From positions 4,789,501-4,853,500 of the forward strand of contig NZ_CP041387.1 in NCBI RefSeq assembly GCF_007005445.1: a stretch of DNA of 64,000 nt, written 5' to 3'. The notes below the pieces were generated by a model. The model saw only the letters and a list, made by a program, of their open reading frames with translations. It was not told where the DNA came from and made no database searches. Position numbers and translations under genes: made by a program. Positions 1 to 64,000 of the stretch are shown here, piece by piece. Within the stretch, counting starts at the first letter, position 1, and the number at the start of each line of letters is the position of its first letter. Source of the DNA: Rhodopseudomonas palustris (lineage in GTDB: Bacteria > Pseudomonadota > Alphaproteobacteria > Rhizobiales > Xanthobacteraceae).

Positions 1-882
1 ATCGGGATTTCGGCTCGGGCGCAGTTCGATCCCTATGGCGCGGCGCGCTTCCTCTCAGCGATGGAGCGCAACGCGGCCCTGAAGGCCAATCGCGGCAGCG
101 GCGACAGCCGCACCGACTTTCTGTCATCGCATCCGGCGAACCCGGAGCGCGTCAGCAACGCCCAGAACAACGCCCGGCAATACACCGCCCCGCAAGGTGG
201 CTGGCGCGGCGAACGCGGCGAACGCGACCGCGAGGCCTATCTCAATGCAATCGACAACATCGTGTACGGCGAAGACCCGAGCGAGGGATTCGTCCGTGGC
301 CGGCGGTTCCTGCATCCGAAGCTCGGCTTCACCTTCCAGGTGCCGGACTCGTTCACGCTCGACAACACCGCACAGGCGGTGATCGGACTGCGCGAGGGCG
401 GCAATCAGGCAATGCGGTTCGACGTGGTGCGGGTGCCGGCCGAGCAGTCGCTCGCCGACTACCTGAATTCCGGCTGGATGGAGAACGTCGACAAGAGCTC
501 GACCGAGGAAACCAGCGTCAACGGCTTTCCGACCGCGTCGGTGACGGCGCGCGGCGAGCAATGGCAATTCCGGGTGTATGCGCTGCGGTTCGGCAGCGAC
601 GTCTATCGCTTCATCTTCGCGACCCGGCAGCGGACCGGGGAAAGCGACCGCAATGCCCGGGACACGGTGAATTCGTTCCGGCGGCTGTCGCTCGACGAAA
701 TCCAGGCGGCGCGGCCGCTGCGGATCAAGGTGATTACCGTACAGCCGGGCGACACCGTGGAATCGTTGTCGCAGCGGATGTCCGGGGTGGACCGGCCGCT
801 GGAGCGGTTTCGGATCCTCAACGGTCTCGATGCCCATGCCCAGGTCAAGCCGCGCGAATTGGTGAAGATCGTCGTCGACTGA
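1..882 (+). CDS. M48-family metalloprotease, C-terminal part (5' end outside window)
   Basis: The reading frame is open from the first base, so the gene starts upstream. The stop is TGA at 880-882. The first visible residues (SARAQFDPYGAARFLSAMER) resemble the region after the zinc-binding helix of M48 (YfgC/BepA-like) proteases. The last 50 residues contain a LysM-like segment (VQPGDTVESLSQRM, then FRILNGLD), as in the M48 proteins of Bradyrhizobium and Rhodopseudomonas. The HEXXH zinc motif and any signal peptide would lie upstream and cannot be checked. By family, it would be a periplasmic zinc protease for envelope protein quality control. It converges with carD across a short spacer. Confidence 0.75.
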   Translation: MGISARAQFDPYGAARFLSAMERNAALKANRGSGDSRTDFLSSHPANPERVSNAQNNARQYTAPQGGWRGERGERDREAYLNAIDNIVYGEDPSEGFVRGRRFLHPKLGFTFQVPDSFTLDNTAQAVIGLREGGNQAMRFDVVRVPAEQSLADYLNSGWMENVDKSSTEETSVNGFPTASVTARGEQWQFRVYALRFGSDVYRFIFATRQRTGESDRNARDTVNSFRRLSLDEIQAARPLRIKVITVQPGDTVESLSQRMSGVDRPLERFRILNGLDAHAQVKPRELVKIVVD

Positions 883-911
883 GCGCCAGAACGGAATCGC
901 TGCCACGAAAA

Positions 912-935
912 AGGCCCGGCTGGATGGCCGGGCCT
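912..935 (-). terminator. Rho-independent terminator downstream of carD
   Basis: A 9-bp perfect stem (912-920 with 927-935, six-base loop) borders an A-run at 908-912. On the minus strand the A-run reads as a U-tract after the hairpin. It lies 45 bases past the carD stop and between two convergent genes, so it probably ends the carD transcript. There is no T-run on the plus-strand side. Confidence 0.8.
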
Positions 936-979
936 CGGACGCAATTCGAACCGGAAGCTGTTGCTCCGGAAGCTGTTGC

Positions 980-2056
980 TTATGCAGCTTCGTCGGTCAC
1001 CGACTCGTCGTCGGAATCGCCGTCGACGTCGGAATCGGTCTCGGCCTCGCTCTCCGCTTCGGCCTTTGCGCCGCGCCGCGGGCTCTTGGCGAGCTGGCTC
1101 TCGACTTCCTTCACGGCTTCGGTCTCGGTGATGTGCTGCACCACCGCGATCTCGCGCGACAGACGGTCGAGTGCGGCTTCATAGAGCTGGCGCTCGCTGT
1201 AGGACTGTTCCGGCTGCGATTCAGAACGATACAGGTCGCGGACCACTTCGGCGATCGCGACGATGTCGCCCGAATTGATCTTCGCTTCGTATTCCTGCGC
1301 CCGGCGCGACCACATCGTCCGCTTGACGCGAGCCCGGCCCTTCAGCGTCTCCAGCGCCTTCTTCACCAGCGCCGGGTCGGACAGCTTGCGCATCCCGACA
1401 TTGCCGACCTTCGCGGTCGGCACGCGCAGCGTCATCTTGTCCTTGATGAAGTTGATGACGAACAGCTCAAGCTTGGCGCCCGCGATCTCCTGCTCCTCGA
1501 TCGCCAGGATCTGGCCGACGCCGTGCGCCGGATAGACTACGAACTCGTTGGCCTTGAAGCCCTGGCGCTGGGTCACGGCCTTCTTCGGCTCCTCGACCCG
1601 CGCCTGCACCGGGGCCGCCGGCTGCTTGACCTCGGGCTTGGCGGCCTTCACTTCAGCCTTCACCTCAGTCCGGGGTGCGACGGCAGCCTTGGCGGGCTTC
1701 GCCGCCGGCTTGGTTGCGGCGGCGGTCTTGGAGGCAGCCGGCTTGGCGGCAGTTTTCGCAGACTTGGTTGGCATTTCACTTCTTTTGGTTTTCGAGGACT
1801 TGAAGGCCGGAGCTTTGGAGGCCGAAGCCTTCGCAGCAGACCCCTTTGCGGGAGCGAGTTTGCTGGCGCTTGCTTTGCCGGCGCTCGCCTTGGTCTGGGT
1901 CTTGGAAACAGAAGCCTTTGCGGCGGTCGCTTTGGCGGCTGTCCGGGTGTCCTTGACAGGAGCCTTCGATCGGCTCTTTGTGGCTCCGCGGCTGGCCGCG
2001 GATGCACGCTTCGCACCCTTCGAAGAAACACTCGTTTTACGCGTTTTCTGTGACAC
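980..2056 (-). CDS. carD: CarD/CdnL-family transcription factor with long Lys/Ala-rich N-terminal tail
   Basis: Residues from about 165 on form a CarD domain: an RNA-polymerase-interacting Tudor-like part (FVVYPAHGVGQI) and a helical DNA-contacting part (MWSRRAQEYEAKINSGD). By family it binds the RNA polymerase beta subunit and stabilises the open complex at rRNA and other promoters. The preceding residues are a low-complexity Lys/Ala/Ser/Pro tail resembling histone H1 or AlgP-type proteins, and the C-terminus is acidic. Two starts are plausible: the ATG at 2056 (358 residues) and an internal ATG at 1774 (264 residues, MPTKSAKTAAKP), preceded by a purine-rich stretch. The CarD assignment is secure; the true N-terminus is not. 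Confidence 0.9.
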   Translation of the reverse strand: MSQKTRKTSVSSKGAKRASAASRGATKSRSKAPVKDTRTAAKATAAKASVSKTQTKASAGKASASKLAPAKGSAAKASASKAPAFKSSKTKRSEMPTKSAKTAAKPAASKTAAATKPAAKPAKAAVAPRTEVKAEVKAAKPEVKQPAAPVQARVEEPKKAVTQRQGFKANEFVVYPAHGVGQILAIEEQEIAGAKLELFVINFIKDKMTLRVPTAKVGNVGMRKLSDPALVKKALETLKGRARVKRTMWSRRAQEYEAKINSGDIVAIAEVVRDLYRSESQPEQSYSERQLYEAALDRLSREIAVVQHITETEAVKEVESQLAKSPRRGAKAEAESEAETDSDVDGDSDDESVTDEAA

Positions 2057-2143
2057 AGCCTGCGCGTGGAACCGCCACGCCCCTGTTCGTTGCTTCTGAC
2101 GGGGAACCCTTCCCGGCTACCCAAGCGGCAAGCCGGAGTTGAC

Positions 2144-2181
2144 GAATGTGCCAAATATAGCACATTCCCCGCAAAAATCAA
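2144..2181 (-). promoter_or_regulatory. carD promoter with inverted repeat around the -10 box
   Basis: On the minus strand there is a -35-like TTGATT (2176-2181), a 16-base spacer and a -10-like TATATT (2154-2159), about 90 bases upstream of the ATG at 2056. An 8-bp perfect inverted repeat, GAATGTGC at 2144-2151 and GCACATTC at 2160-2167, flanks the -10 box and could be an operator. Function is inferred from position. Confidence 0.6.
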
Positions 2182-2255
2182 TGATTTATGACGATTCCAC
2201 CCAATTCGGGGCGGCGCCCCGGGGTGCAACTCGTCAACAGGGTTAAGCTGGATGG

Positions 2256-2272
2256 GGCCGGCAGTGCCGGCC
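2256..2272 (-). terminator. GC hairpin downstream of fdxA
   Basis: A 7-bp perfect stem with a 3-base loop (ggccggc/gccggcc) lies 17 bases past the fdxA stop. There is no U-tract, so it is either a weak terminator or a 3'-end stabilising hairpin. Confidence 0.35.
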
Positions 2273-2288
2273 TCGCAAGACCTTCGGC

Positions 2289-2627
2289 TTAGTCGCCCGA
2301 GCCCGGCTCCGACGAGAAGTACTTGTCGAACTTGCCGGCCTGACCATCGAACTCCTTGGCGTCAGCCGGAGCGTCCTTCTTCTGGGTCAGGTTCGGCCAG
2401 GTCTTGGCGTGTTCGGCATTCAGCTCGAGCCACTTCTCGAGGCCCGGCTCGGTGTCCGGCTTGATCGCTTCCGCCGGGCATTCCGGCTCGCACACGCCGC
2501 AGTCGATGCATTCGTCCGGATGGATGACCAGCATGTTCTCGCCCTCGTAGAAACAATCCACGGGGCAGACTTCAACGCAGTCGGTGTATTTGCACTTGAT
2601 GCAGTTCTCAGTGACGACGTAAGTCAT
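2289..2627 (-). CDS. fdxA: Seven-iron ferredoxin FdxA
   Basis: A 112-residue ferredoxin starting [17 protein letters not shown]. The first cysteine set ([17 protein letters not shown]) and the second ([12 protein letters not shown]) are arranged as in FdxA proteins that carry one [3Fe-4S] and one [4Fe-4S] cluster, and the C-terminal extension with conserved Trp residues (EKWLELN, KTWPNL) is also typical. It is a soluble low-potential electron carrier; its partner cannot be told from sequence. The frame stays open well upstream, but the ATG at 2627 gives the family-length protein and has a GGAG about 10 bases ahead. It lies between an S4-domain gene and carD, all leftward. Confidence 0.95.
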
Positions 2628-2701
2628 CCCAACGCTCCGGAACGGTTCTAATTTTGAGTGTTTGCGTACCGCAGGAGCACCGCAGCCGCAAGTGAAGATG
2701 C

Positions 2702-2971
2702 CTATTCCCGTGGCATTCCGAGATCGGCATAAAGTCCAGTAACCGACTCGGCATCGCCGCGGCGCTCTGTGAATCCAACCACCTTCAGCACCCGCACGCC
2801 ACGATCCAGCGCAATCGTCAGCACGTCTCCGATCTTGACGCCGTGTCCGGGGGAAGTCTCGCGCACACCGTTGATGCGGACGTGGCCGCGTTCGACCAGC
2901 GCAGCAGCGTTGCTGCGCGCACGCACCACGCGGGCGTGCCACAGCCATTTGTCGAGACGCTGACGCTCCAA
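2702..2971 (-). CDS. S4-domain RNA-binding protein (Hsp15/HslR-like)
   Basis: A roughly 89-residue protein that is almost entirely an S4 RNA-binding domain: [20 protein letters not shown], then [21 protein letters not shown]. The family includes Hsp15, which binds stalled 50S subunits carrying nascent chains, so a ribosome-rescue or RNA-binding role is likely. The best start is TTG at 2971. No ATG lies in frame between it and the end of the helicase gene, and the frame continues upstream, so a few extra residues are possible. It follows the helicase gene by about 30 bases and is probably co-transcribed with it and with fdxA. Confidence 0.85.
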
Positions 2972-3000
2972 ACCCGAACCATCGGCTGTGCCGGCAGGCG

Positions 3001-6000
3001 TTAGTCCTTGCGGCCGGCGGTGAGTTGCTCCTTCAGCGCGGCGAGCTTGGCGAACGGCGAATTCGGATCCATCGGCCGGTCACGTTCGCGCGGGGCGCTG
3101 GAATGCACCTGCCGGTGCGAGCCGCCGCCCTGATTGTCGCGGCCGCCCTTCGGTCCGCCCTGATACTTGTCTTGGAACTTGTCGCGGCCCTTGAAGCGTT
3201 CGCGCGGCGGGCGACCCTCGCCGGACGCCTCGCGCTTGACGCCTTCGCCGTCGGGCCTGCGCTGGTCGCGGCGGAAATCGCCCTTGCCACGGCGGCCGCC
3301 GCGGTCGCCCTTGGCTTCGCCGGACTCGCTCTCGGTCGCGGTGGTCGCCGACCCATGCTGCGGGCGATTGCGATGACGGTTGCGGTCGTGGCGCGGCCGC
3401 TGGTCGTCGGAGCGTCCGCCCGGACGCCAAACCTCGATCAGGTCCGGCTCCGCTTTCGGGGAGGCTTCCGCATTCGCCGTGTCGGAGGTCGCTTCGGCGG
3501 CCTCGCCATCCGTCGCGGGTGTCTCGATCGCCGCATCGGCCGTGACGGCGGGCTGCTCGGATGCCTCAGTGGCGGATGACTCCGGTGCTGGCTCGGATGC
3601 CGCCGCCGCCGGCTCGTCTGCGGGCGCCGGCTCATCGACGCTCGGAGCGGCTTCGGCACTTTCGTCGGCCTCGGCCGCAGGTGCCGGCTCGAACGCGATC
3701 GCGCCGGCGAGGATCGCCTGATCCTCGGCGGTCATCTCGGTTGCGACGGCGGACTCGGTCGGTTCGGCGATGGCCGGCGTCGCGGCCTTGGGGGCGGGCG
3801 GCAGCGGCGGCCGCTTTTCCATGCGGTAGCCCAGCGCCCGCAGGATCGAAGCAAAGTCCTCGCCGGCCGAGCCGGTCAGCGAGGTCATCGCCTGGGTCAC
3901 CACGAAGCTGCGGCCGTCGAACGCGCCGGCCGGCTTCTCGCCGGGGGCGCCTTCGCGCCAGGCCAGAGCGGGCCGGATCAGGTCGGCCAGACGTTCCAGA
4001 ATGTCGACACGCACGGCGCGCTCGCCGCACAGCCGATAACCGAGCGTCCGATAGGCGTCACGGTCGAGCGCCTTGTCGGCCGGAAACGAGGTGCGACCGC
4101 TGCCGGCCAGATGCTGCGCGCTGGACAGAGCGGCCAGATCGACATTGTCCTGCTTCTGCGCCCACAGCAGCGACGCCAGTGCCCGCGCCGCCGGCTTCAG
4201 CAGCGACGGGAAGTAGATGTGATAGGCGCCGAACCGCACGCCGTATTTGCGCAAGGTGGCGCGCGACGGCTGGTCCAGATCCTTCATCTCGGCGGCGATC
4301 TTGGCACGTTCGATCACGCCGAGGCACTCGATGAGCTGGAATGCGATGCCGCGGGCGATGCCGCTGACGTCCTCCGCCTTGGCCAGCTCGAACAGCGGCC
4401 CGAGGATCTTCTCGACGTGGGTCTTGAGCCAAAGGTCGAGACGGGCCTGCACGGCCTCGCGCGGTGCGCCGGCGAGCCGCTCGTCGGCGATGATCCGCAG
4501 TCGCGGCCGCAGCACGTCGTCGGAGCCGACCAGCCGTGCCACCGCATCGCCGGTCCAGCGAATGGTCCCGTCGGATGTCAGGATGAACTGATCGTCCGGG
4601 GCGTTCGACAGCTTCTCGGCGCGCGCGTCGATTTCGCCGGCCAGCGCCTTTTGCGCCGTCGCCTGCAACGCCTTTGCATCCGAGCCGGCCTCGGCCGAAT
4701 CGGGCGCAAAGGTGAAGCCATCGAGCCGGCCGATCACGTGGCCCTCGACGATCACCTCACCAGTCTTGCCAATTTCCGTATTCAACATCGTGTTTTCCCG
4801 CAGGCGGCGCATCAATACACTGGTCCGGCGATCGACGAAACGTTCCGTGAGCCGTTCGTGCAACGCATCTGACAATTTATTTTCGACGTCGCGCGAGATG
4901 CCCTGCCAGTGTTCGGGGTCGGCAAGCCAATCCGGCCGGTTGGCGACGAAGGTCCAGGTGCGGATTTGCGCAATTCTCGCGGAAAGCGTGTCGATACCGC
5001 CGTCGGTGCGATCCGCCTGATCGACCTGGGCGGCGAACCAGCTATCTGGAATCCGCCCCTTTTGCATCAAAAACCGGTACAGCGTGATCACCAGCTCGGC
5101 ATGGGCAGCCGGTGCGATCTTACGATAGTCCGGGACTTGACAGACATCCCATAGCCGCTCGACCGCGGCTTTGCCCTGCGCGAATTCGCGCACCTCGCCG
5201 TCGCGGGCGACATGGTCGAGCACCCGCATGTCCTCGGCGATCGGCGCCCGGGTCAGCGCCTCGTGCCGCGGCGCCTCGGCCAGCGACACCTGCAGCGCGC
5301 CGAGCGAGGCGAAATCCAGCTCGGCGTTGCGCCATTGCAGCATCTTCACCGGCTCGAAGCTGTGGTTTTGCAGGGCGTTGACCAGCTCGGGCTCGAACGG
5401 CGCGCAGCGCCCGGTGGTGCCGAAAGTGCCGTCCCGGGTGGCGCGCCCCGCCCGCCCGGCGATCTGGCCGAATTCCGAAGGGGTGAGACGGCGAAACTGA
5501 TAGCCGTCGAACTTGCGATCGGAGGCGAAGGCGACGTGATCGACGTCGAGATTGAGTCCCATGCCGACCGCGTCGGTGGCGATCAGGTAATCGACGTCGC
5601 CGGACTGAAACATCGCCACCTGGGCGTTGCGGGTCCGCGGGCTGAGCGAGCCCAGCACGACCGCGGCGCCGCCGTGCTGGCGCTTGATCAACTCGGCGAT
5701 GGCGTAGACCTCGTCGGCCGAAAACGCCACGATCGCGGTGCGTCGCGGCTGCCGGGTCAGCTTGCGGTCGCCGGCATATTCGAGCTGCGACAGCCGCGGC
5801 CGGGTGACGATGCTGGCGCCGGGCAGCAGCCGCTCGATCATCGGCCGCATCGTCGCGGCACCGAGCAGAAGTGTCTCGTCCCGACCGCGCCGGCGCAGAA
5901 TCCGGTCGGTAAATACGTGGCCGCGTTCGAGGTCGGCGGCGATCTGGATCTCGTCGACCGCCAGAAACGACACGTCGAGGTCGCGCGGCATCGCTTCGAC

Positions 6001-6270
6001 GGTCGACACCCAATAGCGCGGCTTCGACGGCTTGATCTTCTCCTCGCCGGTGACGAGCGCCACCGCGTCCGGCCCGACCCGATCGACGATCTTGTTGTAG
6101 ACCTCGCGCGCGAGCAGCCGCAGCGGCAGACCGATCAAGCCCGACGGATGCGCGACCATCCGTTCGATCGCCAGATGCGTCTTGCCGGTGTTGGTCGGCC
6201 CCAGCACCGCGGTGACGCCGGCACCGGGCGCGCGGCCATTGGTAAACGCTTCAGATTGCAGGTTGGGCAT
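3001..6270 (-). CDS. SUV3-like DExH RNA helicase with basic low-complexity C-terminus
   Basis: A 1089-residue helicase. Walker A is GPTNTGKT near residue 25, motif II is DEIQ near 105, and motif VI is QIAGRAGRA near 275. The order and the [11 protein letters not shown] segment match mitochondrial SUV3 and alphaproteobacterial SUV3-like helicases. Residues up to about 800 are the helicase core and accessory domains. The rest is Ala/Glu/Pro-rich, then Arg/Gly/Asp-rich ([14 protein letters not shown]), a likely RNA-binding tail. By family it unwinds RNA for turnover or ribosome-related processing. It is the first gene of a leftward group with the S4 protein and FdxA. The ATG at 6270 sits 25 residues before the Walker A motif, as expected. 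Confidence 0.9.
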
Positions 6271-6572
6271 TTCGACTGGATTTCTGCGTGGTCGCTGTCA
6301 GATGTGTGTCACATTGCGACGCCGCAGCAATCGCGATTAAGCGCTGGAACGAGTCCGGAACGAAACGCGGCCGAATCGCTGACTCGGCCGGAGTCCGATG
6401 CTGCCTGCGCAATATCTCGTGTCGAACGCCGCCACGCTCTCAAGATGAGGTGAAAAAACAGGCCGAAATCCTTTTGCCGGGGGTGTCTCCGTCCAGCCCA
6501 TGCGTTCCGCGATTCCGGCCGGAGTCAACATGATTCAGGACGGGCGGCCCGACGAAAGCGCTGCGTCTCGCA
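6271..6572. other. Intergenic region, no gene recognised
   Basis: 302 bases between the helicase start and the DUF3108 stop, both leftward, so it should hold the helicase promoter. No good -35/-10 pair, hairpin with U-tract or family-like small protein was seen. A short 6-bp inverted repeat occurs at 6369-6389. Confidence 0.4.
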
Positions 6573-7448
6573 TTACTGCGGCCCGGAGGCCGCCTTTGCC
6601 GGGGTCACCAGGGTGACGAATTGGGTCGCTTCCAGCACCGCATTGCCGACCGGGGTCGGGATCTTCAGCTTGTACGGTGCCAATACGCGGGTACCGGCGA
6701 TGGGGGCCAGCCAGACTTCCATGTCGCGCTGCTTGGTCAGGTATTTGATCGCGGCGCGATCCGGGATGTATCCCGATACTGGGTTGAAATACACCGCGCA
6801 GACCAACGCCGGTCCGCGATAGCCCTTTTCGGCCTTCACCGTTTCGGTGCGCTTATACTCCATCCGCAGATCGTAGCGCATCCGGCCGTCGAAGATCGGC
6901 GTCGACACTCGGCAGGAGTCCGGGCTGAGCAGGTCTCCGCTCCCCGGTACGCGCAGGAACGAGGCCGTCATCGGATCGATCACGCCGCGGCGGTGCGCTT
7001 CGGTCACCGGGATGCGGTCATCGTCCGGCGGCGGCTCCGGCTCGATCGTCGAGGTCTTGATATTGCCGTTGGCCAGCGTCATCCGGATGGTTTCGGTCTT
7101 CTTGCCGCCGGTGATGCTCGCCATGTAATTGCCCGGCACCAACTGGCCGTTGATCACCCGTCCCTGCGACTCGCCGCGGCCGTTGCCGCTGGAGAATGCC
7201 TGCATCACGCCCGACGTGGTGCCGGTGGCCGAGGCAGAGTAGAAATCGTCGTCGACCTGGATCACCCAAGCTCCCTTGCCGACCTCGATGCCGGCGAGCG
7301 ACGCCTCGTAGCGGGCATCGAGTTTGCCCTGCGCCGCCGCAGGAGCCGCCGCAGCCATCGCGCAGCCGGCCAGCAGCCCGATCAAACCGGCGCGCCGGAT
7401 CATTGTCGGGACGGCCTTGTGCAGAAGGCGGCGGATGCTGGTGTTCAC
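6573..7448 (-). CDS. DUF3108 domain periplasmic protein
   Basis: About 291 residues from a GTG at 7448 (VNTSIRRLLHKAV), with AGGA about 9 bases upstream; an internal ATG at 7403 (MIRRAGLIGLLAGC) is the alternative. A signal peptide ends near PAAAQG. The mature part (YEASLAGIEVGKGAWVIQ, SSGVMQAFSSGNGRG-like repeats and EVWLAPIAGTRVLAPYKL) matches DUF3108, a beta-rich periplasmic family of unknown role found next to envelope genes. It stands alone and is divergent from rpmB. I cannot give it a biochemical function. Confidence 0.8.
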   Translation of the reverse strand: MNTSIRRLLHKAVPTMIRRAGLIGLLAGCAMAAAAPAAAQGKLDARYEASLAGIEVGKGAWVIQVDDDFYSASATGTTSGVMQAFSSGNGRGESQGRVINGQLVPGNYMASITGGKKTETIRMTLANGNIKTSTIEPEPPPDDDRIPVTEAHRRGVIDPMTASFLRVPGSGDLLSPDSCRVSTPIFDGRMRYDLRMEYKRTETVKAEKGYRGPALVCAVYFNPVSGYIPDRAAIKYLTKQRDMEVWLAPIAGTRVLAPYKLKIPTPVGNAVLEATQFVTLVTPAKAASGPQ

Positions 7449-7642
7449 GAACGAGGTCCTGCGTGGCGCCGGTCGCGCCGTCGATGGGTCAACGTGCGGC
7501 GTGCCGATCGGTTGGTGTCGGAACGGAATACGTCCTTTATATGGTGCCAGAGTCGTGGCCGCACGTGCAGATCGGCGCCCCATAGGAGGCCGCTGCAGCG
7601 GTTCCCGATTCGGCCATTTTCGGGTTCCGGAGCGGCGGTCGC

Positions 7643-7671
7643 TTGACGCTGCGCCCCAGCCCTTTTATAGG
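7643..7671 (+). promoter_or_regulatory. rpmB promoter
   Basis: TTGACG at 7643-7648, a 17-base spacer and TATAGG at 7666-7671 form a good sigma-70-type promoter about 80 bases ahead of the rpmB ATG. The 305-base divergent region 7449-7753 must also hold the promoter of the DUF3108 gene; for that strand only a -10-like TATAAA near 7540 was seen. Nothing else in the region is assignable. Confidence 0.75.
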
Positions 7672-7753
7672 TCCGCGGTTCCTGAAAACGGACGAATGAT
7701 GAAGCCCCGTGCCTGCTGGTGGGCCGGCGGGGGATGACAGAGGATTTTTCGCC

Positions 7754-8059
7754 ATGTCCCGGCGCTGCGAACTGACCGCCAAGGGTGCCCAGGTCGGCCA
7801 CAAGGTCAGCCATTCGAACATCAAGACCAAGCGGCGTTTCCTGCCCAACCTGGTCAACGTCACTTTCCAGTCGGATACGCTTGGTCGCTCGGTGCGGCTG
7901 CGTGTCTCGACCAACGCGCTGAAGAGCGTCGACCATCGCGGTGGCCTCGACGCCTATCTGCTGAAGGCCTCCGACGCCGAGTTGTCGCCGAAGGCGGTGG
8001 AGCTGAAGCGCGCGATCGCCAAGAAGACGGCTGCGGCGCCGGTTGCCGCGGCGAGCTGA
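7754..8059 (+). CDS. rpmB: 50S ribosomal protein L28
   Basis: A 101-residue protein starting [20 protein letters not shown], with [15 protein letters not shown] and the [16 protein letters not shown] region typical of alphaproteobacterial L28. The C-terminal Ala/Lys extension is usual in this group. It is a structural component of the large ribosomal subunit. The frame is open upstream, but the ATG at 7754 gives the conserved N-terminus. It is monocistronic, with its own promoter and terminator. Confidence 0.97.
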
Positions 8060-8096
8060 TCGCCGCTCGGCCAGCAGGATCGAATTTTTCTCTCGG

Positions 8097-8124
8097 CGGC
8101 CGGGTCGTTCGACCCGGCCGTTTT
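8097..8124 (+). terminator. Rho-independent terminator of rpmB
   Basis: A 10-bp perfect GC-rich stem (8097-8106 with 8111-8120), a four-base GTTC loop and TTTT at 8121-8124, starting 37 bases past the rpmB stop. Of the 319-base gap to the next gene at 8379, the remaining 254 bases hold nothing I can assign. Confidence 0.9.
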
Positions 8125-8378
8125 GTCGTGCGTCCGCGCCGGGTCACGAGCGCCTGCCCGAACCAAACCAGGGCAAGTCGCCACACGTGAGCCGCCCGGG
8201 ATTGCGACCAAGAGTATACCTTCTTCCGAATCACGTATTTTCCCGAGGTGACTGGGCGGTCGGCGGATCGCACAACTTCTCACCGTCGGTCGGATCGCCC
8301 AACAGATCGCGTGCCGCAGCATAAGCCGCCGCCGACGCCTTGGTGCGCGCCGGTGCGGCCGCCTTCGCAGGGGCCTTC

Positions 8379-11300
8379 ATGAAGCTGTCGACCCGGCTGA
8401 CCCTCGCCATGGTTGCGCTGGTCCTGGTGACCACCGCGGTCCTCGGATTTCTCAATTATCAGAACGTGGTCGATCTGGTGGTGCCGCGGGCATTGATGCG
8501 GCTTCACACCCATGCACAGCTCAACGCGCTGCTGATCGAGACCTCGCTCAGAAGCACCCACGCGGACGCCGTCGGGGCGCAATCGTCCGCGTCGTTGCGG
8601 GACCTGTTGACGGCGCGGCGCGACAGTCTCCGAACCACCGGTCAGGAACCGCCGGATTGGCGTAAGCGGATCGAGGATCGGTTCGTCGGCGAAATGATTG
8701 CCAAGCCGAATTGCGCGATTCTACGCGTGATCAGTCCGGACGACGGGGGCCGTGAGCTGGTTCGGGTCGACCGGCTCGGTCCTGGCGGCGGCATTCGGGC
8801 GGTGCCGCCGGACGAGCTGACCCGCCGCGGCGACCGCGCATACTTCAAGGAAGGCATGGCGTTACCGCCGAACCGCGCTTCGATGTCCAGGGTCGAACTC
8901 AACAAGACCGCGACCGGGCTCGAAACCCCGCATGTGCCGACGGTGCGGACCATGGCGCCGATCGACGCCGCTGACGGCACCCGCCTCGGTCTTCTGGTGG
9001 TGAACACCGATTTGCGCGCGTTGCTGAACCGGATCCGCGAGAGCGCCGACGGCAGCAATATCATCTATGTCGTCAACAGCGACGGCGACTACTTGCTGCA
9101 TCCCGACCGGTCGCGCGAGTTCGGCTTCGATCTCGGTCGGCGCAGCCGCATCCAGGACGACTTCCCGGGCCTGGCCGAGCGGCTGGTCGCCGGCGCCGAG
9201 CCGGCCCTGGTGACCGATCGCAATGGCGAACGGTTTGGAGCCGGCTGGGATTGGGCCCAGCTCCCGCAGGGCCCTCGCATCGCGGTTGTCGAACTCAGAC
9301 CCTATTCGTCGCTGACCTCGGTGAAGACGGCGGTTCGCAATTCCACCATCGTCGGCGGCACGGTGGCGGTTCTGGTCGCGATGCTGATGGCGATCCCGCT
9401 GGCACGGTCGCTCACCCGGCCGCTGGTCCGGATCACCAATTCGATCGAGGCTTTCGCCAGCAATGGCGTGCCGGTCGAGGTGAAGTCCGGCGGTGGTCAC
9501 GAAATCGACGTGCTGGCGGCCGCCTTCACCCGGATGGCATCCGAATCCCAGCGCAAGGCGGCGGCGCTCGCCCGAGAGGTCGAGGAGCGCAGCCGCATCG
9601 CCGATGTCCTGCAGAACACCATCGACAACATGGTCGATCCGGTGCTGGTCGCGGATGCCCGCGGCATGGTGATCCTGACCAATCCGGCCGCGCGCGAGAT
9701 CTTTGGACAGTTGTCCGGCGTGGGCGTCCTCAACACGACCCGTTCGTTCGATCGGTTCGATGCCGACGGCAATCCGATGCCGCAGGACCAGTCGCCGCTG
9801 CTACGGGCCTATCGCGGAGAAACTATCGTCAACTTCGAATTCTCCGTGCGGCCGAACGGCTCCGGGCTGAGCTCCCATCTGATCGCCAACGGGCGACCGC
9901 TGCGCAGCGAAACCGGCGAAATCCAGGGCGCCGTGATGGTGTATCACGACATCACCAAGACCAAGAAGGCCGAGGACGCCTTGCGCCGCAGCCAGCAGAT
10001 GGCGCGTGCGATCATCGACACCGCCCTCGACGCCTTCGTGCAGCTCGATGTGCAGGGGCGGATTACGGATTGGAGCCCGCATGCCGAGGCGCTGCTCGGC
10101 TGGAGCCGCGCGGAAGCGCTGGGCAAGGACTTGGGCGAACTGGTCCTGGCACCCGATCGGAGCAGCGAGATCAAGACCGGATATCGACGGTTCATCGACG
10201 CCATCGAGCACGATATGGGGGTCATCCACGGACACCGGATCGAGGTCGAGGCGCTGCGCCGTGACGGCTCGATGATCTCGCTGGAAGTGTCGATGGCGGC
10301 GCTGCCGGTCGAGGGACGGTTCGTCGTCAACGCGTTCATGCGCGACCTGACCGAGAAGATCGCGTTCGAGGAGCAGCTCCGGCAATCGCAGAAGATGGAG
10401 TCGATCGGCCAGTTGACCGGCGGCATTGCCCACGACTTCAACAACATGTTGACGGTGATCACCGGCACCATCGACATCATCAGCGACGGCGTCGCCGATC
10501 AGCCGCATCTGGCGGCGATCGCCAAGCTGATCAGCGAGGCCGCCGATCGTGGCTCCGAACTGACCCGGCTGCTGCTCGCCTTCGCCCGCAAGCAGCCGCT
10601 GCGGCCGGATGAAACCGACGTCAACGCGCTGCTCGCAGGATTGCAGAGCCTGCTGCGTCCGACGCTGGGCGAGCCGATCGAGGTCGAGACGATGCTCGCA
10701 CCTGATACCTGGCCGATCTATGTCGATCGCGGTCAGCTCGAATCGGCGCTGGTCAATCTCGCCGTCAACGCCCGCGACGCGATGCCAAAGGGCGGCAAGC
10801 TCACGATCGAGAGCTGCAACGTCGTGGTGGATTCCGACCTCGGCAAGCGCCTCGGTGATCTGGCGCCTGATGACTATGTGATGATCGCGATCGCCGATAC
10901 CGGGTCCGGCATTCCGGAGGCGATCCGCAGCAAGGTGTTCGATCCGTTCTTCACCACCAAGGAGGTCGGCAAGGGAACCGGCCTCGGCCTCAGCATGGTG
11001 TACGGCTTCATCAAGCAGTCCGGCGGACACATCACCCTGGACAGCGAGGAGGGGCAGGGCACGACGTTCCGCCTGTACCTGCCGCGCGCGCGCGCCGAGT
11101 CCGACATCGAGGCGGAGCCGGCGATCGAGCAGAGTGCTGTCGGCGGCACCGAGACCATTCTGGTGGTCGAAGACGACGCGATGGTGCGCAGCTACGTCAA
11201 CGCCCAGCTCAAGAGCCTGGGCTACACTACGCTGTCGGTCGGCAATGCCACCGCGGCACTCTCGATCGGCGAAAGCGACACCGTGTTCGATCTGCTGTTC

Positions 11301-11591
11301 ACCGACGTGGTGATGCCGGGGCCGATGAACGGCGTTCAGCTCGCTGCCGAAATGGCCAAGCTGCGTCCGGGGCTGAAGGTTCTCTACACCAGCGGCTATT
11401 CGGAGAATGCGCTGATTCACAACGACCGGATCGATTCCGACGTGCTGCTGCTGTCGAAGCCGTACCGGCGCAGCGATCTGGCGAGGATGATCCGCCGTGC
11501 GCTGGCGAACCACGAGGCCGAGCCGTCGCGGCCGCCGGTGGCTGCCGAACCGGCAATCGCCGGCAAGGTCGTCTCGGCGCGATCGGTTTAG
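8379..11591 (+). CDS. Hybrid sensor histidine kinase (periplasmic sensor, HAMP, two PAS, kinase, receiver)
   Basis: 1070 residues. A membrane segment near 7-27 and a second near 321-341 bound a periplasmic domain of about 290 residues, probably Cache-like. HAMP (RSLTRPLVRITNSIEAFA) follows, then PAS domains near 415-535 and 550-660. The HisKA site is GGIAHDFNNML with phosphoacceptor His685, and the ATPase has DTGSGIPEAI and GTGLGLSMVYG. The receiver domain is at about 925-1040 with phospho-Asp976 (LLFTDVVMPG). The ATG at 8379, with AGGGG before it, starts the first membrane helix. There is no neighbouring response regulator and no output domain, so the partner is elsewhere. The ligand is unknown. 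Confidence 0.93.
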   Translation: MKLSTRLTLAMVALVLVTTAVLGFLNYQNVVDLVVPRALMRLHTHAQLNALLIETSLRSTHADAVGAQSSASLRDLLTARRDSLRTTGQEPPDWRKRIEDRFVGEMIAKPNCAILRVISPDDGGRELVRVDRLGPGGGIRAVPPDELTRRGDRAYFKEGMALPPNRASMSRVELNKTATGLETPHVPTVRTMAPIDAADGTRLGLLVVNTDLRALLNRIRESADGSNIIYVVNSDGDYLLHPDRSREFGFDLGRRSRIQDDFPGLAERLVAGAEPALVTDRNGERFGAGWDWAQLPQGPRIAVVELRPYSSLTSVKTAVRNSTIVGGTVAVLVAMLMAIPLARSLTRPLVRITNSIEAFASNGVPVEVKSGGGHEIDVLAAAFTRMASESQRKAAALAREVEERSRIADVLQNTIDNMVDPVLVADARGMVILTNPAAREIFGQLSGVGVLNTTRSFDRFDADGNPMPQDQSPLLRAYRGETIVNFEFSVRPNGSGLSSHLIANGRPLRSETGEIQGAVMVYHDITKTKKAEDALRRSQQMARAIIDTALDAFVQLDVQGRITDWSPHAEALLGWSRAEALGKDLGELVLAPDRSSEIKTGYRRFIDAIEHDMGVIHGHRIEVEALRRDGSMISLEVSMAALPVEGRFVVNAFMRDLTEKIAFEEQLRQSQKMESIGQLTGGIAHDFNNMLTVITGTIDIISDGVADQPHLAAIAKLISEAADRGSELTRLLLAFARKQPLRPDETDVNALLAGLQSLLRPTLGEPIEVETMLAPDTWPIYVDRGQLESALVNLAVNARDAMPKGGKLTIESCNVVVDSDLGKRLGDLAPDDYVMIAIADTGSGIPEAIRSKVFDPFFTTKEVGKGTGLGLSMVYGFIKQSGGHITLDSEEGQGTTFRLYLPRARAESDIEAEPAIEQSAVGGTETILVVEDDAMVRSYVNAQLKSLGYTTLSVGNATAALSIGESDTVFDLLFTDVVMPGPMNGVQLAAEMAKLRPGLKVLYTSGYSENALIHNDRIDSDVLLLSKPYRRSDLARMIRRALANHEAEPSRPPVAAEPAIAGKVVSARSV

Positions 11592-11856
11592 CAGGCCGTC
11601 GAGGACAAGCTCGCTGACGGGGGGCCCTTGCTCTGGTTGCCGAGGGTGCGGCTGCCCTGAGGGAGGGATGATACGCAGTTGACCGCTCGAGTGCTCAGGG
11701 AGCGTTTCGAACGAGGTCGAAGCCGGCTCATGTGACGGAAATGCGTCAAACAAATAACTCTGGCCCCGGATCTGTCACGGTCAGAGCAGACTCGCGTGCG
11801 ACGCCGCGCCCGCCGATCGCTCATTTCTGATCTGTGTCATCACGGCTTTGGCGCAA

Positions 11857-11877
11857 ATCAGCTTTGATCGAGCTGAT
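11857..11877. promoter_or_regulatory. Inverted repeat upstream of the hydrogenase operon
   Basis: Two 7-bp perfect arms, ATCAGCT (11857-11863) and AGCTGAT (11871-11877), are separated by 7 bases and lie 30-50 bases before the ATG at 11908. Position suggests an operator or activator site for the five-gene unit. The rest of the 316-base gap 11592-11907 shows no clear promoter pair, terminator or gene. Confidence 0.45.
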
Positions 11878-11907
11878 CGGTGCGAGCATACCCTGGGCGG
11901 GGTCGGA

Positions 11908-13908
11908 ATGACGCAGGTGGTGTACGGGGTCTGGGACGGAGTTACCTACGACTCACGAGCCGACGAGGGTGGCGAGGCACGGGCCACGGACTACGCGTTG
12001 GCAAATTTCGATGAGTTCGACGACGGCAATGCGATCCGCGCCTTCATCGCCGACCGCGGGTTCTTCGTGTTCGACCCGACGGTGTCGCTGGTCGATGCAC
12101 TCTATCACTACCTAAAGACCGTCGCCGAGCAGTCCTGCGGCGCCTGCACCCCCTGCCGGGTCGGCACGGTGTTGGTGCGGGATGCGCTGGACCAGATGCG
12201 CCGGGGGATGGATGCCGCGCTGACGCTCGACGACATCGTGATGCTCGGCGAGCAGATCCGGCAGACTTCGCTGTGTGGGCTGGGCCAGACCTGCGCGGTC
12301 GCGCTGCTGGCGGCGCTGCGGGAGTTTCGGCCGCGTGTCGAACGGGAGCTGGGCTCGCACCGGCCGATCCCGGCTCAGCACGGCATGGCCTACGTCACCG
12401 CACCGTGCATTGAGGCGTGCCCCTCCAAGATCAACGTGCCGCGCTACATCGACTACATCCGTGACGGCAAGCCCGAGAGCTCGCTCGGCGTCCTGCTGCA
12501 GAAATACCCGATGGCGGCGACCTGCGGCCGGGTCTGCGTGCGCTATTGCGAGCAGGCGTGCCGGCGTAAATTCGTCGACGAGGCGGTCGGCATCAAGACG
12601 CTGAAGCGCTACGTCGCCGACCAGCAGAGCGGTCCGCACGCGCTGAAATTCACCCGCGACATGATCCGCAAGCCGCTCGCCGACGGCATGCGGGTGGCGG
12701 TGGTCGGCGCCGGCCCGGCGGGAATCTCCTGCGCCTATCACCTGCTGCTGCGCGGCTATCACGTCGACGTCTTCGACAAAGCCAGCCAGGCCGGCGGCAT
12801 GGCGCAGATCGGCATCCCGAGCTACCGGCTGCCCAAGGATACGCTGGCGCTGGAGACCGACATCATTGTCGACCTCGGCGGCCGGTTCCTGTTCGATCAG
12901 CGCCTCGGCCGCGACTTCTCGATCGACGATTTGTTCGCGCGCGGCTACCGCGCGGTGTTCCTCGGCCTCGGCTGTCAGCAGGGCGCCCGGCTCGGCGTTG
13001 CCGGCGAGGACAGTGCCTACGCCGGTTACTTCAGCGGCATCGATTTCCTGCTCAAGGTTCACGACCACGTCGACGGCATCGCGCCATTGGCGCTGAGCGG
13101 CGAAGTGGTGGTGGTCGGCGGCGGCAATGTCGCGATGGATTGCGTGCGGTCGGCGATCCGCCTCGGCGCCGACAAGGTCCACGTCGTCTATCGCCGCACC
13201 CTCGCCGACATGCCGGCCGACCCGGCCGAGATCGAGGCCGCCCGCGCTGAAGGCGTCGAGTTCCATGTCCTGAGCGCACCGGCCGAGATCGTCACCGAGC
13301 ACGGCAAGGTCACCGGCGTGGTGCTGACGAAGATGCAGGCGAGTGAGCCCGATGCAGGCGGGCGGCGCTCGGTGAAGCCGATCCCGGGCAGCGAGACGGC
13401 GATGCGATGCGACGTGATGATCGCCGCGATCGGCCAGCAGGTCGAGGACGGGCCGCTGATCGAGAGCGACGGCATCGCGTTCGACCGCTGGCGCTGCGTC
13501 GCGACCGACCGGGTGCTCGCCACCTCGCGGCCCGGCGTGTTCGCCGGCGGCGATTGCGTCACCGGTCCGTCGACGCTGGTCTATGCGATGGCCGCCGGGC
13601 TGAAGGCGGCGCGCAACATCGATGACTGGATCCAGCGCGGCTCGGTGCGGTTCTTCAAGCGCTCGCGGATGCGCAAGCTGATCGCCGACAACCATATGAT
13701 GGCCAACGAGATCGTGGCGGCCCCGGTGCGCAACGCCTATCGGGTGCACAATCCCGAAATCGATCCCGAGCTGCGCAAGCACATGTTCGGCGAGGTCGAG
13801 CAGACCATCGATGCCCGCGCCGCCTATGCGGAGACCCAGCGCTGCATGCGCTGTTATCGCGTCTATTCCGTCGTCACCAAGCATCCGATCCCGGAAGGAG
13901 CGGCTTGA
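11908..13908 (+). CDS. NuoF-tail/GltD-like iron-sulfur FAD oxidoreductase (hydrogenase partner)
   Basis: 666 residues. At about 70-155 is the NuoF C-terminal [4Fe-4S] module (SCGACTPCRVGT and a later Cys in SLCGLGQTC). The FMN/NADH-binding part of NuoF is missing. Next comes the GltD-type double cluster region (CIEACPSKINVP, CGRVCVRYCEQAC). An FAD Rossmann motif (VVGAGPAGISCAYHL) and an NAD(P)H Rossmann motif (VVVVGGGNVAMDCV) follow, and the C-terminus has CMRCYR. The layout recalls SfrB- or glutamate-synthase-small-subunit-type NADPH oxidoreductases. It lies 4 bases before hydA, so it probably moves electrons between NAD(P)H and the hydrogenase. Cofactor preference is an inference. The ATG at 11908 is chosen over an in-frame upstream start because the recognisable protein begins there. 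Confidence 0.85.
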   Translation: MTQVVYGVWDGVTYDSRADEGGEARATDYALANFDEFDDGNAIRAFIADRGFFVFDPTVSLVDALYHYLKTVAEQSCGACTPCRVGTVLVRDALDQMRRGMDAALTLDDIVMLGEQIRQTSLCGLGQTCAVALLAALREFRPRVERELGSHRPIPAQHGMAYVTAPCIEACPSKINVPRYIDYIRDGKPESSLGVLLQKYPMAATCGRVCVRYCEQACRRKFVDEAVGIKTLKRYVADQQSGPHALKFTRDMIRKPLADGMRVAVVGAGPAGISCAYHLLLRGYHVDVFDKASQAGGMAQIGIPSYRLPKDTLALETDIIVDLGGRFLFDQRLGRDFSIDDLFARGYRAVFLGLGCQQGARLGVAGEDSAYAGYFSGIDFLLKVHDHVDGIAPLALSGEVVVVGGGNVAMDCVRSAIRLGADKVHVVYRRTLADMPADPAEIEAARAEGVEFHVLSAPAEIVTEHGKVTGVVLTKMQASEPDAGGRRSVKPIPGSETAMRCDVMIAAIGQQVEDGPLIESDGIAFDRWRCVATDRVLATSRPGVFAGGDCVTGPSTLVYAMAAGLKAARNIDDWIQRGSVRFFKRSRMRKLIADNHMMANEIVAAPVRNAYRVHNPEIDPELRKHMFGEVEQTIDARAAYAETQRCMRCYRVYSVVTKHPIPEGAA

Positions 13909-13912
13909 AGCG

Positions 13913-15772
13913 ATGTGCACGTCCGATCAAGTCAGCCAGTCCGCCCGCGATCCCAACGAAGCGACGATCTCGCTCTCGATCAACGGCGTCGCCTGCGCCG
14001 GCTTCGCCAACGAGACCATCCTGTCCTGCGCACGGCGCTACGACGTCTACATCCCGACGCTGTGCGAACTGGAGGACATCGATCACACCCCCGGCGCCTG
14101 CCGGGTCTGCCTGGTCGAGATCCTGCAGGCCGGCAAGGACACGCCGCAGATCGTCACCGCCTGCAATACGCCGGTGCGCGACGGCATGGAGGTGCAGACC
14201 CGCTCGAAGAAGGCGCGCGACATGCAGCGCCTGCAGGTCGAGCTCTTGATGGCCGACCATCTGCAGGATTGCGCCACCTGCATCCGCCACGGCAGTTGCG
14301 AGCTGCAGGATCTGGCGCAGTTCGTCGGGCTGCAGCAGAACCGGTTCTTCGACCGCGAGCGGACCGAGTCGCGCCCGGTCGATCAAAGCTCGCCAGCGAT
14401 GGTGCGCGATATGCGGCGCTGCGTCCGCTGCCAGCGCTGCGTCGCGATCTGCCGCTATCACCAGAAGATCGACGCGCTGGCGATCGAAGGCAGCGGGCTG
14501 GAGCGGATGGTGGCGCTGCGCGACGCCGACGGCTACCCGAATTCGGTGTGCGTGTCCTGCGGCCAGTGCGTGCTGGTGTGCCCGACCGGTGCGCTCGGCG
14601 AGCGCGACGAGACCGACCGGGCGCTGGACTACATCTGTGATCCTAACGTCGTCACCGTGGTGCAGTTCGCGCCCGCCGTACGCGTGGCGTTCGGCGAAGA
14701 GTTCGGTCTGCCCGCCGGCACCAATGTCGAAGGCCAGATCATCGCCGCCTGCCGCAAGCTCGGCGTCGACGTCGTTCTCGACACCAACTTCGCCGCCGAC
14801 GTGGTGATCATGGAGGAGGGCGCGGAGCTGCTGGCGCGGTTGAAGCAGGGGCGGCGGCCGACCTTCACGTCGTGCTGCCCGGCCTGGATCAACTTCGCCG
14901 AGATCCATTATCCGGACGTGCTGCCGCTGCTGTCCTCGACCAAGTCACCGCAGCAGGTGCTGTCGACGATCGCCAAGAGCTATCTGCCCGAACAGCTCGG
15001 TGTGCCCGCCGAGCGCATCCGGGTGATCTCGATCATGCCGTGCATCGCCAAGAAGGACGAGGCGGTTCGGCCGCAGATGGTTCATGACGGGTGGCCCGAA
15101 ACCGACCTGGTGCTGACCACGCGCGAATTCGCCCGGCTGCTGCGGCGCGAGGGCATCGACCTGAAGGACCTGCCATCGTCGCAGTTCGATCGCCCGTTCC
15201 TCAGCGCCTATTCGGGTGCCGGTGCGATCTTCGGCACCACCGGCGGCGTGATGGAAGCGGCGGTACGGACCATCTACGCGCTGGTCAACGGCCGCGAGCT
15301 GGACCGGATCGAGCTGATGCAGCTCCGCGGCTTTGAAGGCCTGCGCGAGGCGAGTGTCGATCTCGGCGGCCCGGTCGGCGAGGTCAAGGTCGCGATGGTG
15401 CACGGCCTCGGAGATACCCGCCGGCTGGTGGAATCGGTGCTGAGCGGCGAGGCGAACTACGATTTCATCGAGGTGATGGCCTGCCCAGGCGGCTGCGTCG
15501 ACGGCGGCGGATCGCTGCGTTCGAAGAAGCAGTATCTGCCGCTCGCGCTGAAGCGGCGCGAAACCATCTACAATGTCGACCGCGCCGCCAAGGTCCGGCA
15601 GTCGCACAAAAATCCCCAGGTCCAGGCGCTCTATCGCGAACTGCTGCAGGCGCCGAATTCCGAGATCGCGCACCGGCTGCTGCACACTCACTATGCCTCG
15701 CGCAAGCGGGAGCTGCAGCACACCGTCAAGGAGATCTGGGACGATCTCACCATGAGCACGATCCTGTACTGA
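13913..15772 (+). CDS. hydA: [FeFe]-hydrogenase catalytic subunit
   Basis: 619 residues with the full modular layout of large monomeric [FeFe]-hydrogenases. An N-terminal [2Fe-2S] domain (PGACRVCLVEI) is followed by the His/Cys3 [4Fe-4S] motif (HLQDCATCIRHGSC) and two [4Fe-4S] sets (CVRCQRCVAIC, CVSCGQCVLVCP). The H-cluster motifs are all intact: L1 TSCCPAWI (Cys321, Cys322), L2 MPCIAKKDEA (Cys377) and L3 EVMACPGGCVDGGG (Cys524, Cys528). The Cys before the L1 ligand and the SSTKSPQQ segment used for proton transfer in clostridial CpI are present, so it looks catalytic rather than sensory. By family it interconverts protons and H2 in the cytoplasm. Activity needs HydE, HydF and HydG, none of which is in this window. 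Confidence 0.95.
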   Translation: MCTSDQVSQSARDPNEATISLSINGVACAGFANETILSCARRYDVYIPTLCELEDIDHTPGACRVCLVEILQAGKDTPQIVTACNTPVRDGMEVQTRSKKARDMQRLQVELLMADHLQDCATCIRHGSCELQDLAQFVGLQQNRFFDRERTESRPVDQSSPAMVRDMRRCVRCQRCVAICRYHQKIDALAIEGSGLERMVALRDADGYPNSVCVSCGQCVLVCPTGALGERDETDRALDYICDPNVVTVVQFAPAVRVAFGEEFGLPAGTNVEGQIIAACRKLGVDVVLDTNFAADVVIMEEGAELLARLKQGRRPTFTSCCPAWINFAEIHYPDVLPLLSSTKSPQQVLSTIAKSYLPEQLGVPAERIRVISIMPCIAKKDEAVRPQMVHDGWPETDLVLTTREFARLLRREGIDLKDLPSSQFDRPFLSAYSGAGAIFGTTGGVMEAAVRTIYALVNGRELDRIELMQLRGFEGLREASVDLGGPVGEVKVAMVHGLGDTRRLVESVLSGEANYDFIEVMACPGGCVDGGGSLRSKKQYLPLALKRRETIYNVDRAAKVRQSHKNPQVQALYRELLQAPNSEIAHRLLHTHYASRKRELQHTVKEIWDDLTMSTILY

Positions 15773-15784
15773 CGGGGGCTCGTG

Positions 15785-16777
15785 ATGACTTCGCCTCAGC
15801 ACCCGCTGGTCAATCGTCGCGAGGTCGTGTGCGGCCTGGCGGCGCTGCCGGCGCTGGACTTGACGCGGGCGTTCGCGGCCGAGCCGCTGACGCTGTGGGG
15901 GATTCCGGCGACGCCGTCGGCGCTGTTCGTCCGCGCGGTGACGTCGGAGCGGCTGCAACAGATCGCGCCCGGAACGCGCTTTCAGCTCTGGAAGAGCACC
16001 GACCAGATGCGCGCCGGCATCGCGTCCGGACAGTTCCGGCTGTTCGCGACCTCGACCTACGCGGCCGCCAATTTCTTCAATCGCGGCGCCGGGACGCGGA
16101 TGCTGAACGTCGTTACCTGGGGCGTGCTCTACGTGATGGCCCGCGATCTGGCGATCACCTCCGTGGCCGATCTGGCGGGCCGCAGCATACTGTTGTCGAA
16201 CAAGAACGAGGCGCCCGATCTGCTGTTCCGCATGGTGCTGCGCTGGGCCGGGCTCGATCCGGACCGCGACGTCCGCTGCGAATATGTCGGCTCGCCGGGC
16301 GAGGCGGTGCCGCTGTTTCTCGCCGGCCGCAGCGACGTCGCCGTGTTGCACGAGCCTGCCGCGACCACTGCGCTGCTCCGCGCCAGGCAGGACGGCAGGC
16401 CGGTGTATCGGGTGCTGGATATCGCCGAACTCTATGGTCGCCACACCGGGCGCGGGCCTCGGATTCCGCAAGTCGGCCTCGCGGTCAGCCCCGAGCTGTT
16501 GAACACTCAGCCCGAGGTCGTCGCCGCCGTGCAGGCCGCTTGCGTCGAAGCAAGTAACTGGATCGCCGCGCACCCCCGCGAGGCCGCAGAGCTGGCCGCG
16601 CCGGCGCTCGGCCTGTCCGCCGAAGTGATCGCGGCGTCGCTGCCGCATGTCCGCCTCGACGTCGTTCCGGCGCGACAGGCGCGTGACGACATCGAAGTGT
16701 ACTTCAAGAACCTGATGGAGCTTGATCCCGGCATCGTCGGCGGCCGGCTGCCGGACGCGGCGTTCTATGCGGGGTAG
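15785..16777 (+). CDS. ABC transporter substrate-binding protein, nitrate/sulfonate/taurine (NMT1-like) type
   Basis: 330 residues. The N-terminus has a twin-Arg-like signal (NRREVVCGLAALPALDL) ending near RAFAAEP, so it is exported, perhaps by Tat. The mature protein follows the SsuA/TauA/NrtA pattern: TLWGIPATPSALFVRAV, a middle SVADLAGRSILLSNKNE and the YVGSPGEAVPLFLAGRSDVA region. It starts 12 bases after hydA, with the next gene overlapping its end, so it belongs to the hydrogenase transcription unit. The ligand cannot be read from the sequence. The family binds sulfonates, nitrate, bicarbonate, pyrimidine precursors and aromatic acids. Confidence 0.85.
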   Translation: MTSPQHPLVNRREVVCGLAALPALDLTRAFAAEPLTLWGIPATPSALFVRAVTSERLQQIAPGTRFQLWKSTDQMRAGIASGQFRLFATSTYAAANFFNRGAGTRMLNVVTWGVLYVMARDLAITSVADLAGRSILLSNKNEAPDLLFRMVLRWAGLDPDRDVRCEYVGSPGEAVPLFLAGRSDVAVLHEPAATTALLRARQDGRPVYRVLDIAELYGRHTGRGPRIPQVGLAVSPELLNTQPEVVAAVQAACVEASNWIAAHPREAAELAAPALGLSAEVIAASLPHVRLDVVPARQARDDIEVYFKNLMELDPGIVGGRLPDAAFYAG

Positions 16778-17540
16778 CGCGCGGATCTCGTGGGCCTGGA
16801 GCCTGGTCGGCATCGTGCTGCTGCTTGCACTGTGGGAGGCAGGGCATCGCGCATATGGGCCGCTGATACTGCCCAGCCTCGGCGACACCGCAGCCACGCT
16901 GTGGCGGATGATCCGCGCCGGGCAGGTCGGGCCGGCGCTGCTCGAGACCGCCGGCAATGCCGGGGTCGGCTGGATCATCGGCGTGCTGATCGGCTCGTGT
17001 GCCGGGATGCTCGCGGGTCTGCGCGAGGAGGCGCAGCGTGCGCTGCAGCCGGTCGCGATCATCCTGCTCGGGGTGCCGGCGATCGCCTGGGTGGTGATGG
17101 CGCTGCTGTGGTTCGGTGGCCGCTGGGCGGTGGTGGTGACGGTCGCCGCCGCCACCGGTCCAATGCTGTTCGCCGCGGCGCTGGAGGGCGTGCGCAGTCT
17201 CGACGGCACGCTGGCCCGGATGGCGCAGGTGTACCAGGTGCCGCTGTCGGCGCGGTTGACCGAGGTGTATGGGCCGCAACTGCTGAGCCATCTGTTCCCC
17301 GCGCTGGTCACCACGCTGGCGATGTCCTGGAAGGTCGCGGTGATGGCCGAGCTGCTCGCCGGCGCCGGCGGGATAGGCGATGGTCTGGCCACCGCGCGCG
17401 CCCATGTCGACACCGCAGAGACCATGGCCTGGGTGGTGGTCGTGGTCGGCGTGCTGATCGTGGTCGATGCCAGCGTGCTGCAGCCGTTGCAACGCCGGCT
17501 GTGGCTATGGCGCGACGAGGAGCGGAGCGGTCGCCGATGA
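16767..17540 (+). CDS. ABC transporter permease, SsuC/TauC-like
   Basis: 257 residues with about six hydrophobic segments and the BPD_transp_1 fold. The cytoplasmic coupling loop reads QVYQVPLSARLTEVYGPQLL, and a conserved late segment is MSWKVAVMAELLAGAGGIGD, as in sulfonate/taurine permeases. The ATG at 16767 overlaps the end of the substrate-binding gene by 11 bases. It probably forms a homodimeric channel with the adjacent ATPase. It lies in the hydrogenase operon, its distinctive context. Confidence 0.88.
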   Translation: MRGSARISWAWSLVGIVLLLALWEAGHRAYGPLILPSLGDTAATLWRMIRAGQVGPALLETAGNAGVGWIIGVLIGSCAGMLAGLREEAQRALQPVAIILLGVPAIAWVVMALLWFGGRWAVVVTVAAATGPMLFAAALEGVRSLDGTLARMAQVYQVPLSARLTEVYGPQLLSHLFPALVTTLAMSWKVAVMAELLAGAGGIGDGLATARAHVDTAETMAWVVVVVGVLIVVDASVLQPLQRRLWLWRDEERSGRR

Positions 17541-18232
17541 GCGGGCCGCTGCTGCAGTTCCGCGGCGTGCAGTTCGGCTATCAGGCGCCGGTGCTGCGCG
17601 GCATTGATTTCGACGTCGAGGCAGGCTCGATCACCGCGGTGATGGGGCCGTCCGGAAGCGGCAAGAGCACGCTGCTGGCGCTCGCCGCCGGGCTCTTGAT
17701 GCCGGACGCCGGCGCGGTGCACCGCCGCAGCACGCGGCTCGGCATGGTGTTTCAGGATCCCGCGTTGCTGCCATGGCGCAACGCGCTCGACAACGTGGCG
17801 CTTCCGCTGATCGCGCTCGGCCTGCAGAAGCGCGAGCGCGGCGACCGCGCACGGGCGATGCTCGCGAATGTCGGCCTCTCCGGCGACGATGCCGGTAAGT
17901 ATCCGCGCCAGCTCTCCGGCGGGATGCGGCAGCGCGTGGCGCTGGCGCGGGCGCTGGTGGTCGAGCCGGATCTGCTCCTCTGCGATGAGCCGTTCAGCGC
18001 GCTCGATGCGCTGGTGCGAGCCGAGCTGTGGCGGATCCTGCGCGGCATCCATGCGCGCAGCGGCCTGACGATGCTGATCGTCACCCACGACGGCCCTGAG
18101 GCGATGCAATGCGATCGTCTCGCTATCCTGTCTGCGGGCCACATCGAGCAATTCGGCACACCGGCCGAGATCGCGCACCATCCCGTCAGCGACGTGGTGC
18201 GAACCTTCGTGGCCGCATCGACAGAGCGTTGA
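17537..18232 (+). CDS. ABC transporter ATP-binding protein, SsuB/TauB-like
   Basis: 231 residues. Walker A is GPSGSGKST, the Q-loop is VFQDPALLPWRN, the signature is [15 protein letters not shown], Walker B is LLLCDEPFSALDAL and the H-loop is IVTHDGPEAM. The sequence groups with nitrate/sulfonate/taurine importers. Its ATG overlaps the permease stop (ATGA), so the two are translationally coupled. It is the last gene of the five-gene unit and converges with a LysR gene 13 bases on. Confidence 0.92.
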   Translation: MSGPLLQFRGVQFGYQAPVLRGIDFDVEAGSITAVMGPSGSGKSTLLALAAGLLMPDAGAVHRRSTRLGMVFQDPALLPWRNALDNVALPLIALGLQKRERGDRARAMLANVGLSGDDAGKYPRQLSGGMRQRVALARALVVEPDLLLCDEPFSALDALVRAELWRILRGIHARSGLTMLIVTHDGPEAMQCDRLAILSAGHIEQFGTPAEIAHHPVSDVVRTFVAASTER

Positions 18233-18245
18233 CGCCGCCGCCGTC

Positions 18246-19124
18246 TCACTCGCGCGGCGGCGAGTGCGCGCCATTGGCGAGGAAGAACAGTTCGACCAGC
18301 CGCCCCTTCTTGCCGGCCAGCGCGAAGATGCACTCCGGCGATTCGGCGTCGAGCTCGGCGATTGGCACCTTGGCGATGCGGTCGACTCTGCTCGAGCCGT
18401 GCTCCCACATGAAGCCGACGCCGAGATGGTTGGCGACTGCCTCCAGCATGCCCTCGCGGGTGTTGACCACGATCGACGGGACCGGACGCAGGCCGGCAGT
18501 GCGGAATGCACGATCGACGGCGCGCTGGGTCGAGGAATCGCGGGTGCGGAACACCAGCGGATAGCGCATCAGTTCGGCGATCGTGACCTGCGGTTTCTTC
18601 TTCAGGGGATGGCTCGGATGGCACAGCGCCATGACGCGCTGCTCCAGGCAGATCTCGCGGCGGAAGCGGCGGTCGGCCGGCACGTCCGGCAGCACGCCGA
18701 TGTCGACGCGCTGATCGACCACCGCGGCGACGATCGCCGACCAGCTTCCGATTTCGATCGCGATCTGCACCTTGGGGTACATCTGCTTGAAGGTTGCGAT
18801 CAGCGCCATGCCGGGCATCGAGTTGCCGAGCCCGACGCGGAGTTCGCCGCCGGCCAGCTCCTCGCGCTGCGACAGGATCGATAGCGCGTCGGTCTCGATC
18901 GCCTGCATCCGGCTGGTGGCGCCGTAGAGCTGCCGGCACAGCGAGGTCGGAATCAGGTTGGCGCCGTGGCGCTCGAACAGCGCCACGCCGAATTCGCCTT
19001 CGAGTTCGCGCACCGATTGTGCCACCGCCGATTGCGTCACGCCGATCCGCCGCGCTGCGGCTGCAAAGCTGCCGGCATCGAACACGGCGTTGACGGCGCG
19101 CACCCGCGCCGAAGTCAGGGCCAT
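18246..19124 (-). CDS. LysR-family transcriptional regulator
   Basis: 292 residues. The N-terminal winged helix-turn-helix (FDAGSFAAAARRIGVTQSAV) is followed by a LysR substrate-binding domain (RVGLGNSMPGMALIATF, IGVLPDVPADRRF). It is transcribed away from the phosphodiester importer operon starting at 19252, with 127 bases between. The usual LysR layout therefore predicts control of that operon and of itself. It also converges with the hydrogenase operon but is less likely to regulate it. The inducer is unknown. Confidence 0.93.
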   Translation of the reverse strand: MALTSARVRAVNAVFDAGSFAAAARRIGVTQSAVAQSVRELEGEFGVALFERHGANLIPTSLCRQLYGATSRMQAIETDALSILSQREELAGGELRVGLGNSMPGMALIATFKQMYPKVQIAIEIGSWSAIVAAVVDQRVDIGVLPDVPADRRFRREICLEQRVMALCHPSHPLKKKPQVTIAELMRYPLVFRTRDSSTQRAVDRAFRTAGLRPVPSIVVNTREGMLEAVANHLGVGFMWEHGSSRVDRIAKVPIAELDAESPECIFALAGKKGRLVELFFLANGAHSPPRE

Positions 19125-19142
19125 CGGGCTCGTTGCTCCGCC

Positions 19143-19161
19143 TCACCAGGAAACCTGGTGA
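19143..19161. promoter_or_regulatory. Perfect inverted repeat in the LysR/importer divergent region
   Basis: TCACCAGG (19143-19150), three bases, CCTGGTGA (19154-19161): 8-bp perfect arms, 20 bases upstream of the lysR start. A second imperfect dyad (CATAA at 19166-19170, TTATG at 19187-19191) follows. Either could be a LysR-type binding site. Confidence 0.5.
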
Positions 19162-19251
19162 AAGCCATAAGCAAAGCTGGCGACCGTTATGTGACTGTCA
19201 GACGCCGCCCGTAACCCTGTGCCGCATCGCAACCAGGTCAGGGGACAGGTG

Positions 19252-20398
<1,147 letters not shown>

Positions 20399-20406
<8 letters not shown>

Positions 20407-21358
20407 GGTCACCATGTCCGACGCCGCCGTCGCGCTGCGCGATCTCGACGCGCCTGTAACTGTGCGCGCTTTGACCAAGCCGCGTCGCCGTAGTCGCGGC
20501 ACCGTCGCCTACGGTCTGGTCGCACCGGCGTTCACGCTGATGATGTTGATGCTGCTGGGGCCGCTCGCCGGCGTGATCGCGCTGTCGTTCACCGATTATC
20601 AGCTCGGCGCACCGTCGTTCGCCTGGATCGGCCTTGCCAATTATCAGCAACTGTTCGCCGACCGGGTGTTCTGGATCTCGCTCACCAACACGCTGACTTA
20701 CGCGGTGATCGTGGTGCCGGGCTCGGTCGCGCTCGGCCTCGGCGTGGCGATGCTGATCGAGAGCGGCACGCGCTTTCGCAGCTTCTATCGCACCATCTAC
20801 TTCCTGCCGGTGATGGCGACCCTGATCGCGATGGCGATCGTGTGGGAGTTCATGCTGCATCCGCAGTTCGGTCTGGTGAACGGGCTTATCAAGATGGTCG
20901 GCTTCGCGCCGCATCCGTGGCTGCAGGATCGCGGCACCGCGCTGTACGCGCTGTGTGTGATCGGGATCTGGCAGGCGGTCGGCTTCAACATGGTGCTGTT
21001 CCTGGCCGGGCTGATGTCGATCCCGAAGCATCTCTATGACGCTGCCGAGATCGATGGCGCCGCGAGTGCGTGGTCGCGGTTCCGGCTGGTAACGTGGCCG
21101 ATGCTCGGACCGGTGACGCTGTTTGTGGTGGTGATCACCGGCATCCGGTCGTTTCAGGTGTTCGACACCGTCCACGTCCTCACCAAGGGCGGGCCGTCGA
21201 AGTCCACCGAGGTGCTGATCCACACCATGTACATGGAAGGCTTCGAGTTCTTCCGCTCCGGCTACGCCGCCGCGGTGACGGTGGTGTTCCTCGGCCTGGT
21301 GCTGTTGCTGACCCTGGTGAAGTCGCGGCTCGCCGCCAAGCAGGTGCACTACGCATGA
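20399..21358 (+). CDS. ABC transporter permease, UgpA/MalF type
   Basis: 319 residues, about six membrane helices, with the coupling loop DAAEIDGAASAWSRFRLVTW typical of carbohydrate-type permeases. A cytoplasmic N-terminal stretch of about 35 residues precedes helix 1. The ATG at 20399 overlaps the ATPase stop by 8 bases; a second ATG at 20414 is also possible. It pairs with the next gene to form the channel. The nearest functional template is the glycerol-3-phosphate/glycerophosphodiester importer UgpABCE. Confidence 0.9.
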
Positions 21359-22191
21359 TCGCCGCGCGACGAAGCCTGATCCGCTCCAGCCTCCGCCACG
21401 CCGCTCTGATGTTCGGCGCGGTGCTGATGCTGGCGCCGTTCGTCTGGATGCTATCGACCGCGTCGAAGCCACCGGACGAAATCTACTCCAGCGATCTGCA
21501 TCTGATCCCGCATCATTTCGCGCTGTGGGACAATCTGCGCATCGCGTTCGGCAAGGCTGATCTCGGTCGCTTCCTGCTCAACGGCGTGATCGTCACGGTG
21601 TCGATCTTCGCGCTGCAGGTGCTGATCGCGCTGCCGGCCGCCTATGCGCTCGCCAAGCTGCGTTTTGTCGGGCGCAAGACGCTGTTCGCGCTGGTTTTGT
21701 TCGGCATCCTGATCCCGCCGCAGGCGACCGCGATCCCGGTGTTCCTGCTGCTGCATCAGCTCGGCGCGCTCGACAGCTACGCGGCACTGGTGTTGCCGTT
21801 CACCATCTCGGTGTTCGGCATCTTTCTGATGCGGCAGTTCTTCATGACCGTGCCGGACGATCTGCTCGACGCCGCGCGGATGGACGGGATGTCGGAGTTC
21901 GCGATCGTCTGGCGGGTGATGCTGCCGACCGCGATTCCCGCGGTCACCGCGTTCGGCATCTTCTCGGTGGTGGCGCACTGGAACGATTATTTCTGGCCGC
22001 TGATCGTGCTCAACAGCCAGCAATATTACACGCCGCCGCTCGCGGTCGCGCATTTCCGCAACGCCGAGGCCGGCACCAGCTACGGCCCGCTGATGGCCGC
22101 CGCGATCGTGATCATCACCCCGCTCGTCGTCGCCTTCCTGCTCGCGCAGCGCCGCTTCATCGAAGGCATCACTTTGACCGGACTCAAGTAA
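21355..22191 (+). CDS. ABC transporter permease, UgpE/MalG type
   Basis: 278 residues with six predicted membrane helices and the coupling loop DAARMDGMSEFAIVWRVMLP. The start overlaps the previous stop (ATGA at 21355-21358). It is the second half of the heterodimeric importer channel, partner of the preceding permease. Confidence 0.92.
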   Translation: MIAARRSLIRSSLRHAALMFGAVLMLAPFVWMLSTASKPPDEIYSSDLHLIPHHFALWDNLRIAFGKADLGRFLLNGVIVTVSIFALQVLIALPAAYALAKLRFVGRKTLFALVLFGILIPPQATAIPVFLLLHQLGALDSYAALVLPFTISVFGIFLMRQFFMTVPDDLLDAARMDGMSEFAIVWRVMLPTAIPAVTAFGIFSVVAHWNDYFWPLIVLNSQQYYTPPLAVAHFRNAEAGTSYGPLMAAAIVIITPLVVAFLLAQRRFIEGITLTGLK

Positions 22192-22213
22192 TCCAACCCA
22201 ACAGGAGATCGAC

Positions 22214-23494
22214 ATGCTGAAGAGATGGTTCGCCGCAGCCGCGATGACGCTGGTTGCGGGTATCGCCCACGCCCAGCAGCAGACCGAAGTAGTGCTGCAG
22301 TTCCCGTATCCGGAGCTGTTCACCGAGACCCATAAGCGGATCGCCGAAGAATTCGCCAAGGTGCATCCGGAGATCAAGGTCAGCTTCCGTGCGCCTTACG
22401 AGTCGTATGAAGAGGCTACCCAGAAGGTGCTGCGCGAGGCGGTGACCAATCAGTTGCCCGACGTTACCTTCCAGGGCCTGAACCGCATCCGCGTGCTGGT
22501 CGACAAGAACATCCCGGCGCCGCTCGACGGCTACATCGCGGCCGAGAAGGACTTCGACAAGCAGGGCTTCCACCAGGCGATGTACGATATCGGTACCGCC
22601 AGCGGCAAAGTCTATGCGCTGCCGTTCGCGATCTCGCTGCCGATCGTCTACGTCAATCTCGACCTGGTGAAAAAGGCCGGCGGCGATGTGAACAACCTGC
22701 CGACCACCTGGGACGGCCTGCTCGACCTCGCCAAGAAGGTCAAGGCGCTCGGCCCCGACTCCAACGGCATCACCTACGCCTGGGACATCACCGGCAACTG
22801 GCTGTGGCAGGCGCCGGTGTTCGCGCGCGGCGGCACCATGCTCAATGCCGACGAGACCAAGGTGGCGTTCGACGGCCCCGAAGGCCAGTTCGCGATGCGC
22901 ACCATCGCCCGCCTGGTCACCGAGGGCGGCATGCCGAATCTCGACCAGCCGTCGATGCGCGCCACCTTCGCGGCCGGCAAGACCGGGATCCACATCACCT
23001 CGACCTCCGACCTGAAGAAGACCACCGACATGATCGGCGGAAAGTTCGCGCTGAAGACGATCGCGTTCCCGGACGTCGTCAAGCCGAACGGCCGGCTGCC
23101 GGCCGGCGGCAACGTCGTGCTGATCACCGCGAAGGACAAGGCCAAGCGCGACGCCGCCTGGCAAGTGGTGAAGTTCTGGACCGGCCCGAAGGGCGCGGCG
23201 ATCATGGCCGAGACCACCGGCTACATGCCGCCCAACAAGGTCGCCAATGACGTCTATCTGAAGGACTTCTACGCCAACAACCCGAACAACTACACTGCCG
23301 TCAGCCAACTTGCGCTACTGACCAAGTGGTATGCGTTCCCCGGCGACAACGGCCTGAAGATCACCGACGTGATCAAGGATCATCTCAACTCGATCGTCTC
23401 CGGCGCGCGCGCCAAGGAGCCGGATGCGGTGCTGGCCGACATGACCCGCGACGTCCAGAACCTGCTGCCGAAGACCGTCGGCGCCGCCAAGTAA
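22214..23494 (+). CDS. ABC transporter substrate-binding protein, family 1 (UgpB-like)
   Basis: 426 residues with a Sec signal peptide (MLKRWFAAAAMTLVAGIAHA). The mature part has the family-1 solute-binding pattern: FAKVHPEIKVSF, LPDVTFQGLNRI, and GTASGKVYALPFAISLPIVY in the middle. An AGGAG site lies ahead of the ATG. It is followed by a strong hairpin and then by two phosphodiesterase genes, which suggests a phosphodiester such as a glycerophosphodiester as ligand. This is inference from context, not from binding residues. Confidence 0.88.
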   Translation: MLKRWFAAAAMTLVAGIAHAQQQTEVVLQFPYPELFTETHKRIAEEFAKVHPEIKVSFRAPYESYEEATQKVLREAVTNQLPDVTFQGLNRIRVLVDKNIPAPLDGYIAAEKDFDKQGFHQAMYDIGTASGKVYALPFAISLPIVYVNLDLVKKAGGDVNNLPTTWDGLLDLAKKVKALGPDSNGITYAWDITGNWLWQAPVFARGGTMLNADETKVAFDGPEGQFAMRTIARLVTEGGMPNLDQPSMRATFAAGKTGIHITSTSDLKKTTDMIGGKFALKTIAFPDVVKPNGRLPAGGNVVLITAKDKAKRDAAWQVVKFWTGPKGAAIMAETTGYMPPNKVANDVYLKDFYANNPNNYTAVSQLALLTKWYAFPGDNGLKITDVIKDHLNSIVSGARAKEPDAVLADMTRDVQNLLPKTVGAAK

Positions 23495-23509
23495 CGAAAG
23501 AACCTCCCG

Positions 23510-23538
23510 GCGACGGAGCGCTTGCCGCGCTCCGTCGC
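23510..23538 (+). terminator. Intercistronic hairpin after the binding-protein gene
   Basis: A 12-bp perfect stem (23510-23521 with 23527-23538, loop TTGCC) lies between the binding-protein stop and the first phosphodiesterase start. It has no U-tract. Hairpins here often protect the abundant binding-protein mRNA and lower downstream expression, so partial attenuation is likely rather than full termination. Confidence 0.65.
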
Positions 23539-23558
23539 GTCACGTTCTGGAGCGGGCC

Positions 23559-24383
23559 ATGAAACTGATCCATCTCAGCGACATCCACCTCACCACGGCG
23601 GGCGCGACGATCGGCGGCCGCAATCCGCGGCTGAATTTCGAGCGGGCGCTGACCCATATCTTGCGCGACCATCACGATGCCGAACTGATGGTGATCACCG
23701 GCGATCTGTCGGATTGGGGCGACGCTGACGACTATCGCTGGCTGAAGGCGCAGCTTGACGCGTTTCCGATTCCGGTGCGGCTGTGCATTGGCAATCACGA
23801 TTCCCGCGAGAATTTCCTCAGCGTGTTTCCGGACTATGCCGACGAGCATGGCCTGGCGCAGGGCGTGGTCGATACGCCGGCCGGTCGGTGCCTGCTGCTC
23901 GACACGGCCGAGGCCGGCACCCATGCGGGGCGCTATTGCGACACGCGCAGGGCGTGGCTGACCCGGCAGCTCGCCGAACATCCCGGGCCGTTCCTGCTGT
24001 TCATGCATCACAATCCGATGCCGACGCATCTCGGCCCGATGGACCAGATCGGGCTGCTGGACGAGGGCGCGTTTCGCCAGATCGTCGGCCGGCACCGCGA
24101 CCGCATCCGCCACATCTTCTTCGGCCATTGCCATCTGCCGCTGGCCGGCTCGGTCGCCGGCGTGCCGGTCAGCTCGCTGCGCGGCACCAACCATGCCAGC
24201 TATCCGCTGTTCTCCGAGCGCCGGCTGCTGAGCGCTTCCGACCTGCCGGAGTCCTACGGCGTGGTGTTCTTCGGCGACGACTACGTCACCGTCCACATGG
24301 TCGAGTTCGGCTACACCGGCGAGGTCCGGGTCGAGGGCTCGCCCGACTACAGCGCCTGGAACAGGGAGACCATGCTGCGATGA
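23559..24383 (+). CDS. GpdQ/CpdA-like metallophosphodiesterase 1
   Basis: 274 residues with all the metal-binding blocks of the calcineurin-like phosphoesterases: SDIHL, GDLSDWG, GNHD, MHHNP and GHCHLP. There is no signal peptide, so it acts in the cytoplasm. It resembles GpdQ (glycerophosphodiesterase) and class III cyclic-nucleotide phosphodiesterases, which are dinuclear metal enzymes cleaving phosphodiesters. Its place directly behind an Ugp-like importer favours hydrolysis of the imported phosphodiester. It overlaps the next gene by 4 bases. Confidence 0.88.
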   Translation: MKLIHLSDIHLTTAGATIGGRNPRLNFERALTHILRDHHDAELMVITGDLSDWGDADDYRWLKAQLDAFPIPVRLCIGNHDSRENFLSVFPDYADEHGLAQGVVDTPAGRCLLLDTAEAGTHAGRYCDTRRAWLTRQLAEHPGPFLLFMHHNPMPTHLGPMDQIGLLDEGAFRQIVGRHRDRIRHIFFGHCHLPLAGSVAGVPVSSLRGTNHASYPLFSERRLLSASDLPESYGVVFFGDDYVTVHMVEFGYTGEVRVEGSPDYSAWNRETMLR

Positions 24384-25204
24384 AGTTCGTCGTTCTCACC
24401 GATACGCATTTCGTCGCCCGCGGCCGCCGCATCTACGGGCTCGATCCGGCCGAACGGCTCACCGCCGCGGTGGCGCGGATCAACCGTGAGCATCCCGACA
24501 TCGCCTTCGTGATCGTCACCGGAGATCTGGCGCATTGGGGCGAGGAGCCGGCTTACGACAATCTGGCTTCGGTGCTGGCGGGATTGCGCGCGCCGACGAT
24601 CCTGATGATGGGCAATCACGACAAGCGCGAGGCCTTCGCCAAGTTTTTTCCCGGCGTGCCGCGCGATACGAACGGCTTCGTGCACACCGTGCAGGTGTTC
24701 GAGGCGGCGACGATCGTCACGCTGGACACGCTGAATGAAGCCGCGCCGAACCACGAGGGCCTGCTGTGCGAGGCGCGGCTGGCGTTCCTCGAACACGCGC
24801 TGGCGGAAGCGCCGGCCGACCGGCCGCTGCTGCTGTTCCAGCATCACCCGCCGTTCGACACCGGCTTGCGCTACATGGATACGATCCGTCTCGCCAATCC
24901 GGATGCAGAGTGGGAGGTGATCGCCCGCACTCGCAAGCCGGACTATCTGTTCATGGGGCATCTGCACCGGCCGATCTCGGGCGTGTGGCGCGGCATCCCG
25001 TATCACATCCAGCGCGGGCTGGCGCATCAGGTCGCGTTCGATCTCGTCGCCGAGGGCCACATCCCGGGCTCGCACGAGCCGCCGGACTACGCCCATGTCA
25101 GCGTCGAGGCGGATCGCATCGTCATCCACCAGTGCTCGTTCATGTATGACGGGCCGTTGTTCTCGCTGCACGACAGTGTTGCGCTGCACCGCGCCTCGTT
25201 CTGA
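24380..25204 (+). CDS. GpdQ/CpdA-like metallophosphodiesterase 2
   Basis: 274 residues, the same length as its neighbour and clearly a diverged paralogue. Metal motifs are TDTHF, GDLAHWG, GNHD, QHHPP and GHLHRP. The ATG overlaps the previous stop (ATGA). Notable differences from its neighbour are Thr for Ser in the first block and Gln-His-His in the fourth, so the two may differ in substrate, for example diester versus monoester or different head groups. It is the last gene of the importer operon and converges with the glycosyltransferase gene. Confidence 0.88.
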   Translation: MKFVVLTDTHFVARGRRIYGLDPAERLTAAVARINREHPDIAFVIVTGDLAHWGEEPAYDNLASVLAGLRAPTILMMGNHDKREAFAKFFPGVPRDTNGFVHTVQVFEAATIVTLDTLNEAAPNHEGLLCEARLAFLEHALAEAPADRPLLLFQHHPPFDTGLRYMDTIRLANPDAEWEVIARTRKPDYLFMGHLHRPISGVWRGIPYHIQRGLAHQVAFDLVAEGHIPGSHEPPDYAHVSVEADRIVIHQCSFMYDGPLFSLHDSVALHRASF

Positions 25205-25210
25205 CGTGCC

Positions 25211-26101
25211 TCAGCGGGCCGTGAGGTTTCGCGCAGCTTCCAGATGCGGCGCCAGCAGCTCCATTACCACCCGGCGCTTGTCGCGCATGATCTCGGGCTC
25301 GCCCATCTGGCCGACTTCGTGCAGCCAGGTGCCGCACCACTGGAACGGCCCGTCATAGGTCGCGAGGCCCTCGCGGTACGGCACGAAGCGCGACGGGGAT
25401 TGCTGGAGCTTGGCGAGGTCGAGCTTGCTGTACAGCGGACCCCAGTTGCCGCCGCCGGTATCGAGGCCGAGAAACCAGTCCTGGCCGAAGTCGAGCGGCA
25501 GGTCGCGCACCGCGGCAAACCGCATCATGGTGAAGCCGGCCCACAGAAACCAGCGCTCGCTCGGCGGTTCGGTGGTGCGGACGTAGCCATAGACGTTCTG
25601 GGTGGCGAGCGGCGCGAACGGATCGTCCGGCGCGGTCGGAAACAGATCGTGGTCGAGCAGGCCGAACATCTCCGGCGCGCCCGGCCGGATGATGTTGTGC
25701 CAGATCCAGTTCAGCACGATGCCGTGCGAACGGCTGCTTTTCTGCCACGGATTCTCCGGCGCGCGCAGATACGGCACGCCGTGGTCGCCGGCGATCCGTT
25801 CGATCTCGGCGGCGCGGTCGTCGTCGGGCGAATTGTCGACCACGACGTACAACGCATCCGGCACGAACAGCCGGATCAGCGGGATCTGCAGATCGATCGC
25901 CTGCGGGTCCTGATATGCCACGGTGAACAGCGCGCGCCGGCCGATGATCACCTTCGCCACCGCGGCAGGATCGCCGAGCTTGGCGGGCTGCCTCCGGTAG
26001 CGCCGGTCGATCCGGTTGTAGCGGGCGGTTTTCAGTCCCTGCGACAGCGGCCGCAGCCGCTTCCAGTCGGAGAGGGTGTAGTCGGAGAGCTTCTTCGGCA
26101 C
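25211..26101 (-). CDS. GT-A-like glycosyltransferase, family uncertain
   Basis: About 296 residues from a GTG at 26101 (VPKKLSDYTLSDWKRLRPLS), 14 bases after the methyltransferase stop. The N-terminal half contains a GT-A-like nucleotide-sugar region (YVVVDNSPDDDRAAEIERI) and a DxD-type element (GLLDHDLFP), both usual for family-2-like glycosyltransferases. There are no membrane helices. The frame is open far upstream but would run through the methyltransferase gene, so the short start is preferred. With the FkbM-type neighbour it probably decorates a surface glycan. Substrate unknown. Confidence 0.65.
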   Translation of the reverse strand: MPKKLSDYTLSDWKRLRPLSQGLKTARYNRIDRRYRRQPAKLGDPAAVAKVIIGRRALFTVAYQDPQAIDLQIPLIRLFVPDALYVVVDNSPDDDRAAEIERIAGDHGVPYLRAPENPWQKSSRSHGIVLNWIWHNIIRPGAPEMFGLLDHDLFPTAPDDPFAPLATQNVYGYVRTTEPPSERWFLWAGFTMMRFAAVRDLPLDFGQDWFLGLDTGGGNWGPLYSKLDLAKLQQSPSRFVPYREGLATYDGPFQWCGTWLHEVGQMGEPEIMRDKRRVVMELLAPHLEAARNLTAR

Positions 26102-26115
26102 AGTGCGGTCTCGCT

Positions 26116-26853
26116 TCAGGCAGAGGCTGTCGCGGCTTGGGCGCGGGTCCAAACTTCGGTGCAGACCATCTCGCCGCAGGTACTCAACGCCGCATCGCGC
26201 GCGAAGCCCTGCGCGCCGAGATGCAGGCGCAATCCGTGAATCACGCCGGGGTCGACTCCGGCAAGATGAAATTCGGCAATCACAGCGCGCAGATGCTGCA
26301 TCGGACAGGCCGGCAGGATGTCGACCTCCATGCCTTCGGCGTCCAGGACCAGCACGGTCGGGTCGCAGGTCGCGATCACTTCCGCGATCGCCCGGACCGG
26401 AACCTCGACAGTGGTTCGATGGCTGCCGCCGATCGCCGCACCGAGCCAGCTTCCCTCGCCGATCGCCAGCCTCGCGGTGCCGGCCTGCGAGCCGACCGCA
26501 GCGCGCTCCAGCCTCACCGGCAGGCGGTTGAGGGTGAAATTGTCGGACGCGACCGCCGCCGCCGCAGGGTTCGGCTCGAACGCGACGACGTTGGCGGCGC
26601 CGACGATCCGCGCCGCTGTCAACGACACCACGCCCATGCAGGCACCGATCTCGACGATGCGGTCGCCGGGCCGGACCACGGCCTTGACGGCAGCGCGTTC
26701 GGGAGCCTCGTAATCGCCGGACAGCAGGGCATGGATCATGCCTTTCGGCACGCCGTGGCGGTAGCCGACCAGCGTCAAGCCGTCGAACGGCACCGTGCGC
26801 GCCCGGAACAGGCGGCGCAACCGGGTGCGCAGGCGATCGAGCAGAGCGGTCAA
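26116..26853 (-). CDS. FkbM-family SAM-dependent methyltransferase
   Basis: 245 residues. The SAM-binding motif is RIVEIGACMGVVSLTAA, followed by VVAFEPNPAAAAVASDN and a later VLVLDAEGMEVDILPAC, the usual FkbM pattern with an acidic Asp-Glu pair. FkbM enzymes O-methylate sugars or polyketides. It is the first gene of a leftward pair with the glycosyltransferase, consistent with glycan methylation. The start is the ATG at 26853. Confidence 0.85.
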   Translation of the reverse strand: MTALLDRLRTRLRRLFRARTVPFDGLTLVGYRHGVPKGMIHALLSGDYEAPERAAVKAVVRPGDRIVEIGACMGVVSLTAARIVGAANVVAFEPNPAAAAVASDNFTLNRLPVRLERAAVGSQAGTARLAIGEGSWLGAAIGGSHRTTVEVPVRAIAEVIATCDPTVLVLDAEGMEVDILPACPMQHLRAVIAEFHLAGVDPGVIHGLRLHLGAQGFARDAALSTCGEMVCTEVWTRAQAATASA

Positions 26854-27162
26854 GACAGTCGTCCTCGCTGAACCTGGCAGCCCCCGCTGCCGAAATCAGC
26901 AGCTTATGCTGGATCAGGCAAGTCCGCCGGGAGCATCGGATCGGTTGCAACCGGCAGCAATCGGCGATCCCCCGCATGGATCGCCACGCCCTCAAAGGAT
27001 ACGGCTGAAACGGTCAGGGATGTCAGCAGCGGTGCCCCGCCCACAAGCTGGGCTGGCGTGCTCGAAGTGGGCTTCGGATACCGCAAAGCGGTATGTTCAC
27101 GGAAAAGTTGCGATTCTTCCAGGTTCCTGTCGCGCAGTAATGCGAATCCGTTGCATTCGTGA

Positions 27163-27191
27163 TTGACAATTTCTGCATTGCGATAGACTAA
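27163..27191 (+). promoter_or_regulatory. Promoter for the small membrane protein gene at 27287
   Basis: A perfect TTGACA at 27163-27168 is followed by a weaker -10 (TAGACT at 27184-27189 with a 15-base spacer, or GACTAA at 27186-27191 with 17). The 433-base gap 26854-27286 otherwise holds only the leader hairpin at 27202-27227 and no recognisable gene. Confidence 0.6.
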
Positions 27192-27201
27192 AGTTCGTAG
27201 T

Positions 27202-27227
27202 GCGGAGCCCTCGCTGCGGGGCTCTGC
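27202..27227 (+). other. Leader hairpin in the 5' UTR of the gene at 27287
   Basis: A stem of 9 pairs with one G-U (27202-27210 with 27219-27227, 8-base loop) begins just after the expected transcription start. It does not cover the ribosome site (AAAGGAG near 27274). It could stabilise the mRNA or regulate it; no known riboswitch or leader class is recognised. Confidence 0.4.
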
Positions 27228-27286
27228 GCGAGGGCGTTCTCGGTCCTCGTCCCAGATGGCAGCGATCCAGTCAAAGGAGCAGCGCC

Positions 27287-27595
27287 GTGAACTTCCTGGT
27301 CAAAGCCTTCTACCAAATCCCTGTGATCGGCTGGCTGGTGAAGGACGCCAAGCATGGCAGCCCGGAGGCGCCGTATTTCTTCCTGTTCAACGCCGTGGTC
27401 GTGGGTGCTGCGTTGATCTACGTGTTCGGCTATCCGCTGGTGATCACCGTGGCGGTGGCCGGCGCGTTCGCCGGAATCGCCGGCCTGGTGGTGCTGACCG
27501 CCGGCGATGCTTTCGACAAGCGAGCCTCGCAGCCCGCGACCGACGTCCGCCGCGCCAAGCCGGCGACGGTGCGCCCTCTGAAGAAAGCCGCCTGA
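27287..27595 (+). CDS. Small membrane protein of unknown function
   Basis: 102 residues from a GTG at 27287 preceded by a good AAAGGAG site. Two closely spaced hydrophobic helices (FLFNAVVVGAALIYVFGYPL and VITVAVAGAFAGIAGLVVLT) are followed by a basic, Ala/Lys-rich cytoplasmic tail of about 30 residues ending RPLKKAA. I do not recognise a family. It is a single-gene unit with a strong promoter element, a leader hairpin and a strong terminator, so it is probably well expressed. Confidence 0.75.
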   Translation: MNFLVKAFYQIPVIGWLVKDAKHGSPEAPYFFLFNAVVVGAALIYVFGYPLVITVAVAGAFAGIAGLVVLTAGDAFDKRASQPATDVRRAKPATVRPLKKAA

Positions 27596-27645
27596 TCGGC
27601 TCACGGCTTCTCCGGCAGAGTGATGCCGGTTCGGTTTTGATGACA

Positions 27646-27679
27646 AAAATCCCGGCAGGTCAGACCTGTCGGGATTTTT
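27646..27679. terminator. Bidirectional rho-independent terminator
   Basis: A long stem, about 15 pairs with one G-U, spans 27646-27679. It is flanked by AAAAA on the left and TTTTTT on the right, so it can stop transcription from both sides. It lies 50 bases after the small membrane protein gene and 60 bases past the end of the convergent FAD-oxidase gene. Confidence 0.9.
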
Positions 27680-27739
27680 TCGTGGCGGTTCGGTTCGGTT
27701 TCGGCCTCGCCTCCGGCCGGCAAGCACCACCCTTAAGGC

Positions 27740-29134
27740 TTACGCCGCTTCGTCGCGGTAGTGATACCAGCGATACAGCATGCGCTGGCCGATCCGGCGG
27801 AACGGCGAGAAGGTGTGGGTCGGCAGCGGCGAGGTGAAGATCGGCAGATCCTGACCCTTGAAGCGCTGTCCGGCGATCATCTGCGCCATGCGCCGCCCGG
27901 CCTGCGCCGAATACGACACGCCGTTGCCGCCGTAGCCGAGTGCGTAGACCAGCTTCTGCGACGGGTCGGGCTGGAAAATTCGTGGCATCATGTCGTGGCT
28001 GACGTCGACCCAGCCCCACCAGGAGTAATCGATCTCGATACCCTGCAGCACCGGAAACTTGCGGTGCAGGCCGTCGATCAGGAGCTGCAGGTGCTTGGGA
28101 TGATCCGCATCGGCGCCGGTGATCGACGAGCGGCTGCCGATCTGGATGCGGTTGTCCGGCAGCAGCCGGTAGTAGTAGCGCAGCGTGCGGGTATCGGTCA
28201 GCACCAGCTTGGTCTTGAAGCCGGTGGCTTCGAGTTCGGCCGGAGTCAGCGGCCGGGTGACGATCGAGTTCGACAGGATCGGCATGCACCTGCCGCGCAG
28301 CAGCGGCGTCAGGCCGGGCGCCGTATAGGCGCCGGTGGCGATGCCGACCGCGCGCGCCTTCACGGTGCCGCCCGGAGTGCGCAGATAGTACGCGCCGCCC
28401 CGCTCGGTGATCTCGATCACAGGGCTGCCCGGATGCACGGTGGCGCCGAGCTCGCGCGCCATCTGCTGATAGCCGAAGGCGAGCTTGGCCGGATGCACGC
28501 CGGTGCCGCGCGGCTCCAGCGTGGCGCCGACAGCTTCGGCTTCGTTGAGGTAATCGCTGCGGAGCTGATCGGCCGAGATCACCTTGGTCGGTTCGCCGAA
28601 CACCTCGCTCAGCACCTTGGCCTCGGCGGAGATCTTCTCGAAATTGCGCTGCCGATGCGCGATGTAGAGATGTCCGCCGCGCTGCGGCTCGCAGTCGATC
28701 GGGCTTTGCCGGATCAGTTCCTCGAAGGTTTCGAAGCCGTCGCTGACTTCGGCGTGCAGTTTCAGCGCGACATCGCGGCCCCAGCGCGCGATCCATTGCG
28801 AGCGCGTCAACCGGCCGGCGGCGTTCTGGCCCTGGCCGCCATTGCGCGTGCTGCAGCCCCACGCGACACGGTTGGCTTCGAGGACAGCAGCCTTGATGCC
28901 GTGCTCGCGGGCCAGGAACACCGCAGACGCGAGCCCCGTGAAACCCGAGCCGACGATCGCGACATCGACGTCGGTGTCGCGGCTGATCGGCCCGTCGTCT
29001 TCGGGGAGCGGACCGCAATTTGCGGTCCAGTAGGTCGGCGCGTAGTCGCGGTTGCGGCCGGGGCCTTCGCTGACGAGAGGGTCGTAGTGCGGATCGTAGG
29101 CGGCGAGCGGCGGAGTCTTCACGGGCTTGTTCAT
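27740..29134 (-). CDS. FAD-dependent amine/amino-acid oxidase (DAO family, PuuB/OrdL-like)
   Basis: 464 residues. The FAD Rossmann motif is VDVAIVGSGFTGLASAVFLA near residue 48, followed by CSTRNGGQGQNAAG and a late YALGYGGNGVSYSAQAGR, as in gamma-glutamylputrescine oxidase and related D-amino-acid-oxidase-like enzymes. It probably oxidises a secondary or primary amine to an aldehyde or imine. The ATG at 29134 overlaps the stop of the SnoaL-like gene (ATGA), and an aldehyde dehydrogenase gene is divergent next door. This suggests an amine-to-acid catabolic route. Substrate not determinable. Confidence 0.85.
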   Translation of the reverse strand: MNKPVKTPPLAAYDPHYDPLVSEGPGRNRDYAPTYWTANCGPLPEDDGPISRDTDVDVAIVGSGFTGLASAVFLAREHGIKAAVLEANRVAWGCSTRNGGQGQNAAGRLTRSQWIARWGRDVALKLHAEVSDGFETFEELIRQSPIDCEPQRGGHLYIAHRQRNFEKISAEAKVLSEVFGEPTKVISADQLRSDYLNEAEAVGATLEPRGTGVHPAKLAFGYQQMARELGATVHPGSPVIEITERGGAYYLRTPGGTVKARAVGIATGAYTAPGLTPLLRGRCMPILSNSIVTRPLTPAELEATGFKTKLVLTDTRTLRYYYRLLPDNRIQIGSRSSITGADADHPKHLQLLIDGLHRKFPVLQGIEIDYSWWGWVDVSHDMMPRIFQPDPSQKLVYALGYGGNGVSYSAQAGRRMAQMIAGQRFKGQDLPIFTSPLPTHTFSPFRRIGQRMLYRWYHYRDEAA

Positions 29135-29538
29135 GCCGATGCCCCCGTCGCCGGCAGCACCGGGCGATCCTTGCGGAACGCACTCTTGGTGCAGATCTTG
29201 TCGCCGCGGAAGCCGAACAGATCGACGCCTTCGGCCTCGATCCTGCTGCCGTCCTTGGTGGTGGCGCGGAAGATCCATTCGGAGATGCCGCGGTCGCCGA
29301 ACACGGCGTGGCGGGTGCACTCCCAGCTCACATCCGGGAACGTGGCGAACGTCGTCTCGAACGCGGCGCGGACATCGGCCGTGCCGACGATATGGCGACC
29401 GCAAGCCTCGGGGCCGGCCGCGGCATCGAACACGATGTCGTCGGTCATCGCGGCCATCACCGCAGCGCCGTCGTGGCGGTTGAACGCATCGAAGAGCTGA
29501 TGCAGCGTCTGCAATCGCTGAGTATCGAGATCGGACAT
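29131..29538 (-). CDS. SnoaL/NTF2-like protein
   Basis: 135 residues with a cone-shaped NTF2/SnoaL-like pattern: LHQLFDAFNRHDGAAVMAAM at the start, WEFR-type strands (GISEWIFRATTKDG) and DLFGFRGDKI at the end. Proteins of this shape act as small isomerases, cyclases, dehydratases or ligand-binding subunits. Here it is co-transcribed and overlapped by the FAD oxidase, so a role in the same catabolic step is likely. No catalytic residue can be fixed with confidence. Confidence 0.75.
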   Translation of the reverse strand: MSDLDTQRLQTLHQLFDAFNRHDGAAVMAAMTDDIVFDAAAGPEACGRHIVGTADVRAAFETTFATFPDVSWECTRHAVFGDRGISEWIFRATTKDGSRIEAEGVDLFGFRGDKICTKSAFRKDRPVLPATGASA

Positions 29539-29749
29539 GTCGATTCCATCATGGTGGGCGCGCGAGCGTGACCGTGATTGACGCGGGCACACCGGCAGCT
29601 TCGTGCGAAGCGTGTCACGAGCTGCGGCCGGTGCCTTAGAACCAGATGGCGCGGTCTCGGCGGACCAGACGCGAAGCACTAGCGTCTGGCCCAATGGCTT
29701 GGATCGTCCTGGACCTTCGCGGCGGGCGCGGGATCGCCAAGGTGATGCG

Positions 29750-31261
29750 ATGATCAACATCGCCACCCGCATCGATCCCGCCATCGCCCCCGCCGTGTCG
29801 GAGGTGATCTCGCAACTTCAGGCCCGTCACCTGATCGGCAACGCCTTGGTGCCGTCCGTCGCCGGCGCCACGCTCGACGTCGTCGATCCCGCGACCGGGC
29901 AAGTGATCGGCAAGGCGCCGGCCGCAACCGGCGACGATGTCGCCCGTGCGGTTGCGGCTGCGTCGGCCGCGTTTCCCGGCTGGGCCGCGACGCCGGCGCG
30001 GCAGCGCGGCAAGCTGATAGCGGCTGCGGCACGCGCCATCGCCGAGCAGAGCGACGTCATCGCCACAGTGCTGGCGCTCGAAACCGGCAAGGCGATCCGG
30101 ACCGAATGCCGCGGCGAGGTCGCGACCGCGGTCGATATCACCACGATGTATGCGGGCCTCGCTTCGGAGCTGAAGGGCGAGACGCTGCCGTTCGATCCGC
30201 AGATTCTCACCTACACCAGCCGCGAGCCGCTCGGCGTCGTCGCCGCGATCCTGCCGTGGAACGTGCCGCTGGTGCTGATGATGCTGAAGATCGCCCCGGC
30301 TCTGGTGGCGGGCAACACCGTGGTGGTGAAAGCCTCCGAAGAGGCGCCGTATGCGACTATCGAAATGGCGCGGCTGATGGCGAAATTGCTGCCGGACGGC
30401 GTGCTCAACGTGATCTGCGGCACCGGCCGTGACTGCGGCGCGGCGCTGGTCGAGCATCCGGCGGTCGCCAAGGTCACGTTCACCGGCTCGCAGGCGGTCG
30501 GCGAGCTGATCTATCAGATGGCGGCCAAGAAGATCATTCCGGTCAGCCTCGAGCTCGGCGGCAAGAGCCCGATGATCGTCTATCCCGACGCCGACATGGC
30601 GCGTGTCGTCGCCGGTGCGATCGCCGGCATGCGGTTCACCCGTCAGGGCCAGAGCTGCACCGCGGCGAGCCGGATCTACGTTCACACAAAGCTGATCGAC
30701 GCTTTCGTGGCGGCGCTGCGCGAAGCGGTGAGCAAGCTGAAGATCGGCGATCCGCTGGACGAGGCCACCGATATCGGCACGGTGATCTCGCAGCGGCAGA
30801 AGGCCAAGGTCGAGTCCTACATCGATCTCGGCGCGCGCACCGCCGGCGCCAAGGTCGACCGCTGCGGCGAACTACCGGGTGCGGCGCATCTGAAGGACGG
30901 CTTGTTCCTGCAGCCGACCATCATCACCGGCGTGCCGGAGGATTCGCCGCTGATGCGCGAAGAGATCTTCGGACCGGTAGTCTGCGTGCAGCCGTGGAAC
31001 GACGAGGACGACGTCATCGCGCGCGCCAACGACAGCGACTTCGGACTGGCCGCGACGGTGTGGACCAACGATCTGCGCAGCGCGCTACGCACGGTGCAGC
31101 GGCTCGACGCCGGCTACGTCCAGGTCAATCAGAACCTCACCATCCAGCCGAATCTGAGCTATGGCGGCTTCCGCAAGTCGGGCCTCGGCAAGGAGGCGTC
31201 GCTGGAGGCGATGCTCGAGCACTTCACCAAGAAGAAGACAGTCGTCATCGATATGCGGTAA
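29750..31261 (+). CDS. NAD(P)-dependent aldehyde dehydrogenase
   Basis: 503 residues. Typical motifs are AAILPWNVPLVLMMLKIAPA (the Asn in PWN), FTGSQAVGELI (cofactor site), LELGGKSPMIV (general-base Glu), and the catalytic Cys in QGQSCTAASRI. The C-terminal motif is EEIFGPVVCVQPW. It oxidises an aldehyde to an acid. The ATG at 29750 gives the family's usual length. It faces the amine oxidase pair across a 211-base divergent region, so it probably takes the aldehyde made by that oxidase. It is followed within 10 bases by a TauE/SafE exporter. Confidence 0.9.
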   Translation: MINIATRIDPAIAPAVSEVISQLQARHLIGNALVPSVAGATLDVVDPATGQVIGKAPAATGDDVARAVAAASAAFPGWAATPARQRGKLIAAAARAIAEQSDVIATVLALETGKAIRTECRGEVATAVDITTMYAGLASELKGETLPFDPQILTYTSREPLGVVAAILPWNVPLVLMMLKIAPALVAGNTVVVKASEEAPYATIEMARLMAKLLPDGVLNVICGTGRDCGAALVEHPAVAKVTFTGSQAVGELIYQMAAKKIIPVSLELGGKSPMIVYPDADMARVVAGAIAGMRFTRQGQSCTAASRIYVHTKLIDAFVAALREAVSKLKIGDPLDEATDIGTVISQRQKAKVESYIDLGARTAGAKVDRCGELPGAAHLKDGLFLQPTIITGVPEDSPLMREEIFGPVVCVQPWNDEDDVIARANDSDFGLAATVWTNDLRSALRTVQRLDAGYVQVNQNLTIQPNLSYGGFRKSGLGKEASLEAMLEHFTKKKTVVIDMR

Positions 31262-31269
31262 CGACGGCG

Positions 31270-32058
31270 ATGCACGAGCTGATCGCCGAGGCGTCTGCGA
31301 GTTTCCTGTCCACGCTGCCGTCGCCGATGGCGATCGCCGGCGTGCTCAGCGCGGTCCTGGCGGCCGCGCTGCTGCGCGGCTTCACCGGGTTCGGCTTCGC
31401 GCTCGCCGCCGTGCCGCTGATGGGCATGTTCATGCCGCCGGCCAAAGCGGTCCCGGTCGCCGTGCTGCTGCAACTGCTCGGCGGGCTCAATGATCTCCGC
31501 CGCAATCATCGCGACTGTCACTGGGCGTCGCTGCGCTGGCTGATCGTCGGCGCGGTGATCGGCTCGCCGATCGGGGCGCTGGCGCTCAGCGTTGCGCCGG
31601 CGCCGGTGGCGCGGATCGTGATCGCGACCATTACGGCGGCGGCGGTGGTGGTACTCGGTCGTGGCTTTGCCATCGAGAATATCCCGTCGCCACCTGTGAC
31701 CACCGGCGTCGGGATGCTGTGCGGTCTGTTCAACGGCCTCGCCGCGATGCCGAGCCCGCCGGCGATCGTTTACTACATGTCGGGGCCGTTCCGCGCGGTC
31801 GCGGTGCGGGCCTCGCTGCTGGTGTTCTTTCTTGCGACCTCGATCGCCGGTTTCACCAGCATTGCGCTGGTCGGCCTCGCCACCGTGAACGTGCTGTGGC
31901 TGGCCGCGATGGCGCTGCCGGTGATGGTGTTCGGCACCTGGATCGGGGAGCAGGGCTTTCGCCGCGGCAGCGAGCGGCTGCATCGCCGGGTCTCGATCGC
32001 CAGCCTCGGCGCCGTCGCACTGCTCAGTGCCGCGAAGGGGCTGTCCGAGCTGTTGTGA
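31270..32058 (+). CDS. TauE/SafE-type anion exporter
   Basis: 262 residues, seven to eight hydrophobic segments, with the family's repeated GFTGFGFALAAVPLMG and FNGLAAMPSPPAIVYYMSG motifs. TauE/SafE proteins export sulfite, sulfoacetate or other small organic anions. It starts 9 bases after the aldehyde dehydrogenase, so it may export the acid formed or another anion of the pathway. Its family alone does not prove a sulfonate pathway. Confidence 0.88.
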   Translation: MHELIAEASASFLSTLPSPMAIAGVLSAVLAAALLRGFTGFGFALAAVPLMGMFMPPAKAVPVAVLLQLLGGLNDLRRNHRDCHWASLRWLIVGAVIGSPIGALALSVAPAPVARIVIATITAAAVVVLGRGFAIENIPSPPVTTGVGMLCGLFNGLAAMPSPPAIVYYMSGPFRAVAVRASLLVFFLATSIAGFTSIALVGLATVNVLWLAAMALPVMVFGTWIGEQGFRRGSERLHRRVSIASLGAVALLSAAKGLSELL

Positions 32059-32074
32059 GGCAGGCGCCTCTCCC

Positions 32075-32157
32075 CGTCATTGCGAGCGAAGCGAAGCAAT
32101 CCAATGCCGAGCATGGAGCTTCTGGATTGCTTCGTCGCTTCGCTCCTCGCAATGACG
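32075..32157. repeat. Palindromic intergenic repeat
   Basis: Two arms, 32075-32103 and 32123-32157, are nearly perfect reverse complements; the right arm carries a short insertion. The core is gcgagcgaagcgaagcaatc and its complement, with a 19-base loop. This palindrome type, ending in a cattgcgag/ctcgcaatg motif, recurs between genes in Bradyrhizobium and Rhodopseudomonas. It lies between the convergent TauE and MocR genes and may act as a terminator or mRNA end protector. No second copy was noticed in this window. Confidence 0.8.
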
Positions 32158-32178
32158 CGGAGAGGCTGCGACGTCCGA

Positions 32179-33720
32179 TCAGCTCTTGAGTTGCTGTGAC
32201 AGTACCTTGCCGAGCCGTTCGATGCCGACCTCGATGCGGTCGGTACGGATCGAGGAGAAGCCGAGCCGGAAGCAGTGCCGGCTCGCGGTTTCGTCCATCG
32301 AGAACACGGCGCCGGGCTCGATGACGACGCCCTGTTCGAGCGCAGCTTCGGCCAGCGCGGTGGCATCGATCGAGGTCGGGCAGCTCACCCAGAAGTTGGT
32401 CGAGCCCGGCCCTCGTGAGAAACTGCAGCCGGGCAGGTACTTCGGCAGCAGATGATCGAGCAGCTTGGCGCGTTCGAGCAGGACCCGTCCGACCTGGGCG
32501 AGATGCGCACGATAATGTCCGAGGCCGATGAACAATGCGGCGACGCGCTGATTGTTGAGCGGTGGATGCCGCAGCATCAGCCGGCGCAGCGCGCGGAGTT
32601 CGCGGATCACCGGAGCGGGGGCGACCACGTAGCCGAGCCGCAGACCGGGGGCGAGCGCCTTCGACAGGCTGCCGACATAGAGCACGTTGCTGGCGCGATC
32701 GAGGCTCTTCAGCGGCGGCAGTGTCGCCGTCTCCGGCATCAGCTCGCCCTCGTAATCGTCCTCGACCACCACCACGTCGCCGGCCGCGGCGGCTTTCAAC
32801 AGCTCGACGCGGCGCGGCAGCGGCATCGTCACCGCTGTCGGGCACTGATGACTGGCGGTCACGTAGGCCAGCGCACAGCTCTGGAACGTGGCGTCCGGCA
32901 CCAGCCCTTCGGCGTCGACGGAAAGCGGCACCACGTTGGGCGTCAGCATCCGGAAGATGTTGCGAGCGTCCGGATAGCCGGGCTCTTCGATGCCGACCTT
33001 GGTCTGGCCGTTGATGAACAGCGTCGCGATCAGATACAGCGCATGCTGGGCGCCGATCGTCATCATGATCTCGTCGGCGCGGGCATGGATGCCGCGCCGC
33101 GGCAGCACCTGGAGCTGCAACTGTTCGATCAGCGCCGGATCGTCGCCGTCGATCAGGTCGCGCGCCCAATTGTTAATTTCGGGAACACTGAGCGCAGCCC
33201 GCGCGCTTTCGCGCCAATCGTTGGTGGGAAACAGGCTCGGATCGAACTGGCCGAAGATGAACGGGTAGGGGTGGGTCTGCCAATCGAGCGGCTTGACGAT
33301 GTTGCGATGCGCCGACGGCCGCACCGCGAAACGGTCGGCCCAGTGATCGTCGCCGCGGCTGGTGAATTCCGGCAGGCCGGGAGGATCGGTGGCGAATTTC
33401 TTCGGCAGGCCAGCCACGAAGTAACCGCTGCGTTGCCTCGACACCAGAAAATTCTGATCGACGAGCTGTTCGTAAGCGATCACCACGGTGTTACGTGAAA
33501 CCTTCAGCACGGTCGCAAGATCGCGGCTCGACGGCATCTTCATGCCGAGCGGCAACCGGCCGTCTTCGATCGCCGTGACGATGATCTGGCGGATCTGTAG
33601 TTGCAGAAACGAGCCGCCGCGATTGAGGCCACGGAACAGCGCGCCCCAGAACAACTCGTCTTTGCCTAAAGCTGCGGCATCCGGGGAGGCAATTGCACCT
33701 GCCTTGGGCGCGCGGGCCAC
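32179..33720 (-). CDS. MocR/PdxR-family regulator (GntR domain fused to aminotransferase fold)
   Basis: 513 residues from a GTG at 33720 with GGGAG before it. A GntR winged helix (residues about 40-105, MKMPSSRDLATVLKVSRNTV) is fused to a class I aminotransferase fold containing the PLP lysine region LYVGSLSKALAPGLRLGYV. MocR regulators use PLP or its adducts to sense an effector and usually control a divergent gene. Here the divergent operon is amidohydrolase, G3E GTPase and Dpp importer, 236 bases away. The frame extends upstream, but GTG 33720 starts the compact domain layout. Confidence 0.92.
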   Translation of the reverse strand: MARAPKAGAIASPDAAALGKDELFWGALFRGLNRGGSFLQLQIRQIIVTAIEDGRLPLGMKMPSSRDLATVLKVSRNTVVIAYEQLVDQNFLVSRQRSGYFVAGLPKKFATDPPGLPEFTSRGDDHWADRFAVRPSAHRNIVKPLDWQTHPYPFIFGQFDPSLFPTNDWRESARAALSVPEINNWARDLIDGDDPALIEQLQLQVLPRRGIHARADEIMMTIGAQHALYLIATLFINGQTKVGIEEPGYPDARNIFRMLTPNVVPLSVDAEGLVPDATFQSCALAYVTASHQCPTAVTMPLPRRVELLKAAAAGDVVVVEDDYEGELMPETATLPPLKSLDRASNVLYVGSLSKALAPGLRLGYVVAPAPVIRELRALRRLMLRHPPLNNQRVAALFIGLGHYRAHLAQVGRVLLERAKLLDHLLPKYLPGCSFSRGPGSTNFWVSCPTSIDATALAEAALEQGVVIEPGAVFSMDETASRHCFRLGFSSIRTDRIEVGIERLGKVLSQQLKS

Positions 33721-33956
33721 GGTGGACTCCCGATATGTAAGCTGTGCTAGCTTTCCCAAGACTATACCCTGACTGACACGACCGCACGAAAAGGCTGTAA
33801 TCCCAAGCATGAAGCCTTTGCCACCGAGCTGCAAGAAGCGAGCCAGCAGGACTCGCGACTGACGCATGGCCCTGGCTCCATTCGTGCTCGGCATCTGGCG
33901 CTAGTGCAGCCGGGTCGATCGCTTCACGCTCGCAGTCGCAAGCTTGGAGACTAAGC

Positions 33957-35600
33957 GTGACGCCTGAAACGGTCGTTTATTCCGCCCGCAAGATTATCAC
34001 CATGAACCCGTCGCGGCCGAGCGCGACGCATGTTGCGGTGCGAGACGGGCGGATCGTCGCCACCGGCTCCGCCGACGAACTGATGGTGAGCGGCGCCCGG
34101 CTCGATACACGCTTTGCCGACAAGGTGCTGATGCCCGGCTTCGTCGAAGGCCACAGCCACATCATGGAAGGGCTGATGTGGAAGCAGCCCTATGTCGGCG
34201 CATTCGATCGTCGGTCGCCGGAAGGAAAGGTGGTCGCCGGCGTGCCGGACATCGAGGCGATCGTCGCGCGGCTGCAGCAGGCTGAGGCCGAGATGCCGGA
34301 CGACGGCTCGCCGCTCTACGCTTGGGGCTTCGATCCGCTGCATATCGGCGGCAAGATGCTGACTAGGCAGGATCTCGACCGGGTGTCGACCAAGCGTCCG
34401 GTGCTCGTCGTCCACGCCTCGTTCCATATCAACAACGTCAATACGCTGACTTTGGAACGTGCCGAGCTGCTGCATGCCACCAATATCTCGGGCGTGGTCG
34501 CCGGGTCCGATGGACTGGCCAGCGGTGAGCTGCAGGGCATCCCGGCGCGGATGCGGCTGTTCCGTGCGCTCGGCCACAATCCGCTCGCTGGTACCATCAC
34601 CGAGGCGGACGTGCGGCGCTACGCGGCGTCGTGCTGCGTGCAGGGCGTCACCACCATCACCGATTTGCACAACGATCTCGCCGATCCGACCATCGAGGTC
34701 TATCGCAGCGTGACCAGCCAGGCCGATTTCGGCGTTCGCCTGGTGCCGGCGCTGGCCGCGGTGTCGCATACGCCCGAGCAGGCGATCGCCAAGCTTGAGA
34801 CCCTGCGCGGCCATGCCGGCGACAAGCTGCACTACGGCATCGTCAAGCTGGTGGTCGACGGCTCGATCCAGGGCTTCACCGCGCGGCTGCGCTGGCCCGG
34901 CTATCACAACGGCGCCGCCAACGGGTTGTGGTACATCGCGCCCGAAGAGCTGCCGCGGCTGGTGGAGGCTTATCACCGTGCCGGCGTCCAGCTTCACATC
35001 CACACCAACGGCGACGAGGCGACCGAAGTGGCGCTCGATGCGATCGAGGCGGCGCAGACCGCCGCGCCGCGTCCCGATCACCGCCACACCCTGCAGCATT
35101 GCCAAATGGCCAGCGCCGCACAGTTCCGACGGATGAAGAGCCTCGGCGTCTGCGCCAATCTGTTCGCCAATCACCTGTACTACTGGGGCGACGCGCATTA
35201 CGAGCTGACGATGGGGCCGGAGCGGGCGGCGCGGCTGGATGCCACCGGGACCGCGCAGCGGATCGGGGTGCCGTTCGCGATCCATTCCGACGCGCCGGTG
35301 ACGCCGCTGGCGCCGCTGTTCACGGCTTGGTGCGCGGTCAATCGCGTCTCCTCGAGCGGTCGTGTGCTGGGCCGGGATACCGAAGCTCTCACCACAGAGC
35401 AGGCGCTTGCTGCAATCACCATCGGCGCCGCCTATACTTTGAAGATGGATCATCTGGTCGGTAGCATCGAAACCGGTAAGTTCGCCGACTTCGTCGTGCT
35501 CGACGACGATCCGCTGTCTATGGCGCCGGAGCGGCTCAAGGATATCGCGGTCTGGGGCACTGTGATCGGCGGGCTTGTCAAGGAGGCGCCCCGCGCATGA
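33957..35600 (+). CDS. YtcJ-like metal-dependent amidohydrolase
   Basis: 547 residues from a GTG at 33957. An N-terminal beta domain (ATHVAVRDGRIVATGS) is followed by the amidohydrolase barrel with metal ligands in FVEGHSHIMEG, a mid-barrel YGIVKLVVDGSIQG, LHIHTNGD and HSDAPVTPL, and the closing motif GSIETGKFADFVVLDDDPL. By family it hydrolyses C-N bonds of amides or cyclic imides in the cytoplasm. It is the first gene of a seven-gene rightward operon and overlaps the next gene by 4 bases. The substrate is unknown; the Dpp-type importer suggests a peptide- or amide-like compound. Confidence 0.88.
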   Translation: MTPETVVYSARKIITMNPSRPSATHVAVRDGRIVATGSADELMVSGARLDTRFADKVLMPGFVEGHSHIMEGLMWKQPYVGAFDRRSPEGKVVAGVPDIEAIVARLQQAEAEMPDDGSPLYAWGFDPLHIGGKMLTRQDLDRVSTKRPVLVVHASFHINNVNTLTLERAELLHATNISGVVAGSDGLASGELQGIPARMRLFRALGHNPLAGTITEADVRRYAASCCVQGVTTITDLHNDLADPTIEVYRSVTSQADFGVRLVPALAAVSHTPEQAIAKLETLRGHAGDKLHYGIVKLVVDGSIQGFTARLRWPGYHNGAANGLWYIAPEELPRLVEAYHRAGVQLHIHTNGDEATEVALDAIEAAQTAAPRPDHRHTLQHCQMASAAQFRRMKSLGVCANLFANHLYYWGDAHYELTMGPERAARLDATGTAQRIGVPFAIHSDAPVTPLAPLFTAWCAVNRVSSSGRVLGRDTEALTTEQALAAITIGAAYTLKMDHLVGSIETGKFADFVVLDDDPLSMAPERLKDIAVWGTVIGGLVKEAPRA

Positions 35601-36550
35601 CGGCAGCGTCCGCGACCATTCCAGTCACGGTGATCGGCGGCTTTCTCGGCGCGGGCAAGACCACCTTCGTCAACCATCTGCTGCGCAGCGGCGGTCCGCG
35701 CACCGCCGTACTGGTCAACGATTTCGGCGAGGTCAATGTCGACGCGACGCTGATCGAAAGCCACGACGGCACCACGATGACGCTGACCAACGGCTGCATC
35801 TGCTGCAGCATCGGCACCAGCTTCATCGATACGATCTGCAGGGTGCTCGATGCCGCCGTGCCGTTCGAGCGAATCGTGATCGAAGCCTCCGGCGTCGGCG
35901 ACCCGTGGAAGATCGCCGAGATCGCGCTGATCGAACCGTCGCTGCGGCTCGGCCGGGTGATCGTGCTGGCGGATGCCAGCCGGGTCGCGCAACTGATCGA
36001 CGATGCGCGGGTCGGCGACACCGTGCGCAGCCAGTTCGAGCGCTGCGATCTCGTGCTGCTGACCAAGATCGATCTGGTGGAGGGCGAGACACTGGCGGCC
36101 GCGCGTGCGACGGTGCGGAGGCTGCGACCGGACGTTCGCATCGTCGAAGCCGCGCAAGGCGCGATGGCGACGCTGGAGACGCTGGAGACGGCCGCTGCGG
36201 CGAGCGGCTTTCGGGCCGACGCCGTCGAGGCGGCGATCGATCACAGTACCACCTTCAAGAGCTGGGCGTATCGCCGCGCGGGCCGGTTCGACCGCGCCCG
36301 GCTGGCCTGCGCGGTCGACAAGCTGCCGCCGCAATTGCTGCGGCTGAAGGGTTCGTGCCGGCTGGCCGACGAAGACGACGTCAAAGTATTTCAGATGGTC
36401 GAGAGCGTCTGGAGCCTGTCGCCTGCCGACATCGCACAGGCCGAGACCGGTATCGTCCTGGTCGGGGTCGGCACCGCCGACATGCCGCCGCCGGCCGAAC
36501 TCGACGCCATCCTCGACCGCGCCCTCGCGCCCGCCGGAGCGGTGTCGTGA
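35597..36550 (+). CDS. G3E (CobW-type) GTPase, metallochaperone
   Basis: 317 residues. Walker A is GGFLGAGKTTFVNHLL, the metal-binding motif NGCICCSIG carries the CxCC signature, the switch region is IEASGVGDPWKI, and TKIDLV is the base-recognition motif. A C-terminal CobW_C-like part ends near 300. These GTPases deliver zinc, cobalt or iron to client enzymes. Translational coupling (ATGA) to a metal-dependent amidohydrolase makes that enzyme the likely client. No zinc-regulated (Zur-type) site was recognised. Confidence 0.88.
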   Translation: MTAASATIPVTVIGGFLGAGKTTFVNHLLRSGGPRTAVLVNDFGEVNVDATLIESHDGTTMTLTNGCICCSIGTSFIDTICRVLDAAVPFERIVIEASGVGDPWKIAEIALIEPSLRLGRVIVLADASRVAQLIDDARVGDTVRSQFERCDLVLLTKIDLVEGETLAAARATVRRLRPDVRIVEAAQGAMATLETLETAAAASGFRADAVEAAIDHSTTFKSWAYRRAGRFDRARLACAVDKLPPQLLRLKGSCRLADEDDVKVFQMVESVWSLSPADIAQAETGIVLVGVGTADMPPPAELDAILDRALAPAGAVS

Positions 36551-36638
36551 TCGCCGCGCGCGATGTTCACCCCGCGGAAGCCGCCGGCTTTCGCCGTCCT
36601 GCCTCGCCCATCCTTATCCTGCAGCGGAGTTCTGACCG

Positions 36639-38237
36639 ATGATGTTGACGAAGCGATCCTTTGTAGTCGGAGCCCTCGGCGGCCTCGCCATGATGGGCCT
36701 GCCGGTCGAAACCCGGGCGGAAGGCGCCTCCGGCGGCACGCTGGTGATCGGCTCGACGCAGGTGCCGCGGCACTTCAACGGCGCGGTGCAGTCCGGCATC
36801 GCAACGGCGCTGCCGAGCACCCAGATCTACGCCAGCCCGCTGCGCTACGACGACAACTGGAATCCGCAGCCGTATCTCGCCGAGTCCTGGGAGGTGTCGA
36901 AGGACGGCCTGACGGTGACGTTGAAGCTGGTCAAGAACGCTACCTTCCACGACGGCAAGCCGGTGACGTCGGAGGACGTCGCGTTCTCGATCATGACCAT
37001 CAAGGCCAATCATCCGTTCAAGACCATGCTGGCGGCGGTCGACAGCGTCGATGCGCCCGATCCGCACACCGTGGTGATCAAGCTGGCGCACCCGCATCCG
37101 GCGCTGCTGTTGGCGATGTCGCCGGCATTGATGCCGATCCTGCCCAAGCACGTCTATGGCGACGGCCAGGACGTGAAATCCCACCCCGCCAATCTCAAGC
37201 CGGTCGGCTCCGGGCCGTACAAGCTCGCCGAATACAAGCAGGGCGACTACTACACGCTGGAGAAGTTCGACAAATTCTTCATTCCGGGCCGGCCGAAGCT
37301 CGACAAGATCGTGGTGCGGCTGATCTCGGACCCGAGCGCCCTGATGGTGTCGGCCGAGCGCGGCGACGTTCACGTGGTGCCCTACTTCACCGGGGTGCGC
37401 GACATCGAACGGCTGGAGAAGGCGCCGAACATCGTCGTCACCGACAAGGGGTTCGCCGGCATCGGTGCGCTGAACTGGCTCGCCTTCAACACCAAGAAGA
37501 AGCCACTCGACGACGTCCGCGTCCGCCAGGCGATCGGCTATGCGGCCAATCGCGAGTTCATCGTCAAGAAGCTGATGGGCGGCAAGGCGATGGCGTCGAC
37601 CGGGCCGATCGCGCCCGGCTCGCCGCTCGAAGAGAAGAATGTCGAGCAGTACAAATTCGACGTCGCCAAGGCCAACAAGCTGCTCGACGAGGCCGGACTG
37701 AAGCCGGACGGCAACGGCGTCCGCACCACGCTGACGATCGACTACATCCCCGGCAACGACGAACAGCAGCGCAACGTCGCCGAATATCTGCGCTCGGCGC
37801 TGAAGCGGGTCGGCATCAATCTCGAAGTCCGCGCCGCGCCCGACTTTCCGACCTGGGCCCAGCGCGTCGCCAATTTCGACTTCGACATGACGATGGACAC
37901 GGTGTTCAACTGGGGCGATCCGGTGATCGGCGTCGACCGCACCTATCTCAGCTCCAACATCCGCAAGGGCATCATCTGGTCGAACACCCAGCAATACGCC
38001 AACCCGAAGGTCGACGAGATTCTCGAGCAGGCCGCCAAGGAGACCTCGCCCGAAAAGCGTAAGGCGCTGTATTCGGAGTTCCAGAAGATCGTCGTCGCCG
38101 ACGCGCCGATCTTCTACATCAACGTGACGCCGTACCACAGCGCGTTCGCCAAGGGGCTCGGCAGCCTGCCGACCTCGATCTGGGGTGTCGCCTCGCCGCT
38201 CGACGAGCTGCACTGGGCCACGCCGCCGAAGAACTGA
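36639..38237 (+). CDS. ABC transporter substrate-binding protein, family 5 (DppA/OppA-like)
   Basis: 532 residues, usual for the family. The signal sequence (TKRSFVVGALGGLAMMGLPV) has a Tat-like KR and ends near TRAEG. Family-5 motifs include LAESWEVSKDGLTVTLKL, FHDGKPVTSEDVAFS and VRQAIGYAANREFI. Two ATGs (36639, 36642) are adjacent. It captures a peptide, opine or other amide-like solute in the periplasm for the permeases that follow. Confidence 0.92.
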   Translation: MMLTKRSFVVGALGGLAMMGLPVETRAEGASGGTLVIGSTQVPRHFNGAVQSGIATALPSTQIYASPLRYDDNWNPQPYLAESWEVSKDGLTVTLKLVKNATFHDGKPVTSEDVAFSIMTIKANHPFKTMLAAVDSVDAPDPHTVVIKLAHPHPALLLAMSPALMPILPKHVYGDGQDVKSHPANLKPVGSGPYKLAEYKQGDYYTLEKFDKFFIPGRPKLDKIVVRLISDPSALMVSAERGDVHVVPYFTGVRDIERLEKAPNIVVTDKGFAGIGALNWLAFNTKKKPLDDVRVRQAIGYAANREFIVKKLMGGKAMASTGPIAPGSPLEEKNVEQYKFDVAKANKLLDEAGLKPDGNGVRTTLTIDYIPGNDEQQRNVAEYLRSALKRVGINLEVRAAPDFPTWAQRVANFDFDMTMDTVFNWGDPVIGVDRTYLSSNIRKGIIWSNTQQYANPKVDEILEQAAKETSPEKRKALYSEFQKIVVADAPIFYINVTPYHSAFAKGLGSLPTSIWGVASPLDELHWATPPKN

Positions 38238-38265
38238 CCCGACACTCTCGAAGCACGAAGCATCA

Positions 38266-39246
38266 ATGGCACTCCTCACCCATCTGTTCGGAAAACTCGC
38301 CAACGCCGTCGCGCTGCTGCTGGCGGTGCTGGTGATGAATTTCTGCCTGATCCATCTCGCACCGGGCGACCCGGTGCAGGTGATCGCCGGCGAGATGGGT
38401 GGGGCGTCGCCGGAGGTGATCGCCGCGCTGCGCGCCAAATACGGCCTCGACGACACCCTGCTGGAACAGTTGTTCACCTATCTCGGCAAGGTCGTGCACG
38501 GCGATTTCGGCTATTCCTACTATTTCAACGAGCCGGTGCTGAATCTGATCCTGCAGCGGCTGCCCGCGACCCTGTACCTCGCCGCGGCGTCGCTGGTGTT
38601 CGCCGTTCTGATCGGAACGCTGCTCGGCGTGATCAGCGCGCGGCGACCGAATGGCCTACTCAGCCACGGCGTCACCGTGCTGTCGCTGGCCGGCCATGCC
38701 GCGCCGATCTTCTGGACCGGCCTGCTGCTGTTGCTGCTGTTCGGCTCGGTGTGGCCGATCCTGCCGGTCAGCGGCATGACCGACGTGGTCGACCGCAAGA
38801 CCGGCATCGCCTACGGGCTCGACGTCGCCAAGCATCTGGTGCTGCCGTCGATGACGCTGGGGCTGGTGTTCGTCGCGCAATATTCGCGGCTCGCCCGCGT
38901 CAACATGATCGACGTGCTGTCGGCCGACTACGTCCGCACCGCGCGCGCCAAAGGGCTGCCGGAGACGGTGGTGCTGGTCAAACACGCGCTGCGCAACACC
39001 TTGATCCCGATCGTCACGGTCGTCGGCCTGCAGTTCGGCAATCTGTTCGCCGGCGCGGTGCTGGTGGAGACGGTTTACTCCTGGCCGGGAATGGGGCGGC
39101 TTGTGTTCGATTCGATCCTGCGCCGCGACTACCCGACGCTGATGGGCGTGCTGTTCTTTTCCGCCCTGATGGTGATCGCCGCCAACATCCTCACCGATCT
39201 GGTGTACCGGTTGATCGATCCTCGTATCCGCGCAGGTGCCCGATGA
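38266..39246 (+). CDS. ABC transporter permease, DppB type
   Basis: 326 residues with six hydrophobic helices. The FCLIHLAPGDP motif after helix 1 is diagnostic of DppB/OppB, and the coupling loop is YVRTARAKGLPE. The ATG at 38266 begins at helix 1. It overlaps the next gene by 4 bases (ATGA). It forms the channel with the DppC-type partner. Confidence 0.93.
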   Translation: MALLTHLFGKLANAVALLLAVLVMNFCLIHLAPGDPVQVIAGEMGGASPEVIAALRAKYGLDDTLLEQLFTYLGKVVHGDFGYSYYFNEPVLNLILQRLPATLYLAAASLVFAVLIGTLLGVISARRPNGLLSHGVTVLSLAGHAAPIFWTGLLLLLLFGSVWPILPVSGMTDVVDRKTGIAYGLDVAKHLVLPSMTLGLVFVAQYSRLARVNMIDVLSADYVRTARAKGLPETVVLVKHALRNTLIPIVTVVGLQFGNLFAGAVLVETVYSWPGMGRLVFDSILRRDYPTLMGVLFFSALMVIAANILTDLVYRLIDPRIRAGAR

Positions 39247-40151
39247 GTACGATGGAGTCCAGGCTCGCGATGGCACAGAAGCCCGCCCCCAGCGTCGCCA
39301 AGGTTCCGAAGGCGGTGTCGCCGGCTCAGGCCGCTCTGCGGCAGTTCATCAAGAGCCCGTCCGGCGTCGCCGGCGCGATCCTGCTGCTGGTGCTGCTGGT
39401 CGGCACCGCGATCGGGCCGTGGCTTTATCCGGTCGATCCGCTCGACATCGTCGGAATGCCACTCGCGCCGCCGGACGCCGACGCGCTGTTCGGGACCGAC
39501 TATCTCGGCCGCGACGTGCTCGCCGGCCTGATCTACGGCGGCCGCGCGACGCTCACGGTCGGTGCGGTGGCGGCGCTGATCACCATCCTGATCGGCGTCA
39601 CCGTCGGCGCCCTCAGCGGCTTCTTCGGCGGCTGGGTCGACGCTCTGCTGGTAAAGATCGCCGAGTTCTTCCAGGTGCTGCCGCCGCTGTTGTTCGCGAT
39701 GGTGCTGGTGACGCTGTTCGGCCCGAAACTGTCGACCATCACGCTGGCGATCGGCGCGGTGAGCTGGACGTCGGCGGCGCGGCTGACGCGCGCCGAGTTC
39801 ATGCGGCTGCGCGATCTGGACTTCATCAAAGCCTCGCGCGCCGCCGGTGCCGGCAATCTGCATTTGATCCTGCGGGTGGTGCTGCCGAATGCGCTGCCCC
39901 CGATCATTGTGTCGGCGACCCTGGCAATCGGCACCGCGATCCTGTTCGAGGGTGGCCTCAGCTTCCTCGGCCTCGGCGATCCCAACACCATGAGCTGGGG
40001 TCTGATGATCGGCCAGAACCGCAACTACGTGCTCGATGCCTGGTGGGCGGTGACGTTCCCCGGCGCCGCGATCTTCCTGGCCGTGCTCGCCGTCAGCCTG
40101 GTCGGCGACGGCGTCAACGATGCGGTCAATCCGCGGCTGCGACGGAGGTGA
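39243..40151 (+). CDS. ABC transporter permease, DppC type
   Basis: 302 residues. A 35-residue cytoplasmic N-terminus is followed by six helices, with FGTDYLGRDVLAGLIYGGR, the DppC marker, and the coupling loop IKASRAAGAGNLHLILRVVL. The start overlaps the DppB stop. Two bases separate it from the first ATPase gene. Confidence 0.93.
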   Translation: MSTMESRLAMAQKPAPSVAKVPKAVSPAQAALRQFIKSPSGVAGAILLLVLLVGTAIGPWLYPVDPLDIVGMPLAPPDADALFGTDYLGRDVLAGLIYGGRATLTVGAVAALITILIGVTVGALSGFFGGWVDALLVKIAEFFQVLPPLLFAMVLVTLFGPKLSTITLAIGAVSWTSAARLTRAEFMRLRDLDFIKASRAAGAGNLHLILRVVLPNALPPIIVSATLAIGTAILFEGGLSFLGLGDPNTMSWGLMIGQNRNYVLDAWWAVTFPGAAIFLAVLAVSLVGDGVNDAVNPRLRRR

Positions 40152-40153
40152 CG

Positions 40154-41152
40154 ATGACCCCGGTTCTTTCGGTCGAGAACTTGAGCGTCAGCATGACCAA
40201 TCGCGACGGCGATCTGGTGCCGGTGCTGGAGAATCTGTCGTTCACGGTTCAAAAGGGCCGCACCATCGCGCTGGTCGGCGAATCCGGCTGCGGCAAGAGC
40301 ATGACCGCGCTGGCGATCATGCGGCTGTTGCCGGAGGGCTTCGTAATCACCGGCGGCCGCATCCTGCTCGACGGCGAGGACCTGCTCACTGCGCGGCCGA
40401 AGCGGATGCGCGCGTTGCGCGGCGACAAGATCTCGATGGTGTTTCAGGAGCCGATGACGGCGCTGAACCCGCTCTACACCGTCGGCGATCAGATCGCCGA
40501 GGTGCTGTATTATCACCGCCGGCTCAGCCGCAAGGACGCCGCCGAACAGGCGGTGCAGTTCCTGAAGGCGGTGCAGATCCCTGCCGCCGAGCAGCGTGCC
40601 AAGGCTTATCCGCACCAGATGTCGGGCGGTATGCGGCAGCGGGTGATGATCGCGATGGCGCTGGCGTGCCGGCCGAAGCTGCTGATCGCCGACGAACCGA
40701 CCACCGCGCTCGACGTCACCGTGCAGGCGCAGATCTTCGATCTGCTCGCCCAGCTTCAGGACGAGACCGAAACGGCGATCGTGCTGATCACCCATGATCT
40801 CGGCGCTGTCGCCGAGCTCGCGGACGAAATCGCGGTGCTGTATGCTGGCCGCTGCATCGAGACCGGGCCGGCGCATCAGATCGCCGCGGCGCCGCGTCAT
40901 CCCTACACGCGCGGCCTGCTCGCCTGCGTGCCGCATCTTGCGGTCGGCGTCGCCAAGCCCGATGAGTGGACGGACCTTGGCGAGATTCCCGGCATGGTGC
41001 CGGGGCTTGGCAATCGCGGCCCCGATTGCGCCTTCTTGGCGCGCTGCGCCAACGCCTCCGAGCTGTGCCGTTCGAAGCCGCAGCCGCCGCTCGGAAACAT
41101 CGAAGCCGGGCACGCGGTGTCGTGCTGGCGCGCCGAGGAGATCGCGGCATGA
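40154..41152 (+). CDS. ABC transporter ATP-binding protein, DppD type
   Basis: 332 residues. Walker A is GESGCGKS, the Q-loop [12 protein letters not shown], the signature [15 protein letters not shown], Walker [14 protein letters not shown] and the H-loop LITHDLGAV. The C-terminal oligopeptide-transporter domain with Cys residues ([14 protein letters not shown]) may bind a [4Fe-4S] cluster, as in DppD/OppD. It overlaps the next gene by 4 bases. Confidence 0.93.
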
Positions 41153-42207
41153 TGATTCACGAAGACCTGCGACCCGACGACGCCAGTCCCTATTTGCTCG
41201 ACGTCAACGATCTCGTGGTGCATTTCCGCACCCAGCGGAAGCGCCCCTGGGGCAAGCCGTCGTTCGTCCATGCGGTCGACGGCGTCAGCTTCCGCGTCAA
41301 GCGCGGCACCACCTTCGGCATCGTCGGCGAAAGCGGCTCCGGCAAATCCACCACCGCGCAGGCGATCATGCGGCTGGTCGCGGCGACTTCCGGGCAGGTG
41401 GTGTTCCGCGGCGAGGACATCATGCCGCTCACCGGCGAGCCGCTGCGCAAGGCGCGCAAGCATCTGCAGATCGTGTTCCAGGACCCGTTCTCGGCGCTCG
41501 ATCCGCGCCGCCGCGCCGGTGATCAGATCCGCGAACCGCTCGATCTGCTCGAGATCGGCAGCCGCAGCGAGCGCGACGCGCGGGTTCGCAAGCTGCTCGC
41601 CGAGGTCGGCTTGCCGCCGGAAGCCGCCGACCTGTTTCCGCATCAGTTCTCCGGCGGTCAGCGCCAGCGGCTATGCATCGCCCGCGCGCTGGCGCCGGAG
41701 CCGGAGCTGATCGTCTGCGACGAGGCGGTCTCCGCGCTCGACGTCGCGATCCAGGCGCAGATCCTGAACCTCTTGAAGAAGCTGCAGCGCGAGCGCGGGC
41801 TCACCTACATCTTCATCTCGCACGATCTCGGCGTGATCCAGCAGTTCTGCGACGAGATCGCCGTGATGTATCTCGGCAAGATCGCCGAACAGGCACCAGC
41901 CTCGGCGCTGTTCACCGCGCCGCGCCATCCCTACACGTGGTCGCTGGTGTCGGCGGCGGTGCCGCCCGGTCCGCTGCGTGACGAGCTGAAGGCTAAGTAT
42001 CTGGTCAAGGGCGAGCCGCCGTCGCCGGTCGATCCGCCGCCGGGTTGTCGCTTCGCGCAGCGTTGCCCGTTCGCGGTCGATCGCTGCCGGGAGGAACTGC
42101 CGTTCCTCGACGCGGTCGGCCACGAACATTACGCCGCCTGTCACCGAAAGGACGACATCGGCGTACCTGATTTCACCCCGCGCGTGGCGAACGGGCCGGT
42201 CGGTTAG
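41149..42207 (+). CDS. ABC transporter ATP-binding protein, DppF type
   Basis: 352 residues. Walker A is GESGSGKST, the Q-loop VFQDPFSALDPR, the signature FSGGQRQRLCIARAL, Walker B LIVCDEAVSALDV and the H-loop FISHDLGVI. The C-terminal region has CRFAQRCPFAVDRC. Walker B ends in DEAVS rather than DEPTS; the catalytic Glu is kept. The start has two ATGs in tandem at 41149 and 41152. It is the last gene of the amidohydrolase/importer operon. Confidence 0.93.
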   Translation: MMIHEDLRPDDASPYLLDVNDLVVHFRTQRKRPWGKPSFVHAVDGVSFRVKRGTTFGIVGESGSGKSTTAQAIMRLVAATSGQVVFRGEDIMPLTGEPLRKARKHLQIVFQDPFSALDPRRRAGDQIREPLDLLEIGSRSERDARVRKLLAEVGLPPEAADLFPHQFSGGQRQRLCIARALAPEPELIVCDEAVSALDVAIQAQILNLLKKLQRERGLTYIFISHDLGVIQQFCDEIAVMYLGKIAEQAPASALFTAPRHPYTWSLVSAAVPPGPLRDELKAKYLVKGEPPSPVDPPPGCRFAQRCPFAVDRCREELPFLDAVGHEHYAACHRKDDIGVPDFTPRVANGPVG

Positions 42208-42241
42208 TTCGCTCGGTGGCGATTTGTCGGTGGCAGAACGA

Positions 42242-42652
42242 CTACACCTTCGCGTCGAGCAGCGCCTTGGTCATGTCGCGATCGGCCTGCAGCGAGGCGA
42301 GGTTGGCCGCGTAGCTGTATTTGGCGACCATCTGGCCGATGAATTCCTGCGCCAGATCGACGTTGGGCGCCGCCACCATGCCGTCGGCATCGGCAAATGG
42401 CGCCTGCGGGTCGGATACCGGAACAGTGGCGGGCGAGGTCGTGGCGAGGCTGGTCTGAGTGCCGCCGGTCGATGTGTCGGTCTGATTGACCTGCAGCGGC
42501 TTGTAGGCCTGCGGCGCACCTGCCGGCACCGTGCCGTTGGCGCCGGGCAGCGCGCCGGTCGACCGCTGATTGGCGATGTTGCTGGCGGAGACTTCCAGCC
42601 GGCGGGTCGCCGCATTCAGGCCGGAGACGGCAATCGACGCGATGGCGGACAT
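42242..42652 (-). CDS. Orphan flagellar basal-body rod-type protein (FlgC-like)
   Basis: 136 residues, close to FlgC length. The N-terminus (MSAIASIAVSGLNAATRRLE, then VSASNIANQ) is the flagellar rod signature and the C-terminus (QMVAKYSYAANLASLQADRD) is the rod/hook C-terminal coiled-coil region. It stands alone between the Dpp and RND operons, with no other flagellar gene in the window. It may belong to a second, dispersed flagellar set or be a paralogue with a different role. Confidence 0.8.
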   Translation of the reverse strand: MSAIASIAVSGLNAATRRLEVSASNIANQRSTGALPGANGTVPAGAPQAYKPLQVNQTDTSTGGTQTSLATTSPATVPVSDPQAPFADADGMVAAPNVDLAQEFIGQMVAKYSYAANLASLQADRDMTKALLDAKV

Positions 42653-42788
42653 GAGGTCTTGGAGCTCCGAGGTGCGAGCCTCAAGTTAGCGCTCGCACCC
42701 CGCAACGATTCGTTGCCACCATCCCGATCTTTCGACGGATCGCGGTAACCAAATCGCAACCCCGACGGATCGGTGCCGACCGCAGCTC

Positions 42789-45700
42789 TCATCGCTTCAG
42801 CAGACGTTTCAGCGACACCGGCGTCAGTACGCCCGGCTCGGCGACCTTCTCGCGCAGCGACTGGAATACCACGTACAGCATCGGAATCAGGATGATGCCG
42901 ATCAGGCTGGCAGTCAGCATGCCGGCGAACACCGGGGTCGACAGGTTGCGCCGGGCCAGCATTGCCGCGCCGTCGGCCCACACCAGCGGAACCAGGCCGA
43001 GGATGAAGGCGATCGAGGTCATCATCACGGCGCGGAAGCGCAGCTTGGCGCCCATCTCGGCCGCCGCCTTGATCGACAGCCCGGCCTCGCGCTGCTCCTT
43101 GGCGAATTCGACGATCAGGATGCCGTTCTTGGCGGCCAGTGCGATCAGCACCACCAGGCCGATCTGGGCGTAGAGATCGAGGGTGACGCGGCCGACCAGG
43201 ATGCCGGCGAAGGCGCCGAGCACTGCGATCGACACCGACAGCAGCACCGGCACCGGGATCACCCAGCTTTCGTACAGCGCCACCAGGAACAGGTAGGCGA
43301 AGATCACCGCGAGCGCCAGGATGTAGCCGGTCTTGCCGACCGCCTCGTGCTCCTGATAGGCGGTGCCGGTCCATTCGAACGCGTAGCCGGGCGGCAGCGT
43401 CTTGGCCGATACCTCGGCCATCGCGGCCATCGCCGTGCCGGAGGAAACGCCGGGTGCGGGCGAACCGTTGATCGTCACCGAACGATAGTTGTTGTAGCGG
43501 GTGATCACCGCGGGGCCGGTGACGGTGCGGACGCTGGCGATCGATTGCAGCGGCACCATCGCGCCCTTGGCGTTGCGGACGTAGATGTCCCACAGGTTGG
43601 GCAGGTCACGCCGCGCGCTCGCGTCGCCCTGCAGGTTGACCTGCCAGGTCCGTCCGAACAGGTTGAAGTTGTTGATGTAGAGCCCGCCGAGCGAAATCTG
43701 CAGCGCCGAGAAGATGTCGTTGACGGTGATGCCGAGCGACTGCGCCTTCTCGCGGTCGATGTCGAGATACAGCGACGGCGCATTCGCGTTGTAGGTCGAG
43801 AACACCCGCGTCAGCAGCGGATTCTGGTTGGCGGCGGCGACCAGCCCGTTGGTGACGCCGGCGATCGCCGCCGGCTCGGCGCCTTCCAGCGATTCGAGCT
43901 GGTACTGGAAGCCGCCGGCGGTGGACAGTCCGACGACCGGCGGCAAATTGAACGGCAGCACTGTGGCGGTGCGCACCGCCTGGGTCGCGCCGAAGGTCTT
44001 TCCGATCAGGGCCTGGGCCGACGACGACGCGGCCTTGCGGTCGGCGAACGGCTTGAGCTGCACGATCATGAAGGCGTTGTTGGAGGCCGAGTAGTTGTCG
44101 AGCAGCGACAGCCCGACGATCGACAGCACGTCGCGCACTTCCGGCATCTGCTTGACGAGCTTTTCGACCTCGATCACGGTCGCCTCGGTGCGGGCCACCG
44201 AAGCGCCGTCGGGGAGTTGCACGTTGATGAAGAAGGCTCCCTGGTCCTCCTCTGGCAGAAATCCCGAAGGCGTCGTCAACGACAGGCCCCATATCCCCGC
44301 GCCGCACGCCGCCACTGCCAGCACCGACAGTGCCGGGCGGCGCAGTGCGATCCGCACCGTCGAGGTGTAGCCGTCGCGTGCGGTGTCGATGCCGCGGCTG
44401 AATTTCTGCATGAAGCCGCGGCGCGGCCCGGTGTGGCGCAGGAACACGGCGCACAGCGCCGGTGACAGCGTCAGCGCGTTGATCGCGGAGATCAGCATCG
44501 CGGCCGAGATCGTCACCGCGAACTGCCGGAACAGCTCGCCCATGATGCCGGGGAGGAAACCGATCGGCACGAACACCGACAGCAGGACCAAGGTGATCGC
44601 GATGATCGGCGCGGTGACCTGGGCCATCGCCTTTTTGGTGGCGTCGGCCGGTGACAGATCCGGCTCCTCCTCCATCACCCGCTCGACGTTCTCAACCACC
44701 ACGATGGCGTCGTCGACCACGATGCCGATCGCCAGCACCAGTGCCAGCATCGACACGGTGTTGAGCGAGGCGCCGAGCGCGGTCAGCACCGCGAAGGTGC
44801 CGACCAGGCTCACCGGCACCGCGATGATCGGGATCAGGCTTGCGCGGAAATTACCGAGGAACAGGTACACCACCAGCGCCACCAGCACGAACGCCTCGAG
44901 CAGCGTGTGCAGCACCGCCCGGATGGTGTCGTTGACGAATACGGTGGAGTCGTAGACCACCCGCGCCACCACACTTTCCGGAAACCGCGACTGCAATTGG
45001 TCGAGCTTGGCCCGGATCGCGGCGGCGGTGTTGATGGCGTTGGCGCCCGGCGCCAGGAAAATGCCGATGCCGATGGTCGGATCGCCGTTCAGCCGCGCAT
45101 AGGTGTCGGCGTTCTGCGCACCGAGCTCGACGCGGGCGACGTCGGCGACGCGCAGTACCGAACCGTCCTGATTGGCCCGGAGCACGATGGCGCCGAACTC
45201 TTCGGGTTTGGTGAGTCGGCCCTGGGTTTGCAGGTTGAACTGGAACTGCTGGTCTGCGGGCACCGGACGGGCGCCGATCCGGCCGACCGGGGCCTGCACG
45301 TTCTGGGCGCTGATCGCCGCGACGACGTCGGACGGCACCAGACCAAGGCTCGACAGTTTCTCGATGTCGAACCAGATCCGCATCGAATAGGCGTAACGGC
45401 CGAACAGCGTCGCCTCGCCAACGCCGGCGACGCGGGACAATTCGTCGAGCACGTTGATCAGGCCGTAATTGGTCAGGAACAACTGATCGTATTTCTGACC
45501 GACGCTGTACATGTTGATCACCTGCAGCATCGACGACGAGCGCTTCTGCACGTTGACGCCCTGCAGCCGCACCTCGGCCGGCAGTTGCGACAGCGCGTTC
45601 TGCACCCGGTTGTTGACGTTGACGGTGTTGATGTCGGGATTGGTGCCGAGCGCGAACGAGACGTCGAGCGTGTAGGAGCCGTCGTTGCCGCTCGAGCTCT

Positions 45701-45938
45701 TCATGTAGATCATCTTGTCGACGCCGACGACCTTGGCCTCGATCGGCTGCGCCACAGTGGCTTCCAGCACGTCGGCGGAGGCGCCCGGATAGGTGGTCGA
45801 AACCCGGACCTGCGGTGGCACGATGTCGGGGAGCTGGGCCACCGGAATGCGAAGCAGCGCCAGGGCGCCGACCAGCGTGGTCACCAGCGCGATGACGGCG
45901 GCGAGTCGCGGGCGGTCGATGAAGGTATCGGCAATCAT
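42789..45938 (-). CDS. RND multidrug efflux pump inner-membrane subunit (HAE1/AcrB type)
   Basis: 1049 residues, as in AcrB/MexB. It starts [18 protein letters not shown], and about 12 helices and two large periplasmic loops are evident. The proton-relay element in helix 4 reads [20 protein letters not shown] with the paired Asp. Typical later segments are [20 protein letters not shown] and [17 protein letters not shown]. It is the last gene of the TetR-controlled unit, 3 bases after the adaptor gene. It exports hydrophobic drugs or metabolites using the proton gradient. Specificity unknown. Confidence 0.96.
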
Positions 45939-45941
45939 GGC

Positions 45942-47084
45942 TTATCTCGGAGTCGGCAGAGCATCGGCGGCGGCAGGCGACGGGGTCACCGGCGCGTTCG
46001 GGCGCGCCCGCTGCACGCCCTCGACGATCACCTGCTCGCCCTGTTTCAGTCCGTCGATCACGGAGGCGGTCTGCGGGGTCGATTGTCCGAGCTTGATGCG
46101 GCGGCGCTCGGCGACGTTGTTGTTGTTGACCACATAGATGTAGTTGCCCTGCTGGTCGGTGAGGATCGCGGCGCGCGGGATCGCCAGCACCTCTCGCGGC
46201 TTGGAGCCTTCGAGAATCACACGGACCATTTCATCGTGGGTGAGTTCGCGGCCACCGCCGGCCAGCGGCGGGTTGGCGATGGTGCCGCGCAGGATGATGG
46301 TGTCGGTGTCGCGGGCGATGCTGACGTCGACGAATTGCAGTTTGCCGACCTCGCGATACAGCCGGCCGTCGGGTAGCCGCAGCCTGATCTTCATCGCCTC
46401 GAGCCCGCCCTGCGCGGCGAATTCCTCGCGCAGTTGCAGCAGCCGGTTCACCGAGATCGGGAACACGACGTAAGCGGGATCCTGGCTGACCACGGTGGCG
46501 AGCGCGCCGGACGACGGTCCGACGACGTTGCCGGGCGTTATCTGGATGCGGCCGATCCGGCCGTCGATCGGCGAGCGGATTTCGGTGTAGCCGAGATTGA
46601 TTTCGGCCTGGCGCAATTGCGCCTGCGCCGAGCGGAGCTGCGCCGCGGCGGTGCGCTGCGCCGCGCGGGCGTTGTCGGCGGTGCTCTGGCTGCCGGAATT
46701 GCTCTTCAGCAACTGCTCGGCGCGGCCGAGTGCCAGGTCGGCGTAGTCGAGCTGGGCCTGGGCCTGATCGACCGCGGCGCGCTTGGCCTCGGCATCGGCT
46801 TCGAACGGCGGCTGCTCCAGCCGGAACAGCAGGTCGCCCTTCTTCACCTCGGCGCCTTCGACGAACATCTGCTCCTGCAGATAGGCGGTGACGCGTGCCG
46901 TGAGGTCGACGCGTCCGATCGCCTGAATCCGGCCGTTGATCTCGGTGGTCTCGGTGATCGCCTGCGGCCTGGCTGTGATCGTGCCGACCGCCGGCGGCCC
47001 GCCGCCCGGCATCTGAGCCAAAGCAGGAGGGGCGGCGAGCAGCGCGACGAGGGCGAGCACGGGGCGGCGAACAACGGGCGACAT
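45942..47084 (-). CDS. RND efflux periplasmic adaptor (membrane fusion protein)
   Basis: 380 residues from the ATG at 47084. The signal peptide is VVRRPVLALVALLAAPPALA. The adaptor pattern is clear: the lipoyl half-motifs GRVDLTARVTAYLQ and VKKGDLLFRLE, an alpha-hairpin (LRSAQAQLRQAEINLGYTE) and the beta-barrel (IRSPIDGRIGRIQITPG). It bridges the pump and an outer-membrane TolC-like channel; no outer-membrane gene is in the operon, so a housekeeping TolC is probably used. The longer reading frame upstream lacks a signal peptide. Confidence 0.93.
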   Translation of the reverse strand: MSPVVRRPVLALVALLAAPPALAQMPGGGPPAVGTITARPQAITETTEINGRIQAIGRVDLTARVTAYLQEQMFVEGAEVKKGDLLFRLEQPPFEADAEAKRAAVDQAQAQLDYADLALGRAEQLLKSNSGSQSTADNARAAQRTAAAQLRSAQAQLRQAEINLGYTEIRSPIDGRIGRIQITPGNVVGPSSGALATVVSQDPAYVVFPISVNRLLQLREEFAAQGGLEAMKIRLRLPDGRLYREVGKLQFVDVSIARDTDTIILRGTIANPPLAGGGRELTHDEMVRVILEGSKPREVLAIPRAAILTDQQGNYIYVVNNNNVAERRRIKLGQSTPQTASVIDGLKQGEQVIVEGVQRARPNAPVTPSPAAADALPTPR

Positions 47085-47213
47085 GAACAAGCTCCGGACG
47101 GGCGGCAGGAAGGAGTGCGTCTTCGAGCGAAGGAGGCGCCCATTCGCTTGAAGACAATGCATCAGAATAGGCAACGTGAGCTGCGGTCGGATTCGATCCG
47201 AATTGGAAGAGCT

Positions 47214-48128
47214 CTATAGCGGTGCAGCGACAGCCGGACCGCCGCTGTGTCTAGACGGAGGCCGCCGCCGCCGCAGCTTGCGCCGGGTCCATAACCAGAC
47301 GCCGGTGATCAGCAGCCCGAGCAGCACCACCGAGGTGACGACGTTGAGCGTGCCCGACAGCCAGGTCGACCAGTTCCCTTCGTGCAGCAGCCGCGGCCAG
47401 TTGCGCGGCAGCGGCGTGACGCCGTCCGGCGTGAAGGTGTAGGCGCGCAGTTCGCCGTCCTGGTAGATCCGGGCGATCATCCGTCCGCCGCGATTGGCGA
47501 TCATCGTCAGACGCGACACGTCGTGCGACTGCGCGACTCGCTCGACCGCGTCGGTCAGCTTGACTGTCAGCCGCGCCGGCGGTGGACCGCTGCTGAAAGT
47601 CAGCCCGAACGCGATGCACAGGCCAGTAAGCGGGCTGAGCACCAGCAACGGCAGCGTGAACCATGCCGCGCCCTTGTGCCAGCCGGCGACGCTGTTGCGC
47701 AGCCGCGGCAGCCCCATCAGCACGCCGATCGCCATCAGCATCGTCAACGCGATCGTCGAGGCGATCACCAGCCATTCGGAGCCGAGCAGCCGTTCGTGGG
47801 TGCGCCGCGCCCACAGCAGCAGGTCGCCGGTCGGATCGCTCGCCGCCGCTTCGCCGGTGGCCAGATCGATCGGCCCTGTGCCGACGCCGAGCAGCCGCAT
47901 CTGCTGGCCGGTGGCGTTGATCGCCAGACCCCGCGCCTTGCCGTCCGGATCGTGACGTTGGATCAGCTCAGTGAGACGGGCGGCGTCGATCACGCCCGCG
48001 GGCAGGCCCCTGGACTGCAGCATCGGTTCGAGCGACAGGATCAGGCCGGTGACGATGACGGCGAGCAGCGGCAGCGCGAATACCAGGCTGGTCCAGCGGT
48101 GCAGTTTGAGAAGCAATACGTTGTTCAT
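47214..48128 (-). CDS. PepSY-associated transmembrane protein
   Basis: 304 residues. It has the layout of PepSY-TM (PF03929) proteins: an N-terminal helix after LLLKLHRWTSLVFALPLL, a periplasmic loop, then helices near residues 165-180 and 190-215, with WHKGAAWFTLPLL, and a last helix VVTSVVLLGLLITGVWLWTR. His residues in the helices (LHRWTS, RTHERLL) resemble those of the ferric-reductase-like members of this family. Its gene overlaps the TetR stop by 4 bases (ATGA) and it precedes the efflux genes, so it is in the same unit. Function inferred only broadly. Confidence 0.8.
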   Translation of the reverse strand: MNNVLLLKLHRWTSLVFALPLLAVIVTGLILSLEPMLQSRGLPAGVIDAARLTELIQRHDPDGKARGLAINATGQQMRLLGVGTGPIDLATGEAAASDPTGDLLLWARRTHERLLGSEWLVIASTIALTMLMAIGVLMGLPRLRNSVAGWHKGAAWFTLPLLVLSPLTGLCIAFGLTFSSGPPPARLTVKLTDAVERVAQSHDVSRLTMIANRGGRMIARIYQDGELRAYTFTPDGVTPLPRNWPRLLHEGNWSTWLSGTLNVVTSVVLLGLLITGVWLWTRRKLRRRRPPSRHSGGPAVAAPL

Positions 48129-48772
48129 GGTCGAATTTCGGGGTTGCGATAGGCGGCGAGGAATACGCGAATTCCACCGTCGATCAGGGCTGCGACGTCG
48201 TCCGCGCTGGGCCGGCCGAGCTGCAACTCCCATTGCAAATGCAACCGGCCCTGGACGAGGCTGAGAAACTGGGTGGCGGCGAGGCCGATATCCGGGATGC
48301 GCAGCAACTGCTGCGCCACCGCGGCGCGGAGAAAGGTCGCAACCTCTTGTTCGCAGCGGCGCGGCCCCGCCGCCATGAACACCTCGGCCATTTTTGGAAA
48401 CCGCGCGGCATTGCTCATCACCAGCCGGTGCAGCTTCAGCCCGCGGTCGTCGAGAAAGAAAGCAGTGTAGTCACGAGCGATGGCCCGCAGCGCCGGCTCC
48501 AGCTCGATTGGTCTGCCGTCCGGCTGCCACAGCATCTGCGGCCCGATACTGCGGCATTCGTCGTCGACCAGCGCCGACAGCAGCGCGTCCTTGCTGGCGA
48601 AATGGACGTACAACGTCGCCTTGGAGACGCCGGCCTCGCGAGCGATCGCATCCATGCTGGTGACGTCGAAGCCGTGAGTCGTGAAAAGTTTTCGCGCGGC
48701 GCCGAGCACCTGCCGCAGTTTCCGGTTTTCGCCGCTCGGGTCGATGGCTTGGTGTCTTCGGGGACGGGGCAT
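48125..48772 (-). CDS. TetR-family regulator of the efflux operon
   Basis: 215 residues from the ATG at 48772; an ATG at 48781 would add three residues. The helix-turn-helix (MDAIAREAGVSKATLYVHFA) matches TetR/AcrR and the C-terminal ligand domain is of TetR_C type. It is the promoter-proximal gene of a four-gene unit with the PepSY protein, adaptor and RND pump. A perfect 19-bp palindrome lies 84 bases before its start, so it most likely represses the unit and itself until a pump substrate binds. Confidence 0.92.
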   Translation of the reverse strand: MPRPRRHQAIDPSGENRKLRQVLGAARKLFTTHGFDVTSMDAIAREAGVSKATLYVHFASKDALLSALVDDECRSIGPQMLWQPDGRPIELEPALRAIARDYTAFFLDDRGLKLHRLVMSNAARFPKMAEVFMAAGPRRCEQEVATFLRAAVAQQLLRIPDIGLAATQFLSLVQGRLHLQWELQLGRPSADDVAALIDGGIRVFLAAYRNPEIRP

Positions 48773-48855
48773 TGAACTCATCACCAACGGGTGCGGCATG
48801 GCACAGGTAGAGTGTAGCCGTCTGAGCCTATCGGTTCGCCGACAGACCGGCAACA

Positions 48856-48874
48856 AAACTAAACCGTTTAGTTT
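48856..48874. promoter_or_regulatory. TetR operator for the efflux operon
   Basis: AAACTAAAC, one central C, GTTTAGTTT: a perfect 9-bp inverted repeat, AT-rich in a GC-rich context. It lies 84 bases upstream of the TetR gene, in the typical operator position and length for TetR-family repressors. Confidence 0.8.
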
Positions 48875-49580
48875 ATTTAAAAGCCATGTTGCCGCAGGTA
48901 TTTGAGTGCCGTTCACGGTGATTGCCGTCAGCGATCCCGGAGGTGACGGGGCAATCCCGGCCCATCCGCGTGACGACGGTGAGCCTCGTCGACGTCGGAT
49001 CGGCGTTCCCCGCCTTGATGAGACCACCGGGCGACGCGCCGTTGCCTCGTTCGGTCGTCTGATTCGCTCCTCGGTGATTCGGCGCTGCGCGACGGGCCAT
49101 TTGCGGCGTATGCACTGTCACTCTGTCCGGGAAATCCCGAATCACGTGCGGCCACTGAGCGCGTCGCCAGGACGGCCCGACGGATCGGTGATCCGAAGCA
49201 GACGCGCCACGAGGTGAATGCGCCGGTGCGTCGCGTTGCCGCGCCGTCGGCGCTGCGCGCCCGCCGGTTCTCCGCCGGCTCTTTCGGTGCTCCGTTTGTC
49301 CGGCAAATCACCAACTCGCACAGCCTGATGCGTGACGGTAACATCTAAGCCTGAAGATCGCGGGAAACTGTCGGGATCGCGGACGGAACTGGGCACGCGA
49401 TCTTCGCGGTGCGGCCGGTGCGTCGATGCCGCGCAGGTGAGGTCGCGCGATGCTCTCCCTTAGTAGCCGTTGCGTCGTCCTTAAGCGTGCTGAAACTTGC
49501 GCCTGTTGAAATTCCGGGGCGTTGATAACATGCTGCAGTTGCAACCGTCTGGTGATCATTCCAACAGGTATGGAGGTAGT
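48875..49580. other. 706-base intergenic region without a supported gene
   Basis: This gap separates the efflux operator from the small secreted protein at 49581. Short reading frames exist, but none has a family-like protein with a good ribosome site. A weak TTGAAA-type element near 49505 may belong to the promoter of the 49581 gene. No hairpin-plus-U-tract, tRNA or repeat was recognised. A small RNA cannot be excluded. Confidence 0.4.
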
Positions 49581-49922
49581 ATGCGCTCCTCATCGATGAT
49601 TCTTCTCGGTGCCATCGCGTTCGTCGCCGCGCTGTCGGTTGTGAACCAAGGCGGTGTGCCCCATCCGACGCTGATCGAGCCAGCCGTTGCAGCGACACCG
49701 GTCGCGCCGCCGGTCAGCGCGTTCCGCACCGTGACGTCGTCGACCTGCGCGTCCAACGGTTGCCCGACCTCCTGCGAAGCGGATGAAGCGCTGATCTCCG
49801 CGATCTGCATCGGGCCGAGCAGTGCCAAATTCAGCGACAACCTTTCCCTGGAGAACGGGCAGATGACCGCGAGCTGCGGCCCGCGCTCCTCCACCATCGT
49901 GGTGTCCTGCGCGCGCAAATAA
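49581..49922 (+). CDS. Small secreted Cys-rich protein of unknown function
   Basis: 113 residues. The signal peptide is MRSSSMILLGAIAFVAALSV, with cleavage near AVAATP. The mature part of about 75 residues carries six Cys residues (TCASNGCPTSCEADEALISA, then an isolated Cys before IGPSS, SCGPRSS and SCARK), which fits a disulfide-stabilised fold. GGAGG precedes the start. I do not recognise a family. It is followed 75 bases later by a small membrane protein. Confidence 0.7.
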   Translation: MRSSSMILLGAIAFVAALSVVNQGGVPHPTLIEPAVAATPVAPPVSAFRTVTSSTCASNGCPTSCEADEALISAICIGPSSAKFSDNLSLENGQMTASCGPRSSTIVVSCARK

Positions 49923-49997
49923 CGCAGGCAGTTCGCTTCTGGGAGCCGGCGGCCGACAACGCACCGCGGGCTCCCGTCAGTCTCAAAGGTCTCTCCG

Positions 49998-50402
49998 ATG
50001 CAAAACTGGTTCATCGCACTCGCCGTCGCGGTGCTGCTGCTCATCGGCTTCGCCGCCGGACCGATGTCCGTCGTCGTCGCCTTCCTGGCATTCTGGGTCA
50101 CGCTGTATCTGGTGTGGGCCCGCGACCTCGGCTTCAAGGACACCTGGGCGCGCTACGGTCTGCAGCGCGTCAAGCCGCCGTTCTGGGCGGCGGAGAACAA
50201 GGTCTGGTTCTTCCCGATCTTCGACGACCGGACCAAGGTGATGAAGGCCGCCGCGGTGCCGCTGTTGATCGTCGCGCTCAGCCTGATGCTGCCGACCTCG
50301 GTGGTGCGGATCGGCACGCTGGTCGTGCTGGCATGGTACTGCCTCGAGATCTACCGGTCGCAGAAGGGCATGGATCAGCTCGACCGCGCGCGGTTCAACT
50401 AA
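49998..50402 (+). CDS. Small integral membrane protein of unknown function
   Basis: 134 residues with about four hydrophobic segments: the N-terminal FIALAVAVLLLIGFAAGPMS, VVVAFLAFWVTLYLVW, and two after residue 80 (AAAVPLLIVALSLMLP, VRIGTLVVLAWYCLEIY). A basic/aromatic cytoplasmic loop lies between (LQRVKPPFWAAENKVWFFPI). AAAGGT precedes the ATG. It ends at a very strong hairpin. No family recognised. Confidence 0.75.
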   Translation: MQNWFIALAVAVLLLIGFAAGPMSVVVAFLAFWVTLYLVWARDLGFKDTWARYGLQRVKPPFWAAENKVWFFPIFDDRTKVMKAAAVPLLIVALSLMLPTSVVRIGTLVVLAWYCLEIYRSQKGMDQLDRARFN

Positions 50403-50447
50403 TTCGGCCCGCGCCGATCTTCCGGCGCGCGCACGAGACGATGTTCG

Positions 50448-50488
50448 GCGAACGGCGGGTGTGGGGCGGCCCCACGCCCGCCGTTCGC
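50448..50488 (+). terminator. Very strong 19-bp intergenic hairpin
   Basis: 50448-50466 pairs with 50470-50488 through 18 Watson-Crick pairs and one G-U, leaving a three-base CGG loop. It lies 46 bases after the small membrane protein stop and well before the phasin gene. There is no U-tract directly after it, so it is a Rho-assisted terminator, an mRNA stabiliser or a structural RNA. Confidence 0.6.
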
Positions 50489-50642
50489 GCGAGCGCGGTT
50501 AGGCATATTTAAGGGCTGCTCAGTTAGTACTGGACGGCGCTGCAGATTTTGCGATCATTGCGGCGAGCAGACGGTGGGCAATGGGCTTCGGCCGATCCGC
50601 CATTTGCCACTTGGGTAGCCGGGGAGCGTCTAGGAGGTCGCG

Positions 50643-50984
50643 ATGGCAGACAAGAACTCGTCCGACGTCATCTTGAATATGATGACCAAGAACCTCGAGC
50701 AGACGCGCGGCGCGATGACCAACTACCTCGAGTTCATCGGCAAGAGCATGTCGGTGGTGCCTCTGGGCCAGAGCAGTCAGGCCACCGCGCTGAAGGGCTA
50801 TGTCGATCGCAACGTTCAGGCGACGTTCGATTTCTCCCAGCAGCTTCTGCACGCCAAGGATTTCCAGGACGTCGTCCGGATCCAGACCGAGTTTTTGCAG
50901 ACTCAATTCCGGGTGCTGACGGATCAGGCCAAGGAGGTGGTCGAGATGACCCATCCGAAGGTGATCGTTCCGGGCGACGGCTAG
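50643..50984 (+). CDS. Phasin-family protein (polyhydroxyalkanoate granule)
   Basis: 113 residues, entirely helical by appearance, with the phasin_2 pattern: MMTKNLEQTRGAMTNYLEFI, then LLHAKDFQDVVRIQTEFLQT and FRVLTDQAKEVVEM. Phasins coat polyhydroxyalkanoate granules or act as small helical chaperones. AGGAGG before the ATG is an ideal ribosome site. It is a single gene upstream of a Cys-rich peptide gene; no PHA-synthesis gene is next to it. Confidence 0.85.
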   Translation: MADKNSSDVILNMMTKNLEQTRGAMTNYLEFIGKSMSVVPLGQSSQATALKGYVDRNVQATFDFSQQLLHAKDFQDVVRIQTEFLQTQFRVLTDQAKEVVEMTHPKVIVPGDG

Positions 50985-51061
50985 TTCGTGTCGGGAACGG
51001 TGTTGCGTGGATCGGCATTGAGGAAATGCTTCGACGATCTGCTCAGATTTGGAAAACCAAC

Positions 51062-51283
51062 ATGCTCAAGTTCATCGTCCCGATGGCCGCTGCGGCGTTG
51101 ATTGCCGGCTCCGCAGAAGCGCAACCGCAACGGCAGCCGGATCCAGGCTGCGGGCGCGACGTGTCAAGGCTGTGCCGCGCCGTGATGAACGAGTCCGATG
51201 GCGTGATTCTCAACTGCCTGCAGCAGAACCGCGCCAAGCTCAGTGCCAAATGCGCCAAGGTGCTTGCCGACCACGGGCAGTAG
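51062..51283 (+). CDS. Small secreted Cys-rich protein (Cys-rich repeat type)
   Basis: 73 residues. The signal peptide (MLKFIVPMAAAALIAGSAEA) is followed by about 50 residues with four Cys: CGRDVSRLCRAVMNESDGVI, then LNCLQQNRAKLSAKCAKVL. The C-x6-C, then C-x11-C arrangement with LQQNRAKLSxxC is that of a single Cys-rich/FGFR1-type (PF00839) repeat. The role is unknown; it probably sits in the periplasm. Confidence 0.75.
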   Translation: MLKFIVPMAAAALIAGSAEAQPQRQPDPGCGRDVSRLCRAVMNESDGVILNCLQQNRAKLSAKCAKVLADHGQ

Positions 51284-51387
51284 TGAGCCGGTCATGGGAT
51301 TGTAAGAGCGTCGCGAGGGAGCAATTCAGGCCCCGTCGCATGCCACCGATTGCGGCGCTTCGCTCGCACAGCGTCGCGGGGCTGTGA

Positions 51388-53073
51388 TCACGTCGATCCG
51401 CCGCTGACGCCTGCGACCGGAAGCACTTCGGTGGCGGCGCGGTCCGGCGATTCTTCCTTCCACCTCACCGAGCCGAACGGCCGTTCCAGCATCCGGCGCA
51501 CGCGGATCGGCTCCGGTCCGCGATGTAACGCGATCGCACGGCGGTGGAGGATTCGGTCGTCCTGCGTCGAGCGGCTGCGCTGACGCAAGTAATCGAGCCA
51601 GGTCGGGCAGTGATAGCGCTCGGTCCACAATTCGGGATCGGCGATGTCCCGCGCGATCGACCAGCCATAAGCGCCGTTGCGTTGGCGGCTGAGCTGCACC
51701 TCCTGCATCAAATTGTGAAACGCGCGGGCTTGGTCGGCGTCGATCCGGTACTCGATTTCGATCACCACTGGTCCGCTGCGCGGCGTCAGGGCCAGCTTGA
51801 CTTCCGGATCCGCGAGCAGTTCGGCGTCCTCGGTGCGGGGACCGACCGGAGGCATCGGGAGCAGGAAGGCGAGCACTGGAGAAGCCAGCATCGCCAGTCC
51901 CGACAGCAGCATCGACGGCGCGACGCCGGACAAGTCGGCGACGTGACCCCACCCCCAGCTTCCGATCGCGATGCCGCCCGAGATCGACGCCTGGAACGCC
52001 GCAAGCGAACGTCCTGCGACCCAGCGTGGCGCCGACAACTGCACGCCGATGTTGAACAGTGCGATCGCCAGCATCCACACTGCGCCTGCGATCACCAGCG
52101 CGGCGGCGGTGAGCAGCGGCGATCGGCTGATCGCAATCACCGCCATCGCCACGCCCATGATCAGCGCGCACAGCCGCACCGCGGCTTCGCTGCTCATGCG
52201 CTGCCGCGCGATCCCGACATTGAGCGCGCCGATCACCGCGCCGATGCCGAAGGCGCCGAGCAGCAACCCGTAGGTCTCGGCTCCGCTGTGCAAAAGGTCG
52301 CGCGCCACCAACGGCATCAGGGCCAGCACCGAAGAGCCGGCGATGCCGGTCACCAGCGTGCGGGTCAGCACGATCCGGATCGCCGGCGAGTTGGTGATGT
52401 AGCGCACGCCGGAGACGATCGCGCGGTTCAGCCGCTCCGGCGGCAGCCGCGGCGGTTCGCTCTCCCGGCGCCACAGCAGCAGCACGATCAGCAGCGGCAG
52501 ATACAGCACCGCATTGGCGGCGAACGCCGCCACTGCGCCAGCCGCCGCCACCACGATGCCGCCGACCGCCGGGCCGAAGCTGCGCGCGATGTTGTAGCTG
52601 ATGCCGTTGAGCGCCACCGCGGCCGGCAGCGTTTCGGCGGGAACTTGCTCGGAGACCGAAGCCTGCCAGGACGGACCGAACAGCGCCATGCCGGTGCCGA
52701 TCACGAAACAGAACAGCAGCAGAATGTTCGGAGTCACCAGGCCGAGATGCGCCAGCACCGCAAGCGTGGTGGCGCCGGCGAGGCCGATGCCGAGCGCTGC
52801 CAGCGCCACCAGGCGGCGGTCGTACATGTCGGCGATCGCACCGGCCGGCATCGCCACCAGCATGATCGGCAGCATCAGGGCGGTCTGCACCAGCGCCACC
52901 TTGTCGGCGGACGCGGTCATCTGCGTCATCGCCCAGGCGGCGCCGACGCCGTTGATCATCAGGCCGAGATTGGACAGCAGGCTCGCCAGCCAGATCCGCC
53001 GGAACAGCGCGTGCCGCAGCGGCGCCGCGATCCCGTCGCCGGAAAACAGCCCGCGCTTCGCCGTGCCCGCCAT
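51388..53073 (-). CDS. MFS exporter (EntS-like) with C-terminal ABM-like domain
   Basis: 561 residues from the ATG at 53073. Twelve helices fill about residues 20-420, starting FRRIWLASLLSNLGLMINGV, with AGAIADMYDRRLVALAALG at the loop 2-3 motif, as in MFS_3/EntS exporters. The last 130 residues are soluble (IEIEYRIDADQARAFHNLMQ) and look like an alpha/beta barrel of the antibiotic-biosynthesis-monooxygenase type, ending in a basic tail. This extension is known in some rhizobial MFS_3 proteins. It likely exports a small molecule. The gene stands between a Cys-rich peptide gene and moeB. Confidence 0.85.
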   Translation of the reverse strand: MAGTAKRGLFSGDGIAAPLRHALFRRIWLASLLSNLGLMINGVGAAWAMTQMTASADKVALVQTALMLPIMLVAMPAGAIADMYDRRLVALAALGIGLAGATTLAVLAHLGLVTPNILLLFCFVIGTGMALFGPSWQASVSEQVPAETLPAAVALNGISYNIARSFGPAVGGIVVAAAGAVAAFAANAVLYLPLLIVLLLWRRESEPPRLPPERLNRAIVSGVRYITNSPAIRIVLTRTLVTGIAGSSVLALMPLVARDLLHSGAETYGLLLGAFGIGAVIGALNVGIARQRMSSEAAVRLCALIMGVAMAVIAISRSPLLTAAALVIAGAVWMLAIALFNIGVQLSAPRWVAGRSLAAFQASISGGIAIGSWGWGHVADLSGVAPSMLLSGLAMLASPVLAFLLPMPPVGPRTEDAELLADPEVKLALTPRSGPVVIEIEYRIDADQARAFHNLMQEVQLSRQRNGAYGWSIARDIADPELWTERYHCPTWLDYLRQRSRSTQDDRILHRRAIALHRGPEPIRVRRMLERPFGSVRWKEESPDRAATEVLPVAGVSGGST

Positions 53074-53197
53074 CTGGGTCTGACCCTCCGCCGTCCTCGC
53101 CGCATCGCCGATTCTTCGACGCTCGAAACAGTGATGCCTGCGAAGCGCTCGCACTGTCCAGAGCCAACGTGGTGGAGGTCTCAGACCAAGCAGCAGC

Positions 53198-53998
53198 TCA
53201 AAGGTGCTGGCTCAGATCGGCGATGGTCGGCGCATCGCCATTCAGAGGATTTTGCGGGTCGCGGCTGTAGCGCAGCGTTTCGAACCGCATCGCGCGGGCG
53301 TCGATCATCACCAGCCGTCCGACCAGGCCCTCGCCGAAGCCGACGATCTCGCGGATCGCTTCCAGGGCCATCATCGAGCCGAGCATGCCGGCGAGCGCCC
53401 CCATCACCCCGGCCTCCTCGCAGCTCGGCACCGTGCCGGCTGGCGGCGGTTCGGGAAACAGGCAGCGATAGGTCGGGTTGGGCTCGCCCGCGGCGTTGCG
53501 TTCGTGGGCGCGGATCGTGGTCAACGATCCGTCGAACTGGCCGAGCGCCGCGGTGACCAACGGTTTTTTCGCCAGATAGCAGGCATCCGACACCAAATAG
53601 CGCGTGGCAAAATTGTCCGAGCCGTCGAGCACCAGATCGCAACCGCCGATCAGCGCCAGCGCGTTGGAGCCGTCGAGCCGCACCCGGTGCGACACCACGC
53701 GGACGTGCGGGTTCAGCGCCATGATCCGGTTCGCGGCGCTGTCGGCCTTGCGGGCGCCGATGTCCGGCGTTGCGTGGATGATCTGGCGCTGCAGGTTCGA
53801 CAGCGTGACGATGTCGTCATCGACGATGTCGAGCGTGCCGATCCCGGCGGCCGCGAGATACATCAGCACCGGCGCGCCGAGCCCGCCGGCGCCGACCACC
53901 AGCACCCGTGCACTCTTCAGTGCCGCCTGTCCGGGACCGCCGACATCGCGCAGCACGATGTGGCGGGCATAGCGTTCGAGTTCTTCGGCACTCAGCAT
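53198..53998 (-). CDS. moeB: MoeB/ThiF-type adenylyltransferase
   Basis: 266 residues. The nucleotide site is VLVVGAGGLGAPVLMYLAAA, followed by DDIVTLSNLQRQIIH and the DLVLDGSDNFATRY segment of E1-like enzymes. It adenylates the C-terminal Gly of MoaD (or ThiS) for sulfur transfer in molybdopterin or thiamine synthesis. The zinc-binding Cys pairs of E. coli MoeB are largely absent: only the Cys in YRCLFP is recognisable and the usual CPVCG is missing, as in other rhizobial relatives. It is monocistronic, and MoeB versus ThiF cannot be settled. Confidence 0.85.
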   Translation of the reverse strand: MLSAEELERYARHIVLRDVGGPGQAALKSARVLVVGAGGLGAPVLMYLAAAGIGTLDIVDDDIVTLSNLQRQIIHATPDIGARKADSAANRIMALNPHVRVVSHRVRLDGSNALALIGGCDLVLDGSDNFATRYLVSDACYLAKKPLVTAALGQFDGSLTTIRAHERNAAGEPNPTYRCLFPEPPPAGTVPSCEEAGVMGALAGMLGSMMALEAIREIVGFGEGLVGRLVMIDARAMRFETLRYSRDPQNPLNGDAPTIADLSQHL

Positions 53999-54204
53999 GA
54001 TCGGATGGTATCCTTCACTTCAGCGCTCGCGTTAGCACCGTCATCTGGACGACGCGCATCCGGCTCATCCTTTCCCGCAGTCAGGGGCAATTGTCCGGCG
54101 GGCGAGCCGTCGCGCGGGTGCCACGCCTCGAACCGGCGCCGCGTTGGCGCCGACCAAGCGATTATGGTTATTTGTGCATGGCGCAACGTTGCTCGGGAAT
54201 TGTC

Positions 54205-55545
54205 ATGAGATCGATGCTGGCTGCAACCCTGATCGTCGCCGGTGCCGCCACCCTGGCGGCGCATGGCGCGCACGCTGCGCCGAAACAGACCACGGCGGCA
54301 CCACCCGCGCCGCAGACGCCTGCGGAGACGGCCAAAACGCTGGCGCAGGCGGAGCGTCAGGCGATCCAGTCCGATCTCGCCTGGACCGGCGACTACAACG
54401 GCCTGATCAACGGCGAGGTGTCCGACCGGATGATCGCGGCGATCAAGCAGTTCCAGACCAACCAGGGTCACAAGCCGACTGGCGTGCTCAATCCGCAGGA
54501 GCGCGGGCAACTCGCCGCGGCGGCGCGCAAGCTGCAGGCCAGCGTCGGCTGGAAGCTGGTGGCCGATCCGGTCACCGGCGCACGGCTCGGCGTGCCCGGC
54601 AAACTGGTGCCGCAGCAGACATCGGATGCCAGCGGGACGCGCTGGAGTTCCTCCACCGGCACGATCCAGGTGGCGGCCTCGCGGCGCAAGGAGGCGGACG
54701 TCTCGATCGCCAAACTCGCCGAGCAGGAGAAGAAGCTGCCAGGCCGCAAGATCGAGTACAGCGCGGTCCGGCCCGACTTCTTCGTGCTGTCGGGCACCCA
54801 GGGTCAGAAGAAGTTCTACATCCGCGGCAGCTTCAAGAATGCCGAGGTGCGGCTGCTCACCGTGCTGTACGATCAGGCCACCGAAGGCACGATGCAGCCG
54901 ATCGTGGTGGCGATGTCGAGTGCCTACGATCCGTTTCCGGCCGGTGCGCAGGCCGGCCCGCCGCCGCGCAAGAAGGTCGAGTACTCGACCGGCACCATCG
55001 TCGGCGCCGACGGCGCGATCCTGGCCGATCGCGAGGCGGTCGACGGCTGTCTGTCGATCGTTGTTGCCGGCTACGGTCCTGCGGATCTGGCCAATCGCAG
55101 CAAGGCGCACGAGCTGGCGCTGCTGCGGATCTACGGTGCGTCCGATCTGAAGCCGCTGCCGATCGGCGGTTCCGCCAAGCCCGGAGCGGTCGAGATCACC
55201 GGCGTTGCTGATCCGCAGAGCCAGGGCGGCGGCGCGGCCGTCACCACGGTCAAGGCCCAACTCACTCCGGCCGGCAGCGCCGGTGGGCTGGCCGCGACGC
55301 CGGCGCCGAGCCTCGGCTTTTCCGGTGCGCCGGCACGGGATGCGGACGGGCGCTTCGCAGGACTGACGACGCTGCGTCTGCCGCTGGTGGCAGGACCGGC
55401 GGACAGCGCCGCGGCGCCGCAGGCGGCGCTGATCTCGGCCGACACCGTGCGCGGCTATCTTGCCAGCGTCGGCGTGAAGCTGGCCGACGGCAGCGCCAAG
55501 GATGCCAAAGCGAGCGTCGTCCGGGTGATCTGCGTGCGGAAGTAA
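54205..55545 (+). CDS. Exported peptidoglycan-binding protein with degenerate trypsin-like domain
   Basis: 446 residues. Signal peptide SMLAATLIVAGAATLAAHGA. At about 45-110 is a PG_binding_1-type domain (QAIQSDLAWTGDYNGLING, then IAAIKQFQTNQGHKPTGVL). A C-terminal region has the trypsin/HtrA pattern but looks inactive. The His block reads LADREAVDGC (residues 273-282) with no His, and the Asp block reads HELALLRI with Glu303. The Ser block LGFSGAP keeps Ser373. It is probably a periplasmic scaffold or inhibitor-like protein attached to peptidoglycan. The start at 54205 is favoured by the signal peptide; 54178 is an alternative. Confidence 0.75.
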   Translation: MRSMLAATLIVAGAATLAAHGAHAAPKQTTAAPPAPQTPAETAKTLAQAERQAIQSDLAWTGDYNGLINGEVSDRMIAAIKQFQTNQGHKPTGVLNPQERGQLAAAARKLQASVGWKLVADPVTGARLGVPGKLVPQQTSDASGTRWSSSTGTIQVAASRRKEADVSIAKLAEQEKKLPGRKIEYSAVRPDFFVLSGTQGQKKFYIRGSFKNAEVRLLTVLYDQATEGTMQPIVVAMSSAYDPFPAGAQAGPPPRKKVEYSTGTIVGADGAILADREAVDGCLSIVVAGYGPADLANRSKAHELALLRIYGASDLKPLPIGGSAKPGAVEITGVADPQSQGGGAAVTTVKAQLTPAGSAGGLAATPAPSLGFSGAPARDADGRFAGLTTLRLPLVAGPADSAAAPQAALISADTVRGYLASVGVKLADGSAKDAKASVVRVICVRK

Positions 55546-55605
55546 TCCCCGCGGACTCACTACCAGCGTCGTCCGAAGTGATTGAATGAATTCCCTTCAT
55601 ATCTA

Positions 55606-56481
55606 TCACTTCTGACACTTCGGGCACCAGAACGTCGATCGCCCGTTCTGCACGAAGCGCTGCACCGTGCCGCCGCAGGTCGGGCACGGCTCGCCTTCGC
55701 GGTCGTAGACCTTGAACGCGTGCTGGAAGTAGCCGAGCTCGCCGCTGGTCTGGCGATGGTCGCGCAGTGACGAGCCGCCGGCCTTGATCGCTTCGCCCAG
55801 CACCTCGCGGATCGCCTCGGTCAGCCGCACCGCGTGGTCGGTCGGCTCCTCCTTGCGATTGGCCAGCGTCGCGGCTTTGCGCTTGGGCGACAGGTGCGCG
55901 CGGAACAGCGCTTCGCAGACATAGATGTTGCCGAGTCCGGCGACGACGCGCTGGTCGAGCAGCGCCGCCTTCAGAGACGTGTTCTTGCCGACGCAGGCTT
56001 TCGCCAGCAGGCTGGCGTCGAACGCGTTGCCGAGCGGCTCGGGGCCGAGGCCCTTCAGATGGGGTTCGGCGTCGATCTCGCTTCGCGGAAACACCTTCAT
56101 GAAGCCGAAACGGCGCGGGTCGTTGAACACGATGCGGGCACCGGACGCCATTTCGAACACGACATGATCGTGGGTGCGGTCCTCGCTGCGCGGATAGTGG
56201 AACTCGCCCGGCTTGGTCTCGCCGTCCGCCTCGACCACCCGGAACGAACCGGACATCCCTAGATGCATCAGCAGCACGTCGCCGCTCGACAGATCCGCCA
56301 GCAGATATTTGGCGCGCCGGCCGAGGCCGGTGACGGTCTGGCCGGTGAGTCGGGCGACGAAGTCCTTCTGCAGCGGAAACCGCAAATTCTCCCGGTGCGC
56401 CACCGCGCGGTCGATCCGAAAGCCCTCCATCGCCGGCTGCAGCCCGCGGCGGACGGTCTCGACTTCGGGGAGTTCGGGCAT
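55606..56481 (-). CDS. mutM: Formamidopyrimidine-DNA glycosylase
   Basis: 291 residues. It starts [14 protein letters not shown], with Pro2 and Glu3 being the catalytic N-terminus after Met removal. The helix-two-turn-helix with [20 protein letters not shown] is present, and the zinc finger near the C-terminus has CPTCGGTV and FWCPKCQK. It excises 8-oxoguanine and formamidopyrimidine and nicks abasic sites. It is divergent from ubiE; the order mutM, ubiE, ubiB, coaBC, dut is conserved in alphaproteobacteria near dnaA. Confidence 0.98.
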
Positions 56482-56557
56482 CGGGTTCGCTCGGAAAGGG
56501 CTTTAAGCCACTCGATTGGCTTGAATTTCAGGCATGGCGGCGACAACCCGGCGATTG

Positions 56558-56573
56558 CGGCCGGCGCCGGCCG
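56558..56573. other. 16-bp GC palindrome in the mutM/ubiE divergent region
   Basis: CGGCCGGCGCCGGCCG is a perfect palindrome about 75 bases before mutM and 155 before ubiE. It may be an operator or a chance GC-rich dyad. No promoter pair was confidently seen in the 245-base region. Confidence 0.3.
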
Positions 56574-56726
56574 TCGTTGCATTCTACATTTGGCGTCAGC
56601 CAGTTAAGGCATTCAGGTGATAGCGCCTCCGCACCAAGCGCGCTATATGGTCCGCCGCGGACCGCCGTTTTCGTGTTTCGGGCGGCAATCGGCCCGAAAA
56701 ACCGTCCGCGCGCAGGAGTTGAAGGC

Positions 56727-57488
56727 ATGACTGAGCCGGGCGAGACCACGCATTTCGGCTATCGCGACGTTCCGCTGGACGAGAAGCAGACGCTGGTCAA
56801 CGACGTGTTTCACAGCGTCGCCGGCCGCTACGACCTGATGAACGATCTGATGTCGGGCGGCATGCACCGGTTGTGGAAGGACGTGATGATCACGACCCTC
56901 AACCCGCCGCGTGACGACACGCCGTTCCGGCTGCTCGACGTTGCCGGCGGCACCGGCGACATCTCGTTCCGTGCCGCCAAGGCCTCGGGCGCCGGCTTTC
57001 ACGCCACCGTCTGCGACATCAACACCGACATGCTCGAAGTCGGCCGCCAGCGCGCGGTCGAGCGGAACCTCGACGACAAGGTCGATTTCGTCGAGGGCAA
57101 CGCCGAGAACCTGCAGTTCGACGACCGCAGCTTCGATGCCTACACCATCGCGTTCGGCATCCGGAACGTGCCGCGGATCGATCTGGCGCTGAAGGAAGCC
57201 TATCGGGTGCTGAAGCCGGGCAGCCGCTTCCTGTGCCTGGAGTTCTCGTCGGTCGACGTGCCGGGCCTGTCGAAGCTGTACGATCTGTTCTCGTTCAAGG
57301 TGATCCCGGAGATCGGCCGCGTCGTCACCGGCGATGCCGAGAGCTACCAGTATCTGGTCGAATCGATTCGCAAATTCCCCAAGCCGTATGATTTCGCCGA
57401 GATGATGCGTGACGCCGGCTTCGCGCGCGCCAACTGGCAGGTGATGAGCGGCGGCATCGTCGCGCTGCATTCGGGCTGGCGTTTGTGA
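56727..57488 (+). CDS. ubiE: Demethylmenaquinone/2-methoxy-6-polyprenyl-1,4-benzoquinol C-methyltransferase
   Basis: 253 residues. Characteristic segments are [36 protein letters not shown] (SAM site), [23 protein letters not shown] and the C-terminal [14 protein letters not shown]. It catalyses the C-methylation step of ubiquinone synthesis. The ATG at 56727 has GGAG about 10 bases before it. Its stop overlaps the GTG start of ubiB (GTGA at 57485-57488), so the two are coupled. Confidence 0.97.
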
Positions 57489-59062
57489 TCGCAGCACTCA
57501 CTCATCTGGCGCGGCTCGGCCGCGCCGCCTTCGTGTTCGCGCGCGAGGGCGTGTTCGGCGTTGTCGATCCGGGTTTGATTCCGCCGGCCGGCCAAGTGCC
57601 GGTGCGGCTGGCGCGGCTGATCGAGCGCGGCGGCGCCAAGTCCGGGCCGCGGCTGTCGCGGGCGCTGACCCGCCTCGGCCCGGCCTATCTCAAGCTCGGA
57701 CAATTCCTCGCCACCCGTCCCGACGTGGTCGGTGTGGCGATGGCGCGCGATCTGGAAAGCCTGCAGGACCGGCTGCCGCCGTTTTCGCAGGAGGAGGCCG
57801 AGCAGGCGATCGCCGCCTCGCTGGAACGCCCGGTTCGTGACGTGTTCGTCAGCCTCAGCGCGCCGGTCGCGGCCGCCTCGATCGCCCAGGTGCATCGCGG
57901 CGAGATCGAGGTCGACGGGGTGCGCAAGCAGGTCGCCGTCAAGGTGCTGAGGCCGAACGTGTCGGCGCGGTTCAGGCGCGATCTGTCCGACTTCTTCTAT
58001 GTGGCCGAGAAGGCGGAAATCTATTCGGCCGAAGCGCGTCGGCTGCGGCTGGTCGAAGTCATCAACACCATGTCGCGCTCGGTCGCGATGGAGATGGACC
58101 TGCGGCTGGAGGCGGCCGCGGCGTCCGAGATGGCCGAGAACACCAAGGACGATCCGGACTTCCGCGTCCCCACCGTCGACTGGAATCGCACCACCCACAA
58201 CGTGCTGACGATGGAGTGGATCGACGGCATCCCGCTCAACGATCACGCCCGCCTCCAGGCCGCAAATGTCGACACCGTCGAGCTCGGCCGCAAGGTGATC
58301 CAGAGCTTCCTGCGCCACGCGCTGCGCGACGGCTTCTTCCATGCCGACATGCATCCCGGCAATCTGTTCCTGGGCAGCGACGGGCGCCTGGTCGCGGTCG
58401 ATTTCGGCATCATGGGGCGGTTGTTGCCGAACGAGCGGCGATTCCTCGCCGAAATCCTGCTCGGCTTCATCACCCGTAATTATCGCCGCGTCGCCGAGGT
58501 GCATTTCGAAGCCGGCTACGTGCCGCCGCATCACTCGGTGGAGAATTTCGCGCAAGCGATCCGTGCGATCGGCGAGCCGATCCACAATCGCACGGCCGAA
58601 GAAATCTCGATGGCCAAGCTGCTGACGCTGCTGCTCGAGGTCACCGGCCTGTTCGACATGCGGACCCGGCCGGAGCTGATTCTGCTGCAGAAGACCATGG
58701 TGGTGGTCGAGGGCGTGGCGCGGTCGTTCGATCCGAAGCTCGACATCTGGAAGGTGGCCGACCCGGTGGTGCGCGAATGGATCCAGCGCAATCTGGGTCC
58801 GATCGGCAAGGTCGAGGGCGCGCTCGCCGGCGCCGGCGAGCTGGGCCACACCTTGAGCGGCCTGCCGACCATCGTGTCGCGCGCGGTCACCGTGCTGAAC
58901 CAGCTCGAGGTGATGACCAAGGACGGCCTGGTGCTGGCGCCGGAGACCATCGCCGCGATCGGCCGCACCGAGCGGGGGCGCACCCGTGGCCGGACGGTGG
59001 CGCTGTGGGTGATCGCCGCGACCTTCATCGGCGTCCTGATCGCGCTGTCGCGGATGATCTGA
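57485..59062 (+). CDS. ubiB: Ubiquinone biosynthesis atypical kinase/ATPase UbiB
   Basis: 525 residues from a GTG at 57485. The ABC1/ADCK pattern is complete: [19 protein letters not shown] (KxGQ), [20 protein letters not shown] (the Ala-rich nucleotide loop), [31 protein letters not shown] and [10 protein letters not shown] membrane helix closes the protein ([18 protein letters not shown]). It supports ubiquinone synthesis at the membrane. It is translationally coupled to ubiE and followed by the coaBC leader. Confidence 0.97.
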
Positions 59063-59063
59063 C

Positions 59064-59094
59064 CGCATTGCACTCATCTCTTGAATGCAATGCG
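59064..59094. promoter_or_regulatory. 9-bp inverted repeat upstream of coaBC
   Basis: CGCATTGCA (59064-59072), a 13-base spacer and TGCAATGCG (59086-59094) are perfect arms ending 21 bases before the coaBC ATG and starting 2 bases after the ubiB stop. The next gene encodes an N-terminal ribbon-helix-helix domain, and FitA-type proteins bind short inverted repeats upstream of their own genes. Self-regulation is therefore plausible. It could also be a ubiB terminator stem, but no U-tract follows. Confidence 0.5.
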
Positions 59095-59115
59095 AGCGTC
59101 GACTAGCCTTCCTCC

Positions 59116-60561
59116 ATGGCCAATCTGACGATCCGCAAGCTCGACGATCTCCTCAAAGCCGAACTGCGCCAGCGCGCGGCCGCCAACGGCCGTTCGATGG
59201 AAGACGAGGTTCGGGTCATCCTGCGCGATGCCTGCCACAAGCGGCTCGGCTTCGCGGAGCCCGCCTCCGCCGAGCTGTCCGTTCCCCCCGCCCCGGCGCC
59301 CGATGATCCGCCGGATGGCGCGCGTCTCCAGTCGCAGCCGGATGGGGCGCGGGTGACCCTGATCGTCGGCGGCGGCATCGCGGCCTATAAGTCGATGGAC
59401 CTGATCCGCCGGCTGAAGGAGCGCGGCGCCGATGTCCGCGTGGTGCTGACCAAGGCCGCGCAGCAATTCGTCACGCCGCTGACCGCGAGCGCGCTGTCGC
59501 ATCAGCGCTGCTACACCGATCTGTTCGATCCTGCGAGCGAGTTCGATGCCGGACACATCCGTCTGGCGCGCGACTGCGACCTGATCGTCGTCGCGCCGGC
59601 GACCGCCGACCTGATGGCCAAGATCGCCGGCGGCCATGCCGACGATCTTGCGACCGCGATCCTGCTCGCCACCAATCGCCAGATCCTGCTGGCGCCGGCG
59701 ATGAATCCGCTGATGTGGAACAACGCCGCGACCCGGCGCAACGTCGCTCAGCTCAGGCAGGACGGCGTCGCGATGGTCGGCCCCAATGCCGGCGAGATGG
59801 CCGAGCGCGGCGAGGCGGGGGTCGGCCGGATGGCGGAGCCGATCGAGATTGCGGCCGCGGCCGAAGCGCTGTGGCGGCCGCGGCCGCCGAAGCCGCTGCT
59901 CGGCAAGCGCGTGCTGATCACCGCAGGCCCGACCCACGAGCCGATCGATCCGGTGCGCTACATCGCCAATCGCTCGTCCGGCAAACAGGGCTACGCGATC
60001 GCAGCGGCTGCTGCCGCCGCCGGCGCGGAGGTCGCTCTGATCTCTGGTCCGGTCGAATTGCGGGCGCCGGCAGATGTTGATCTCACCCGGGTGGAGTCGG
60101 CACGCGAGATGCTTGCTGCCGTCCAATCCGCGTTGCCGGCGGATGTGGCGATTTTCGCCGCCGCGGTGGCGGACTGGCGGGTTGCGGCCGAAGGCGAGCA
60201 GAAGCTGAAGAAGGGCGCCGGCGGGCCGCCGCCGCTGCAGCTCACCGAAAACCCCGACATCCTGGCGACGATCTCGAAACTGACCGAAAGCCGGCCGCCG
60301 CTGGTGATCGGCTTTGCGGCCGAGACCGAAAACCTGATCGACAATGCGACCGCAAAGCTGGCCCGCAAGGGCTGCGACTGGATCGTCGCCAACGACGTCT
60401 CGCCGGCCACCGGCGTGATGGGCGGCGATCGCAACACCGTGCATCTGCTGATACGCCACGGTGCCGCCACCGATCTCGAATCGTGGCCGCTGATGACCAA
60501 GGACGAAGTCGCGACCGCGCTGGTGGCTCGGATCGTCCAAACCATGGCAGTTCCCGCATGA
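59116..60561 (+). CDS. coaBC: CoaBC with N-terminal ribbon-helix-helix (FitA-like) domain
   Basis: 481 residues. Residues 1-43 ([17 protein letters not shown], then [16 protein letters not shown]) match a FitA/Arc-type ribbon-helix-helix DNA-binding domain, joined by a Pro-rich linker to a complete CoaBC. The decarboxylase half has [16 protein letters not shown], the active-site His in DAGHIRLAR and the PAMN motif. The ligase half has [20 protein letters not shown] and AAVADWRVA. It makes 4'-phosphopantetheine from phosphopantothenate and cysteine. The start has no clear ribosome site (TTCCTCC before ATG). The stop overlaps dut (ATGA). Confidence 0.95.
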
Positions 60562-61016
60562 CCCAAGTGATCACCGTTTCGATTCGCCACCTGCCGCACG
60601 GCGAAGGCCTGCCGCTGCCGGAGTATCAGACCGCGCATGCCGCCGGGCTCGACCTGATCGCAGCCGTCCCGCAGGATGCGCCGCTGACGCTCCAGCCCGG
60701 CTGCTACGTACTGGTTCCCACCGGTCTCACCATCGCGCTTCCGCAAAACTACGAGGCCCAGGTTCGGCCGCGTTCGGGCCTTGCCGCCAGACACGGCGTC
60801 ACCGTGCTGAACGCGCCGGGCACGATCGATGCCGATTATCGCGGCGAAATCGGCGTGCTGCTGATCAATCACGGCAGCGGGCCGTTCACCATCCGGCGCG
60901 GCGAGCGGATCGCTCAGATGGTGATCGCGCCGGTCAGCCGCGCCGAGTTCGTCGCGGTCGAGGCGCTGCCCGAGAGCGATCGCGGGGCCGGCGGTTTCGG
61001 TTCGACCGGCCGCTGA
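60558..61016 (+). CDS. dut: dUTP pyrophosphatase
   Basis: 152 residues. The five dUTPase motifs are visible: AAGLDL(IA) (1), [11 protein letters not shown] (2), [18 protein letters not shown] (3), [11 protein letters not shown] (4) and [10 protein letters not shown] (5), a full trimeric-type enzyme. It hydrolyses dUTP to dUMP. The ATG overlaps the coaBC stop by 4 bases, so both are co-translated. Confidence 0.98.
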
Positions 61017-61047
61017 GTAGCGATTTGCGTTGAGGTGCTACTTCCGC

Positions 61048-61187
61048 GACTCCACTAGATTTAGTGTCAAGCGCGGCCGGAATTGCTGTCGGAAAATATA
61101 AACCGTCCGTTTACGAACGGTCGCGTCTCCGTTCACGGTCTGGACTCTTACCCGCCGAGTCGCGATGGCGATAATGTCGCTTGATTC
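61048..61187. promoter_or_regulatory. Cluster of four GANTC methylation sites upstream of divL
   Basis: GACTC at 61048-61052, GACTC at 61143-61147, GAGTC at 61157-61161 and GATTC at 61183-61187 lie between dut and divL. GANTC is the target of the alphaproteobacterial CcrM methyltransferase and is rare in GC-rich DNA. The region also contains a quasi-palindrome at 61102-61121 and TATAAA at 61097-61102. Confidence 0.5.
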
Positions 61188-61234
61188 GGCTATGGCGCGG
61201 CTTGTGAGTTGCGCCGTGCGGTTTGGGGCAATCG

Positions 61235-63748
61235 ATGTCAGGCGTATTGGGGTCCATACGTCGGACCAGTCTGTCGTGCACCTCCCTGGTGCATGGTTTG
61301 GCTGGGACGGCAGTGATGGTCGCGTCGTCGCCGGCGCGAGCCGCAGACGATCACTTGGCCGCCATCACCTCGTCGCTGCTGCTGGATCTGAACCGCCACG
61401 AGATGATGACGCTGATCATCGCGCTCGCGGCGCTCGGCTTTTCGGTGATGTCGGCGATCATGCTGGTGCGGACGCGGCAACGCGCGGCGGCGCGCGAGGC
61501 CGGGCTGCGGGCCGACCTGCAGGGACTGCAGGCCGAGTCGGATCGCTTCCAGGCGTTGCTGTTCGCCGAGCCGCAGGTGCTGATCTCCTGGATCGCCGGT
61601 GACAGCCGGCCGCGGATCAGCGGCGACACCGCACTGTTTCTGCCCGCCGAGCCCCAGAGTCGCCAGCCGCAGCGCATCCTCGCCTTCGGAACCTGGCTGC
61701 CGCCGGAGCCGGCGTTGCAGATGGACCACGCCGTCGATGCGCTGCTCGACAAGGGTGAAGGCTTTCTGTTGCAACTCGTCACCTCGAACGGCCGGTCGAT
61801 CGAGGCGATGGGGCGTGCGGTGGGCGGTCAGGCCGTCGTCCGCATCCGCGAGCTGAGTGGCGTCCGCCGGGAGCTCGCAGACATGACGCGGCGCTTCAAA
61901 GCGCTGCAGGAAGAAACCGAGATGCTGCGCGGCTTCGCCACCGCGGCGCCCTGGCCGATCTGGACCCGCCGCGCCGACGGTACACTCAGCTTCGCCAATG
62001 CCGCCTACGCGCGCGCGACCGATGCCAGCGATGCGGCGGATGCGATCGGCCGCAATCTCGAACTGCTCGATACCGGCGACCGCGCCGCTCTGGCCCGCTC
62101 GCTCGGCGACAGCGCCGAATTCACTGGCCGGTTGCCGATCGTGGTCGGTGGCGAGCGCCGCTATTTCGACGTGCGGGCGCTCAAGGTGCCCGGCGGCAGC
62201 GCCGGCATTGCGGTCGATGCCACTGAAACCGCCGCGCTCGGTGTCGCGCTGGAGCGCATGGCGGATGCACATCGCCGGACGCTCGATCAGCTTTCGTCCG
62301 GTGTCGCAGTGTTCGATGCGCAGCGGCGGCTGAAATTCTACAACGACTCCTATCGCAAACTCTGGGACCTCGACCGCATCTTCCTCGATAGCCATCCCGA
62401 CGACTCCACCGTGCTCGACCGGCTGCGCGCCGAGCGCAAGCTGCCGGAGGAGCGTGACTTCAAGGCGTGGAAGAACAAGCTGCACGAAGCCTATCGGGCG
62501 GTCGAGGCCGACAAGGACGTCTGGTATCTGCCGGACGGCCGCGCCGTCAGCATCATCACCACGCCCAATCCGGAAGGCGGCGTCACCTATCTGTTCGACG
62601 ACGTCACCGAGAGCCTCGACCTCAAGCGCCGCTACGGCGGTCTGATCGACGTCCAACGCGAGACGCTGGACAACCTGTCCGAGGCGGTCGCGGTGTTCGG
62701 CTCCAACGGCTGCGCGCAGTTGTTCAATCCGCCGTTCGCGCGGATGTGGAACCTGTCCGCCGAGGCGATGCAGAGCCAGCCGCACATCGAGGCGATCGAG
62801 ACGTGGTGCCGGCCGCTGTTCGACGACGACGTGTTCTGGCAGGCGCTGCGCGGCGCCATCACCGGCATCGACGATCGCCGCCATGTGCTGCTCAAGCTCG
62901 AGCGCAAGGACGGCAGCGTGCTGGCCTGCAAGACGATGCCGCTGCCCGACGGCGCCACGATGCTGACGTTCCAGGACCTCACCGACACCGAGAACGTCGA
63001 GCGGGCGCTGCGCGAGCGCAACGAAGCGCTGGAGACCGCCGATCGGATCAAGATCGATTTCGTCCACCACGTCTCGTACGAGCTGCGTTCGCCGCTGACC
63101 ACGATCATCGGCTTCGCGCATTTCCTCAGCGATTCCTCGACCGGGCCGCTCACCGACAAGCAAGCCGAGTACGTGAACTACATCACGACCTCGACCAACG
63201 CGCTGATGGCGATCATCAACAACATCCTCGATCTCGCCAGCATCGATGCCGGGGCGATGACGCTCAATCTGGGGCCGATCGACATCCGCAAGGCGATCGA
63301 CGCCGCGGCGGAAGGGATTCAGGATCGACTGGCCCGCGACCAGATCGCGCTGCAGATCGACGTCGATCCGGAGATCGATCGTTTCGTCGGCGACGAGCGG
63401 CGCGTCGTGCAGGTTCTGTACAATCTGCTGGCCAATGCGGTGGACTTCTCGCCGCCGCAGGGGACGGTCCGGTTGACGGTTCGCAGGGGCGAAACCCGGG
63501 TGGCGTTCACCGTCGCAGATGCCGGTCCGGGGATCGCGCCGGCGTTCAAGGACAGGATGTTCGATCTGTTCGAAAGCGACCCGCAGGGCTCGCGGCATCG
63601 CGGCGCAGGCCTCGGATTGTCACTGGTGCGCTCGTTCGTCGAACTGCACGGCGGCAAGGTCGAAGTCGAGTCGACGGTCGGCCGCGGAACCTCGGTGACC
63701 TGCGAGTTTCCGCTCGAGCAGTCCGCCCAACGCCACGCGGCCGAATGA
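61235..63748 (+). CDS. divL: DivL-type cell-cycle histidine kinase (Tyr at phosphoacceptor site)
   Basis: 837 residues from the ATG at 61235, after a signal-like N-terminus (LVHGLAGTAVMVASS). One membrane helix spans about 56-78 (MMTLIIALAALGFSVMSAIM). Several PAS-like domains lie between about 230 and 590. The dimerisation helix reads IDFVHHVSYELRSPLTTIIG with Tyr615 where His is expected, then an HATPase_c domain (ADAGPGIAPAF, GAGLGLSLVRSF). Tyr for His is the hallmark of DivL, which controls the CckA-CtrA phosphorelay in Caulobacter. The kinase output is therefore probably regulatory. The stop overlaps tsaE (ATGA). Confidence 0.92.
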   Translation: MSGVLGSIRRTSLSCTSLVHGLAGTAVMVASSPARAADDHLAAITSSLLLDLNRHEMMTLIIALAALGFSVMSAIMLVRTRQRAAAREAGLRADLQGLQAESDRFQALLFAEPQVLISWIAGDSRPRISGDTALFLPAEPQSRQPQRILAFGTWLPPEPALQMDHAVDALLDKGEGFLLQLVTSNGRSIEAMGRAVGGQAVVRIRELSGVRRELADMTRRFKALQEETEMLRGFATAAPWPIWTRRADGTLSFANAAYARATDASDAADAIGRNLELLDTGDRAALARSLGDSAEFTGRLPIVVGGERRYFDVRALKVPGGSAGIAVDATETAALGVALERMADAHRRTLDQLSSGVAVFDAQRRLKFYNDSYRKLWDLDRIFLDSHPDDSTVLDRLRAERKLPEERDFKAWKNKLHEAYRAVEADKDVWYLPDGRAVSIITTPNPEGGVTYLFDDVTESLDLKRRYGGLIDVQRETLDNLSEAVAVFGSNGCAQLFNPPFARMWNLSAEAMQSQPHIEAIETWCRPLFDDDVFWQALRGAITGIDDRRHVLLKLERKDGSVLACKTMPLPDGATMLTFQDLTDTENVERALRERNEALETADRIKIDFVHHVSYELRSPLTTIIGFAHFLSDSSTGPLTDKQAEYVNYITTSTNALMAIINNILDLASIDAGAMTLNLGPIDIRKAIDAAAEGIQDRLARDQIALQIDVDPEIDRFVGDERRVVQVLYNLLANAVDFSPPQGTVRLTVRRGETRVAFTVADAGPGIAPAFKDRMFDLFESDPQGSRHRGAGLGLSLVRSFVELHGGKVEVESTVGRGTSVTCEFPLEQSAQRHAAE

Positions 63749-64000
63749 GCGCGGCGGCGACATTCTCAGTCGCGCTGGCCAACGAGGCGGCGACCACGCG
63801 GCTGATGGCCGAGGTCGCGCTGCTGATCGGTCCCGGCGACGTCGTCACCCTGTCGGGCGATCTCGGCGCCGGCAAAACCGCTGCGGCGCGGGCGATGATC
63901 CGCTATCTCGCGGCCGACGACACGCTCGAAGTGCCGAGCCCGACCTTCACGCTGGTTCAGACCTACGATCTGCCGCCTTATCCGCTCCTGCATGCGGATC
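63745..64000 (+). CDS. tsaE: tRNA threonylcarbamoyladenosine biosynthesis ATPase TsaE (3' end outside window)
   Basis: 85 residues are visible before the window ends. Walker A is GDLGAGKTAAARAMIRYL near residue 40, and VPSPTFTLVQTYDLP is the conserved second block of TsaE (YjeE). It is the ATPase that drives t6A37 modification of tRNAs. It overlaps the divL stop by 4 bases (ATGA). Whether the C-terminus carries the phosphotransferase-type extension seen in some relatives cannot be told here. Confidence 0.93.
   Translation, partial: MSAAATFSVALANEAATTRLMAEVALLIGPGDVVTLSGDLGAGKTAAARAMIRYLAADDTLEVPSPTFTLVQTYDLPPYPLLHAD

Follow-up and report, generated by a model that had tools for sequence, protein, structure and literature searches.

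A putative NADP(H)-linked [FeFe]-hydrogenase clade from Rhodopseudomonas and relatives, with a linked ABC importer and no HydE, HydF or HydG above cut-off

Rhodopseudomonas palustris encodes a catalytic-type [FeFe]-hydrogenase (HydA) with a NAD(P)H-linked partner, as supported by its sequence, in the 64-kb (64,000-nucleotide) stretch of DNA analysed here, hereafter the window. This HydA belongs to a clade that keeps its catalytic residues, and none of the three maturases HydE, HydF and HydG exceeded the cut-offs in the profile search of 20 distinct clade genomes. Judging from gene spacing, the five genes between 11908 and 18232 look like one operon, encoding a two-subunit NADP(H)-linked [FeFe]-hydrogenase and a dedicated ABC importer. 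We see about an even chance that this is a retained hydrogenase, whose diiron site would come from a source other than HydEFG. The features of the locus are:

11908..13908, plus strand: flavoprotein of 666 amino acids, in which a fused GltD/NfnL-like NAD(P)H-FAD reductase follows a NuoF C-terminal Fe-S domain
13913..15772, plus strand: HydA, [FeFe]-hydrogenase of 619 amino acids, H-cluster motifs and accessory Fe-S cluster ligands intact
14867..14887, plus strand: L1 motif TSCCPAW, HydA residues 319-325
15035..15061, plus strand: L2 motif MPCIAKKDE, HydA residues 375-383
15470..15511, plus strand: L3 motif EVMACPGGCVDGGG, HydA residues 520-533
15785..16777, plus strand: substrate-binding protein, Tat-type periplasmic, PhnD/NMT1/SsuA superfamily, starting 12 bases past hydA
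16767..17540, plus strand: ABC permease (BPD_transp_1), overlapping the 3' end of the binding-protein gene
17537..18232, plus strand: ABC ATPase, overlapping the 3' end of the permease gene
18246..19124, minus strand: LysR regulator, convergent, present among 34 loci only in the three Rhodopseudomonas ones

HydA scores above the cut-off of the group A model TIGR02512 (522.6 versus 405.95 bits), matches PF02906, PF02256, Fer2_4 and NADH-G_4Fe-4S_3, and can be aligned over nearly its full length with CpI and with the HydA1 chains of two bifurcating hydrogenases, 8a6t and 7q4v. The initial annotation had described intact L1, L2 and L3 motifs, a proton-transfer cysteine and complete accessory clusters, all of which were recovered by the profiles and the CpI alignment; its placement of HydA 4 bases downstream of the flavoprotein frame was also exact. 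Counterparts of CpI C299, E279, E282, R286 and S319 are all present, with numbering transferred by alignment. In L1, we take C321 to correspond to the proton-path C299 of CpI, and C322 to the ligand C300.

The proposed NAD(P)H-linked role of the flavoprotein is supported by its predicted domains. These comprise a NuoF C-terminal [4Fe-4S] domain (residues 64-146; PF10589), a two-cluster Fer4_20 domain (164-240) and a GltD/NfnL-like FAD/NAD(P) domain (about 261-576), with PF14691 and PF07992 matching the reductase part, and the cluster cysteines are conserved in the clade comparison. In profile searches the FMN-binding domain of NuoF was not matched by the flavoprotein, and none of the remaining operon genes was a NuoE. 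AF2 models were of middling quality (mean pLDDT 70.8 and 72.2, the latter for the flavoprotein). The electron path would link NADP(H) and the H-cluster by way of the FAD of the GltD-like domain, the two Fer4_20 clusters, the NuoF-type [4Fe-4S] docking domain and the HydA chain ([2Fe-2S], the Cys3His cluster and two F clusters). From redox potentials, the favoured direction is likely H2 oxidation yielding NADPH, or H2 release at low H2 pressure only. We know of no H2 activity recorded for this operon.

The initial annotation had noted that the window is free of HydEFG and had left two options, maturases elsewhere or an enzyme that is not matured. The first statement was true but understated. 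The genome-wide HMM search that it proposed found no HydE, HydF or HydG above curated cut-offs anywhere in the 5.04-Mb assembly (one contig, rated 100% complete), and HydG had no match at E≤0.001. A search for the BATS domain returned exactly one gene (open frame of 363-477 amino acids) in each of 11 Rhodopseudomonas genomes, five with and six without hydA, which is presumably BioB, and none in 15 further clade genomes; among its controls, HydG was detected in 3/3 cases and HydE was not detected. Maturases at another place in this assembly are thus rejected by the profile and BATS searches.

The same picture extends to the relatives. In a quick tree without bootstrap, built from 34 loci, 18 of 120 listed database proteins and 18 distant proteins, 20 HydA loci group as a single clade (SH-aLRT 100). 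Six peptide patterns had supplied 33 of the loci, as a partial sample; many more relatives exist. The 20 genomes searched for maturases cover 18 of the 20 clade loci (L033 and L058 were left out) plus two further congeners, with two duplicated genomes (G016 and G017, identical to G006 and G011) counted once. In sister genomes the same searches found HydE, HydF and HydG together in 14/14, at 271-546 bits. HydF matches outside the sister clade were taken as other GTPases, because they cover only the GTPase part (up to profile position 190 of 392 among the matches listed) and occur in every genome searched. The wider HydA family, at 66-71% identity, includes Rhodoplanes, Blastochloris, Rhodovastum and Roseiarcus.

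Which hydrogenase the sister maturases serve may vary. Nine of the 14 sister genomes carry a second strong HydA; in Pleomorphomonas diazotrophica it lies, by reading, in a NuoE-NuoF-HydA-like operon, so HydEFG has another client there (gene names at loci L106-L114 and L119-L121 were likewise assigned by reading, without profile runs). HydEFG may serve the present HydA in the other five, since no strong second HydA was found in these: three MAGs (G036, G039, G046) combine HydEFG with this HydA type only, the second match of Oryzibacter (G030) is weak (89 bits), and that of G042 is a contig-edge fragment. Further away, HydA occurs without HydG in 8/18 distant alphaproteobacterial genomes, six of them at least 95% complete and all searched for HydG only; the maturase-less pattern is therefore not tied to this operon or its importer.

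Conservation of the active site is nearly complete. At 27 of 28 H-cluster and proton-path positions the residue is invariant in 20/20 clade loci, including the L1 residues checked (T, S, C, C, P, W) and the counterparts of CpI C299, E279, E282, S319, K358, M497 and F417, which we take to be diiron-site or proton-transfer residues. The sole variable position is residue 437 (Gly in 18, Ala in 2). For 21 of these positions, all 80 aligned sequences at ≥73% identity agree, save for Met375Thr in one; these sequences overlap with the loci rather than being independent lineages, two partial ones (P0063, P0078) were left out, and maturase status was established for the locus genomes only. Likewise, 68 H-domain sites are fixed in 90 outgroup sequences (one exception allowed per site), and only five of these sites vary among the 80, each in one to four sequences. 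The H-domain of the clade is under purifying selection, with dN/dS of 0.157, compared with 0.217 in the Fe-S domain; among three Rhodopseudomonas species the values are about 0.07-0.08, and in the maturase-bearing sister clade 0.177 (H-domain) and 0.165 (Fe-S domain). C28, C242 and C280 of HydA are candidate clade-specific cysteines, yet they are not exclusive in the larger set.

On the reading that we favour, HydA would carry a working diiron subcluster, obtained without HydEFG by either an unrecognised synthesis route or uptake of a precursor. To our knowledge, no way of making the [2Fe] subcluster biosynthetically has been established other than HydEFG. All three proteins have been termed essential, in the passage cited from PMC7460606.

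The main rival, which is possible though we doubt it, holds that HydA, though equipped with [4Fe-4S]H and its other Fe-S clusters, never gains the diiron site, and that with the flavoprotein it forms a NADP(H)-linked electron-transfer complex or a sensor. It accords with the absence of HydEFG above cut-off in all 20 clade genomes, and five of them (G011, a draft rated 100% complete, and G022, G027, G041 and G043, without stated completeness) also lack HypD, which belongs to the other Fe-CO/CN route. HypD was present in the other 15; the Hyp machinery was accordingly rejected as a universal Fe-CO/CN donor. Loss of the H-cluster in a HydA homologue has a precedent in the Bfu family, according to the cited part of PMC9304861. 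Nar-like proteins, however, are described as being without the L1-L3 motifs in the portion cited of PMC6085437, whereas the diiron-site and proton-path residues listed above are invariant throughout this clade. Because they are invariant where no maturases were detected, a dead enzyme is disfavoured, although the invariance could stem from fold needs as well as from catalysis. The suggestion of an unmatured enzyme in the initial annotation stands as a possibility, weakened by these residues.

It is very improbable that maturases were missed, being strongly diverged, on a replicon outside the assemblies or within masked stretches. Drafts are numerous among the 20 genomes (of which three are single-contig and rated 100% complete), records can be without plasmids, and a few clade genomes have sub-threshold matches to HydE (19-44 bits in G000, G004, G021, G023 and G027) or HydG (24-28 bits in G021, G023 and G027). 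Yet the identical models score far higher in the sister clade, HydG left no match at E≤0.001 in the genome of the window, and the BATS search gave nothing beyond the presumed BioB. The weak HydE/HydG-like matches of Cohaesibacter look like CofG/CofH, next to CofD/CofC-like neighbours (one genome read, G023). Among plasmid records, the HydA matches (348) and HydG matches (34) were all below 60% identity.

That a transferred operon is here decaying as a relic is hardly credible: hydA is patchy in the genus (full length in 5/16 Rhodopseudomonas genomes) and its spread across orders suggests lateral transfer, but flavoprotein and HydA genes are full length in 20/20 clade loci, cluster cysteines are kept, and purifying selection across genera speaks against decay.

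The importer is the most constant neighbour of the hydrogenase. Binding protein and permease adjoin the hydrogenase operon in 20/20 clade loci, in three arrangements, and the ATPase in 19/20, while no other gene family near HydA is common to more than five of the 20. The importer was also found at 9/14 sister loci, so that a longest-contig comparison, which showed none with the 66-71% HydA group, was an undercount. The binding-protein family is small and largely tied to this hydrogenase. Its twin arginine, presumably a Tat export signal, is present in 29/29 sequences. His189 of the binding protein is fixed in the clade (20/20) and replaced by Pro in 9/9 sister loci. The region preceding the flavoprotein gene contains an exact FNR consensus in none of 32 loci, and looser matches in a few; FNR-like or sigma-54 sites were dropped, as nothing was common across these loci.

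One form of the retained-hydrogenase reading, which we consider unlikely, is that cells take up a building block of the H-cluster through the ABC importer and its Tat-exported binding protein, and that this uptake has taken the place of synthesis by HydEFG. Other microbes would release that block, which could be the dithiolate part or a precursor of the diiron or iron-CO/CN kind. Points in its favour are the importer at all 20 loci, the small binding-protein family, the lack of any other widely common gene family and the kept catalytic site. In a weaker form, endogenous H-cluster synthesis independent of HydEFG is likewise possible.

The linked importer in the same apparent operon and the absence of maturases in relatives go beyond the initial annotation, and none of the literature search listings showed this clade, its conservation or its importer. 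A maturase-less HydA, once dismissed as "probably inactive", becomes a direct test between another route to the iron-CO/CN cofactor and a fully conserved hydrogenase fold doing non-H2 chemistry. The clade includes genetically tractable purple phototrophs, with catalytic residues kept without any of the three maturases, and the importer offers a concrete candidate for deletion. If true, a maturase-independent hydrogenase would be relevant to bio-hydrogen engineering.

Several known systems share parts of this one. The binding protein resembles those of NitT/TauT (SsuA/PhnD/NMT1) importers in exceeding the Pfam gathering thresholds of PF12974 (40.3 versus 27), PF13379 (38.7 versus 24.7) and PF09084 (28.1 versus 20.5), but it falls far below the SsuA model TIGR01728 (46.1 versus 163.5 bits) and its family is small and hydrogenase-tied. 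The GltD/NfnL-like domain recalls NfnAB and GltD-bearing formate dehydrogenase-like complexes (9n5u, 9bov, 8oh5); judging by their names, those complexes are devoted not to HydA but to ferredoxin:NADP or formate dehydrogenase chemistry, and the present operon is without their second flavoprotein subunit. HydA without maturases is known from Giardia. For Entamoeba invadens, HydE, HydF and HydG are listed as absent beside HydA (PMC4967309, in its Table 1). Both are eukaryotes with other HydA types. We know of no GltD partner or importer for either. An alphaproteobacterial HydA without HydEFG was reported earlier for Rhodospirillum rubrum, while maturases were found in its relatives and in Pleomorphomonas (cited part of PMC4967309, the former citing Hug 2010).

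HydDB group A2 ("glutamate synthase-linked, putative, undetermined role") likewise places a GltD-type NAD(P)H flavoprotein gene beside a group A HydA, and its rule, as given in the cited part of PMC5037454, calls for a GltD-type protein immediately downstream and excludes NuoF. Here, the flavoprotein is upstream and carries a NuoF C-terminal piece, and the downstream protein is the binding protein, which sets the operon outside group A2 by that rule. The bifurcating HydABC enzymes of the NADH-dependent group A6 (8a6t, 7q4v) are the closest solved sequences. Their partners are NuoE/NuoF-type FMN subunits, unlike the partner found here, and the present system differs further in having no NuoE, no FMN-binding NuoF match, no HydEFG above cut-off and a score below the A6 model NF040763 (714.5 versus a cut-off of 765 bits). 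What it has in common with them is the domain order of HydA and a NuoF-type [4Fe-4S] domain, probably the docking piece.

The genome is a single contig of 5,042,906 bases, rated 100% complete. The initial annotation had placed a complete [FeFe]-hydrogenase (HydA) 4 bases after a flavoprotein gene, and its coordinates were borne out. Judged by spacing, five genes look like one operon, the last three encoding an ABC transporter, here called the importer:

11908-13908, + strand: flavoprotein, 666 aa (open reading frame)
13913-15772, + strand: [FeFe]-hydrogenase HydA, 619 aa, 4 bases after the flavoprotein gene
15785-16777, + strand: binding protein, Tat-type, after a 12-base gap from hydA
16767-17540, + strand: permease, overlapping the binding-protein gene
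17537-18232, + strand: ATPase, overlapping the permease gene

Directly upstream lies a hybrid sensor histidine kinase (8382-11591, + strand; HK sensor, HAMP, PAS, HisKA, HATPase and receiver domains), which is not a common neighbour in most other loci. In profile searches HydA exceeded the group A cut-off and fell below that of the NADH-dependent A6 model; among solved proteins it is closest in sequence to HydA1 of the bifurcating hydrogenases 8a6t and 7q4v. In the flavoprotein a NuoF C-terminal Fe-S domain is fused with an NAD(P)H reductase of GltD/NfnL type, and the profile of the NuoF FMN domain did not match it.

The window had been noted to lack HydE, HydF and HydG, the maturases building the diiron part of the H-cluster. 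This absence extends to the whole assembly: a genome-wide profile search gave no HydG match at E<=0.001, and nothing over cut-off for HydE (best match 19 bits) or HydF (best 84 bits, in the GTPase part), so that the proposal of maturases lying elsewhere did not hold for this assembly. Full-length hydA occurs in five of 16 Rhodopseudomonas genomes, and HydG had no match in any of the 16. A partial sample yielded 33 relatives in named genomes. HydE and HydF were searched in 36 genome entries, 34 of them distinct (G016 and G017 repeat G006 and G011). All three maturases were over cut-off in 14 distinct genomes and none of them in the other 20, namely those in which 18 of the 20 clade loci described below lie (L033 and L058 were left out) and two congeners, G004 and G005. 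Identity to the window's HydA was 73-100% in genomes without maturases, versus 69-71% in those with them. A BATS-domain search aimed at diverged HydG-like proteins, which recovered HydG in 3/3 controls and missed HydE, found a single gene per genome, presumably of BioB type, in 11 Rhodopseudomonas genomes (five with and six without hydA), and none in 15 other clade genomes.

In a quick maximum-likelihood tree of HydA (70 rows), the 20 loci, of which 18 lie in genomes searched for maturases with none over cut-off, form one clade with six database proteins (SH-aLRT 100), adjoined by the Pleomorphomonadaceae/Ancalomicrobiaceae rows, its sister clade (joint support 93). The core observation, a complete HydA without maturases, is confirmed and extended to 20 clade genomes. 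Their spread over Rhodopseudomonas, Rhodovulum, Rhodobacter, Cohaesibacter, Rhodobium, Tropicimonas, Aliiruegeria and one MAG suggests transfer between orders. The YRR motif of the flavoprotein, which we take to be associated with NADP(H) in the GltD/NfnL-type family, is invariant in all 20 clade loci and in the 12 sister loci with the gene. Exactly one HydA was found in 19 of the 20 clade genomes and two in G026, an uncultured Tropicimonas with no HydEFG over cut-off; its second HydA, full length and distinct from the first (about 700 aa; L120, G026:C13:1-9000, 1499-3604, + strand) adjoins genes that read as transposase-like.

The active site is conserved. Among 28 HydA positions that ligate or lie around the H-cluster or belong to the proton path, 27 are identical in all 20 clade loci; the exception is residue 437, with Gly in 18 loci and Ala in the other two. 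Across 80 rows at >=73% identity, 21 of these positions show a single Met-to-Thr change in one row. In an outgroup made up of 72 closer rows and 18 distant ones, 68 H-domain sites are fixed, with at most one exception; five of these sites vary among the 80 rows, with 1-4 rows affected per site. Median Nei-Gojobori dN/dS in the clade is 0.157 for the H-domain, below 0.217 for the Fe-S domain (170 and 169 of 190 pairs with dS<2), compared with 0.177 and 0.165 in the sister clade (91/91 pairs); selection on the H-domain is therefore no weaker without maturases. An apo-enzyme with another role would account for the missing maturases and is a possible, if less probable, explanation; yet if the diiron cluster were never inserted, one would expect drift at residues that have no other known role.

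The importer goes with this hydrogenase. By tblastn, binding protein and permease adjoin the operon in 20/20 clade loci and the ATPase in 19/20 (in Rhodovulum euryhalinum the nearest ATPase match, 40% identical and 6 kb off, may be unrelated). Three arrangements occur, with the importer genes either downstream of the operon or upstream of it in divergent or co-directional orientation. No other gene family is common to more than five of the 20 loci. The importer also lies beside the operon in nine of 14 sister-clade loci; the five loci where it was not found comprise three on short or cut contigs and two long ones (Oryzibacter and one Ancalomicrobiaceae MAG). The closest profiles of the binding protein belong to the PhnD/NMT1/SsuA group; those of the other clade genera are 60-74% identical to the window's, and the twin arginine is kept in all 29 binding proteins found. 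Among the best 120 of 140 database matches, 77 top clusters have 58-94% identity, the next 13 include the Pleomorphomonas type, and the remainder comprise a handful at 35-43% and, below these, matches of about 31% or lower. By a measure that undercounts, 24 of 39 HydA clusters (>=73%, contigs >=9 kb) have the same longest contig as one of the 77, versus 0 of 34 at 66-71%. Cohaesibacter celericrescens (L042, first 8 kb) has two tandem sets of importer gene families upstream of the operon.

HydA without HydG is not unique to the clade. A distant HydA (40-45% identical) occurs in 18 further genomes of a 385-genome sample covering the class; HydG was over cut-off in nine of these, divided between two contigs in a tenth, and not found, by the HydG search alone, in eight (G084, G096, G135, G136, G199, G212, G229 and G247), six of them >=95% complete. 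Regular-expression matching showed intact L1 and L3 in all eight and intact L2 in seven; the G136 HydA has an in-frame TAA inside the aligned stretch. Four of these neighbourhoods were read: two resemble HydABC-type operons, and none of the four had an importer match. These cases weaken a special role of the importer and strengthen the general puzzle. One of the eight, the alphaproteobacterial genome G229 (3.7 Mb, rated 100% complete, no HydG match), encodes a solitary [FeFe]-hydrogenase of 690 aa whose L1-L3 motifs are intact (L106, G229:C1:1896000-1915000, 9382-11454, - strand), with no flavoprotein or importer match alongside.

In the sister clade, the maturases often have another HydA client. 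Nine of 14 genomes carry a second HydA of 305-314 bits, which in Pleomorphomonas diazotrophica reads as part of a NuoE-NuoF-HydA-like operon, and a HydE-HydF-ammonia-lyase-HydG cluster without HydA was present in 5/5 loci read (in L112 with HydE on a separate contig). In all five (L110-L114) a gene that reads as ammonia-lyase-like, of about 460-480 aa, lies between hydF and hydG; PMC11736057 has as its title subject a role for ammonia-lyases in producing the dithiomethylamine ligand. Five genomes count against full decoupling: the second match is weak in G030 (89 bits) and a fragment at a contig edge in G042, and three MAGs (G036, G039, G046) have one HydA only. The clusters and second copies agree with Pleomorphomonas oryzae, for which PMC4967309 lists NuoE, NuoF, two HydA and HydEFG.

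The most likely reading, to which we give about an even chance, is a functional NADP(H)-linked hydrogenase whose diiron site would have a HydEFG-independent source. The [NiFe] route is unlikely as a general donor, since HypD, present in 15 of the 20 clade genomes, was not found in five. With HydA retained across the clade and the importer linked to it, the question lends itself to direct testing. Literature searches over open-licence papers, a scope outside which most subscription papers fall, listed no description of the clade, its conservation or its importer; maturase absence in one alphaproteobacterium, Rhodospirillum rubrum, was already known (PMC4967309, citing Hug 2010). HydDB group A2 is GltD-linked with its role undetermined (PMC5037454), and some HydA activity from heterologous production without maturases is discussed (PMC7460606).
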